Of a DNA stretch of 43,613 bases, positions 1-43,613 are shown in pieces. This DNA is from Bacteroidales bacterium. Lineage in GTDB: Bacteria > Bacteroidota > Bacteroidia > Bacteroidales > UBA932. Both the position numbers and the translations under genes were made by a program. The stretch lies in assembly GCA_017501525.1 (NCBI GenBank), contig JAFVWT010000011.1, forward strand, positions 195,037 to 238,649, written 5' to 3'. A model generated the notes under the pieces. That model saw only the letters and a list, made by a program, of their open reading frames with translations. It had not been told where the DNA came from and did no database searches. The stretch's first letter is position 1. Every line of letters begins with the position of its first letter.

Positions 1-1713
1 CACCTCTGTTGAATTCTCCCCAAGCCATCCGCTTTTTGTATTTGTGGCGGTCTGAATTTTGACAAAGTCTATATAATCAAGGGAGATACTCTCCCCGTTA
101 TAGTCTATGGCATTGGAGATTTTGAAAATATTGAGGCTGGGACTCCCATCGTTTGTCCCCTCTTGCCCAACAATATCTATAGGGGAGTTGTTGTCTACAT
201 AACCCCAGTCGTAATGTGGTTGCACCCAATATGAGCCATTTCCAGATGCGTCGTAGTTTCTCTCAAGAAGTTTTGTTCCTCTAAGGGTATAACTCTCTTC
301 GGATATCCACAAAGGGTAGTAGTACTCTTGGGAATGGAATTGGCCTATATAGTCGATTTGTCCACTATTACCCTGATTGTCACTCCATTGTACGGCCATG
401 CCACTTGCGGCGGGACGGTAGTATGTGACTGCATAGTCCTGGATGGTACCAGCAGCTCCGGTTTCACTCCCTTTAAGTTCATACCAGGTATCATTTGGGA
501 GTCCGTCTCCATTTTCATCTTGCATTACCCAAACGATTCCGGGTTCTGAAGAGCCGTCAAAGGAGTTTCCGCTGATAGCGAGTTCATATTCTCCATTATT
601 TTTGACGCTATGGTCGAATCCGGCAATGATGTATCCCCCAAATCCTCCCAAAGAGACCCAAACCTTATCTTTCAGTCTTCTTTCTGCATACTCTACAGCA
701 TCTGCAGGAGTGTATTCGCTACCGTTAAAGCCACTCGATTTAAGGTCATTGATAAACTGTCCTGGAGCAGGGGTGTATTCGTAAATCTTATCCCAGGTCA
801 TCAGGCTGGAGCTGTTCGATGGACGATAAAAAGTTCCCTCTTTAGGGCAGACATTCACTTTGATCTCTTGTGTCAGAGTGGTACTTCCTTGATTAGCAGT
901 ATTTTCTAAAGTAAGAACAGCCAGAATGGTATATTCCCCGACTTCGGATAGAGAACATATATAATATGGTAGAGGACCCTCTTGTAGGGCCACTCCATTG
1001 AGGTACCAACCAAATGTTCCATTTTCATAGTTTGTCAGGGTGGTAGGGGCTATTTTGATGCTTCTCCCGGTAGAGTAGTTGTAGGTGGTTTGTTCAAATC
1101 TCCACTCTACGGGGAGATCCTCTATTGTACAAACTTTAATGACAAATGATACACTGTCGGCTCCATCTTCGTTTTGTGCAAGAAATGTTGCAGAGAATTC
1201 TCCGGTTGTCTCACTTACAAAGGTGTAGCTGAGGGAGTGACTTACTACCTCGGAGTTGATGCTCCAGACATATTCTGTTTCAATGGAGGTCTCTTTAACA
1301 GTGGGGGTTAATGTGAGTTCATTTCCGAGGGCTATGGTAAAACCGTTCTGGGAGTTGGGTAATGAAACAAAGGGAATCTCCAGCTCGACCACATCTATCC
1401 TTATTTCAACGCTTTCCACTCCCGCTTCATTTGATACGCTTAAAGTTATAAAGTACTCTCCTACGGCGTCATTGCAGTATGTCAAAGCAGGCTCGGTGGA
1501 GAGTACTTCCCCATTGGAGGTCCAGATATATTGGGCCCCTTCTACATATTGATAGTTGGGAGCGATAATAATTGTCCTTCCCTGTTTTACCCGAAATACC
1601 CCTGTGTTGTTTTCAAAAGTTATCTCCGGAGGCAATTGTCCTGTAATAACATCATCTATATTGCAAGATATTGTCAAAAGTGCTGTCAGTAAAACTATTA
1701 TCGCTCGTATCAT
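1..1713 (-). CDS. PKD-like surface lipoprotein of the B12 locus (C-terminus cut by window edge)
   Basis: The frame is open from an ATG at 1713 to the left edge: 571 codons with no stop, so the C-terminus is missing. The N-terminus is a lipoprotein signal (hydrophobic stretch, then TISC with Cys17) followed by NIDD, an acidic run typical of Bacteroidota surface lipoproteins. Residues about 30-370 look like several tandem PKD/Ig-like beta domains (repeated patterns such as YIWTSNGE, YVWSINSE and FGWYLNGV, each followed by G-E-(Y/F)). The rest (GNSFDGSSEPGIVWVMQDENG and onward) resembles the conserved C-terminal part of Bacteroidota 'cell surface proteins' found in cobalamin loci. The start lies 24 nt after the stop of the upstream DUF4465 gene, so both are probably one transcript under the cobalamin riboswitch. 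Inferred role: a surface accessory in corrinoid capture. No catalytic motif was recognised. Confidence 0.75.
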   Translation of the reverse strand, partial: MIRAIIVLLTALLTISCNIDDVITGQLPPEITFENNTGVFRVKQGRTIIIAPNYQYVEGAQYIWTSNGEVLSTEPALTYCNDAVGEYFITLSVSNEAGVESVEIRIDVVELEIPFVSLPNSQNGFTIALGNELTLTPTVKETSIETEYVWSINSEVVSHSLSYTFVSETTGEFSATFLAQNEDGADSVSFVIKVCTIEDLPVEWRFEQTTYNYSTGRSIKIAPTTLTNYENGTFGWYLNGVALQEGPLPYYICSLSEVGEYTILAVLTLENTANQGSTTLTQEIKVNVCPKEGTFYRPSNSSSLMTWDKIYEYTPAPGQFINDLKSSGFNGSEYTPADAVEYAERRLKDKVWVSLGGFGGYIIAGFDHSVKNNGEYELAISGNSFDGSSEPGIVWVMQDENGDGLPNDTWYELKGSETGAAGTIQDYAVTYYRPAASGMAVQWSDNQGNSGQIDYIGQFHSQEYYYPLWISEESYTLRGTKLLERNYDASGNGSYWVQPHYDWGYVDNNSPIDIVGQEGTNDGSPSLNIFKISNAIDYNGESISLDYIDFVKIQTATNTKSGWLGENSTEV

Positions 1714-1737
1714 ATTCTCTTTTAATAAGTCAGTCTC

Positions 1738-3435
1738 TTAAAATCTTACCGCTATATCGTCGTATCCAAAATAGGATGGTTGGCTGAATCCATAGCCGTT
1801 GTCGCTCGAACCGGTTATATTGAATTCGACCAGCAGTACTTCTCCAAGTGGAGTAAGGTCCCATTTTGTCCATTCGGTGATTATATTCTCAGGACCGTTG
1901 CAAAGGTATATTTCTGCATTTCCTGTCACATTGCCATCTGCATCATATCCGGTAGCCAATGCTTTTACCCAGTCACCTTCGCCAATTGAAGCAGTCAGAC
2001 CATTACCATCTGTGTAACAAGCAATTGCATAGCAGGAATTGTTTACATACATGTGGTCAATAACCCTTGCAACACCATCTCCGAAATAGATATAGGGGAG
2101 ATTTTCTGTCATATTGTATGGAGAACCATCCTTATATCCGTAGTGCATCGCAAAATTTGTGGAGCCATTACGTCCGCCTGCTCCCGGAGTTCCAAAAACA
2201 GTTTGTTGGTTTTCAAAACTTCCGTTGGTCTGGCAATCTGTCGAAGCGTAGTTTGAAATAACTTCTCCTCCACCCCAATAGACCTGTGTATTGTAGTTGA
2301 AAGGAAATTCAGATGCAAGGAATGTGTTGTTTTCATCATACCAATGGTAGTCACAACCTCTCCCTTCTCCGTTAAATCCCATATCTCCGTATGCCAATGG
2401 TCCACCATATTCGGGGGTATCTATCAGGTCACTCCACTTTTCAACCCTGTGTTCGTAGTAATCTGTCCCATCAAATCCTGTTATAGAAAATGGCGCAAAC
2501 CTTTCGGTTCCATCTTCAAATGTAAGTATTCTTAGTTCAAAAACATTAATTTCAACTGATAATTTTACAATGAGGACTCTATTGTTGGCAGATACAAGGT
2601 TGAAAGCTATGATTCCTTCTGTTTCGGCAAATGTATTCTCCTGGGAGGGAGCGGTGATAGTCAGGATATTATTTTCTAAAGAGACTCTCCATCCATCTGG
2701 TTTTGAGATAGAATAATCAGCAATGTTTTCGGTAGTGATATTGAAGGTGCGGCTCTGGGAGTATGTGAACAATTCTGTTTCACCTACATCTTCTATTATA
2801 AATTTCGGTACGCTGTCATCGTATCTGGGGATAGAAATCGAGCTTCCGTCCTGAAGGATAAAGAGGACAAACTCTTCATTACTGTTGTCCACTTGGATAG
2901 AGGATGATGAACCATTTTCGGATGAAGGGGGGACTGTGGCACTTACCCCGGTACTTTCCCAGGTTATTCCTCCATCATAAGAGATTTCCCAATAGTAGTC
3001 TTCAGGATTTATTCTTATCTGAGGGGTGATGGCATCTGTACCGTTTGCTCTGATTCTCTTTCCGTCCATCATTAACCATTCCCCATCAATAGTCCAGTAG
3101 TAGTTCCCGTCTTCGTCTTGTCTAACCGAGATTACGGGGGCGTTTGTCCCATCCTCTCCATTAGAAATAACGGCTGTGGAGCCATCTGAAAATATTATTT
3201 GATATCCATTTTCAAGTTCTTCAATTTCTGTTATGAATAGGTTTTTCTGAAGAGCTTCTGTCAATTTCTGAAGGGTTTCGATGTTGTTGTTGATTCCTTC
3301 GATACTCTCTTCTAGAGTCTGGACTCTATTTTCAAGATTATCCAATCTGTTAAAAATTTCAGAGTCGTCGTATGTACAACTCTGGAATAGTAAACTCCAA
3401 AGCAAAAGTGCTGATAATAAAATGTTTAACTTCAT
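1738..3435 (-). CDS. DUF4988/DUF4465 surface lipoprotein, BtuH-like candidate
   Basis: 565 residues. The lipoprotein signal ends at FQSC (Cys20), then TYDDSE, a likely surface-export signal. Residues about 26-68 form a heptad coiled coil (LDNLENRVQTLEESI), followed by a DUF4988-type segment with GEDG..APVISV and a repeated W-E/I-S-Y/DGG pattern to about residue 180. A middle Ig/BACON-like domain follows (about 210-300). The C-terminal part, about 303-565, looks like DUF4465 (FEDGTERF near the start, later WGGGEVISNY and NSCYAIACYTDG). It is the first gene after a cobalamin riboswitch. Lipoproteins of this kind are linked to B12 capture in gut Bacteroides (the BtuH family, from memory); applying that here is inference. 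No btuB or btuG is visible, but the operon continues past the left edge. Confidence 0.82.
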   Translation of the reverse strand: MKLNILLSALLLWSLLFQSCTYDDSEIFNRLDNLENRVQTLEESIEGINNNIETLQKLTEALQKNLFITEIEELENGYQIIFSDGSTAVISNGEDGTNAPVISVRQDEDGNYYWTIDGEWLMMDGKRIRANGTDAITPQIRINPEDYYWEISYDGGITWESTGVSATVPPSSENGSSSSIQVDNSNEEFVLFILQDGSSISIPRYDDSVPKFIIEDVGETELFTYSQSRTFNITTENIADYSISKPDGWRVSLENNILTITAPSQENTFAETEGIIAFNLVSANNRVLIVKLSVEINVFELRILTFEDGTERFAPFSITGFDGTDYYEHRVEKWSDLIDTPEYGGPLAYGDMGFNGEGRGCDYHWYDENNTFLASEFPFNYNTQVYWGGGEVISNYASTDCQTNGSFENQQTVFGTPGAGGRNGSTNFAMHYGYKDGSPYNMTENLPYIYFGDGVARVIDHMYVNNSCYAIACYTDGNGLTASIGEGDWVKALATGYDADGNVTGNAEIYLCNGPENIITEWTKWDLTPLGEVLLVEFNITGSSDNGYGFSQPSYFGYDDIAVRF

Positions 3436-3453
3436 AATAGTATTGTTTTAAAA

Positions 3454-3475
3454 TTCTTGCATTTTTAGGCAAGAA
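3454..3475 (-). terminator. Hairpin before the start codon, candidate riboswitch expression platform
   Basis: Read on the minus strand, TTCTTGC (3475-3469), an 8-nt loop and GCAAGAA (3460-3454) form a 7-bp stem followed directly by TTTT and then AAAAC. It lies about 20 nt before the ATG at 3435 and downstream of the cobalamin aptamer. It could act as a weak intrinsic terminator or as a hairpin limiting ribosome access. Placement and shape are seen; regulatory function is inferred. The U-tract is short (4). Confidence 0.45.
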
Positions 3476-3599
3476 CGGATATCAAAACAATCTCTTTACA
3501 TTATAAATGCACTGATACCTATATGGGACCGTTACATAAATATGGGGTAAAATGTTTTGATTAGCACCCGTTTTCCTGCAGGTTTAAATCTGATTTACA

Positions 3600-3776
3600 T
3601 AGGTAGGTTTTCTGGCTTGTCCCATTATTGCGCCTTCCCAGTTGTCAACCAGTGGCAAAGAGTGCAATAAAATTTATCCCTTGCGGGATGGGATTTACAG
3701 CAACAGGTATTGCTCCGGATTTGCACCGGATTCCCTTTTAACCCTTTTGGAAAGTATTCTTCCTAAGGGCGCCTAT
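3600..3776 (-). promoter_or_regulatory. Cobalamin (adenosylcobalamin/B12) riboswitch
   Basis: On the minus strand the conserved aptamer parts appear in order: GGGAATCCGGTGCAAATCCGG, then CTGTTGCTGTAAATCCC, then GCCACTGG, GGGAAGGCGC, and the B12 box GGGACAAGCCAG followed by AAAACCTACC. The closing stem can form from TAGG near 3772 and CCTACCTA near 3600. It sits between a promoter at 3785-3815 and the DUF4465 lipoprotein start at 3435. By analogy with known B12 riboswitches, bound cobalamin should lower expression of the two downstream lipoproteins. Confidence 0.95.
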
Positions 3777-3784
3777 GAGTGCTG

Positions 3785-3815
3785 CAAATATAGATAGCTT
3801 TTTTGTTTCTCCAAA
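3785..3815 (-). promoter_or_regulatory. Bacteroidota promoter of the riboswitch operon
   Basis: On the minus strand, TTTG (3815-3812), a 19-nt spacer and TATATTTG (3792-3785) match the Bacteroidota -33/-7 consensus exactly. Transcription should start near 3778, just before the riboswitch closing stem. Confidence 0.8.
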
Positions 3816-3851
3816 AAAAAACTTCACAATCCATAGCAGGAGTGCGAAGTT
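3813..3851 (-). terminator. Intrinsic terminator of the BACON/M6/lipoprotein transcript
   Basis: On the minus strand, AACTTCGCA (3851-3843) and TGTGAAGTT (3828-3820) form a 9-bp stem with one G-U pair and a 14-nt loop, followed by seven more T. It starts 25 nt after the stop of the gene ending at 3877. Its T-run is also part of the -33 box of the riboswitch promoter. Confidence 0.8.
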
Positions 3852-3876
3852 TAGTAAGTTCTATAATAATCGGGTT

Positions 3877-4728
3877 CTATATCAGACTGTTCCGAACAGT
3901 AGCCAATCTTTCTTTATTTTCCAAAAGTTTCTTTTGCAACTGTGTCGTGCTGTTGCTTTTAAGTAATAAGATATCCTCAATTAGTTCTTTTGTCTGAGCC
4001 AATTCGGGATGATTGTCTGATGAAAGATTGATACCACTATATATAAGCGATATCCGATTAAAAATGTCATTTACCTGTGAATCACTCAGAAACATAGGAA
4101 TCACTTCAATGTTGTTGCTCAGCAGAAATAGCTCCTCAATGACTGCGGTGGCCGCTGCTTCCCAAAAAAGGTTTGCTGAGCGCTGTTTATATGCTTCGTT
4201 GAATAATTCATTTACCATATTCTTTACAGCTTTGGTGCTTCTTCTGTGTGATTCATTGAGGTTTATGTTGAAACCAGGGTTGTTGATATCCACAAGAAGC
4301 CTTGCAATTGTCTGTTTGTAGTCTGTCAGAGGCTCATGGTAAAGTGAGGCTACTATCATATCCGTTTTGTATATGACGGCTGCCCTGTATTTTGCCCCAA
4401 TGCTCACTGCTTGGTTCGCCCTGCTGAGCGGCATCAGATAGTCGGGCCTTTTCATAAGCCCTCTATCTTTGGCAAAGGTATCGTCGGAAAGAAGGCTGGT
4501 CAGAAAAGGTGAAGCACCGATATCTCCGATTCTGTCTATGAGAAGATCCAACTCTTTCTTAAGATTTTTGTCTGCATAGAGATTATTTGCCGAGGAGTCA
4601 ATTTCTGATAATGTATCAAATTTTGAAACATCCTCATTCCCGGCAGTATCCTGTGAGGAATTCCTGCAGGATACTGCCATCAAAATAAGGAATGTTAATA
4701 CAAATATTGTTTTGGAAATCAATCTCAT
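3877..4728 (-). CDS. Lipoprotein of unknown function
   Basis: 283 residues. A clear lipoprotein signal ends at AVSC (Cys21). A polar, acidic linker of about 40 residues follows, then a mostly alpha-helical soluble domain to the end. I recognise no family and no catalytic signature. The start codon overlaps the stop of the M6 metalloprotease gene (ATGA, 4728-4725), so translation is probably coupled and the product probably works with the protease, for example as a membrane-anchored partner or inhibitor; that link is inference. It is the last gene before a strong terminator. Confidence 0.75.
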   Translation of the reverse strand: MRLISKTIFVLTFLILMAVSCRNSSQDTAGNEDVSKFDTLSEIDSSANNLYADKNLKKELDLLIDRIGDIGASPFLTSLLSDDTFAKDRGLMKRPDYLMPLSRANQAVSIGAKYRAAVIYKTDMIVASLYHEPLTDYKQTIARLLVDINNPGFNINLNESHRRSTKAVKNMVNELFNEAYKQRSANLFWEAAATAVIEELFLLSNNIEVIPMFLSDSQVNDIFNRISLIYSGINLSSDNHPELAQTKELIEDILLLKSNSTTQLQKKLLENKERLATVRNSLI

Positions 4729-7334
4729 TGTGTGTTGCTTTGAACTAATATCTCAAGGACAAGTGTCTCAATGGTTCCATCGGTATAGATGACATGGGCC
4801 TTTACAATATGTTCACCTTCTGTCAATGTGACTTGTTTTTCATTTTGAATAACATTGTCAAAATACCATTCTACCTCTGAAGGTGTTTTTGAACTGCTAC
4901 TCAATTCAAAGACAAAGTTGTCACCTGTATTGTATGACTCTTTGTGAGAAACAATGGTTGTGATACCCAATAACTCAAAGTTTGATACATTTTTGGAGAT
5001 ACCTGCGGAGATGATAAAATTAGCATTTATCGAGGCATCTCTCAAATCGTACCACGAGTATCCATCCACTGAGTAAAGTCCACCTCCATCAACGATAGGA
5101 CCTCCATCTATTCCTAAAGGGAATCCGTAGTCACATCCTATGATTCCATATCCAAATGAGTAGGAATGTCCACTCTCTATGGTAATTTCTTCCTCTATGA
5201 ATACGGTAGTGCTTACTCCAAAGTTGATCTCATCAATAGGAACATTTGCACTATAGATTCTATTATTGTCCTTTTCAATGAATACTGTAACCGATTCAGC
5301 AGTCTGTCCTAGAACTGTAAATGAAATATTTTTGAACTCGTAGTCGGAATAGGAGACGAGTTCGTTTGCAGAGTATTCGACTTTCGCCCACCACTCAGAA
5401 TTACTGTCGGAACCGATACCTCCATCGATTTCATTATGTTTCTTCAGTTCTATACTTGAAGCCTCCTCAGTGGTAAGAAGTACTATATCCAGATTAAGCT
5501 CTCCAGCCAATATTTCTACATAGTTCGTGTACGGAGTATATCCCAATGCCTGGACCTTTATCTCAAAGTCGTTCTCTTCGAAGTCTGTAAGGTCAGCAAT
5601 GTAGTTTCCGTTGGCGTCACTCTCAATTGTGATACTCTCCTGAGAGTTTTTCATGACAATACCCAATTGTCTGATGGAATTATTTGTAGTTTGGGAAACA
5701 GGGGAGACTGTAATGCTGGCATTTACGATGGGTTCTCCATGTCTGTTGGTAATTGTTCCGATGATTTTCTTTCCTTTGTCGATGCTAAGATTGAGGATAA
5801 CATTTTCTCCACTGAGTCTGATGTCAGTTAGATTGTATCCTGTAGGGAGTCCTGACCAATCTTTGGCAGCAGGCTCAGTATTCGCTGTAAATGATGTCTG
5901 GTTAACTCTTCCAGGGAAGAAAAAGTCATTTACATAAGTGACTGCAGACTCCGGATAGATAGATTCGACCAGATCGAAACATTGGTGGGCGGCATACGAG
6001 TTGATGTCGTAGCCACTCTCCCAGCGGGATTTGGCAGTAGCCCCATTTACCACATTGTTGGATTTGTCTACATGATATATAACAAGTCCTTCATCACCGA
6101 TATACATGTCCCAACCGATAGCGGGTCTGCTTTCGTAAACGAAAAATTCACCGGGATTTGTGGTTACAGTGATATATGAGTTGTTGCTGTTTATCGGTTC
6201 AAGTACTTTCTCTCCTGAGGAAGTCCACTCAGTGAATTCATCCATCCATCCAAGGATTTGTCTCTCTATACCGTTGAGGTATGGCGGTGTGCAGCTATTG
6301 TTATTGTAGGAACCATTGGACATCAATGAGAGTTGCGATAACCCAAGTCCACTACCATTCGCCTCATAGTCAGTGTCATAAAAGTCAGGAAGACCCAGAA
6401 CATGTCCAAATTCATGGGTAAATGTTCCGATACTTGCCATTGTCTGGCCACTGTAACCTTTATACTCGGAGGTGCAGGCAAATTGGAAAATCTGAACTCC
6501 ATCAAGGATTACATTTTCTCGGTAAATTGCCCAAGCATGGGGCCAGATGTAATCACTGCCGGCTCCCTCAGCCTCATTGTGTCCTGCATAGAAGAAGAAT
6601 ACATTATCCACATATCCGTCGCCATCGTGGTCGTATTCTGAGAAATCTATTTGAGAGTCGTAGAGTCTGCAGGCTTCTGCCAACAGATAGTCTGTAGCCT
6701 CATATCCGTAGTAGTCATCCGAACCGTAATGGGCATAACCCTTACTTACCTTGATTGGACCATATACATCGAATGTGGGGTCAAACATTCCATTGGAGTT
6801 TTCGTAGTAATAATCTCTTGACGAACCTGTTGCGCCATTAAGGCTGTATCCCTCCTGATTGAGCAGGTCGTGGAACGCCTGGGTAGGGTTATCTACTGTG
6901 AACTTCAAATCACTGAACTCTATAAGGAGTACAAGAAATCGTTTGCTTCCGATAGATATTTCAGAATTCTGCTCTATCTGTCTTCGTTGTGCCCTGCGCA
7001 TATTGGCTGTCTGGACAGCTTGGAAGGGGGGCTTAATGGCAGTTGTGGTAAATTGTGTTGCCGAATTTGTCGCTCTTGTAGCGCTGATGGTTTTAGAGCC
7101 GTCAGCATTGAATGTTGCGTAGTAGTAGTAGCCATCGGTTCCTTTGGCAACAAGCCTGTTTCCTACAGTTGTCCAATTGAGAAATTCGTCCCCGTGAACG
7201 GTGATTGTCAGGGTAGAACCGTCAGGTTGGGTAATTGTCTTGGGCTTAGGATCTGCCACTACTGCATTAGCGATTATGGGTATAAATAACAGAGCGGCGC
7301 TGATAATTATTGAAATGAAACTGATTCTTTTCAT
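4725..7334 (-). CDS. Secreted M6-family (immune inhibitor A-like) metalloprotease
   Basis: 869 residues. A Sec signal peptide (about residues 1-24, ending IIANA) is followed by an N-terminal propeptide-like region (TITQPDGSTLTI, WTTVGNRLVAKG). The catalytic M6 domain covers about 130-410: zinc motif HEFGHVLGLPD near residue 308, a downstream LMSNGSY turn, and a calcium-type loop DHDGDGYVDN. A carboxypeptidase-regulatory-like beta domain follows (GTITNRHGEPIVNASI, about 523-615). Then comes a jelly-roll-like region (about 630-780) and a C-terminal PKD-like domain (VEWYFDNVIQNEKQV). I see no type IX secretion C-terminal domain, so it may be periplasmic or released in another way. It is in an operon with a BACON lipoprotein 8 nt upstream and a lipoprotein overlapping downstream. 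Likely role: digestion of extracellular or host protein; substrate unknown. Confidence 0.9.
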   Translation of the reverse strand: MKRISFISIIISAALLFIPIIANAVVADPKPKTITQPDGSTLTITVHGDEFLNWTTVGNRLVAKGTDGYYYYATFNADGSKTISATRATNSATQFTTTAIKPPFQAVQTANMRRAQRRQIEQNSEISIGSKRFLVLLIEFSDLKFTVDNPTQAFHDLLNQEGYSLNGATGSSRDYYYENSNGMFDPTFDVYGPIKVSKGYAHYGSDDYYGYEATDYLLAEACRLYDSQIDFSEYDHDGDGYVDNVFFFYAGHNEAEGAGSDYIWPHAWAIYRENVILDGVQIFQFACTSEYKGYSGQTMASIGTFTHEFGHVLGLPDFYDTDYEANGSGLGLSQLSLMSNGSYNNNSCTPPYLNGIERQILGWMDEFTEWTSSGEKVLEPINSNNSYITVTTNPGEFFVYESRPAIGWDMYIGDEGLVIYHVDKSNNVVNGATAKSRWESGYDINSYAAHQCFDLVESIYPESAVTYVNDFFFPGRVNQTSFTANTEPAAKDWSGLPTGYNLTDIRLSGENVILNLSIDKGKKIIGTITNRHGEPIVNASITVSPVSQTTNNSIRQLGIVMKNSQESITIESDANGNYIADLTDFEENDFEIKVQALGYTPYTNYVEILAGELNLDIVLLTTEEASSIELKKHNEIDGGIGSDSNSEWWAKVEYSANELVSYSDYEFKNISFTVLGQTAESVTVFIEKDNNRIYSANVPIDEINFGVSTTVFIEEEITIESGHSYSFGYGIIGCDYGFPLGIDGGPIVDGGGLYSVDGYSWYDLRDASINANFIISAGISKNVSNFELLGITTIVSHKESYNTGDNFVFELSSSSKTPSEVEWYFDNVIQNEKQVTLTEGEHIVKAHVIYTDGTIETLVLEILVQSNTQ

Positions 7335-7342
7335 GGTCGGTG

Positions 7343-8611
7343 TTATTTATTTTTTATGATCATTCCTTGTTCGTTCCTATGGTCAAACAGCCAGATTGTT
7401 CCTTGATCGGCATCCACTTTTTCAACCTGATAGTTATCCACCGAGCTGCGGCTGAACGAACTGATATAGTTTTGAACAGAGCTGATGGAGTAAATGTTGC
7501 CGGTAACAATTTCTTCATCAAGACCTTCTATCAGCATATAATTTTCCCCGGAAACAATTCTAAAACCAATCTTTCCGTTGTTGTTTACGTAGGCATATTG
7601 GGAGGTATATTTCCTGTATTCGATGACGAATTCATCTCCTGTGGTGTAACGGTACCATCCGGGAGTGTCCAATGCCATGAAGTCAGCATAATGTGGGGAT
7701 ATTCCCGACTGATAGATTTCAAGATGATCACTCAGGTTTCCGTCACTTGAGGTGAATGTCAAAGTACATTCCCTACTTTCTGAAGATGTATTCTTGGAGA
7801 TTTCAATTACAATCTCTTCATTGGTGTAGGCTCCTGATTGTGTCGCAGGGATATTGATCCAGTCAACCTCCTGAGGGATTGTTATAGTATAGCCGGTGTT
7901 GTGTCCCAGAAGGATGCTGAATGTTCCTCCAATAGCATCTGTTACAATCCTCTCCTCAGATAAAATCAACTCATCCCTTTGATCTTGGAATACAAAAAGG
8001 GTATCTTTTGCAACACCATGCATAAAGTAGATATAACCTTCTCTTGATGATTCTACATCACCTTGTTCGGCATTGAAAACCAATTCTTTGGTATGAGTCT
8101 CAGGGTTGTCGTCTATTTGTGAATCTGTAGATTTAATCCAATCAGAACCCTCGTCAATCTTATATGAGAAGGTAGTGTTGGTACTCAATCTTACGGTAAA
8201 AGTTTCTCCTTTGGAATCTACTGTGATTTCCTTTTGCTCAAGAGTAAGATACTCCTTCATTGCCTGTGTTACGGTGACGGTATCTGTGTCCTGTTCGCAA
8301 TGAAGATATATGTAACCGGTTCTGACTCCCTCTGTGCATGAGGATTGTACACCGAACTTAAATGAGTTCTGATTGTAGGGGTTTGTACTCTTTAGTTCCG
8401 ATTCAGGAAGTATCCATTGGGAATTTTCATCAATTGTGAATGTTACATTGGATATGGCTTTGAATGAAACATTGAATTCGCTTCCGTTTTGTGGAACAGA
8501 TACACTTTTGGTATTTAGAATAATATATTCCTCTAAAGGAATAACCTTATCCTCCTCACACGAGGTGAGAAGGATAAGGGTTATCATGATATAAAATATT
8601 CTTTTAAACAT
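7343..8611 (-). CDS. Lipoprotein with three BACON domains
   Basis: 422 residues. The lipoprotein signal ends at LTSC (Cys18), followed by EEDK, which suggests surface display. Three tandem BACON-type beta domains cover about 30-115, 118-213 and 216-303; each starts with a strand such as YIILNTKSVSV, YLTLEQKEITV or LILSEERIVT and contains a W-I core (SQWILPE, SDWIKS, VDWINI). A separate C-terminal domain (305-422) has YADFMALDTPGWYRYTTGDEF and is not recognised. BACON domains are thought to be binding or spacer modules on Bacteroidota surface glycan or mucin enzymes. It lies 8 nt before the M6 protease and 16 nt after gcvP, so it probably shares their transcript. It may present or position the protease (inference). 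Confidence 0.85.
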   Translation of the reverse strand: MFKRIFYIMITLILLTSCEEDKVIPLEEYIILNTKSVSVPQNGSEFNVSFKAISNVTFTIDENSQWILPESELKSTNPYNQNSFKFGVQSSCTEGVRTGYIYLHCEQDTDTVTVTQAMKEYLTLEQKEITVDSKGETFTVRLSTNTTFSYKIDEGSDWIKSTDSQIDDNPETHTKELVFNAEQGDVESSREGYIYFMHGVAKDTLFVFQDQRDELILSEERIVTDAIGGTFSILLGHNTGYTITIPQEVDWINIPATQSGAYTNEEIVIEISKNTSSESRECTLTFTSSDGNLSDHLEIYQSGISPHYADFMALDTPGWYRYTTGDEFVIEYRKYTSQYAYVNNNGKIGFRIVSGENYMLIEGLDEEIVTGNIYSISSVQNYISSFSRSSVDNYQVEKVDADQGTIWLFDHRNEQGMIIKNK

Positions 8612-8627
8612 CTTTTATGGGATGTGT

Positions 8628-11450
8628 TTATTTAACAACGGGTATCAGATTTCTGTCGCCGTATCCGTTATCTACTCTTGATACATAAGGCCAGAATTTG
8701 TTCTCACGTATCCATTCGAGCGGATATGCAGCTTTTTCACGAGAATAAGGGTGAGACCAATTGTCTGCGCAGACTTCGTCAGCGGTGTGAGGTGCCATCT
8801 TCACTACGTTGTCCACTTTGTCTGCTTTACCGTCCCTGATTTCCTCGCACTCTCTCTTGATGGATATGAGAGCATCGATAAATCTGTCAAGTTCTTCGAG
8901 AGATTCACTTTCGGTAGGCTCTACCATCAAGGTTTCATGTACAGGGAATGAAAGGGTAGGTGCATGGAAACCATAGTCCATAAGTCTCTTTGCAATGTCT
9001 GTAGCATCCACTCCGTAGTCTGCCTTATAATTCTGAAGGTCGACAATACATTCGTGTGCAACTCTACCGGTCACACCTGTATAGAAAATCTTGAATTCTT
9101 TAGATAGTCTGGTGGCCATATAGTTTGCATTTACGATAGCCATCTCTGTCGCTTTGCGAAGTCCTTGAGCACCGAGCAACTTGATATATGCATGGGTGAT
9201 AGGAGCCAATAGTGGACTTCCGTAAGGGGCAGAAGCTACTGCTGTCATCTTTTCACCACCGCAAGCAGGTACTACAGGGTGTCCGGGAAGGAATGGTGTA
9301 AGATGTTTGGCAACGCATATTGCACCAACTCCGGGACCGCCACCGCCATGAGGCATAGCAAATGTCTTGTGCAGGTTCAAGTGGCATACGTCGGCACCGA
9401 TAAAGCCGGGATTGGTAATTCCTACCTGACCGTTCATGTTTGCTCCGTCCATGTAGACTTGACCGCCGTTTTCGTGGATGATGTTACAGATTTCGCGAAT
9501 CTTCACTTCAAATACACCGTGTGTAGAAGGATATGTAATCATTATACCGACAAGTGATTCTTTGTTTGCAATAGCTTTTGCGCGCAAGTCTTCAACGTCG
9601 ATGTTTCCGTTTTCGTCGCAACCGACCAAAATGATATTGAAACCTGCCATAGCCGCACTTGCAGGGTTGGTTCCGTGTGCCGAGGTGGGGATAATAATGG
9701 TGTTTCTATTTCCTTCACCTTTGGACTCCATATATGCCCTGATGGTCATAAGTCCGGCATATTCACCTGCGGAGCCTGCGTTGGGTTGAAGTGAACAGCT
9801 GTCAAAGCCAGTGATTGTACTCAAGTCTTTTGCAAGTTCATCGAGAATACGGAGGTATCCTTGAGTTTGCCAAGCAGGAGCAAATGGATGGACATCTGTA
9901 AGTTCGCTCCAACTTAGAGGGAGCATTTCAGCAGCAGCATTAAGTTTCATGGTACAAGAACCAAGAGGAATCATTGAGTGAGTCAATGAAATGTCTCTGC
10001 GTTCCAGTTTCTTAATGTAACGCATCATCTCAGTTTCAGAGTGATATTTGTTGAATATGCTCTCTGTGAGGAATGGAGTCTCTCTTTTCATGAATATGTT
10101 TGAGAGGGCATCGCAGCAACATTCAAGTGAAATGCCGAAAATTTCAGCAATCTTGCGTGCTTCTTCGCAGTCAGAAAGTTCGTCAAATGATATTTGAACG
10201 CACTCGTTGCAAGGATAGTAGAAGTTAAATCCTGCAGCTTCAGCCTTTTCTCTAATCTGCTCGGCACTGATACCTTTGATACGGATAGTGTCGAAGAAGT
10301 TTTCGTTTGCAATCTGGTAGCCTGCCTTGCGTAGATTAGCAGCAATGACATGTGCATATTTATATCCGTTCATTGCTATTTCGCTGATACCTTTAGGACC
10401 ATGATATGCTGCGTACATACCTGACATTACAGCCATTAACGCTGTAGCTGTACAAATATTGGAGGTAGCTTTCTCCCTTTTGATATGTTGTTCGCGGGTT
10501 TGCAATGCAAGTCTGAAACCGGGTTTGCCAAGTCTGTCGATAGAAAGACCGATAATTCGGCCGGGGATATTTCTCTTGTATTGGTCGCGGGTGGCCATCC
10601 AACCTGCGGTAGGACCGCCATAACCCATACCAAGTCCGAATCTTTGGGATGTTCCTACGGCAATGTCAGCACCCCATGCAGCAGGTTCCTTGAGAACTGA
10701 GAGTGCGAGAAGGTCACAATATGCGGCAACCAGAATACCTGACTGATGTGCTTTTTCGCAGAATTCAGAGTAGTCGCGAACATCACCATCCGCTGCAGGA
10801 TATTGAAGCAATGCTCCATAGCACATAGGGTCGAAACCATTTGAGATTATCTCTTTATAGTCTCCTACTATCAATTCTATTCCAAGACCTTTGGCTCTGG
10901 TCTGTACCACAGAAAGGACATGTGGGAAAATATTGTTATCAATGAAGAACTTGTTTTTACCTGCTTTGATAGCATCGCGGCTTCTCAAATCGAGAATCAT
11001 TCTCATAGCCTCTCCGGCAGCTGTCGCATCGTCAAGCATAGAGCAGTTTGACATAGAGAAACCAGTTAGAGATGAAATCATTGTCTGGAAGTTGATTAGC
11101 GCTTCAAGACGACCTTGAGAAATCTCAGCCTGATAAGGGGTGTAAGATGTGTACCAGCTTGGATTTTCAAAAATATTTCTTGTGATTACCGGCAATGATG
11201 CAGTTCTGTAAAATCCTAAACCGATAAGAGACTTGAATTTTTTATTTTGTGATGCTATCTCCTTAAGATTAGAGAGATATTTGCTTTCACTGACATGATT
11301 GTCAATTTTTATAGGTTCATCAAGAAGAATGTCTGAAGGGATAGTCTGTCTGATGAGTTCATCTACCGAAGAAACACCGATAACATCCAACATATATTGG
11401 ATCTGTGATTCTCTTGGGCCATTGTGTCTGTCTACAAAATTTAGTGGCAT
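8628..11450 (-). CDS. gcvP: Glycine dehydrogenase (decarboxylating), P-protein of the glycine cleavage system
   Basis: 940 residues, the length of the single-chain (fused alpha/beta) P-protein. It starts with the family pattern FVDRHNGPRE and contains YTPYQAEISQGRLEAL in the N-terminal half. The pyridoxal-phosphate lysine lies in HLNLHKTF (near residue 695), next to the glycine-rich PHGGGGPG loop. It decarboxylates glycine and passes the aminomethyl group to lipoylated GcvH; no gcvH or gcvT is in the window. A promoter with a perfect TATATTTG box lies at 11500-11507. There is no terminator between gcvP and the BACON gene 16 nt downstream, an unexpected metabolic/secreted pairing. Confidence 0.97.
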   Translation of the reverse strand: MPLNFVDRHNGPRESQIQYMLDVIGVSSVDELIRQTIPSDILLDEPIKIDNHVSESKYLSNLKEIASQNKKFKSLIGLGFYRTASLPVITRNIFENPSWYTSYTPYQAEISQGRLEALINFQTMISSLTGFSMSNCSMLDDATAAGEAMRMILDLRSRDAIKAGKNKFFIDNNIFPHVLSVVQTRAKGLGIELIVGDYKEIISNGFDPMCYGALLQYPAADGDVRDYSEFCEKAHQSGILVAAYCDLLALSVLKEPAAWGADIAVGTSQRFGLGMGYGGPTAGWMATRDQYKRNIPGRIIGLSIDRLGKPGFRLALQTREQHIKREKATSNICTATALMAVMSGMYAAYHGPKGISEIAMNGYKYAHVIAANLRKAGYQIANENFFDTIRIKGISAEQIREKAEAAGFNFYYPCNECVQISFDELSDCEEARKIAEIFGISLECCCDALSNIFMKRETPFLTESIFNKYHSETEMMRYIKKLERRDISLTHSMIPLGSCTMKLNAAAEMLPLSWSELTDVHPFAPAWQTQGYLRILDELAKDLSTITGFDSCSLQPNAGSAGEYAGLMTIRAYMESKGEGNRNTIIIPTSAHGTNPASAAMAGFNIILVGCDENGNIDVEDLRAKAIANKESLVGIMITYPSTHGVFEVKIREICNIIHENGGQVYMDGANMNGQVGITNPGFIGADVCHLNLHKTFAMPHGGGGPGVGAICVAKHLTPFLPGHPVVPACGGEKMTAVASAPYGSPLLAPITHAYIKLLGAQGLRKATEMAIVNANYMATRLSKEFKIFYTGVTGRVAHECIVDLQNYKADYGVDATDIAKRLMDYGFHAPTLSFPVHETLMVEPTESESLEELDRFIDALISIKRECEEIRDGKADKVDNVVKMAPHTADEVCADNWSHPYSREKAAYPLEWIRENKFWPYVSRVDNGYGDRNLIPVVK

Positions 11451-11486
11451 AATATATATTTTAATTAATGAGTTAATACAACTTTC

Positions 11487-11501
11487 TGTTGTTCCACAAC
11501 A
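11487..11501. repeat. 6-3-6 inverted repeat at the gcvP promoter, operator-like
   Basis: TGTTGT, TCC, ACAACA forms a perfect 6-bp inverted repeat. Its right end touches the -7 box of the gcvP promoter (11500-11507), so it covers the expected start of transcription. A regulator or a short RNA hairpin is possible; there is no U-tract. Seen in sequence; function inferred. Confidence 0.35.
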
Positions 11502-11534
11502 AATATAGAAAAAATACTAATTCCATCTATCAAA
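11500..11534 (-). promoter_or_regulatory. gcvP promoter
   Basis: On the minus strand the -7 box TATATTTG (11507-11500) is perfect. A TTTG at 11534-11531 could be the -33 box, with a rather long 23-nt spacer, and lies inside the 3' end of rodA. The leader to the ATG at 11450 is about 40 nt. Confidence 0.65.
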
Positions 11535-12938
11535 ATCTAACCTTATGTAAATAAATAACAATACTGTAAAGGTCATAAATGAGGACCCTCCGTAGCTGAT
11601 TAGTGGCAGTGGTATCCCCACAACCGGCATAATTCCGATTGTCATACCGATATTTATAAATACATGCATAAAGAGATATGATGCGATGCAATATCCGAAA
11701 ACTCTTGTAAATTTATCCTTCTGTCTCTCTGCTGTAAGGAGTATGTTCAATATTATTGTAAAGAACACTCCTATTACGGCAACAGCTCCGACAAATCCCC
11801 ATTCTTCTCCGATTGTGCAAAATATGAAGTCGGTACTCTGCTCTGGCACAAAGTTGAACTTTGTCTGAGTACCCTGGAGAAATCCTTTTCCAATAAATCC
11901 TCCTGAGCCGATAGCGATCTTTGACTGATTCACATTGTATCCGGCACCTTGCAAATCTTCGGATATTCCCAATAGATGTTCTATTCTGTCCCTGTGGTGG
12001 GGCTGGAGTATGTTGTCAAAGACAAAATCGACAGAGAAGATAATGATAAGTGATATTACGAAGGAGATAAATATCGGGAAGAAATATTTGTTTTTTCTTT
12101 TATATTCCCTTCTGCTGACAATAATTGCCGGGATAAGGATCATAATGCTTAGCCAATAATGGGGCTCTAACGGGTTGAGCTCACTTATTTGTGGAATTTG
12201 CAGAATCAGGGGAACAAATGCAGCTATTATGATGAAAACAAGATAGCTCAGTATCATTTTCATAGGTCTTCTTGAGAATGAAGTACGCATCACCCCAATT
12301 ATTCCTACAGCTACCAGCAGAGATACCGAGGGTGAATACTTCAATGTTAAAAGGAAGAGTATTACTGCAATACCAATCCAGCATAGGAACCAACCCGAGA
12401 GACCTTCGCGGTAGAAAACAAAAATTAATCCGAAGTAGACAAGTATTGTACCGACATCGGGCTGCATTGCAATCAGAAGTATCGGGATCAGGACCACCAT
12501 CACTGCTTTTAGAAACTCTTTTTTTGAGGACATCTTAAAGTTGTGTTGGCTCATTATGGTGCTAAGTAACAGTGCAGTAGATATTTTAGAGAACTCAGAT
12601 GGCTGAATGTTCATGGGGCCAATATCTATCCACGCCTTTGCTCCGTTGATCTCTTTCCCGATTATCAGTACAGCCACCAGCAAAATGGTAATCAATATGT
12701 AGAATGGAATTGCTGATGCGGAATATAATTTGGGACTTATCACAAACAGGATAAAGATGGCAACCAAAATTCCTCCCCCCATCCATATAAGTTGTGTTCC
12801 CCCTTTGTTCGCCAATGAGAATATTGAAGCTGTCTCTTCTGTGTAGGATGAGGCATATATGTTGAGCCACCCGAACAAAATCAGCAGCAGGTAGCAAATG
12901 ATCAGTGTCCAATTGAGTTTTCTATATGAATTCATCAC
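11517..12938 (-). CDS. rodA: Rod-shape peptidoglycan glycosyltransferase RodA
   Basis: 473 residues, a polytopic membrane protein of the SEDS (FtsW/RodA/SpoVE) family with about 10 or more hydrophobic segments. Family patterns are visible: NGAKAWIDIGPMNIQPSEF in the first third, GGFIGKGFLQGTQTKFNFVPE before STDFIFCTIGEEWGF, and PLPLISYGGSS near the C-terminus. RodA polymerises lipid II into glycan strands during side-wall growth together with PBP2, whose gene ends 6 nt upstream. It is somewhat longer than enterobacterial RodA because of an insert in the middle third with basic, lysine-rich loops. It is the last gene of the purH-mre-mrdA-rodA run; no terminator is seen before the gcvP promoter. 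Confidence 0.95.
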   Translation of the reverse strand: MMNSYRKLNWTLIICYLLLILFGWLNIYASSYTEETASIFSLANKGGTQLIWMGGGILVAIFILFVISPKLYSASAIPFYILITILLVAVLIIGKEINGAKAWIDIGPMNIQPSEFSKISTALLLSTIMSQHNFKMSSKKEFLKAVMVVLIPILLIAMQPDVGTILVYFGLIFVFYREGLSGWFLCWIGIAVILFLLTLKYSPSVSLLVAVGIIGVMRTSFSRRPMKMILSYLVFIIIAAFVPLILQIPQISELNPLEPHYWLSIMILIPAIIVSRREYKRKNKYFFPIFISFVISLIIIFSVDFVFDNILQPHHRDRIEHLLGISEDLQGAGYNVNQSKIAIGSGGFIGKGFLQGTQTKFNFVPEQSTDFIFCTIGEEWGFVGAVAVIGVFFTIILNILLTAERQKDKFTRVFGYCIASYLFMHVFINIGMTIGIMPVVGIPLPLISYGGSSFMTFTVLLFIYIRLDFDRWN

Positions 12939-12944
12939 TAACTT

Positions 12945-14819
12945 CTATTTTTTCTTTTTCTTTGGTCTGACATAGTCTGGGCTTGCCGGTACTTTGTGCA
13001 GAAGAGATGCTTGTGAAATCCTATCCTCCAGCCATTTGCGGTTGGGGTCAATTTCACCGTTGAGGTATTTTTCTACCATAAGGGATGCTACGGGGGCGGC
13101 CCATGTGGCGCCAAATCCTGCATTTTCAACATATACGGCAATGGCTATCTGTGGATTCTCTCTTGGGGCAAAGCATACGAAAACAGCATGTTCATCGCCA
13201 TGTGGATTCTCGGCTGTACCTGTTTTTCCACAAATGTCGAGACCGGGAACTGCGGCAATGGTGGCTGTCGCTCCTGAGCCAGGTTTTGAGTTAACAGCCT
13301 TGTACATTCCGTCAATAACACTCTCAAAATGGGTCGTGTCGACAAGAGTGTAATGTTTTTCCTTATATTTTTTGTTTAGTTCGGCATCATGATGATCCTT
13401 TATGATGTGAGGAATGTAGTAATATCCTCTATTTGCAATGGTTGCAGCTAAGTTTGCAAGTTGTAGTGGAGTGGCACCAAGTTCACCTTGTCCGATTGAG
13501 AGGGAAATGATTGAGAGATAGTTCCATCTCCCTTTTCCGTATATTTTATTATAGGTCTGAGCAGTAGGTACGAAACCGCTTTTCTCCGAGGGAAAGTCAC
13601 TGCCGAGTTTCACTCCAAAACCAAAACTTGTAACATATTTGTACCATGCGTTGTATGCTTCTTCAGTAGAGTTGTATTTCGAATTTCCCAGCAGGTTTCT
13701 GAAAAGGTAACAATAGTATGAGTTACAAGATGCCATAATCGACTCCTTGAACCCTAAAGGAGATTTGTGTGGGTGGCACCCCAGGGTCAATCCCTTTGCG
13801 CTAAAACCATTGTTGCAGGGATATTGGGTATGAATGGTGACGGCTTCTTCCTGAAGTCCGATTAAGGCATTGACCAGCTTGAATACCGAACCGGGAGGTT
13901 GTGGTGACATGATGGAACGGTTGAACATAGGTTTGAACGGGCTTCTGGAGATACTGTCGTAGTGTTTGTTTATCTCCCCCAGAATAGCGACGTCTATACC
14001 CGGACTGGAGATCATTGAGAGTATTTCACCCGAAGAGGGCTCAATAGCAATTACAGAGCCTACTTTGTTTTTCATTAGGAATTCTCCGTAGCTCTGCAGC
14101 TCTGCATCTATCGTGGAGACCACATCTTTTCCCTTTACTGCAGGTTTGTCGTATTCTCCATCCATGTATGACGACTGTATAGTATTGCGGGCATCTCTTA
14201 GAAAAATGTTATATCCTTTTTCTCCTCTGAGCAGACTTTCGCAACTCTCCTCAAGTCCGGTACTGCCGATATAATCTCCTTGCTGGTAATCAGGATTCTT
14301 TCTTAGAAATTCAGGTCCTACCTCAGTAATGTATCCCAACAGATTTCCCCCTGCATTGTATGGATACATTCGGGTAGTTCGCGGAATACCATAGAATTTT
14401 GGAAATTTGTAATTTACCTCAAGGAATCTGGCATATTGCTCCTGTGAGGTTTGCTTAAGGAATGTTACAGAGCGGAAACCTATCCTGCTTCTGTATTTTT
14501 TGTAATCTCTGAATGTCTTTCTGACATCCTCCAACTTCAGATTGAATATTCTGCAGAGCTCCAATGTGTCAAACTCCTTGACAAAGTGAGGAGTGACCAT
14601 TATATCATAAGTATTTTTATTTCCGACGAGAATTTTCCCGTTTCTGTCCAGAATCTGTCCTCTGGCAGGGTATAGAGTCTGGTAGTAGAATGCGTTGTTC
14701 TGGGCACTTATTTTAAAGCTATTATCTAGAATCTGCAATCTGAAGAGTTGGAATACCAATACGATAACAGCTAAGGACAAGCCAATAATCAGATGTTTTA
14801 CCCTATTGTTGCCTTGCAT
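12945..14819 (-). CDS. mrdA: Penicillin-binding protein 2 (class B transpeptidase)
   Basis: 624 residues. A single N-terminal membrane anchor (about 9-29) is followed by the dimerisation/pedestal domain (YPARGQILDRNG, then YPYNAGGNLLGYI). The transpeptidase domain has all three penicillin-binding motifs: SVFK with the nucleophile Ser near 310 (in PQPPGSVFK), SCN (in IMASCNSYYC) and KTGT near 532. The C-terminus is very basic (KKKKK). It cross-links new wall with RodA during elongation. It starts 2 nt after the mreD stop and is followed 6 nt later by rodA, the usual elongasome order. Confidence 0.96.
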   Translation of the reverse strand: MQGNNRVKHLIIGLSLAVIVLVFQLFRLQILDNSFKISAQNNAFYYQTLYPARGQILDRNGKILVGNKNTYDIMVTPHFVKEFDTLELCRIFNLKLEDVRKTFRDYKKYRSRIGFRSVTFLKQTSQEQYARFLEVNYKFPKFYGIPRTTRMYPYNAGGNLLGYITEVGPEFLRKNPDYQQGDYIGSTGLEESCESLLRGEKGYNIFLRDARNTIQSSYMDGEYDKPAVKGKDVVSTIDAELQSYGEFLMKNKVGSVIAIEPSSGEILSMISSPGIDVAILGEINKHYDSISRSPFKPMFNRSIMSPQPPGSVFKLVNALIGLQEEAVTIHTQYPCNNGFSAKGLTLGCHPHKSPLGFKESIMASCNSYYCYLFRNLLGNSKYNSTEEAYNAWYKYVTSFGFGVKLGSDFPSEKSGFVPTAQTYNKIYGKGRWNYLSIISLSIGQGELGATPLQLANLAATIANRGYYYIPHIIKDHHDAELNKKYKEKHYTLVDTTHFESVIDGMYKAVNSKPGSGATATIAAVPGLDICGKTGTAENPHGDEHAVFVCFAPRENPQIAIAVYVENAGFGATWAAPVASLMVEKYLNGEIDPNRKWLEDRISQASLLHKVPASPDYVRPKKKKK

Positions 14820-14821
14820 GG

Positions 14822-15337
14822 TTATTGTTTTTTAGGATTGCATATTATAAATAGTCCGATGGTCATGAGCAGATTTGCAACTAAGGAGATGGCAGTTCTC
14901 AATATGAATAATATCCATGACCAGTATCCAAGTGATTCTAAAGAGGTGTATGCTACGAGGTAAATCAACAAGATAAAGAACGCAAGGATAGAATATTTAC
15001 CAATGCCTGTGATTTGTGGAGTAGGGCGATTCTCTTTTTCAAGAAGATCTTTATTTATCAATGCCATTACAAGCCCTCTCTTTGCAAATGCGGCTGCAGT
15101 CAGAGCTGCGGCATTAATGCCTATGATTCCTCCACCCAGGAGATCGGCGACTATACCCACCATAAAACCTATAATGGTATTTGCCAATGTGCTGTTACGA
15201 TAGGGCATTGCAAGGATGATATATGGCAAAAGGGAAAGATGAAGGTAGAGACTGATATGGATGAACGAATCAATCAACCCCTGACCGATAATAAGAATTA
15301 TGGCGATTACAATATATTTGAAATCTCTTTTTGTCAT
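14822..15337 (-). CDS. mreD: Rod shape-determining membrane protein MreD
   Basis: 171 residues, nearly all hydrophobic, with about five membrane segments. Little sequence is conserved in this family; the call rests on size, membrane character, the GIVADLLGGGIIGINAAAL segment (typical MreD D-x-L-x-G pattern) and its place between mreC and mrdA. The start codon overlaps the mreC stop by 4 nt (15334-15337), so translation is coupled. MreD links MreC and the PBP2/RodA pair in the inner membrane. Confidence 0.88.
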   Translation of the reverse strand: MTKRDFKYIVIAIILIIGQGLIDSFIHISLYLHLSLLPYIILAMPYRNSTLANTIIGFMVGIVADLLGGGIIGINAAALTAAAFAKRGLVMALINKDLLEKENRPTPQITGIGKYSILAFFILLIYLVAYTSLESLGYWSWILFILRTAISLVANLLMTIGLFIICNPKKQ

Positions 15338-16167
15338 CTTTTATCTGAATTTTTCAATAACGTCTCAATTTCTTCTTTTTCTTTGAAGCATACTGCATAG
15401 ACAGTCATAAGGGTGTTGAAATCTTCTATCAGTTCCACAGACAATTCGTAATTTATGCCATTGTTCTTGCTCTTGCCTGTGATGGTGGCTATGGGCAGGT
15501 GTGGTGGATAAATCATTGAGTAACCGCTGGTTGTGACGGTGTCCCCTTTGATGATTTCTGTATGGATGGGAATATCCTTTAATAGTGCCTTTTTAGTGGA
15601 TTTTCCGTTCCAATAGAGTGTGCCAAATGTATTACTGCTTGATATAGTGGCACTTACCATATTTTCAATATCGAGTAATGAGCAGACTACAGAATACTTT
15701 TCTCCTGCAGTCAGGACATATCCTACAACCCCTTTTGCAGTAATTATTCCCATATCTTCTTTAATGCCGTCAGAAGTCCCTTTATCGATAACTATGACAT
15801 TGTGAAGTTTGTTTGTCTGATTGGAAATTACTCTTGCAGGAATATATGTGTAATCGGCATATTTATATAGGACCGAATCTGTCACGAGGGGATAATTCTC
15901 TCCGATATATTTTTCTAACGAATTGTTCCGGCTTCGGAGCAAAGCATTCTCTTGTGCCAGAATCTGATTATTCTCCTTAAGTGCAAAATATTCCTGCACA
16001 GAACTTATCTGCTTATTAATGGAGGCATTTACAGAATACAAACCTTTTATTATACCCGACTTTTGTACAAGTGTTGTCCGGCTTATCATAAAAATAGCCA
16101 ATCCCTCCAATATCAGGAATATGGAGAGATTGACAAATCGTACTATAAAGAGATTGTCTTTTCTCAT
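15334..16167 (-). CDS. mreC: Rod shape-determining protein MreC
   Basis: 277 residues: one N-terminal membrane anchor (about 9-29), a periplasmic coiled coil (about 55-95, SVQEYFALKENNQILAQENA) and two beta-barrel subdomains with family patterns (ARVISNQTNKLHNVIVIDKG and GVVGYVLTAGEKYSVV, then GTLYWNG). It activates PBP2 on the periplasmic side. It starts 5 nt after mreB and overlaps mreD by 4 nt. Confidence 0.94.
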   Translation of the reverse strand: MRKDNLFIVRFVNLSIFLILEGLAIFMISRTTLVQKSGIIKGLYSVNASINKQISSVQEYFALKENNQILAQENALLRSRNNSLEKYIGENYPLVTDSVLYKYADYTYIPARVISNQTNKLHNVIVIDKGTSDGIKEDMGIITAKGVVGYVLTAGEKYSVVCSLLDIENMVSATISSSNTFGTLYWNGKSTKKALLKDIPIHTEIIKGDTVTTSGYSMIYPPHLPIATITGKSKNNGINYELSVELIEDFNTLMTVYAVCFKEKEEIETLLKNSDKR

Positions 16168-16172
16168 TCAGC

Positions 16173-17192
16173 CTATCGAAGAAGGAATGGATATTTCGAT
16201 GTGCTTCTAAGTGCCATACTTGTACCGCGGGCCACAGCGCGAAGTGGATCCTCAGCGACATGGAACGGAATGTTGATTTTTTCATACAGGCGCTTGTCCA
16301 GGCCTCTGATAAGTGCCCCTCCACCTGTAAGGAAAATACCTCTTTCCACTATGTCCTGATATAGTTCGGGAGGTGTCTGTTCCAGAACAGATAGGACAGC
16401 CGCTTCTATCTTTGCCAATGATTTGTCAAGGCAATGGGCTATCTCATTACTTGTTACAGCAATCTCAACAGGGTGGGCAGTCATTAGATTAGGACCCCTT
16501 ACAATAAATGGTTCCGGTTGTTCATCAAGGTCCGGGAGGGCAGCTCCGATTCTTATCTTGATCTCCTCTGATGTCGGCTCTCCAACTTTGATATTGTGCT
16601 GTTGGCGCATATATTGTTGGATGTCAGATGTGAATACATCACCTGCCACTCTTATCGACTGGTTGGTAACAATACCACCCAATGATATTACTGCGATTTC
16701 AGTAGTACCTCCACCTATATCCACTACCATATTTCCGGTGGGAGCCTCCACATCCAGTCCGATACCCATAGCAGATGCCATCGGTTCGTATATAAGGTAG
16801 ATCTCTCTACCTCCGGCATGTTCGGAAGAGTCTCTTACAGCCCTGATTTCCACTTCTGTACTTCCTTTGGGAATACAAATTACCATTTTTATGTTTGGTG
16901 TGAAAATAGAACGTTTATAGTTAATCATCTTTACAAAACCTCGAATCATTTGTTCTGCTGCGTCGAAGTCTGCAATTACTCCGTCACGTAGGGGACGTAT
17001 GGTTTTGATGTTTGAGTGTGTCTTCTCTTGCATAAGTCTTGCTTTCTGGCCAAAGGCAATAGGTTTACCTGTTGTTTGGTCAAAAGCGACGATAGAGGGC
17101 TCATCTACCACTATTTTGCCATCCATCATTATAATGGTATTGGCTGTGCCAAGGTCTATCGCAAGTTCTTGTGTCAGAAATGGAAATGCCAT
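16173..17192 (-). CDS. mreB: Actin-like cytoskeletal protein MreB
   Basis: 339 residues, the usual size. Actin-fold ATP-binding motifs are present: IDLGTANT near the N-terminus, VVDIGGGTTEIAVISLGG in the middle, and LTGGGALIRGLDK near the end; EPMASAMGIGL precedes the second phosphate loop. It forms membrane-associated filaments that direct side-wall synthesis through MreC, MreD, PBP2 and RodA. It starts 25 nt after the purH stop, with no promoter recognised in that gap, so it is probably transcribed from upstream of or within purH. Confidence 0.97.
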   Translation of the reverse strand: MAFPFLTQELAIDLGTANTIIMMDGKIVVDEPSIVAFDQTTGKPIAFGQKARLMQEKTHSNIKTIRPLRDGVIADFDAAEQMIRGFVKMINYKRSIFTPNIKMVICIPKGSTEVEIRAVRDSSEHAGGREIYLIYEPMASAMGIGLDVEAPTGNMVVDIGGGTTEIAVISLGGIVTNQSIRVAGDVFTSDIQQYMRQQHNIKVGEPTSEEIKIRIGAALPDLDEQPEPFIVRGPNLMTAHPVEIAVTSNEIAHCLDKSLAKIEAAVLSVLEQTPPELYQDIVERGIFLTGGGALIRGLDKRLYEKINIPFHVAEDPLRAVARGTSMALRSTSKYPFLLR

Positions 17193-17217
17193 GTGCTTTC
17201 TTACTTGTTGTAAATTA

Positions 17218-18741
17218 TCAGTGTTTAAAATGTCTGAAGCCGGTCATAGCCATTGCAAGATTGTGCTCATCGCAATATTTGATGCTGTCGGCATCTTTAA
17301 TGGAGCCTCCAGGCTGGATAACAGCTGTGATTCCGGCTTTGTCTGCTATCTCCACACAATCGGGGAATGGGAAGAATGCGTCAGATGCCATAACGGCGCC
17401 GTTGAGGTCGAAGCCGAAATTATGGGCTTTCTCAATAGCCTGTTTCAATGCATCAACGCGCGATGTTTGACCTATTCCGCTAGAAATAAGTTTCTTTCCT
17501 TTTGCCAATACTATTGCATTGGATTTGGAATGTTTAACAAGAATGTTGGCAAAGAGTAAATCTTCTACTTGTTCGGGAGTCAACCCTTTTTGTGTTACTA
17601 CTTTGACTTCTTGTGGAACTTCTTTCTTGTCGTCTCTTTGTTGGACAAGTGTTCCACCGAGCAGTGAACGATATTTCAATGTTGAGGGTTTTACCGCAGA
17701 TTTGAGAATGATTCTATTCTTCTTGGTCTTGAGAATTTCAAGTGCTTCGGGAGAATAATCAGGAGCAATAATCACTTCGAAGAAAATCTTATTGATTTCT
17801 TGTGCAGTATCCAAATCTACAGGTCTGTTGGTTATGATAATCCCGCCGAATGCGGAAACGGGATCTGCTGCCAATGCATCTGTCCACGCTTGGAGCACTG
17901 TCTGACCGATAGCGCAGCCGCATGCATTATTGTGTTTGATGATGGCAACCGCAGTCTGGTCAAAATCGCTGATGAGTTCTATTGCAGCCTCAACATCAAG
18001 CAAATTGTTGTATGATAATTCTTTGCCATGAAGTTGTTCGGGAAGTGCATCAGCAGAGCCAAAGAATGTTGCACACTGGTGTGGATTCTCACCGTATCTT
18101 AGTGGACGATGGGTTGTGCCGCTGATTGTAAATGCCTCAAGCCCTTCCTCTGTATTGAAGTATTGGAAAATATGCGAATCGTAAGAGGAACTCTTAAGGA
18201 ATGCAGTTGCCGCAAAATGGCGTCTTTGTGCAAGTGTTGTGACTCCGTCCTGTTCTTTGAGCAATGTCAATATCTCTGCATATCCCTCTTTGCCGGGCAC
18301 GATAACTACATCATTGAAATTTTTGGCAGCAGCTCTGATTAATGAAATGCCTCCGATATCTATCTTCTCGATAATCTCTTCGGGGGTTGCCCCTTTTGCA
18401 ACGGTCTCTTCAAAAGGATACAAATCTACAATTACCAAATCGATATTGGGAATGTTATATTTTTCTCCCTCAAGATTGTCGGTATCATTCTCTCTTCTTT
18501 TGAGAATACCACCCATAACAGCAGGGTGGAGTGTTTTTACTCTACCACCGAATATGGAAGGGAATCCGGTCAGATCTTCTACTGGTGTAACAGGAATGTT
18601 ATTAGATGTCAGGTAGTCGCGTGTACCACCTGTCGAGAGTATCTCTGCACCTATTCTAACTAATTGATTTGCAATGTCTAAGATAAGGTCTTTGTCATAT
18701 ACTGAAATAAGGGCCCTCCTGATTGTTCTTCTATTGTCCAT
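17218..18741 (-). CDS. purH: Bifunctional AICAR transformylase / IMP cyclohydrolase PurH
   Basis: 507 residues, family length. The N-terminal MGS-like cyclohydrolase domain (about 1-190) has ALISVYDK, ILSTGGTRDYL and GGRVKTLHPAVMGGIL. The AICAR transformylase domain follows, with RYGENPHQ, SYNNLLDVEAA, the catalytic KHNNACGCA and PGGSIKD near the C-terminus. It carries out the last two steps of IMP synthesis. It precedes mreB by 25 nt; this link of purine synthesis to the mre genes recurs in Bacteroidota. No convincing promoter box was found in the 100 nt shared with ispD. Confidence 0.97.
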   Translation of the reverse strand: MDNRRTIRRALISVYDKDLILDIANQLVRIGAEILSTGGTRDYLTSNNIPVTPVEDLTGFPSIFGGRVKTLHPAVMGGILKRRENDTDNLEGEKYNIPNIDLVIVDLYPFEETVAKGATPEEIIEKIDIGGISLIRAAAKNFNDVVIVPGKEGYAEILTLLKEQDGVTTLAQRRHFAATAFLKSSSYDSHIFQYFNTEEGLEAFTISGTTHRPLRYGENPHQCATFFGSADALPEQLHGKELSYNNLLDVEAAIELISDFDQTAVAIIKHNNACGCAIGQTVLQAWTDALAADPVSAFGGIIITNRPVDLDTAQEINKIFFEVIIAPDYSPEALEILKTKKNRIILKSAVKPSTLKYRSLLGGTLVQQRDDKKEVPQEVKVVTQKGLTPEQVEDLLFANILVKHSKSNAIVLAKGKKLISSGIGQTSRVDALKQAIEKAHNFGFDLNGAVMASDAFFPFPDCVEIADKAGITAVIQPGGSIKDADSIKYCDEHNLAMAMTGFRHFKH

Positions 18742-18814
18742 ATTCTTGTCGATAACTAAATTGTTACTTGATTTATCTGCCGGTAAAATTAATCAATTAA
18801 TAATAAAAAAAGTC

Positions 18815-18822
18815 TACATTTG
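18815..18822 (+). promoter_or_regulatory. -7 box of the ispD promoter
   Basis: TACATTTG matches TAnnTTTG exactly and lies 20 nt before the ispD ATG. The region upstream is A/T-rich but has no clear TTTG -33 box. Confidence 0.5.
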
Positions 18823-18842
18823 TCAAAAATTATTAAAAATTT

Positions 18843-19535
18843 ATGAACAGAGAGAGGTATGTCATAATAACAGCCGGCGGAGTGGGTACTAGAATGGAGG
18901 CACACAAACCCAAACAGATTCTGGAAATATCCGGAAAGCCTATATTGAGCTATACATTCAATTTGTTCCGTTCTTTACCATTTGATGTGAAGATAGTTCT
19001 TGTAGCACATCCGGATATACGCAATTTCTGGTTGGAATATTGTGAAAAGGAGAGGATTGATCTCAGGTATGTTTTGGCTAAAGGGGGGATGACACGATTT
19101 CATTCGGTGAAGGAAGGGTTGAGGTTTGTCCCTGACAATGCTATTGTCGCAGTGCACGATGGAGTAAGGCCATTTGTCTCAAAGGAGATGGTGACTTCAA
19201 TGTTTGAAATGGGAGAGAAACATCCTGCCGTGATACCTATTCTTCCAATTGTTGATTCCATTCGTGAAATGGATGCCGCAGGGGAGTGTGTGGTGGTGGA
19301 GAGAAGCAGGTACAGAATAGTGCAGACTCCTCAGATTTTTCACTCAGAGCTATTGAAGAAGAGCTATCAGAGACCTTTCTCGCCAGAATTCACAGATGAT
19401 GCTTCTGTTATCGAGAAAATAGGAGTTCCATTGACATTTGTCCAGGGGGAAAAATTCAATATAAAAATAACAACTCCTGAGGATCTGGTTTTTGCCGAGA
19501 TGATTTTGCAAATGAGAAATCAGAATCGTCTCTAA
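18843..19535 (+). CDS. ispD: 2-C-methyl-D-erythritol 4-phosphate cytidylyltransferase
   Basis: 230 residues. The nucleotide-binding start has the IspD pattern AGGVGTRMEAHKPKQIL, followed by VAVHDGVRPFVS and a later QTPQIF and TDDASVIE, all standard for the family. It joins CTP and MEP in the non-mevalonate isoprenoid route, which also supplies undecaprenyl phosphate for wall synthesis. Single-gene unit; its stop overlaps the stop of the convergent prmC (19532-19535). Confidence 0.96.
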   Translation: MNRERYVIITAGGVGTRMEAHKPKQILEISGKPILSYTFNLFRSLPFDVKIVLVAHPDIRNFWLEYCEKERIDLRYVLAKGGMTRFHSVKEGLRFVPDNAIVAVHDGVRPFVSKEMVTSMFEMGEKHPAVIPILPIVDSIREMDAAGECVVVERSRYRIVQTPQIFHSELLKKSYQRPFSPEFTDDASVIEKIGVPLTFVQGEKFNIKITTPEDLVFAEMILQMRNQNRL

Positions 19536-20428
19536 AACCATTTTGTAAAATGGACAAAACGGTCTTTGTCTCGAAAGTCCTTAATTATCTCAACATCGCT
19601 GAATCCTTTCCCTTCAAAAAGTTCTTTCACAGCATTTCCATATGCTTGATTGATTTCGCAATAACATTCGCCTCCTGAGCGGAGAGTCATTTCAGCCCAA
19701 AGAGCGATGCCTTTATAAAATCTCAAGGGGTCGTTATCAGGAACAAATAGGGCAATATCAGGTTCGTAATCGAGGACATTGGATGCCATGAAGTCTTTTT
19801 CGCTTTCACAGACATAGGGGGGATTTGAGACGATAAGATCCAACTCCTCGAGGTTGATTTCTTCAGGTGGTCCGCTGAAAATATCCCGTTGGAAAAATAA
19901 GGGGCGGTTCTTTAGGGGAATCTTCCCCGCCGAATCTATACAAATTTGTTGTCCTTTCGCTACATTGAGGGCTGAGGAATCTATATCGCATGCAAAAATC
20001 TCTGAATTAGGAAGGTTGCAGGCCAATGTGTATGCAATACATCCCGAGCCGGTGCAAATATCAAGCACCTTCCGGAATGTGCCGCCACTCTCTTTATTTC
20101 TTGAGAGAATAATCCTGCACAACTCTTCAGTTTCGGGGCGAGGTATTAGTACGGACTCGCAAACATTGAATCTTCTTCCGGCAAATTCTTCATAGCCGAT
20201 GACGTATTGGACAGGCCTATTGTCAGCGAGTTCATCAAGAGCCTGTAGCAACGGGGAGAGTTCTGAACGAGGAATTATCACAGTTGGCTCAACCGAATAT
20301 TCGTATTCGGAGAGATTCAAAAAGTGGGTAAGGATTCTTATTGCTATAGCTTTCGCTTCTCCAAGTGAATAATTTTCACTCAGATGCTCTATTGCTTTTA
20401 TTACAAACTCCTTTCGTGTCATAAACAA
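19532..20428 (-). CDS. prmC: Peptide chain release factor N5-glutamine methyltransferase
   Basis: 298 residues. An N-terminal helical domain is followed by LIPRPETEEL, a SAM-binding DICTGSGCIAYTLA loop and the catalytic NPPY motif (in LIVSNPPYVCES). It methylates the GGQ glutamine of release factors. The start may be Met1 (20428) or Met3 (20422); both fit. It begins 14 nt after ddl, so the two are probably co-transcribed. Tail-to-tail overlap of 4 nt with ispD. Confidence 0.94.
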   Translation of the reverse strand: MFMTRKEFVIKAIEHLSENYSLGEAKAIAIRILTHFLNLSEYEYSVEPTVIIPRSELSPLLQALDELADNRPVQYVIGYEEFAGRRFNVCESVLIPRPETEELCRIILSRNKESGGTFRKVLDICTGSGCIAYTLACNLPNSEIFACDIDSSALNVAKGQQICIDSAGKIPLKNRPLFFQRDIFSGPPEEINLEELDLIVSNPPYVCESEKDFMASNVLDYEPDIALFVPDNDPLRFYKGIALWAEMTLRSGGECYCEINQAYGNAVKELFEGKGFSDVEIIKDFRDKDRFVHFTKWF

Positions 20429-20442
20429 TCCTCCGTATTCTC

Positions 20443-21408
20443 TTACAGCCCCTCTATCAGATTTTTAAGGAAATCCTCCATTTTTATACCGGCTTGAGCA
20501 ACCATCTGAGGGACAAGACTTGCTGCAGTCATTCCCGGATTAGGATTTGCTTCCAGGAAGTATGGAATTCCTTCAGGGGTGACAATGAAGTCATATCTCA
20601 TCAATCCGGTGCAGCCAAGAATTTCAAAGATTTTGACAGCCTCTTGTTGTACCCTTGATGTAGTCTGCTCATCGAGTGGAGCAGGGCATATCTCGTCACT
20701 TGCTCCAAGATATTTTGCCTCGTAATCGAAAAATTCGTTTTTGGAAACAATCTCTATCAATGGTAGGGCATGTGTTCCTTTGGAATCCTGATATACGCCG
20801 CAGTCAATTTCTCTGCCCACGATACCTTCTTCAATAAGTACTCCATCCCCCTCATTGAAAGCGATGGCAAGGGCTTCAGAAAGTTCTTCAACCTTTTTTA
20901 CTTTGGAAACACCAAAACTTGACCCCCCGTTGGTGGGTTTTACAAAAACAGGAAGCGACAGCTCTTTCAATATATCTTCAGGGGAGATATTCTCACCTTT
21001 TCTGATATACATATCTTTGGCAAGATGTACACCTTTTCCTTTAAGGTACGACTTGCACGCATATTTGTCAAATGCAATCGAGGTGACTAATGAAGATGAC
21101 CCTATGAACGGGATACCCAACATCTCAAAGTATGCCTGAAGCATACCATTTTCACCCGGTTCTCCATGTATTATAATAAGGACATTGTCAAAGATGATTT
21201 TCTCTGAGTTTATACAGGTGCTGAAATCATTTTTGTCAATCGGGAATCTGTTTTCTCCCTCTACCACACACCATTGTTCTTTTGTCAAAAGGACTTCATA
21301 TACATCATAGCCCCCGTTCCGAAGCCATTGGGCTACACTTTTTCCACTATTGATGGAAATTTCCACCTCGGAGGAGAACCCTCCATATACTACTGCAATT
21401 CTTTTCAT
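20443..21408 (-). CDS. ddl: D-alanine--D-alanine ligase
   Basis: 321 residues. The ATP-grasp fold is recognisable: YGGFSSEVEISINSG at the N-terminus, HGEPGENGMLQAYFEMLGIPFIGSS, FVKPTNGGSSFGVSKV in the ATP-binding part, and the metal-binding end EANPNPGMT. It makes the D-Ala-D-Ala dipeptide of peptidoglycan precursors. It follows the PBP1A gene after 73 nt and precedes prmC by 14 nt. A perfect 18-nt inverted repeat lies just before its start. Confidence 0.96.
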   Translation of the reverse strand: MKRIAVVYGGFSSEVEISINSGKSVAQWLRNGGYDVYEVLLTKEQWCVVEGENRFPIDKNDFSTCINSEKIIFDNVLIIIHGEPGENGMLQAYFEMLGIPFIGSSSLVTSIAFDKYACKSYLKGKGVHLAKDMYIRKGENISPEDILKELSLPVFVKPTNGGSSFGVSKVKKVEELSEALAIAFNEGDGVLIEEGIVGREIDCGVYQDSKGTHALPLIEIVSKNEFFDYEAKYLGASDEICPAPLDEQTTSRVQQEAVKIFEILGCTGLMRYDFIVTPEGIPYFLEANPNPGMTAASLVPQMVAQAGIKMEDFLKNLIEGL

Positions 21409-21417
21409 ACCGTTTTA

Positions 21418-21435
21418 GGAATTTACATAAATTCC
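21418..21435. repeat. 18-nt perfect inverted repeat upstream of ddl
   Basis: GGAATTTA, CA, TAAATTCC: arms of 8 nt around a 2-nt centre, ending 9 nt before the ddl ATG. The tight centre suits a dimeric DNA-binding protein better than an RNA hairpin. On the plus strand it is followed by CCTTTTTAATTTTT, but no plus-strand gene ends here. An operator is inferred only. Confidence 0.4.
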
Positions 21436-21481
21436 CCTTTTTAATTTTTACAACTATAACTGACAATAATCTACAGACCGG

Positions 21482-23839
21482 CTAAAATTCGAAAAACGAA
21501 TTCTCATCATCTTTATTCTCTTCTCCGGTAGCATCATTGTCACTTCCGTCGCAATCCATATTGAATCTGACACCGGCAGGGGCAATGAATCTGTTCTGGG
21601 CTGTGACTCCCAATGTTCCGTCTTCCATCACTTTCTGCATAAACAGTCCCCAGATTGGGAGTGCCATATTAGAACCGCCACCCATAGCAAGAGTTTCGAA
21701 ATGGACTTGTCTGTCCTCTGCTCCAACCCACACTCCTGCAGTAATCGTAGGTGTGTATCCAATAAACCATCCATCGGACTGATCATTTGTAGTACCGGTC
21801 TTTCCGGCAATCGGTCCTTCCAGTTTGTACCTGAAACGAAGTCTTCCGGCAGTTCCTTCATTGACAACCCCTTCCATAAGATTTACCATCAGATATGCAG
21901 ATGCTTCGCTTATGGCTTCCTGCTTGCGGGGAGTGAACACACTTAGAACATTACCCTCTTTATCTTCAATTCTGGTGACGAACATCGGATCGATATGTAC
22001 CCCTCTCGAAGGATAAGTGTTGTATGCTCCTACCATTTCGAGCAAGGTTATATCGGCTGGCCCGAGACATAGTGATGGATATGGACCCAAATAAGAGGTG
22101 ATTCCGAGTTTGCGGCACATTTCGACCATAGCCTGAGGGCCGAATTGTTTCATCAGATAAGCTGAAATATTGTTGCTGCTTCGGGTCAATCCCCATTTAA
22201 GGGTAACACTTTGTCCAATCCATTCAGCCCTGTCTGTACTCTCAGGAGTCCATGTTGTATCTGCCAGAACGAAGGTTTGGGGTACATTCAATACTCTGTC
22301 GCAAGGGTAATATCCCTCCTGCATTGCCAATGTATACAGGAATGGTTTTATGGTAGAACCCACTTGCCGTTTCCCCTGTCTGGCATTGTCATACTTGAAA
22401 AATCTGTAATTTGGACCACCGATATATGCTTTAATATGACCTGTGGTAGGTTCCATTGCTACAAAAGAGGTTCTTAGGAATGACTTGTAATATTTTATGG
22501 AATCGTTTGGAGTCATAATGGTATCGACATATCCTTTGTCGTTCCATGCAAAAACCCTCATCTTTGTCTTTTCGTTGAATGATGCCTGAATCTCTTTTTC
22601 AGTGGCTCCTTCATTTTTGAGCGAGCGGTATCTGTCGCTCCAGCGTCTGGCTTGAGCCATTACTTTATTTGAAAGTTCTCGTGGAGTATCTATAGAAAAA
22701 GGTCTGTTGGGCTTTTTCTTCAACTCATTGAAGAATGCGGGTTGTAAATATTCACCAAGGTGTTCTTCAACAGCCTCTTGAGCGTATTGCTGCATCTTGG
22801 AGTTAATAGTGGTGTATATTTTTAGTCCGTCTTTGTCAAGATTGTATTTTGAACCGTCGGGCTTGAAGTTTTTGTTGAGCCAACCATATAAAGGGTCCTC
22901 TTCCCAGAGTCTCAAATCGGCATAATAATCTTCTTCAAAGCTGTAAGATGACCGACGTGGTTCGTTGGCACTCATATATTTCTTGAGCATATCTCTAAAG
23001 TAGGGCGCTATGCTCGTATTGTGATCGAGTTGGTTGAAATCGAGTTCAATGGGGAGAGCCTTTAGAGAGTCTGCCTCTTCTTGAGAAATGAATCCGTATT
23101 TCCCCATTTGGCTGATAACATGATTTCTGCGTTTAATTGACTGCTCGTAGTTTATTACGGGATTATATCTGGTAGGTTTGTTTACAATTCCTACAAGGGT
23201 TGCGCTTTCCTGCAAGTTAAGCTCTATGGGTTCCTTGTTGAAAAAAGTATTGGCAGCAGACTTGATTCCATAGGCGTTGCTTCCAAAGAAAATAGCATTC
23301 ATATACATTGCCATAATCTCATCTTTGGAGTAGTTTCTCTCAAGTTTGACAGCGGTAATCCACTCTTTGAACTTATTGGTGGCGAGTTTGAAGTATTTTC
23401 CACCGGGGATATTTATCTGGGATGTGTCCCTTGGAAAGAGGGTTTTTGCCAATTGCTGAGTAATTGTACTTCCTCCTCCCGCACTTTTGTCACCCAGAAG
23501 CAGCGTCTTCACACCCACTCTGGCAAGACTTCTGAAGTCTATCCCGCAATGGCTGTGGAATCGTGCATCTTCGGTGGCTATTGCTGCGTCTATAAGATAA
23601 GGTGATAATTCACCGTATGCAACGTGAGATCTGTTTTCAATATGGTATGTGGCGATTATTTCACCATCCTCAGAGATAAGTTCTGTGGCGAGGAAGCTTT
23701 TTGGGTCTTCAAGTTCTTCAAAAGAGGGAATCTCAGCAAATATCCCTACACATATTATAAAAATCAATAAAAAAGCGATGGGGGCAAATATAATTACCCA
23801 AAGCCATTTTATAATCCGAGTTCTATTTTTTTCTTTCAT
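21482..23839 (-). CDS. Class A penicillin-binding protein 1A
   Basis: 785 residues. An N-terminal membrane anchor (about 8-32) is followed by the GT51 glycosyltransferase domain with EDARFHSHCGID near residue 89 and GGSTITQQLAKTLF. The transpeptidase domain has STIK with the nucleophile Ser near 494 (in RQVGSTIKPF), SSN (in TRSSNNISAY) and KTGTTND near 678. The C-terminal tail is acidic (DDENSFFEF). It both polymerises and cross-links peptidoglycan. It is divergent from topA over a 97-nt gap and leads to ddl. I give no symbol because several class A paralogues are common in these bacteria. Confidence 0.95.
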   Translation of the reverse strand: MKEKNRTRIIKWLWVIIFAPIAFLLIFIICVGIFAEIPSFEELEDPKSFLATELISEDGEIIATYHIENRSHVAYGELSPYLIDAAIATEDARFHSHCGIDFRSLARVGVKTLLLGDKSAGGGSTITQQLAKTLFPRDTSQINIPGGKYFKLATNKFKEWITAVKLERNYSKDEIMAMYMNAIFFGSNAYGIKSAANTFFNKEPIELNLQESATLVGIVNKPTRYNPVINYEQSIKRRNHVISQMGKYGFISQEEADSLKALPIELDFNQLDHNTSIAPYFRDMLKKYMSANEPRRSSYSFEEDYYADLRLWEEDPLYGWLNKNFKPDGSKYNLDKDGLKIYTTINSKMQQYAQEAVEEHLGEYLQPAFFNELKKKPNRPFSIDTPRELSNKVMAQARRWSDRYRSLKNEGATEKEIQASFNEKTKMRVFAWNDKGYVDTIMTPNDSIKYYKSFLRTSFVAMEPTTGHIKAYIGGPNYRFFKYDNARQGKRQVGSTIKPFLYTLAMQEGYYPCDRVLNVPQTFVLADTTWTPESTDRAEWIGQSVTLKWGLTRSSNNISAYLMKQFGPQAMVEMCRKLGITSYLGPYPSLCLGPADITLLEMVGAYNTYPSRGVHIDPMFVTRIEDKEGNVLSVFTPRKQEAISEASAYLMVNLMEGVVNEGTAGRLRFRYKLEGPIAGKTGTTNDQSDGWFIGYTPTITAGVWVGAEDRQVHFETLAMGGGSNMALPIWGLFMQKVMEDGTLGVTAQNRFIAPAGVRFNMDCDGSDNDATGEENKDDENSFFEF

Positions 23840-23874
23840 TTTTAGATCGCAATATTCTGCGAAGTTAGAAAAAA

Positions 23875-23907
23875 TTTGGTTTTTGTCTCACTTTATCATT
23901 TACTTTG
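23875..23907 (+). promoter_or_regulatory. topA promoter
   Basis: TTTG (23875-23878), a 21-nt spacer and TTACTTTG (23900-23907) match the Bacteroidota consensus with one mismatch in the -7 box. It lies about 30 nt before the chosen topA start, supporting that start. Confidence 0.6.
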
Positions 23908-23936
23908 CACAATCAAATTTTAATGATATAGGGAAA

Positions 23937-26249
23937 ATGGGAGAGAATTTAGTTATTGTAGAGTCACCAGCGAAAGCCAAAACCATCGAGAAAATTTTAG
24001 GAAAGAATTATGTGGTAAAATCGAGTTTTGGCCATATCAGGGATTTGTCCAAGAAGAAGTTAGGAATCGATATAGAGAATGATTTTACACCTGTCTATGA
24101 GATTTCTACAGAGAAGAAGAAGGTTGTTGCCGAGTTGAAAGATGCATCGTCTCAGGCGAGTACTGTATGGCTGGCATCCGATGAAGACCGTGAAGGGGAG
24201 GCAATTGCGTGGCATCTTCAGGAGACACTAAATCTTGACCCGTCAAAAACCAAACGTATCGTATTTCATGAAATTACCAAGGATGCAATCCTTAATGCCA
24301 TAGAGCAGCCCCGTATGGTGGATATGAATCTTGTTATGGCTCAACAGGCCAGAAGAGTTCTCGACCGTATTGTGGGTTTTGAGATCTCTCCAATTCTGTG
24401 GAAACGGGTAAAACCATCACTGTCAGCCGGTAGAGTCCAATCTGTAGCATTGAGGTTGGTAGTGGAAAGAGAGAGGGAGATTGCAGAGTTCAAGTCCAAG
24501 GAGTATTATCGTGTAGAGGGTATTTTCTCTAAAGGAAAATCAAAAGTCAAAGGGGTGTATGATGAGAAATTTGAGACTTTGCAACAAGCTCAGGAGTTTC
24601 TTGAAAAGTGCAGAATTTCTGAGTTTGAGGTGGTTTCTGTCGATAAAAGGGATGCAATCAGAACACCTGCCCCACCATTTACAACATCGTCGCTTCAGCA
24701 GGAAGCATCCAGAAAATGCGGCTTCTCTGTGAGTCAGACCATGACAATTGCGCAGCATCTGTATGAGGCGGGTCTGATAACATATATGAGAACCGATTCC
24801 ACCAATCTTTCAAAATTGGCTATCGGGGCTGCAAAAGAGTGGATTAACAACAACTTTGGTCCTGAATATCACAAGGCAAGACAATATAAGACAGGGGTAA
24901 AGGGCGCTCAGGAGGCCCACGAGGCAATTCGCCCTACATATATCGCAAATGCCGATATTCAAGGTTCTGCCTCTGAACGGGAACTCTACTCATTGATCTG
25001 GAAGAGGACGGTGGCATCCCAAATGGCAGATGCACGTCTTGAGAAGACCGATATTCATATCAAGGGGGATAAAATTACCGGAAAATTTGTCGTGACAGGT
25101 TCCACTGTTATCTTTGATGGTTTCTTGAAACTGTATATAGAATCAAAAGACGATGAGCCGGAGAACCAGAGTGAAGATGTTTTATTGCCGGTAATTAATG
25201 TAGGTGACGGTATGGATGTGGTTGAAATTACTGCTACTGAGAAATATACCGCCCATCCACCACGCTATTCTGAAGCTTCATTGGTGAAAAAGATGGAGGA
25301 ACTGGGAATTGGGCGTCCTTCAACATATGCTCCAACAATTACCACTTTGCATCATAGGGATTATATCCAGAAAAGAGATAAAAAAGGGGAACAGCATACT
25401 ATTAATGTAGTTACCCTAAAAGGGGATAAGATTACTTCAACACTTAAGAAGGAGAGTGTGGGGGCAGAAAAAGGTCGTCTTTCTCCCGGGGATATAGGGG
25501 TATTGGTGACAGATTTTCTTCTTGAACATTTCCCCTCGGTAATGGATTATGGTTTCACTGCAAAAGTGGAGCAGGATTTTGATAAGATTGCGGCAGGAAA
25601 AATGGTCTGGAACAAGACCATATCCTCTTTTTATAAGTCATTCCACGCATTGGTTGAGGAGGCTTCAGAGGATAATACTCATATCAAGGCGAGAAGAATC
25701 CTCGGAGTTGATCCGGCAACAGGTAAACAGGTGATTGTAAGAATGGGCCGTTTTGGATCCATTGTTCAGCTTGGAGAAGATGATGACAAGGATAAAAAGT
25801 ATGCTTCTTTGGATAAAGGTCAGTTGATAGAGACTATCACATTGGAAGAGGCGCTTCAGCTGATCTCTTTGCCGAGAGTCTTGGGAGAGTATGATGGAAA
25901 TGAAGTGATTTGTGCAAAAGGAAAATTCGGTCCATATATCAAATATGGTTCGTCATATGTGTCATTGAAAAGGGGATTCAGTCCATATACTGTAACTCTC
26001 GATCAGGCTGTTGATATGATAAAAGAGTCTGAACTCAAACAGGTTAAAAAGGATATCAAAAGTTTTCCTGAACACGATATTGAGATACTCAACGGTCGTT
26101 ATGGTCCTTACTTGAAGCATGCAGGTGAGAATTATAAACTTCCCAAAACTGCAGTTCCCGAAGATCTGACTTTACAGGATTGTCTCAAAATAATTGAGGG
26201 CGGACCTGTTTCCAAGAAGTCCAAGAGTTCTCCTAGAAAGAAGAAATAG
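23937..26249 (+). CDS. topA: DNA topoisomerase I
   Basis: 770 residues from the ATG at 23937. The frame is open further upstream, but those codons lie in the PBP1A gene and the promoter; the Toprim start NLVIVESPAKAKTIEKILG directly follows the chosen Met. Metal-binding acidic residues are in SDEDREGEAIAW. The nucleophile is Tyr283 in TYMRTDS, and RVQSVALRLVVERE marks the cleavage domain. Instead of C-terminal zinc fingers there are three short repeats of the type GRFGSIVQLG, GKFGPYIKYG and GRYGPYLKHAG, followed by a lysine/serine-rich tail. It relaxes negative supercoils. The last 17 nt overlap the convergent serine hydrolase gene. Confidence 0.97.
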   Translation: MGENLVIVESPAKAKTIEKILGKNYVVKSSFGHIRDLSKKKLGIDIENDFTPVYEISTEKKKVVAELKDASSQASTVWLASDEDREGEAIAWHLQETLNLDPSKTKRIVFHEITKDAILNAIEQPRMVDMNLVMAQQARRVLDRIVGFEISPILWKRVKPSLSAGRVQSVALRLVVEREREIAEFKSKEYYRVEGIFSKGKSKVKGVYDEKFETLQQAQEFLEKCRISEFEVVSVDKRDAIRTPAPPFTTSSLQQEASRKCGFSVSQTMTIAQHLYEAGLITYMRTDSTNLSKLAIGAAKEWINNNFGPEYHKARQYKTGVKGAQEAHEAIRPTYIANADIQGSASERELYSLIWKRTVASQMADARLEKTDIHIKGDKITGKFVVTGSTVIFDGFLKLYIESKDDEPENQSEDVLLPVINVGDGMDVVEITATEKYTAHPPRYSEASLVKKMEELGIGRPSTYAPTITTLHHRDYIQKRDKKGEQHTINVVTLKGDKITSTLKKESVGAEKGRLSPGDIGVLVTDFLLEHFPSVMDYGFTAKVEQDFDKIAAGKMVWNKTISSFYKSFHALVEEASEDNTHIKARRILGVDPATGKQVIVRMGRFGSIVQLGEDDDKDKKYASLDKGQLIETITLEEALQLISLPRVLGEYDGNEVICAKGKFGPYIKYGSSYVSLKRGFSPYTVTLDQAVDMIKESELKQVKKDIKSFPEHDIEILNGRYGPYLKHAGENYKLPKTAVPEDLTLQDCLKIIEGGPVSKKSKSSPRKKK

Positions 26250-27879
26250 TCCAGGGACCGAAATTTTCGTTGTAGTTGAAGTCAATTTCAAAACTGACGG
26301 GTCCGTTGGCATCAGGGGTATAGTTATGGAAAAAGATAGGGAATGTATGTCCTTGAGAACGAAGATGAAACTCATTGCCCCGGTGATGAGTTAATCTTTT
26401 TGTCCATCCGTATTTCCCTATAGTGATATACAATTTCCCGTCTTTAAGGAAAATCTGTGCGTCTCCAAATGGTGCCTCTTTTGTATATGTACCTGTAATT
26501 GCTGTAAACTCAGGTACTATTTTACTTCTTTCAATAGTACAAGGAACAGCCCTGCGAGAGCCTTTTTTCTTGGCTGAATACCATTTTTTCAGACCTTCTG
26601 CGCTATAATCAGTGTATTTCGAATTTGGAAGATATTGGTCAATGATATATCTCATAAGACCCAGTCTGGCATACTCAGAGACTTCTGAGTTGCAGAGAAT
26701 TGCAAATCCTAAATCAAGCTGGGGGACAAAACCGCATACTCCTGTGAAGCCCCACGTAGTACCGGTATGATATATTACTTTATAATCTTTGTTCTGCTCA
26801 ATGTACCAGCAATATCCATAATCTCTGGTGTAGGTGGAGTCTTCTCTGACCCTGATTGAGCCGCTATGAAGAAATTCCATCTCCTTTTGGGAGATTACTC
26901 TGATTGAATCTATATATGGGGTGACTCTGAATTCTCCAATGTTAAAATCTGTAAAGAACATTCTTTGGGCAAGGGTATCTTCAGAGAATGAATTATATGC
27001 AGTGGTATCAGGGTATATTTTTTTGCTGATTGTACCATTTCCCATGTGAAATTTGACCCACTTTGCCATATCTTCAGCAGTGGAGCAGATGCTTCCTGCA
27101 GGACCAATGACATTTACCCAATGGTGAGCCCTCTCTTCGCCTCTTAGTGGAGAGACCACTATTTTTCCGCCATCTTTGCTGCTGTATCCAAAGTAGTGGG
27201 CTGAGGAACTTTTGCTCCCTGCCTTTTCAAACCCTTCTGCGGTAGGGGTGGATTCATCCATATCCAATGGGTTGAAAATCAGATTCTCTATGTTTTCCTC
27301 CCAACTTATTCCTGTTACTGTCTCAATAATCCTTGCAGCTACTATAAAAGTGATATTGTTATACGCAAACTTTTCTCCTAACGGGTAGTATGGCTCAATG
27401 TATCTGAGCATCTTGTAAATATCATCCCTGTCGTAGCCTAAATTTGGAATGTATGTACCGACTTGTGCTACGAGCCCACTCGAATGGGTGAGGAGGTCTT
27501 TTACTTGTATGACTGCTTCTGTGCTGTCGCAATACCAGTCAAAATCGGGGAGAATATCTTTTACTCTGCTTTCCCAGCTCAGCAAACCTTTATCTACTAA
27601 TGACGCTATAGCTGTGGCTGTAAATGCTTTGCTCATTGATCCAATATGAAACATAGTGTTGGATCTGACAGAGTCTTTTCCTCCTTGCCTCTTGACTCCG
27701 AATCCTTCCATCAGTATCGTCGAGTCCCCCTTGATGACAGCAACCGACATTCCCGGAATTTTCCAATCCTTTCTCACCTTCTCTGCATATTCGGAGATAT
27801 TTTTGGGTATATCTTCCGCTTGTGAGAAAAGGGGGATGGAGAATATCAGAGCAAGAATTGATACTATTATATTTTTCAT
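26233..27879 (-). CDS. Secreted serine hydrolase of the beta-lactamase (S12/class C-like) family
   Basis: 548 residues from the ATG at 27879, chosen because it gives a proper signal peptide (MKNIIVSILALIFSIPLFSQA); an upstream in-frame start at 28014 would run into radA. The catalytic motifs are SMSK with the nucleophile Ser near 80 (in HIGSMSKAF), YNN near 171 as the Y-x-N motif, and HTGT near 370 in place of KTG. The C-terminal part (about 445-548) looks like the DUF3471-type beta domain (ITGTYTKEAPFGDAQIF). Such proteins are mostly peptidases, esterases or D-amino-acid hydrolases and not resistance enzymes; with so many wall genes nearby, action on wall peptides is possible but not shown. 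It has its own promoter box (27915-27922), 88 nt after radA. Confidence 0.9.
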   Translation of the reverse strand: MKNIIVSILALIFSIPLFSQAEDIPKNISEYAEKVRKDWKIPGMSVAVIKGDSTILMEGFGVKRQGGKDSVRSNTMFHIGSMSKAFTATAIASLVDKGLLSWESRVKDILPDFDWYCDSTEAVIQVKDLLTHSSGLVAQVGTYIPNLGYDRDDIYKMLRYIEPYYPLGEKFAYNNITFIVAARIIETVTGISWEENIENLIFNPLDMDESTPTAEGFEKAGSKSSSAHYFGYSSKDGGKIVVSPLRGEERAHHWVNVIGPAGSICSTAEDMAKWVKFHMGNGTISKKIYPDTTAYNSFSEDTLAQRMFFTDFNIGEFRVTPYIDSIRVISQKEMEFLHSGSIRVREDSTYTRDYGYCWYIEQNKDYKVIYHTGTTWGFTGVCGFVPQLDLGFAILCNSEVSEYARLGLMRYIIDQYLPNSKYTDYSAEGLKKWYSAKKKGSRRAVPCTIERSKIVPEFTAITGTYTKEAPFGDAQIFLKDGKLYITIGKYGWTKRLTHHRGNEFHLRSQGHTFPIFFHNYTPDANGPVSFEIDFNYNENFGPWTISSF

Positions 27880-27914
27880 TTTATTGTTTCTCTCTTTTTT
27901 GTATTCAGCTGTGG

Positions 27915-27922
27915 CAAAGTTA
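27915..27922 (-). promoter_or_regulatory. -7 box upstream of the serine hydrolase
   Basis: On the minus strand TAACTTTG followed by C fits TAnnTTTG exactly and lies 35 nt before the ATG at 27879. No good -33 box at the right distance. It supports the shorter start of the hydrolase gene. Confidence 0.45.
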
Positions 27923-27967
27923 TCGGTGGGGTTTATTATGAGGTGATAAAATTGCAAAAAGGTTCTA

Positions 27968-29362
27968 CTAATTTCCTCCCTTGAACAGTTTTTTGCAGAA
28001 AGAAGGGATATCACTTACCTCTACAATCTCAACTCCTGCTTTGGAACTTCTCTTCCGATAGTCGTCGCTCAGATTGTATGAGGAAATGTAAATAGTGCGG
28101 TATCCGAGTCGTGCAGCTTCACTGATTCTCCTTTCGATCTGACCTACGGGCCTTATCTCTCCACTAAGTCCTACTTCTGCTGCAAAGCAACTTCTGGTGG
28201 GAATTGCCAAATCAAAATTGGAGGATAAGATAGATGCAACTACTGCCAGGTCGCAAGCTGGGTCAGATACTTTAAGCCCTCCTGCAATATTCAAGAAAAC
28301 ATCCTTTGCCGATAATTTGAATCCCGCCCTCTTTTCGAGAACTGCCAGAAGCATGTTTAATCTTCGGGCATCGAATCCTGTTGCTGAGCGTTGAGCAACT
28401 CCGTAAGCAGCAGTAGATACAAGGGCTTGTATTTCAATGAGAAATGGTCTTGAACCATCTAACATGCTCCCCACTGCAATGCCGCTGAGACAATCATCGT
28501 GGATGGGGGTCAAAATCTCAGATGGGTTATTGACCTCTTTGAGTCCTCTGTCTGTCATCTCAAAAATGGCAAGTTCGGCTGTAGACCCAAATCTGTTTTT
28601 GATGCTACGCAAAATTCGGTGGGAGTGTCTTGTGTCTCCTTCAAACTGTAGAACTACATCTACAATGTGTTCCAAAACTTTGGGACCGGCTATGGAACCT
28701 TCTTTAGTGATATGGCCTATGATAATTACCGGAACATTACTCTCCTTGGCATATCTCAGGAGCATTGAGGCACATTCCCTTACTTGGGAAACTGAACTGG
28801 CGGAGGATTCTATTGTCTCTGTATAGATTGTCTGAATCGAGTCTATTACCATTAACCCGGGAGATATCTGTTTGGCCTGTTCTATTATGTTCTCAATCAA
28901 GGTCTCTCCCAGAATAATGCAATTGTCGGGACTGTTGCTCTTGACATTGTTCCCTTCAAGTAGTCTGAGGGCCCGAAGTTTAATCTGTTTTGGAGATTCC
29001 TCCCCTGAGACATAGAGTGTTTTCAGGTCGTTGCATCCGAGTGGAATCTGGAGAGATAATGTGGATTTCCCGATTCCGGGTTCACCGCCCAATAAAATAA
29101 TTGAGCCAGGGACAATGCCTCCTCCAAGTATGCGGTCTATTTCAGAATTTCCAAGGGTAATCCTATTATCTTCGTTCAAGGGAATATCCTTTAATAATAC
29201 CGGAACTGAGTTTCCTCTCTCAAGGAATGTTTTGCTTTTTTTCCCCGATTTGGGCTCTTCCACCATGGTATTCCATTCTCCGCAGGCAGGGCATTTGCCT
29301 AACCATTTGGCACTTTCATTTCCACAACTTGTACAATACCACGCACTTTTAACTTTTGCCAT
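27968..29362 (-). CDS. radA: DNA repair protein RadA (Sms)
   Basis: 464 residues. The N-terminal C4 zinc finger is CTSCG..CPACG (residues about 10-25). The RecA-like ATPase has Walker A GGEPGIGKST near 91, Walker B-type LMVIDSIQT, and the RadA signature KNRFGS near 254. The C-terminal Lon-like domain has ALVSTAAYGVAQRSATGFD and VGLSGEIRPV. It promotes branch migration and processing in recombinational repair. It starts 12 nt after malQ and is probably transcribed from the malQ promoter. Confidence 0.97.
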   Translation of the reverse strand: MAKVKSAWYCTSCGNESAKWLGKCPACGEWNTMVEEPKSGKKSKTFLERGNSVPVLLKDIPLNEDNRITLGNSEIDRILGGGIVPGSIILLGGEPGIGKSTLSLQIPLGCNDLKTLYVSGEESPKQIKLRALRLLEGNNVKSNSPDNCIILGETLIENIIEQAKQISPGLMVIDSIQTIYTETIESSASSVSQVRECASMLLRYAKESNVPVIIIGHITKEGSIAGPKVLEHIVDVVLQFEGDTRHSHRILRSIKNRFGSTAELAIFEMTDRGLKEVNNPSEILTPIHDDCLSGIAVGSMLDGSRPFLIEIQALVSTAAYGVAQRSATGFDARRLNMLLAVLEKRAGFKLSAKDVFLNIAGGLKVSDPACDLAVVASILSSNFDLAIPTRSCFAAEVGLSGEIRPVGQIERRISEAARLGYRTIYISSYNLSDDYRKRSSKAGVEIVEVSDIPSFCKKLFKGGN

Positions 29363-29374
29363 AATCCTAAACCG

Positions 29375-31867
29375 TTAATTTTTCTCTTTCACTCGTCTCT
29401 TTAGCAGGTTTTTAAGCCTGTTGTTTAATCTTTTGGCCGAGATTAATCTCTCCAATGTAAGATGCATTCTGTATCTCCAATAATGTTTTGGATTGGAGGG
29501 GATATTAATCCTTTCACTTCTACAGTCAGCTATACGGATATTTTCGTCAATTGACAGAATATCCTGCAGTGGGAGAATTACCATCATGGAGTTGCTGTTG
29601 ATATGCTCTGATAGAATTCTCCTACAAATGTGTGAGTCACATTCAGAGGGGGCTTCTCCCTTAAAACCACATATCTCGTTGTAAAATGTCTGAGTATCTG
29701 TTTCAGGCTCTTTCCACCACTCTCTAATGGTGCTCGTATCGTGTGTTCCTGTAGAACATACACTTAAATATGGATATCTCTCAGGTGATCCGAATTTTAT
29801 ACCATAAGTTTTGGGCATACGCTGAATCTCGAGGGAGAGTATCTTCAGATTTGCCAATACTTGAGGAATGCTTTGAGGAATCATCCCCAGGTCTTCCGCA
29901 CAAGTGAGCATATTTGAAGCTGATAACAATTCAGGAAGTTTGCGGTAACCCGAATCTCTCCATAGCTCGTTGTGTCTGACATAGAAGAAGTTATTGTACA
30001 AATCCATATATCTCTTCTGCTCTTCCTCACTTAACCTGCGGAATATTTCTGTCTGATGTCCGCAAATTCGCGGGTGGTATCTCCCTTTTATGTTCTGGTC
30101 TTCAAGAAAGAGAACATCCATTTCTCCCTCTTTTGCATATTCCTCTTTAAATCTGAATCCATATTCATTTATCTCTTCGACAGAATATGGAAGGGCTGGT
30201 GAGAAATGGCCCATCATACCACTTCTATATCCGGTAGGAATTTCCCAAATCCTGAAGAATCCGAGTACGTGATCGATACGATAAGCGTCAAAATATTCTG
30301 ACATCTTATCAAGTCTGTTTTTCCACCATTGATATCGGTCTTCTGACATTTTCTCCCAATTATATGTAGGAAATCCCCAATTCTGTCCCTCTTTCGAGAA
30401 ATCGTCAGGGGGGGCTCCTGCCTGTTGGTCAAAGTTGAAAAATTCCGGGTTGCTCCAGGCATCTGAGCTCAATGGAGTAATCCCAATAGGTATGTCTCCT
30501 TTCAGAATAATTTTTTTACTGTGCAGATATTCGACTGCTTCCCGAAGTTGCTTGTGCAGATGATATTGTACAAATATATGGAACATCATACTCTGGTGGT
30601 ATTCGCTCCTTTTGGATATCATCCTCTTAACCAATGAAATGGAGAATTTTGACTCTTTCCCCCATTTTGAAAAATCGGCACTATTGTATTTGTCTCTGAG
30701 GGTACAAAAAGCGGCATAAGACAAAAGCCATGTTCTGTTCTTTCTGTAAAAAGAGAGATAAGCAGGCTCAATGAAAGTCTCATCACGATATGTTTCAAAC
30801 TGAACTCTGAGCATCTCTTCCTTTAGTGACATTACCCTCTCATAATCCAGTGCAGGGAGACTTTCCAGCGCTTTCTTTTCCCGATTGTATCTGGCGGCAG
30901 CCTTTCTGTTTTTTATTTCGCCTATTCCCGGGATATTTATGTATATGGGGTGGAGTGCCATAACACTTATTCCGCTATAAGGATATGAGTCGCTCCAGGT
31001 GTGGGTGGATGTTGTGTCGTTTATTGGCAATATCTGAATCACATTCTGCCCGGTAAGTGATGCCCACTCTCCCAAAATCTTGAGATCTGAAAATTCTCCT
31101 ACGCCACAGCTGTTTTTACTCCTTAATGAGAATACGGGTATTGCAGTTCCGAAAAAGCGAGGTCTTTCGAACTCAAACTCTGCCATTGAGTATTCTTTTG
31201 AAAAGGTTGTATGTTCTTCAAGTGCCGGTATTTCCAGGAATCTGTTCTCTCCTTGCTCCCATGAAACCCCTTTCGGAGAGAGTTTTACAAATTTGAATTC
31301 AATAGAGGAGGGAAGCTTGTCTGTGTGGAAATGAATTTCCCATTTTGCTCCTGAAACAGGTTTCATGATTACCCCTTTTTCAGGAGCCCAATTTCCAAGG
31401 AGAGTGGTGTTGCCACAGATGGCAATTTGCTCTGTCTCTTTTACTAAAGGCACAGTGACTCTGATTATCAGTTCTTTGGAGTAAGAATGAATCTGAGTAC
31501 GCCTGGTCTTTCCATTGTAGAAGAAAATGTTTGTGAATGGAGATGTGAGGAATGGGGCAAAAGAATCGTTGCCTTGCCAGGAGTCGTTGAGATATATCTC
31601 TAAGGAGTTTCTGTGTAAGGCAATCGTACGCTTCTGGCCAACTTCATAAAACACTTCACCGTTCTGGGCTTTGATAAAATATCTGTAAGAGACAACTCTC
31701 TCTTGAGGAGATTCAATCTTTATTTCCCCTTTCCAGAGGCCATTCTCATGGTAAGTCAAGGCAAGAGCTTTAGACAAATCATTCTCACCCAATAGCGGAT
31801 GTGAACCGCAGATATATAAATTTTGTCCAAAACCTGTGTTATAGTGAATTGAAAAATGAATTGTCAT
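29375..31867 (-). CDS. malQ: 4-alpha-glucanotransferase with two N-terminal CBM20 starch-binding domains
   Basis: 830 residues. Two CBM20-like domains come first (about 1-100, FGQNLYICGSHPLLGEND; and about 130-230, IAICGNTTLLGNWAPEKG). The GH77 catalytic domain then starts at GTAIPVFSLRSKNSCGVGEFSDL. Catalytic parts are DAYRIDHVLGFFR (nucleophile Asp near 530), AEDLGMIP (acid/base Glu near 655) and TGTHDTSTIREWW. It transfers maltodextrin units in the cytoplasm; the CBM20 pair is the usual form in Bacteroidota. The C-terminus is very basic (LKRRVKEKN). A -7 box lies at 31884-31891, giving a very short leader. Confidence 0.95.
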   Translation of the reverse strand: MTIHFSIHYNTGFGQNLYICGSHPLLGENDLSKALALTYHENGLWKGEIKIESPQERVVSYRYFIKAQNGEVFYEVGQKRTIALHRNSLEIYLNDSWQGNDSFAPFLTSPFTNIFFYNGKTRRTQIHSYSKELIIRVTVPLVKETEQIAICGNTTLLGNWAPEKGVIMKPVSGAKWEIHFHTDKLPSSIEFKFVKLSPKGVSWEQGENRFLEIPALEEHTTFSKEYSMAEFEFERPRFFGTAIPVFSLRSKNSCGVGEFSDLKILGEWASLTGQNVIQILPINDTTSTHTWSDSYPYSGISVMALHPIYINIPGIGEIKNRKAAARYNREKKALESLPALDYERVMSLKEEMLRVQFETYRDETFIEPAYLSFYRKNRTWLLSYAAFCTLRDKYNSADFSKWGKESKFSISLVKRMISKRSEYHQSMMFHIFVQYHLHKQLREAVEYLHSKKIILKGDIPIGITPLSSDAWSNPEFFNFDQQAGAPPDDFSKEGQNWGFPTYNWEKMSEDRYQWWKNRLDKMSEYFDAYRIDHVLGFFRIWEIPTGYRSGMMGHFSPALPYSVEEINEYGFRFKEEYAKEGEMDVLFLEDQNIKGRYHPRICGHQTEIFRRLSEEEQKRYMDLYNNFFYVRHNELWRDSGYRKLPELLSASNMLTCAEDLGMIPQSIPQVLANLKILSLEIQRMPKTYGIKFGSPERYPYLSVCSTGTHDTSTIREWWKEPETDTQTFYNEICGFKGEAPSECDSHICRRILSEHINSNSMMVILPLQDILSIDENIRIADCRSERINIPSNPKHYWRYRMHLTLERLISAKRLNNRLKNLLKRRVKEKN

Positions 31868-31883
31868 TACAAAACGTTTTTTG

Positions 31884-31891
31884 CAAAATTA
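31884..31891 (-). promoter_or_regulatory. -7 box of the malQ-radA promoter
   Basis: On the minus strand TAATTTTG followed by C matches TAnnTTTG exactly; TTTC 22 nt upstream could be a weak -33. It is 17 nt before the malQ ATG, so the leader would be only about 10 nt. Confidence 0.5.
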
Positions 31892-32091
31892 TTAAAAATC
31901 CAATAATTTTACGGAAACTTATGTAAATTACATGTTTTAAGGGATTCTGAAATTTAAGTAAAATTTTGAGTATGTTTTTAAGTGACTCTTTCCCATTCTC
32001 TTTCAATCACAGAGCGCTTTTATGCCTTTTCAGGAAAGACGAAAATCAGCTCAATAAATTTCATAATCCCGGCAAAGTCATTTATTGAATA

Positions 32092-32099
32092 TATCTTTA
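32092..32099 (+). promoter_or_regulatory. Weak -7-like box before the SpoIID fusion gene
   Basis: TATCTTTA differs from TAnnTTTG in the last base and lies 27 nt before the ATG at 32127. No TTTG -33 box is at the right distance. The rest of the 31892-32126 gap holds nothing I recognise. Confidence 0.3.
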
Positions 32100-32126
32100 C
32101 GAAATTATCACTTCAAAGCAGCATCA

Positions 32127-35100
32127 ATGATGAATTACCGTATTTTAAAACTCAAACCGCAGGAGCTGTTGATAACATCAGAACTTATTGAATCAAAATA
32201 TATTGCATTAGCAGAGCAGAAGCAGGTGGCAATGCTTTATTGCGACTATTATCAGGTTGCATCGGATGGAACTAAAAAGGATAATCCGGTGATAGAGTAT
32301 CAGCCGGGTTCTCTTAGGGATGATTTTGATTTCGGTCCAATGGTCTGTGTATCTGAAGAATTACTACTGCAATGGAAGGAAGAGAACGAATCAAAGGATC
32401 CGGTGAGGAATTTTTATTCCTTAAGGTTATTCCTTTCCCGCAGGGGTGAGATAGTCAGATACCCTGAGCAATTGTATGGAGTAATGGAGTACGATCCTCG
32501 TCTTTCAGGGCAGAAGCAGTTTGATTATGTTGATCCTAAAAACAGGGATTATCAGATAGAGATGGAGCGCCTTTGCACTGAACATCTGAAGTTGATCGGT
32601 GGTGCGCTTCCCGAAAGGGAACAAACCATTGACATTGACTTAAAATGGAATGGAGTAGAGGCATCTGTGATTATCCCCGTTTTGAACAGAGTCTCAACGG
32701 TGGCTGATGCGCTACACTCGGCATTGGGTCAAGTGACTGACTTTGAATATAATGTAATAGTCGTTGACAATCATTCAACGGACGGTACATCTGAAAAACT
32801 TTCACTTCTGGCAGCCCAGAATCCCCGTCTTAAGGTGATAGTGCCGCATGAGAATAATCTCGGGATTGGTGGGTGTTGGAATAAAGCTATTTACGATGAG
32901 GATTGTGGAAAATATGCAATTCAGCTTGATAGTGATGATGTGTACAGTTCTTCAGATACCTTGCAGAAAATAGTGGACAAATTTAGAAACGAGAGATGTG
33001 CTATGGTTATCGGGAGCTATATGATGACAGATTTTGATCTGAATCCTATACCTCCAGGAGTAATTGACCATAAGGAGTGGACAGATTCTAATGGGCATAA
33101 CAATGCGCTAAGAATCAATGGTCTTGGGGCGCCGAGAGCCTTCTATACACCATTGCTCAGAGAGGTAGGGGGCTTCCCAAATGTCTCTTATGGGGAAGAT
33201 TATGCTATAGGTCTCCGCTTTACCCGCGAGTATAGGCTTGGCAGAATATACGATGTGCTATACAATTGTCGCAGGTGGACTGGTAATTCGGATGCAGCAT
33301 TGAGTATAGAGAAGATTAACAAAAATAATCTGTATAAGGATTCACTCAGAAGTGCAGAGTTGGCTGAACGGATAAGACTCAATAGGGTAAATTCTCTTGA
33401 ACGTCTTTTTGATGAGCAACTCTCCAAGTGGACACAGGTAGCTCAAAGGTATCAGGAATTGGAAGATGTTACTAAAAAGAGCTTCAATGTAAGAGGATTA
33501 GAGATTGATGTTATTTTTAATCCTGCACGTGCGGTGAGTACTTTTGCAAAGACTGACTCAGATTCATTGGCTGCCCGTCCTTGTTTTCTATGTCCTGCCA
33601 ATCGTCCTGCTATCCAGAAGGGAATTCCATTAAGGCTTCGTCATGAATATTCTATAGAAGTAAATCCATTCCCTATATTTCCAAGACATTTTACAGTACC
33701 ATCCAAAGAGCATGTTCCCCAAAAGATGAGCCGTTTCAGGTATGAGGATATGCTCTCTATAGCCGAAATGTATCCCGATTATGTCGTTTTTTACAATGGC
33801 CCTGAGAGTGGAGCAAGTGCTCCGGACCATTTTCACTTTCAAATAGGCAATAAGGGATTCCTCCCTTTGGAAAGGGATTTTGGAAAGGTAGAACTCTCCA
33901 GATATATTCCGACTCTGCAGGTTATTCGAAGTAAAGATTCGTTTGTTTGTGCCAACGAGTTTGAGGAATTTTTCTCTATCTGGGGTGAAAAACTCAATAT
34001 TTTCTGCTGGATGCACTCGGATGAGTTTATTACAGTAATTGTTCCGAGGACAAAGCATAGGCCTGCATGCTATTTTGCCCCTGAACCCCAAACTGTCAGA
34101 TTGTCCCCGGGTTGTGCCGATATAGCCGGTGCTTTTATAACTGCAGATAAAAAGGATTTTGACAGGATTGATGCAAATTTGATTAGGTCTGTTATTGATG
34201 AGGTTACCACTTCCTATGTAGAATCTTCGATTAGTCAAGAACCACAAATTAGTGTGGGGTTGATGTGTTGTGAGTCAATGGATGTTTATTTTCATACGCC
34301 ATATATAACCTCGAATGGAAAAGTGCGATCATTGGAAAGGGTCTCTTTGAGAGAAGGGAAGGTCTCGTTCAGGGGAAGATTATATGATCGTCTGATTTTT
34401 GAACCGGAAGATTATGCTCAAGGGAGATTTGAACTTAGGGATGTGGTTATCGGTGTTGATTTTCACTGGGAAAGGAAAGAGAATCAGGTGTTTAATGGTA
34501 CAATAGTCTTTGTTCCGCATGGCGAAGGAATCTATGCGGTTAATATTTTGAATGTTGAGGACTACCTTTTAAGTGTTATTTCATCTGAGATGCACGAGGG
34601 TTCTTCTATTGAGTTCCTGAAGGCTCATGCAGTGATTTCCCGTTCCTGGCTTTTGGCCCGTCCTACCATTTCAGGTATTGGAATAAGAGAGGAACAGAGC
34701 CGTTATAGTTTTGTAGAGAATGATTCCACCCGTATAAGGTGGTATGATAGGGAAGATCATACATTTTTTGATGTTTGCGCTGATGACCATTGCCAGAGGT
34801 ATCAGGGAATTCTCAGATTGAGTGATCCTAAGATGAGAGAGGTGATAGAATCGACTCGGGGCCAAGTGCTTATGTATGACGGAGAAATATGTGACGCCAG
34901 ATTTTCAAAATGTTGTGGAGGTGTTTCGGAAAGATTCAATGTCTGCTGGGATGATAGCGATTACCCCTATTTGAGTCCTGTCTCTGATTCGGTAGATGGA
35001 GTTGGAGGGGCGGTCGCTCATGTAGATTCTCCTAAGGATTGGATTCTTGCCAGCCCGGAGGCATTTTGCAACACCAATGATACGGAACTGTTATCGAGAC

Positions 35101-35555
35101 TGTTGAATAATTATGATAGGGAGACAACAGATTTCTTCCGTTGGAAGGTCGAATATACCCAGCAGGAACTTGCTGAAATAATTTCCAAAAGAAGTGGAAT
35201 CGATTTTGGTGCAATAATGGCTTTGGAACCATTAAAATACGGTGCTTCGGGCAGAATATATCAGCTCAGAATAGTCGGAACTCGTCGGACAATGGTTGTG
35301 GGAAAAGAATTAGAGATTCGCAAGTGTTTGTCAAACAGCCATTTGTATAGCTCTGCATTTGTTGTTTCGACTCAAGGTTGTCAGGAGGTTGACGGGGTGA
35401 AGGTACCTTCAAAATTTATACTTAATGGAGCCGGATGGGGACATGGTGTCGGTTTGTGCCAAATAGGGGCAGCTGTAATGGGTGAAAAAGGTTATACCTA
35501 TAAAGAGATATTGGAACACTATTTCAGAAACTCCCAAATTGAGAAGTTGTACTAA
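32127..35555 (+). CDS. Three-part fusion: GT2 glycosyltransferase + GalT/HIT-like DUF4922 + SpoIID/LytB
   Basis: 1142 residues from the ATG at 32127 (a second ATG follows directly; an in-frame TTG lies at 32085). Residues 1-170 resemble the second half of a GT2-type domain ([17 protein letters not shown]). Residues about 177-400 are a full GT2 domain: [24 protein letters not shown] near 267 and a later GEDY. Residues about 455-690 are DUF4922-like, with CFLCPANRP near 485 and HFHFQ near 565, matching the Cys pair and the H-x-H-x-Q active site of galactose-1-phosphate uridylyltransferase and GDP-sugar phosphorylases. Residues about 740-1142 are SpoIID/LytB: SSEMHEG near 816 with the catalytic-type Glu, AHAVISRSW, and [15 protein letters not shown] near 1101. 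There is no signal peptide or membrane segment, odd for a SpoIID wall-lytic domain. An ampG-type permease follows after 47 nt. Inferred role: cytoplasmic handling of imported wall sugars; the reaction is unknown. Confidence 0.9.
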
Positions 35556-35602
35556 AGGGTGTTTATGGAGTCTGTTTTTGAAAAAACAAAAAATTAATAG
35601 CC

Positions 35603-36907
35603 ATGAGAAAAACTAAAAAGGCACCAATGTGGTGGATTCCAACATTATATTTGGCAGAAGGGTTGCCCTATATTGCTGTGAATACTTTATCTACAATTCT
35701 TTACAAAAACATGGGTATGTCTAATGAAGATCTAGCATTTTATACAGGTTGGTTATATCTTCCCTGGGTTATCAAACCTTTCTGGAGCCCTTTTGTGGAT
35801 ATTTTGAAGACGAAAAGGTGGTGGACAATTTATACTCAACTTCTGATTGGAATATCCTTTGCGGCACTTGCATTCGTGTTGCCGTTGAGCAATTACCTTA
35901 TTCTTTCCCTGGTAATTTTCTGGGTAATCGGATTCCTTTCTGCTACCCACGATATTGCCGCTGACGGTTTTTATATGCTTGCGTTGGACAGTAGCGACCA
36001 ATCTTTGTATGTCGGCATCAGAAGTGCATTCTATCGTCTTGCAACAATTCTTGGGCAAGGAGGGATAGTTATTGCTGCAGGTTATCTGGAACTCTCCACC
36101 GGTAATATCCCTTTGGCTTGGGCGATAACTTTTGCAATGTTGTCGGTTTTGTTCATCGCTGTAACATTTTATCACATAAATGTCTTGCCCAAACCCGAGA
36201 GTGATTGTTCAAGTGTCGGAAATGTAAAAAAAGTGGATGTCCTGAAGGAATTTTTCGGAACATTCCGCTCATTTTTTAAAAAGAAGGGAGTATGGATTGC
36301 GGTGCTATTTATCTTGCTGTATCGTTTCCCTGAGGCCCAACTTGTGAAGATGATAAACCCTTTCTTCCTCGATTCAGTAAGTGAAGGGGGATTGGGGATG
36401 AGTACGAGTGAGGTTGGGCTTGTCTATGGAACAATCGGTATTATAGGACTGACATTAGGAGGAATCTTAGGGGGGTATATTGTCTCAAGGATAGGTCTGA
36501 AGCGCTCTTTGTGGCCTATGGCTCTTTCTATTACCCTTCCTTGTGCAGTTTTTTGTTGGATGAGTATATCCCAACCCGATCCAGGCACTCTATTGGATAT
36601 GATTCTGATTAATTTGGCAGTCTTTATTGAACAATTCGGCTATGGGGTTGGATTTACTTCGTTTATGCTCTATATGATGTATTTTTCTGAGGGGCCAAGC
36701 CAAACTTCTCATTATGCAATTTGTACCGCTTTTATGGCATTGGGAATGATGATTCCGGGAATGTTTGCAGGGTGGATTCAGCAGATGCTCGGCTATGTCA
36801 ATTTCTTCTGGTGGATAATGCTGTGCTGTATTGTTACATTGGGTGTTACTGCAATGATAAAGGTTGACCCTTCGTTTGGTGTTAAAAAGCAAAGTGAACT
36901 TCCATAA
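35603..36907 (+). CDS. ampG: AmpG-type muropeptide permease (MFS)
   Basis: 434 residues with about 12 membrane segments. The start (TLYLAEGLPYIAVNTLSTILYKNMG), GWLYLPWVIKPFWSPFVD and the conserved ATHDIAADGFYMLAL with a later YRLATILGQGG are typical of the AmpG/PAT branch of the major facilitator superfamily. AmpG carries GlcNAc-anhydro-MurNAc and its peptides from periplasm to cytoplasm for wall recycling. It lies 47 nt after the GT2-DUF4922-SpoIID gene, probably in one transcript. Family assignment is firm; the exact substrate here is inferred. Confidence 0.88.
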   Translation: MRKTKKAPMWWIPTLYLAEGLPYIAVNTLSTILYKNMGMSNEDLAFYTGWLYLPWVIKPFWSPFVDILKTKRWWTIYTQLLIGISFAALAFVLPLSNYLILSLVIFWVIGFLSATHDIAADGFYMLALDSSDQSLYVGIRSAFYRLATILGQGGIVIAAGYLELSTGNIPLAWAITFAMLSVLFIAVTFYHINVLPKPESDCSSVGNVKKVDVLKEFFGTFRSFFKKKGVWIAVLFILLYRFPEAQLVKMINPFFLDSVSEGGLGMSTSEVGLVYGTIGIIGLTLGGILGGYIVSRIGLKRSLWPMALSITLPCAVFCWMSISQPDPGTLLDMILINLAVFIEQFGYGVGFTSFMLYMMYFSEGPSQTSHYAICTAFMALGMMIPGMFAGWIQQMLGYVNFFWWIMLCCIVTLGVTAMIKVDPSFGVKKQSELP

Positions 36908-36913
36908 AAAATG

Positions 36914-36921
36914 TATCTTTG
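36914..36921 (+). promoter_or_regulatory. -7 box of the pepT-alaX promoter
   Basis: TATCTTTG followed by C matches TAnnTTTG exactly, 63 nt before the pepT ATG. No -33 TTTG at the usual distance. It suggests pepT can be transcribed separately from ampG. Confidence 0.45.
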
Positions 36922-36984
36922 CAAGAAGATGTTTATAAAACTCCAAAAATGATTCAAGACAATAATTTCTAAATAAATACAATT

Positions 36985-38208
36985 ATGGAAAAAATTCTCG
37001 ACAGATTTTTAAGGTATGTGGCAATAGATACAATGTCAGATCCTGACTCACCTACTCAGCCAAGTACTAACAAACAATACAATCTGCTTACTCTCCTTTG
37101 TGAAGAACTTCGTCAGATGGGTGTAGAAGATGTTACTGTAGACAAGTATGGTTACCTGATGGCAACTATTCCTTCCAATATTGATAAGGATGTCCCCGCT
37201 GTAGGATTTATTGCACATGTGGATTCTTCTCCTGATGCCAGTGGAACTGATATCAAACCTCAAATATTTGAAAATTATGATGGTGGAGATATTGTTATAA
37301 ACAAGGATAAAGGAATGAAACTTTCACCTTCCGAATTCCCCGAACTTCGTAAATATATAGGGCAGACCATTGTTACCACTGATGGAACTACTTTGCTTGG
37401 GGCAGATGATAAGGCTGGAGTAGCCGAGATTATGTGTGCTGCAGAGTATATTATGACTCATCCTGAATTCAAGCATGGAGAGATAAAGATTGGATTTACT
37501 CCTGATGAAGAAATTGGACGTGGTGTCGATTATTTTGATGTGGAAAAATTTGGAGCAAAATATGCTTACACCATGGATGGTGGTCAGATTGGAGAACTAG
37601 AATATGAAAACTTTAATGCGGCAGGAGCAAAAATATCTATTCAGGGACGCAATATTCACCCTGGTTATGCAAAAGACAAAATGCTCAATGCGATTCTTCT
37701 TGCCAGTGAACTTAACGATATGTTGCCTGTATGGCAAAGACCTGAACACACTCAAGGCTATGAGGGATTCTTCCATATTGTGAAGTTCTCGGGAGTGGTA
37801 GAGGAGGCTACAATCCAGTATATAATCAGAGATCACGATTCTGAACTCTTCGAACAGAAGAAAAAACTTCTTCAGCAGTGTGTGGACTTTATGAATGCTA
37901 AATATGGGGAAGGTATTTTCACTCTTGAGATGAAAGACCAATATTACAATATGCGAAAAGAGGTTGAGCCTCATTATCATATTGTCGAGACAGCCGTTAA
38001 AGCAATGGAGATGGCAGGAATAGAGGTGGATATTCGTCCAATTCGAGGTGGTACAGATGGAGCTCGTCTTTCATTTATGGGACTTCCTTGCCCCAATATC
38101 TTTGCAGGAGGACATAATTTCCATGGAAAATTTGAGTATGTTCCCGTTCAAAGTATGGAGAAAGCAACAGAAGTAATTCTTAATATATTGAAAATATACG
38201 CAGAGTAA
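36985..38208 (+). CDS. pepT: Peptidase T (tripeptide aminopeptidase)
   Basis: 407 residues, family length. M20 metallopeptidase motifs are in place: HVD (His78, Asp80), GADDKAG with Asp141 as bridging ligand, TPDEEIGRG with the catalytic Glu, YTMDGG, and AGGHNFHGKFE near the C-terminus. It removes N-terminal residues from tripeptides in the cytoplasm. Its stop overlaps the alaX start (TAATG). Beside AmpG and an OPT transporter it could finish the breakdown of imported peptides (inference). Confidence 0.97.
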   Translation: MEKILDRFLRYVAIDTMSDPDSPTQPSTNKQYNLLTLLCEELRQMGVEDVTVDKYGYLMATIPSNIDKDVPAVGFIAHVDSSPDASGTDIKPQIFENYDGGDIVINKDKGMKLSPSEFPELRKYIGQTIVTTDGTTLLGADDKAGVAEIMCAAEYIMTHPEFKHGEIKIGFTPDEEIGRGVDYFDVEKFGAKYAYTMDGGQIGELEYENFNAAGAKISIQGRNIHPGYAKDKMLNAILLASELNDMLPVWQRPEHTQGYEGFFHIVKFSGVVEEATIQYIIRDHDSELFEQKKKLLQQCVDFMNAKYGEGIFTLEMKDQYYNMRKEVEPHYHIVETAVKAMEMAGIEVDIRPIRGGTDGARLSFMGLPCPNIFAGGHNFHGKFEYVPVQSMEKATEVILNILKIYAE

Positions 38209-38669
38209 TGACAGAGCAGCCACAACTCAACGAACACAATAAGCAGGAGTACCCTCCGATGCACACTGCCGAGCACATTCTCAATCAGACCATGGTGCGT
38301 CTTTTCGGTTGCCCCCGTTCCAAGAATACCCACATTGAGAGGAAGAAGAGCAAATGCGATTATTTTCTTGATAATCCACCTACATCTGAGCAGGTTGAAG
38401 AAATTCAGGCACAGGTCAATAGGATTATCTCTTCGGCACTTGACGTTACCGTCTCATATATTCCTATTTCCGAAGCCCAGGGGATTGTTGATTTAAGCAA
38501 ACTTCCTGAAAATGTGTCGGATACATTGAGGATAGTGAGGATAGGTGATTATGATACATGTGCATGTATAGGGGCTCATGTAGAAAACACCTCTGAAATA
38601 GGGGAGTTTAAGATACTTAGCCATGATTTCGCTGACGGTCGTTGGAGAGTGCGTTGGAAGGTTTTATAA
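38208..38669 (+). CDS. AlaX-type alanyl-tRNA editing protein (free-standing SAD domain)
   Basis: 153 residues. The zinc-binding motif HTAEH is near the N-terminus and CACIGAH near the C-terminus (H-x3-H ... C-x3-H), as in the editing domain of alanyl- and threonyl-tRNA synthetases. Such proteins hydrolyse wrongly charged Ser- or Gly-tRNA(Ala). The start codon shares its first base with the pepT stop (TAATG at 38206-38210), so translation is coupled to pepT. The substrate cannot be told from sequence alone. Confidence 0.85.
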   Translation: MTEQPQLNEHNKQEYPPMHTAEHILNQTMVRLFGCPRSKNTHIERKKSKCDYFLDNPPTSEQVEEIQAQVNRIISSALDVTVSYIPISEAQGIVDLSKLPENVSDTLRIVRIGDYDTCACIGAHVENTSEIGEFKILSHDFADGRWRVRWKVL

Positions 38670-38674
38670 TAAAC

Positions 38675-38708
38675 GGGGAGTGACTAATTTACATTTTGGT
38701 CACTCCCC
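38675..38708. terminator. Stem-loop between convergent alaX and namZ-like genes
   Basis: GGGGAGTGAC (38675-38684) and GTCACTCCCC (38699-38708) form a perfect 10-bp stem with a 14-nt loop. It sits 6 nt after the alaX stop and 25 nt beyond the end of the convergent gene. No long T-run on either side, but the position and strength fit a two-way terminator. Confidence 0.75.
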
Positions 38709-38732
38709 CCCTATTTGGATTATTTGCTCCCA

Positions 38733-40016
38733 TTATCTGTAAAAGTGGTATTTGGCTGAAACCTTTCTGAAGGTATCAGCATCAAATCTCCATTCTTCCT
38801 TGATGTCGTCAAACCGATAGCTTTTCCCGAAGGATTTCCTTATTGTTGAGTTTCCGACCACCTTGTCAAACATCTCAAGTCTTGATTTGTCCGCTTTGCC
38901 AAAAGGATTGAATTCATCCACCATTGTATGCAGTACCTGTAGAGCGTAGAATTGTACTTCTGTCAGGCGTGCGGTTGCGAAATCTGTGATATAAATCTGT
39001 ACACCACCAATCTCTTTCCCTTTATAAGAACCATAAAAAGGGTTTGCATAGATGGGCCTGAAAAGCAGCCCTTCAAGAGATAGGGAATTCATTCTCTGTG
39101 CAAATTTGTCGGCATCAACTCCGGGAAGAGCAATCATCTGGAAAGGTAGTGTGTAACCTATCCCAATGGAGACGGTTCCGAGTTCTCCCAAAATACCTGT
39201 AGCAGGATAAAGGTAGGCGGCTTCAGGAGTAGGTATATGTGGAGAAGTGGGGACCCATTCCAGCCCTGTATCTTTCCAGTTCATATCCCTTTTCCATCCC
39301 TCCATTTTGACAACCTTCAAATTGCATTTGACTGTGCTGTCTTTACCATCTTTTCCTTTTACCTTCAGAAGCCCTTCTTCATTTATAAGGGTCGCCAACT
39401 CTCCGCAAGTGAGACCATATATATAAGGTATCTGGAATTGTCCCACAAATGAGATAAACTCATCTTCCACTACGGGACCTTCAACTCTGTTCCCGCCCAA
39501 AGGATTTGGCCTGTCCAGGATTATCATTTCAACTCCTTCAGTAGCCGCTACTTTCATAACATTTCCCATTGTACTTATATATGTGTATGAGCGGCATCCA
39601 ATATCTTGAATGTCGTAGACAATAGCGTCTAAGTCCTTGAGGGCTTCGCTTGAAGGAAGTCTTGATTTTCCGTATAATGAGTAGATTGGAACACCGGTTA
39701 TAGGGTCAATCCCCGCATCAGAGACCTTCTCACCTGCGTGAGCATTGCCTCTGACACCATGTTCCGGTCCGAATAGTGCAACCAATGTAACTCCGGGAGC
39801 ATTGAACAATACATCAATGGTAGAATTGAGGTATCTGTCCACCCCTGTAGGGTTTGTTACAAGGCCGATTCTTTTCCCTTTAAGTAAGGAGAACCCACTT
39901 TCTTCCAATACATCGATTCCGTTTTTCACCGTTTGTGCTTCTGAAGTGCTGCAAGAAAACAATATTGTCAGAAACGATAGTAGAAAAATATAATTTGTCT
40001 TTTTCAAATACTTCAT
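38733..40016 (-). CDS. DUF1343 / NamZ-like exo-beta-N-acetylmuramidase lipoprotein (GH171)
   Basis: 427 residues. A lipoprotein signal ends at LFSC (Cys22). The DUF1343 body begins with GIDVLEESGFSLLKGKRIGLVTNPTG; the likely catalytic Glu is in FGPEHGVRG near residue 84, followed by YDIQDIGCRSYTYISTM near 134 and LDRPNPLGG. The family was defined by Bacillus subtilis NamZ (YbbC), which removes MurNAc from the non-reducing ends of peptidoglycan chains; I apply this by homology. Here it is membrane-anchored and lies in an operon with ZIP and OPT transporters, facing the ampG region, which supports a wall-salvage role. Confidence 0.9.
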   Translation of the reverse strand: MKYLKKTNYIFLLSFLTILFSCSTSEAQTVKNGIDVLEESGFSLLKGKRIGLVTNPTGVDRYLNSTIDVLFNAPGVTLVALFGPEHGVRGNAHAGEKVSDAGIDPITGVPIYSLYGKSRLPSSEALKDLDAIVYDIQDIGCRSYTYISTMGNVMKVAATEGVEMIILDRPNPLGGNRVEGPVVEDEFISFVGQFQIPYIYGLTCGELATLINEEGLLKVKGKDGKDSTVKCNLKVVKMEGWKRDMNWKDTGLEWVPTSPHIPTPEAAYLYPATGILGELGTVSIGIGYTLPFQMIALPGVDADKFAQRMNSLSLEGLLFRPIYANPFYGSYKGKEIGGVQIYITDFATARLTEVQFYALQVLHTMVDEFNPFGKADKSRLEMFDKVVGNSTIRKSFGKSYRFDDIKEEWRFDADTFRKVSAKYHFYR

Positions 40017-40031
40017 AATGAAAGGTTTGAT

Positions 40032-40826
40032 TTATAAAATCAGCAGACTTACTGCCATCAGCGCCATTCCGGCTATGACTCCTATAATGGCGGTATGGTG
40101 TTCTCCATATTTTTCTGCAGTCGGCAGAAGTTCATCAAGAGATATATAAGTCATAATCCCGGCAACAATTCCCAACATTATTCCACTCAATGAATTTTCA
40201 AAGAATTGTGATAATAAAAGGTAACCAACCAAGCCACCCACCGGCTCTGCGAGACCGGAAAGGAAAGCATTTCCTATGGCTTTCCCCTTCTTCTGAGTTG
40301 CGTAGTAAATGGGAATTGCCACCATAATTCCTTCAGGAATGTTGTGTATAGCCACAGCCATTGCAATGGATGCTCCCGTTTCAGGATTATCCATCGCGCT
40401 GATGAAAGTAGCCATTCCTTCCGGGAAATTGTGAATAGCTATGACAATGATTGAGAAAACCCCTAATCTCATCAATTTGGAAGATTCTTTATCTTTCTTG
40501 ATGGATGAGTATTCGTGGGGATTCTCCTTTTCAGGAATCAGATTGTCAATAATTGCAATAAGAGCTATACCGCTAAAGAATGAAATTATAGTGTAAAGCA
40601 TCCCTTTCTCTTCTCCATATAACCCGGCTAGAAAGGAATTAGCCTCCGGAAAAAGTTCTGTCAAGGATATAAACAGCATTACTCCGGCAGAAAAACCTAA
40701 CGAGGCAGAGAGAACTTTGCTGCTGAATTTCTTTGTAAAAAGCACTATGACTCCACCGATCCCCGTTGCAGCACCGGCAATGAGAGTCAGAAGTAGAGCT
40801 GTTATGAAATTAGAGTTACTGAGCAT
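40032..40826 (-). CDS. zupT: ZIP-family divalent metal (zinc) importer, ZupT type
   Basis: 264 residues with about eight membrane segments. The two metal-binding family motifs HNFPEGMATF (segment IV) and HNIPEGIMVA (segment V) are intact, as is the GLAEPVGG segment. It imports Zn2+ and possibly other divalent ions. The start overlaps the OPT gene end by 11 nt and namZ follows after 15 nt, so the three are probably one operon. Confidence 0.94.
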   Translation of the reverse strand: MLSNSNFITALLLTLIAGAATGIGGVIVLFTKKFSSKVLSASLGFSAGVMLFISLTELFPEANSFLAGLYGEEKGMLYTIISFFSGIALIAIIDNLIPEKENPHEYSSIKKDKESSKLMRLGVFSIIVIAIHNFPEGMATFISAMDNPETGASIAMAVAIHNIPEGIMVAIPIYYATQKKGKAIGNAFLSGLAEPVGGLVGYLLLSQFFENSLSGIMLGIVAGIMTYISLDELLPTAEKYGEHHTAIIGVIAGMALMAVSLLIL

Positions 40827-42819
40827 TTGCTTTATTTTTTCTTAAAATATCCCATATCATATATCCGATAATCAGAATATATGCACCAAGGGCAATCCAG
40901 ATTGCAGGTGTAGAACTTTGCCACTCTTTGTTGATCAGTTCGACTCCTGCGTATTTCAATATTGCAGAAACAACCCCCATAAGAGCGCCTCCAGCGATAA
41001 ATCCAGATGCAATAAGAGTACCTTTCTCATTTCTCTCTTCATTTATTTTTTTATCCTTGCTTCTTGAACTTACAAACCAAGCTACAGCACCACCTATAAG
41101 CAGGGGAAGATTGAGTTCGATAGGGATAAACATTCCGAGAGCAAAAGCAAGTGCAGGGATTTTGAACAATGTCAGAATAATTGCGATTATTGCACCAATA
41201 CCATACATTATCCAGGGAGCGTTTCCGCCGAGCATCAAGGGCTCTATCACTGCCGCCATTGCATTGGCTTGAGGAGCTACAAGGGCATCTTCTCCGGTAA
41301 ATCCGTACGCATCATTGAGTACCATCATTACCCCAGCTACGGTTGCAGCTGCTACAAGAGTTCCCAGGAACTTCCATCCTTCTTGTTTTTTAGGAGTTGT
41401 TCCAATCCAATATCCAATCTTCAGGTCAGTGATGAAACCGCCTGCCATTGATAGTGCTGTGCAAACGACTCCACCGATAATCAGTGCAGCAGCCATACCT
41501 GAAGTTCCGTTAAGTCCTGCAGCAACCAGAACGATTGATGATAATATAAGTGTCATTAGGGTCATTCCACTTACAGGATTGGAGCCCACGATTGCAATAG
41601 CATTTGCAGCAACAGTTGTAAATAGGAATGCGATTACAGCGACAACCAGCAGGGCGATAACTGCGTGGCCCAAATTGTCAAGAATACCAAAATAGAAGAA
41701 TGCAAACATTGCAGCCAGTGTGATCAGGACACCGATAGCTATGATCTTCATGGATAGGTCTCTTTGGGTTCTTGCTTTTTGGGTATCTTTATCAGATTTC
41801 TTGCCTCTAAGTTCACTCGCAGCAAGACCAAAAGCAGATTTCATAATACCGGCAGATTTGATAATACCGATGATACCAGCAGTGGCAATACCACCGATAC
41901 CTATGTGGCGGGCATAGTTTGTGAAAATCTGTTCGGGAGTCATATCACCCAGAGGTGTGGTGATTCCTGCATTCATAAGATCCACCACTTGACCTCCAAA
42001 GAAAATATTCAATACCGGAATTATGATGAACCATACAAGGAAACTTCCGCAACATATTATAAAGGAGTATTTCAATCCGATAATGTAACCCAAACCGAGG
42101 ACAGCTGCCCCTGTGTTGAACTTGAACAATAATTTTGCTTTGTCTGCTATTGCCTCTCCAAATGGGAGTACCCGAGATGTGAAAATCTCTGACCACCATC
42201 CGAATGTTGATACGATAAAATCATATAAACCTCCGACAAGACCGCTCAATAGCAATGTTTTTGCACCGGTACCACCAGATTCACCACTGACAATTACTTG
42301 AGTTGTGGCAGTAGCCTCAGGAAATGGATATTTCCCATGTTGGTCAGAAACAAAATATTTTCTGAAAGGTATAAGAAGAAGAATACCGAGGATACCTCCA
42401 ATCAGTGAACTCAAAAATATTTGTGAGAAATTTACAGTCAGTTCGGGATATTTGTCCTGTAAAATATAGAGTGCGGGAAGTGTGAAGATTGCACCGGCAA
42501 CTATTACTCCCGAGCAGGAACCGATAGATTGGATAATTACATTCTCTCCAATAGCATTTTTTCTTTTAAAAGTGCTTGATAAACCTACCGCTATTATAGA
42601 TATAGGAATAGCTGCTTCAAAAACTTGTCCTACTTTAAGTCCAAGAAAGGCTGCGGCAGCAGAGAATATGATTGTCATTATCAATCCGATAGTCACTGAC
42701 CAGACTGTAACTTCAGGGTAACTTTTCTCAGGGGAGAGGATAGGTTGGTATTTCTCACCCGGTTTCAACTCTTTAAATGCGTTTTCAGCTAAGGAAACTT
42801 TTTTCTTCTCTTCGTTCAT
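40816..42819 (-). CDS. OPT-family oligopeptide (or metal-chelate) transporter
   Basis: 667 residues, very hydrophobic, with about 15 membrane segments, the usual size of prokaryotic OPT proteins. Family-like segments include YPEVTVWSVTIGLIMTIIFSAAAAFLGLKVGQVFEAAIPISI near the N-terminus (read in parts: SAAAAFLGLKVGQ, AAIPISI), GKYPFPEATA, and GSNPVSGMTLMTL in the second half. OPT proteins import short peptides or metal-chelates by proton coupling. It heads the operon with zupT and the namZ-like gene under a perfect -7 box. Peptide against metal-chelate cannot be settled; the ZIP partner leaves both open. Confidence 0.9.
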   Translation of the reverse strand: MNEEKKKVSLAENAFKELKPGEKYQPILSPEKSYPEVTVWSVTIGLIMTIIFSAAAAFLGLKVGQVFEAAIPISIIAVGLSSTFKRKNAIGENVIIQSIGSCSGVIVAGAIFTLPALYILQDKYPELTVNFSQIFLSSLIGGILGILLLIPFRKYFVSDQHGKYPFPEATATTQVIVSGESGGTGAKTLLLSGLVGGLYDFIVSTFGWWSEIFTSRVLPFGEAIADKAKLLFKFNTGAAVLGLGYIIGLKYSFIICCGSFLVWFIIIPVLNIFFGGQVVDLMNAGITTPLGDMTPEQIFTNYARHIGIGGIATAGIIGIIKSAGIMKSAFGLAASELRGKKSDKDTQKARTQRDLSMKIIAIGVLITLAAMFAFFYFGILDNLGHAVIALLVVAVIAFLFTTVAANAIAIVGSNPVSGMTLMTLILSSIVLVAAGLNGTSGMAAALIIGGVVCTALSMAGGFITDLKIGYWIGTTPKKQEGWKFLGTLVAAATVAGVMMVLNDAYGFTGEDALVAPQANAMAAVIEPLMLGGNAPWIMYGIGAIIAIILTLFKIPALAFALGMFIPIELNLPLLIGGAVAWFVSSRSKDKKINEERNEKGTLIASGFIAGGALMGVVSAILKYAGVELINKEWQSSTPAIWIALGAYILIIGYMIWDILRKNKANAQ

Positions 42820-42882
42820 AATATATATAGGTTTAATTTTATGGTATCTTATTTAAGTTGTAGCTTTACAATTCTCTTCTTA

Positions 42883-42890
42883 CAAAAGTA
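42883..42890 (-). promoter_or_regulatory. -7 box of the OPT-zupT-namZ operon
   Basis: On the minus strand TACTTTTG matches TAnnTTTG exactly, 63 nt before the OPT ATG. The -33 region is A/T-rich without a clean TTTG. Confidence 0.5.
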
Positions 42891-43267
42891 GGATTAAATT
42901 TTCATCATTTGAATGATTATCGCTATAAAAATGTAAAAAGGTGCTGATTATTTATTAAGGATTGTTCTATAAACTCTGCATTTTAAGCGTTAATGCATCG
43001 TTACTCTTTTTGCGTCCTTTATGTTTTTTCTCGGAGAAAATTCCATAAATCATCGCAAAGCCTTTATAGAACTTCCTTGAAAATGGAAACAGAGTTTGTG
43101 ACCGTTGCTTATATCTCAGTAACATCTAATGAAGATGTGTTTTTATGGTGGGTGAAAATTTATAAAAAAACACAAAAAATAGTAACATTGTAATCACTTG
43201 ATTCTCAGCGATGTGAATTTTTTAGAAAAAATTTTTTTATTTTTTTTGGAAAAAAAGTGCAGAAAAA
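42891..43267. other. Gene-free A/T-rich spacer
   Basis: No convincing gene, tRNA or 16S rRNA. A plus-strand frame at 42993-43193 (66 codons) has no recognisable family. The last 60 nt are rich in T and A runs (43217-43256), which could act as an UP-like element for the rRNA promoter. A 9-nt direct repeat AAAAAGTGC occurs at 43252-43260 and 43281-43289. Confidence 0.6.
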
Positions 43268-43298
43268 TTTGGAGAGAAATAAAAAGTGCGTATATTTG
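43268..43298 (+). promoter_or_regulatory. Strong rRNA-type promoter directly upstream of 23S rRNA
   Basis: TTTG (43268-43271), a 19-nt spacer and TATATTTG (43291-43298) match the Bacteroidota consensus exactly, behind a long A/T tract. Transcription should start near 43304. The next gene downstream is 23S rRNA, with no protein gene between. Confidence 0.8.
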
Positions 43299-43444
43299 CA
43301 GCCCGTTTGAGAAAAAACGGAACGTTCATTGAAATACTGAGAGAGATAACGAGGTAAAGTTTAAGAGATAGTCTGTATAAGAAAAAATTTTTTTAGAGGG
43401 ACTACAATTTACGAAATTAAACGAGACGAATAAGAATTCATATC
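43299..43444 (+). other. 23S rRNA leader with boxA-like antitermination element
   Basis: About 140 nt of leader. GTTCATTGAAAT (43324-43335) resembles the boxA-type element that precedes 23S rRNA in Bacteroidales spacers. The rest is purine-rich, as is usual before 23S. It contains no tRNA-Ile or tRNA-Ala gene. Confidence 0.5.
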
Positions 43445-43613
43445 GAGAGAAGTTACAAGGGCGAACGGAGGATGCCTTGGCTTCTGGCGGCGAGGAAGGA
43501 CGTGGTAAGCTGCGAAAAGGTGCGGGGATCTGCAAACAGGACTTGATCCGCACATATCCGAATGGGGCAACCCGCGTGAATGAAGTTCACGCACTCTTAG
43601 GAGGGCCAACGCA
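43445..43613 (+). rRNA. 23S ribosomal RNA, 5' part (cut by window edge)
   Basis: Conserved 5' 23S segments are clear: CGGAGGATGCCTTGG (43466-43480), GGCGAGGAAGGACGTGGTAA, CTGCGAAAAGG, and CCGAATGGGGCAACCC (43558-43573). Aligning GGATGCC (43470-43476) with E. coli positions 26-32 puts the mature 5' end near 43445, give or take a few nt. The rest of the gene lies beyond the right edge. Confidence 0.95.

Follow-up and report, generated by a model that had tools for sequence, protein, structure and literature searches.

A fused GT2–DUF4922–SpoIID gene beside ampG as a candidate peptidoglycan salvage module in Bacteroidota

The fusion gene and its neighbors

The window, a 43,613-nucleotide stretch of a Bacteroidales genome (GenBank: GCA_017501525.1, contig JAFVWT010000011.1), carries on its forward strand a gene (32127..35555) that joins GT2, DUF4922, and SpoIID/LytB domains in a single chain of 1142 residues, as the initial annotation had read it. 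The GT2 domain (32652..33395, + strand) contains DSDD at residues 268-271 and GED at 356-358, and its PF00535 match together with the DxD and catalytic-base motifs places it in glycosyltransferase family 2. It is followed by the DUF4922 domain (residues 416-708; 33372..34250, + strand), with Cys486/489 and H568-x-H570-x-Q572, and by the SpoIID/LytB domain (residues 703-1142; 34233..35552, + strand), with Glu821, CADDHCQ at 884-890, and GHGVG at 1105-1109. This last domain has the SpoIID fold and scores above the curated cut-offs of both PF08486 (75.8 bits; cut-off 23) and TIGR02669 (156.8 bits; cut-off 83.3). No signal peptide was seen, and hydropathy revealed no export signal in the fusion of the kind that marks exported SpoIID lytic transglycosylases. 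The AF2 model of the 1142-residue protein has a mean pLDDT of 87.1 and a pTM of 0.61, the latter too low for placing the domains relative to one another or for tracing a channel.

The best structural match of the GT2 part is a polysaccharide polymerase. K4 chondroitin polymerase (2z86) shares the GT-A fold of the GT2 domain, and a tandem GT-A layout is probably common to both proteins, with a first half that looks degenerate in the fusion. The region concerned, residues 1-175 (32127..32651, + strand), gave no Pfam match in the window fusion; its counterpart in the T. forsythia GT2 relative matches PF13506 weakly (E 0.06), and positions within it are conserved across GT2 relatives. From these sequence comparisons, residues 1-175 are probably a degenerate GT-A-like half. 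This first half is about 70 residues shorter in the window (32085-32127) and in a genus mate than in relatives, and it may be decaying in the window's genus. The motifs of the GT2 domain itself are retained among relatives (DxDD in 90/92, GED in 91/92).

The nucleotidyl domain had been annotated as GalT-type. By fold, Apa2 (Ap4A phosphorylase) is closer, and GalT was rejected as the nearest relative: DUF4922 shows an Apa2-type fold, in the Ap4A-phosphorylase branch of the GalT/Apa/HIT superfamily. Identity to Apa2 (4i5t) is 17-18%, and DUF4922 differs in carrying an extra Cys pair, in being bacterial, and in its linkage to wall-sugar genes. The nucleophile motif H-x-H-F-Q occurs in 90 of 98 homologues; the remaining eight are among the 94 with the looser H-x-H-x-Q, so that all 98 carry one pattern or the other. 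The fold evidence for GT2 and DUF4922 is compatible with nucleotide-sugar use and phosphorolysis and goes no further.

An AmpG-type MFS permease (35603..36907, + strand) begins 47 bp downstream of the fusion. It matches TIGR00901 at E 9e-52, with 176 bits against a curated cut-off of 350. Peptidase T (PepT; 36985..38208, + strand; TIGR01882) comes next; the loci read show no conserved association of it with the trio. On the opposite strand lies a NamZ-type exo-β-N-acetylmuramidase (38733..40016, − strand) with 54% identity to a NamZ_N plus NamZ_C protein (L039:13046-14278); in relatives, the NamZ gene often sits within the operon.

A conserved gene set with a leaderless SpoIID

Bacteroidales mostly encode the three enzymes as separate genes, in the order GT2–DUF4922–SpoIID–AmpG, often followed by NamZ–MurT–MurK–MurQ. 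Many of the 35 DUF4922 loci read besides the window contain GT2, DUF4922, SpoIID, AmpG, and NamZ, and some add a Golvesin_C protein (with Amidase_3 in L058), a MurK-like BadF-type kinase, or a MurQ-like SIS protein. Among the best 80 named loci listed, fetched by SpoIID profile, 29 have three separate genes and 15 the triple fusion. A GT2–DUF4922 fusion beside SpoIID (eight loci), a DUF4922–SpoIID fusion beside GT2 (five), and a DUF4922–SpoIID fusion with GT2 out of reach (three) also occur, as do GT2 with SpoIID (four) and DUF4922 with SpoIID (three); the other 13 have neither GT2 nor DUF4922 in reach. AmpG lies on the same strand within 500 bp in 63 of these 80 loci, including 15/15 triple fusions. 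How common the architecture is had been left open in the initial annotation; by this count, the triple-fusion order is not rare. The single chain is not essential, since many relatives encode the trio as separate genes in one cluster, and the clusters bear out the proposed AmpG link and wall-salvage setting. The fusion is a real, single-gene form of a conserved gene set. The 15 triple-fusion loci are titled Prevotella, Alloprevotella, Paraprevotella, Segatella, and Xylanibacter, the last four of which we take to be kin of Prevotella. In the stretches read, these loci contain no NamZ or MurT gene, and one has a MurK-like gene.

The complete split gene order is found in T. forsythia ATCC 43037 (L081), on the published contig NZ_JUET01000082 (PMC5388701). 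Its genes and their order are those of Tanf_08345-08385, described as a muropeptide/MurNAc operon (PMC5388701, PMC7670621), in which the places of GT2, DUF4922, and SpoIID in the order are taken by Tanf_08350, 08355, and 08360, respectively. The published names run gtf, gtf, lytB, ampG, ybbC (PMC5388701). The accessible parts of both papers assign no function to these three genes, which are separate in T. forsythia and one gene in the window. We found no published function for the trio in the open literature, outside which most subscription journals lie.

The operon's first gene (L081:2421-5564, L058:4450-7533), named xanthan lyase in T. forsythia, encodes Golvesin_C and an amidase-like region (Amidase_3 at E 2e-7 in L058 and 0.02 in T. 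forsythia); judging by these matches, the product is possibly a periplasmic amidase. AmpG-like frames come in different lengths: among 96 in the loci read, 23 have at least 590 residues and 65 have 400-480. One long form (L032:9772-11646) contains a soluble insertion of about 190 residues between transmembrane parts, which is absent from the window's AmpG (434 residues).

The catalytic-type Glu of SpoIID is conserved in 107/107 sequences, and CADDHCQ in 23/23 SpoIIDs reached through DUF4922. SpoIID motif conservation among the 80 named loci is partly built in, as the patterns CADDHCQ and GWGHGVGL served to retrieve them; viral contigs gave no match to the patterns used. In separate SpoIIDs, the first strand of the fold comes right at the N-terminus. 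By a simple N-terminal hydropathy measure (not SignalP), a strongly hydrophobic N-terminus is present in 2/69 separate trio-type SpoIIDs versus 16/19 ordinary SpoIIDs of Bacteroidales. The first sample comprises 69 of 76 separate copies, seven with an over-long first frame being excluded; the second comprises 19 of the 20 loci fetched, one having given no frame. Judged by eye, the two exceptions reflect a 'VGIL' strand. Neither an upstream signal sequence nor loss of active-site residues across homologues was encountered, in keeping with the initial annotation's claims of a missing export signal and intact active sites.

In the SpoIID tree, one branch separates 40 leaderless-family members from 19 ordinary SpoIIDs with 100/100 support, with a warning for long branches. 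Best SpoIID matches per Bacteroidales genome are bimodal, with E below 1e-60 for the leaderless family and 1e-10 to 1e-25 for the others. Unlike the SpoIID/LytB lytic transglycosylases of B. subtilis, C. difficile, and chlamydiae, the trio SpoIID lacks an export signal, forms a separate tree group, and sits in a cluster with GT2 and DUF4922 or is fused to them. A second, intermediate SpoIID (frames of 442-472 residues), matching the family profile at E 1e-46 to 1e-54, accompanies the strong match in four genomes outside the class (G428, G459, G490, G617).

Co-occurrence with AmpG, AnmK, and NagZ

Of 149 Bacteroidales genomes sampled, 36 contain DUF4922. Leaderless SpoIID accompanies it in 36/36 of these, compared with 1/113 genomes lacking DUF4922 (G096). 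Outside the class but in the same phylum (80 genomes), the figures are 44/45 and 0/35. AmpG (E ≤ 1e-30) was detected in 34/37 SpoIID-positive versus 12/112 SpoIID-negative genomes of the 149, and two of the three SpoIID-positive genomes missed by this search (G038, G128) do carry an AmpG gene in the cluster. Ten of the 12 SpoIID-negative genomes with AmpG have AnmK, so that SpoIID or AnmK is present in 44/46 AmpG-bearing genomes.

The relation to AnmK, which the initial annotation did not foresee, is the most specific functional hint. AnmK occurs in 13/100 SpoIID-positive versus 240/293 SpoIID-negative Bacteroidales genomes (393 genomes: SpoIID only 87, both 13, AnmK only 240, neither 53), and outside the class in 16/44 versus 34/36 (80 genomes: SpoIID only 28, both 16, AnmK only 34, neither 2). 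Fisher tests, which ignore kinship, gave p values of 1e-35 and 3.5e-8, respectively. One genome with a weak SpoIID match (G379, E 1.6e-25) and AnmK was scored SpoIID-negative. Leaderless SpoIID occurs in 33 families, in 20 of which no sampled genome has AnmK. On an rpoB tree of the 80 genomes outside the class (midpoint root, parsimony states), an all-loss (Dollo) reconstruction places 14/15 AnmK losses on SpoIID-positive branches, which make up 41% of the tree length (binomial p 4e-5). Equal-cost parsimony places six AnmK losses and five gains on SpoIID-positive branches and two gains on SpoIID-negative ones, which leaves room for AnmK having been regained; an independent-pairs test yielded three supported pairs only. 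SpoIID and AnmK are not in strict exchange, because 29 genomes (13 + 16) carry both; 55 (53 + 2) carry neither. We read the pattern as AnmK being dispensable where the module is present, rather than as a strict swap.

NagZ-type GH3 was found in 20/28 genomes, none of the matches reaching the model's curated cut-off. All 23 such loci fetched encode a strongly hydrophobic N-terminus, and 22 of the 23 the KHFPG motif; a 362-residue GH3 frame of T. forsythia has the hydrophobic N-terminus and lacks KHFPG. At E ≤ 1e-10, no GH3 was detected in 7/14 trio genomes, among them the window's (83% complete) and its genus mate's (99% complete). In two genomes of one genus (G616, G773), a NamZ–AmpG–GT2–DUF4922 cluster ends, at the SpoIID position, in a leaderless NagZ-like GH3 with KHFPGHG (L200:10025-11104, L315:2663-3706); in G616, AnmK is present and a leaderless SpoIID absent. 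SpoIID therefore looks interchangeable with the NagZ/AnmK pair, and from this gene content GT2 and DUF4922 look to serve something needed alongside either. The idea that GT2 and DUF4922 substitute for NagZ is weakened, both being kept beside a leaderless NagZ in these two genomes. In two further loci (L036:3940-5379, L037:8092-9006), a GNAT acetyltransferase stands between DUF4922 and AmpG in SpoIID's stead, joined in L036 by a GDSL hydrolase; both genomes have SpoIID elsewhere.

A possible route for imported wall disaccharides

T. forsythia offers the closest published setting. According to the accessible text of two studies, its permease shows AmpG function when placed in an E. coli reporter strain (PMC5388701) and imports both peptide-free disaccharides, GlcNAc-anhMurNAc and GlcNAc-MurNAc, on which the wild type grows and an ampG mutant does not (PMC7670621). 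Free anhMurNAc gives poor, AmpG-independent growth only, no AnmK ortholog is predicted, and the processing of AmpG-imported fragments is called an open question (PMC7670621, in the part accessible). A chlamydial SpoIID is described, again in the accessible text, as turning peptide-free glycans mostly into non-anhydro products, and water can thus serve as acceptor (PMC6635528).

We consider the chances evenly divided that GT2, DUF4922, and the leaderless SpoIID form a cytosolic module, fused in the window, for processing AmpG-imported wall disaccharides. This reading builds on the observed gene fusion, conserved clustering, absent export signal, co-occurrence, AnmK pattern, and intact folds and motifs. 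Location and linkage are well supported, and each substrate and reaction is what we infer. The SpoIID-bearing protein is very probably cytosolic, and the module likely acts on AmpG-imported wall sugars; that SpoIID performs the anhydro-ring step falls slightly short of an even chance, and the particular GT2 and DUF4922 reactions named below are unlikely to be correct. The wall-recycling interpretation of the initial annotation survives in part: the missing export signal, the motifs, the AmpG link, and the setting hold; the GalT type and MurNAc-1-phosphate, to which nothing points, drop out; and the chain of cutting, activation, and transfer stands as a hypothesis.

In the proposed route, an amidase and NamZ outside the membrane would trim wall material, and peptide-free GlcNAc-anhMurNAc and GlcNAc-MurNAc would enter through AmpG. 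The leaderless SpoIID would then use its active site of lytic-transglycosylase type in reverse, with water (or another acceptor) attacking C1 of the 1,6-anhydro sugar and converting anhMurNAc to MurNAc without AnmK and without ATP. This role is proposed because SpoIID acts at MurNAc C1 and water can be the acceptor; the anhydro bond, as the only MurNAc C1 bond in GlcNAc-anhMurNAc, would be the target. GT2 and the Apa2-like DUF4922 would couple ring opening to nucleotide-sugar chemistry, for example by UDP-dependent GlcNAc transfer and then phosphorolysis of the NDP-sugar, and MurNAc would proceed to MurK/MurQ or to UDP-MurNAc. The trio would do the same overall job as the E. coli AnmK/NagZ route, turning AmpG-imported GlcNAc-anhMurNAc into usable sugars; no sequence relation between the two was noticed, and genomes with the trio carry AnmK far less often. 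Partial fusions as well as the triple fusion count for a module. Against it count the 13/80 best named loci with neither GT2 nor DUF4922 in reach, the pTM of 0.61, the 29 genomes with both AnmK and SpoIID, and the consideration that NamZ and MurTKQ alone could make AnmK dispensable. The AmpG-independent growth of T. forsythia on anhMurNAc (PMC7670621, accessible part) makes another use of this sugar, or SpoIID acting on it in free form, possible.

On a more conventional account, AmpG imports longer peptide-free oligomers, SpoIID cuts MurNAc–GlcNAc bonds in the cytosol as an ordinary lytic transglycosylase or muramidase, and AnmK is lost as NamZ, MurT, MurK, and MurQ supply MurNAc. The invariant catalytic-type Glu (107/107) and the frequent presence of NamZ and murTKQ in the cluster agree with it. 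Standard cutting would, however, yield more anhMurNAc and require AnmK, the 15 triple-fusion loci (of the best 80 listed) have no NamZ or MurT and a single MurK-like gene in the stretch read, and the T. forsythia data, so far as accessible, indicate that AmpG takes up mainly disaccharides (PMC7670621); we find this account improbable. To our knowledge, characterized SpoIIDs act outside the cytosol, and the SpoIID part might be exported by an unknown route to work in the periplasm like its relatives. With a hydrophobic N-terminus in just 2/69 separate copies by simple hydropathy, and with the domain covalently joined to two enzymes that are expected to require nucleotide substrates, export is very hard to credit.

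We likewise doubt that the trio is a building module. GT2 enzymes normally work in the synthetic direction, and the polysaccharide polymerase as best structural match of the GT2 part would suit a pathway in which an imported wall sugar is extended by GT2 and DUF4922 into a glycoside or glycoconjugate, for storage, envelope, or protein glycosylation, with SpoIID trimming or transferring the product. Such a pathway leaves both the AnmK pattern in two genome sets and the linkage to NamZ, MurT, MurK, and MurQ unexplained.

The locus would belong to a known kind of system, peptidoglycan salvage, and the module is conserved, lacks an export signal, and is associated with the presence of AmpG and with a lack of AnmK. 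The trio is a good candidate for the way in which many Bacteroidota of gut and mouth use imported wall fragments without the usual enzyme. The ampG-adjacent genes of T. forsythia and the fused form described here provide specific candidates for fragment processing, in a set widespread in Bacteroidales, and make that open question testable. In its furthest-reaching and tentative form, which is possible though hardly probable, the salvage proposal would have a cytosolic enzyme of lytic-transglycosylase type open the imported 1,6-anhydro bond, or use it as an energy-rich donor, replacing AnmK in much of Bacteroidota, with GT2 and the Apa2-like phosphorylase splitting or re-using GlcNAc through a nucleotide sugar. 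This would be a third peptidoglycan recycling route beside NagZ/AnmK and AmgK/MurU, and a SpoIID that handles an anhydro sugar in the cytosol would put a wall-cutting fold to new use.

Elsewhere in the window, adjoining genes for a RodA/FtsW-type protein and a PBP transpeptidase (11517-14819, − strand) resemble an ordinary elongation cluster. A 593-residue serine hydrolase of the β-lactamase fold (26233-28014) is encoded on the opposite strand from the wall-salvage genes, some kilobases away.
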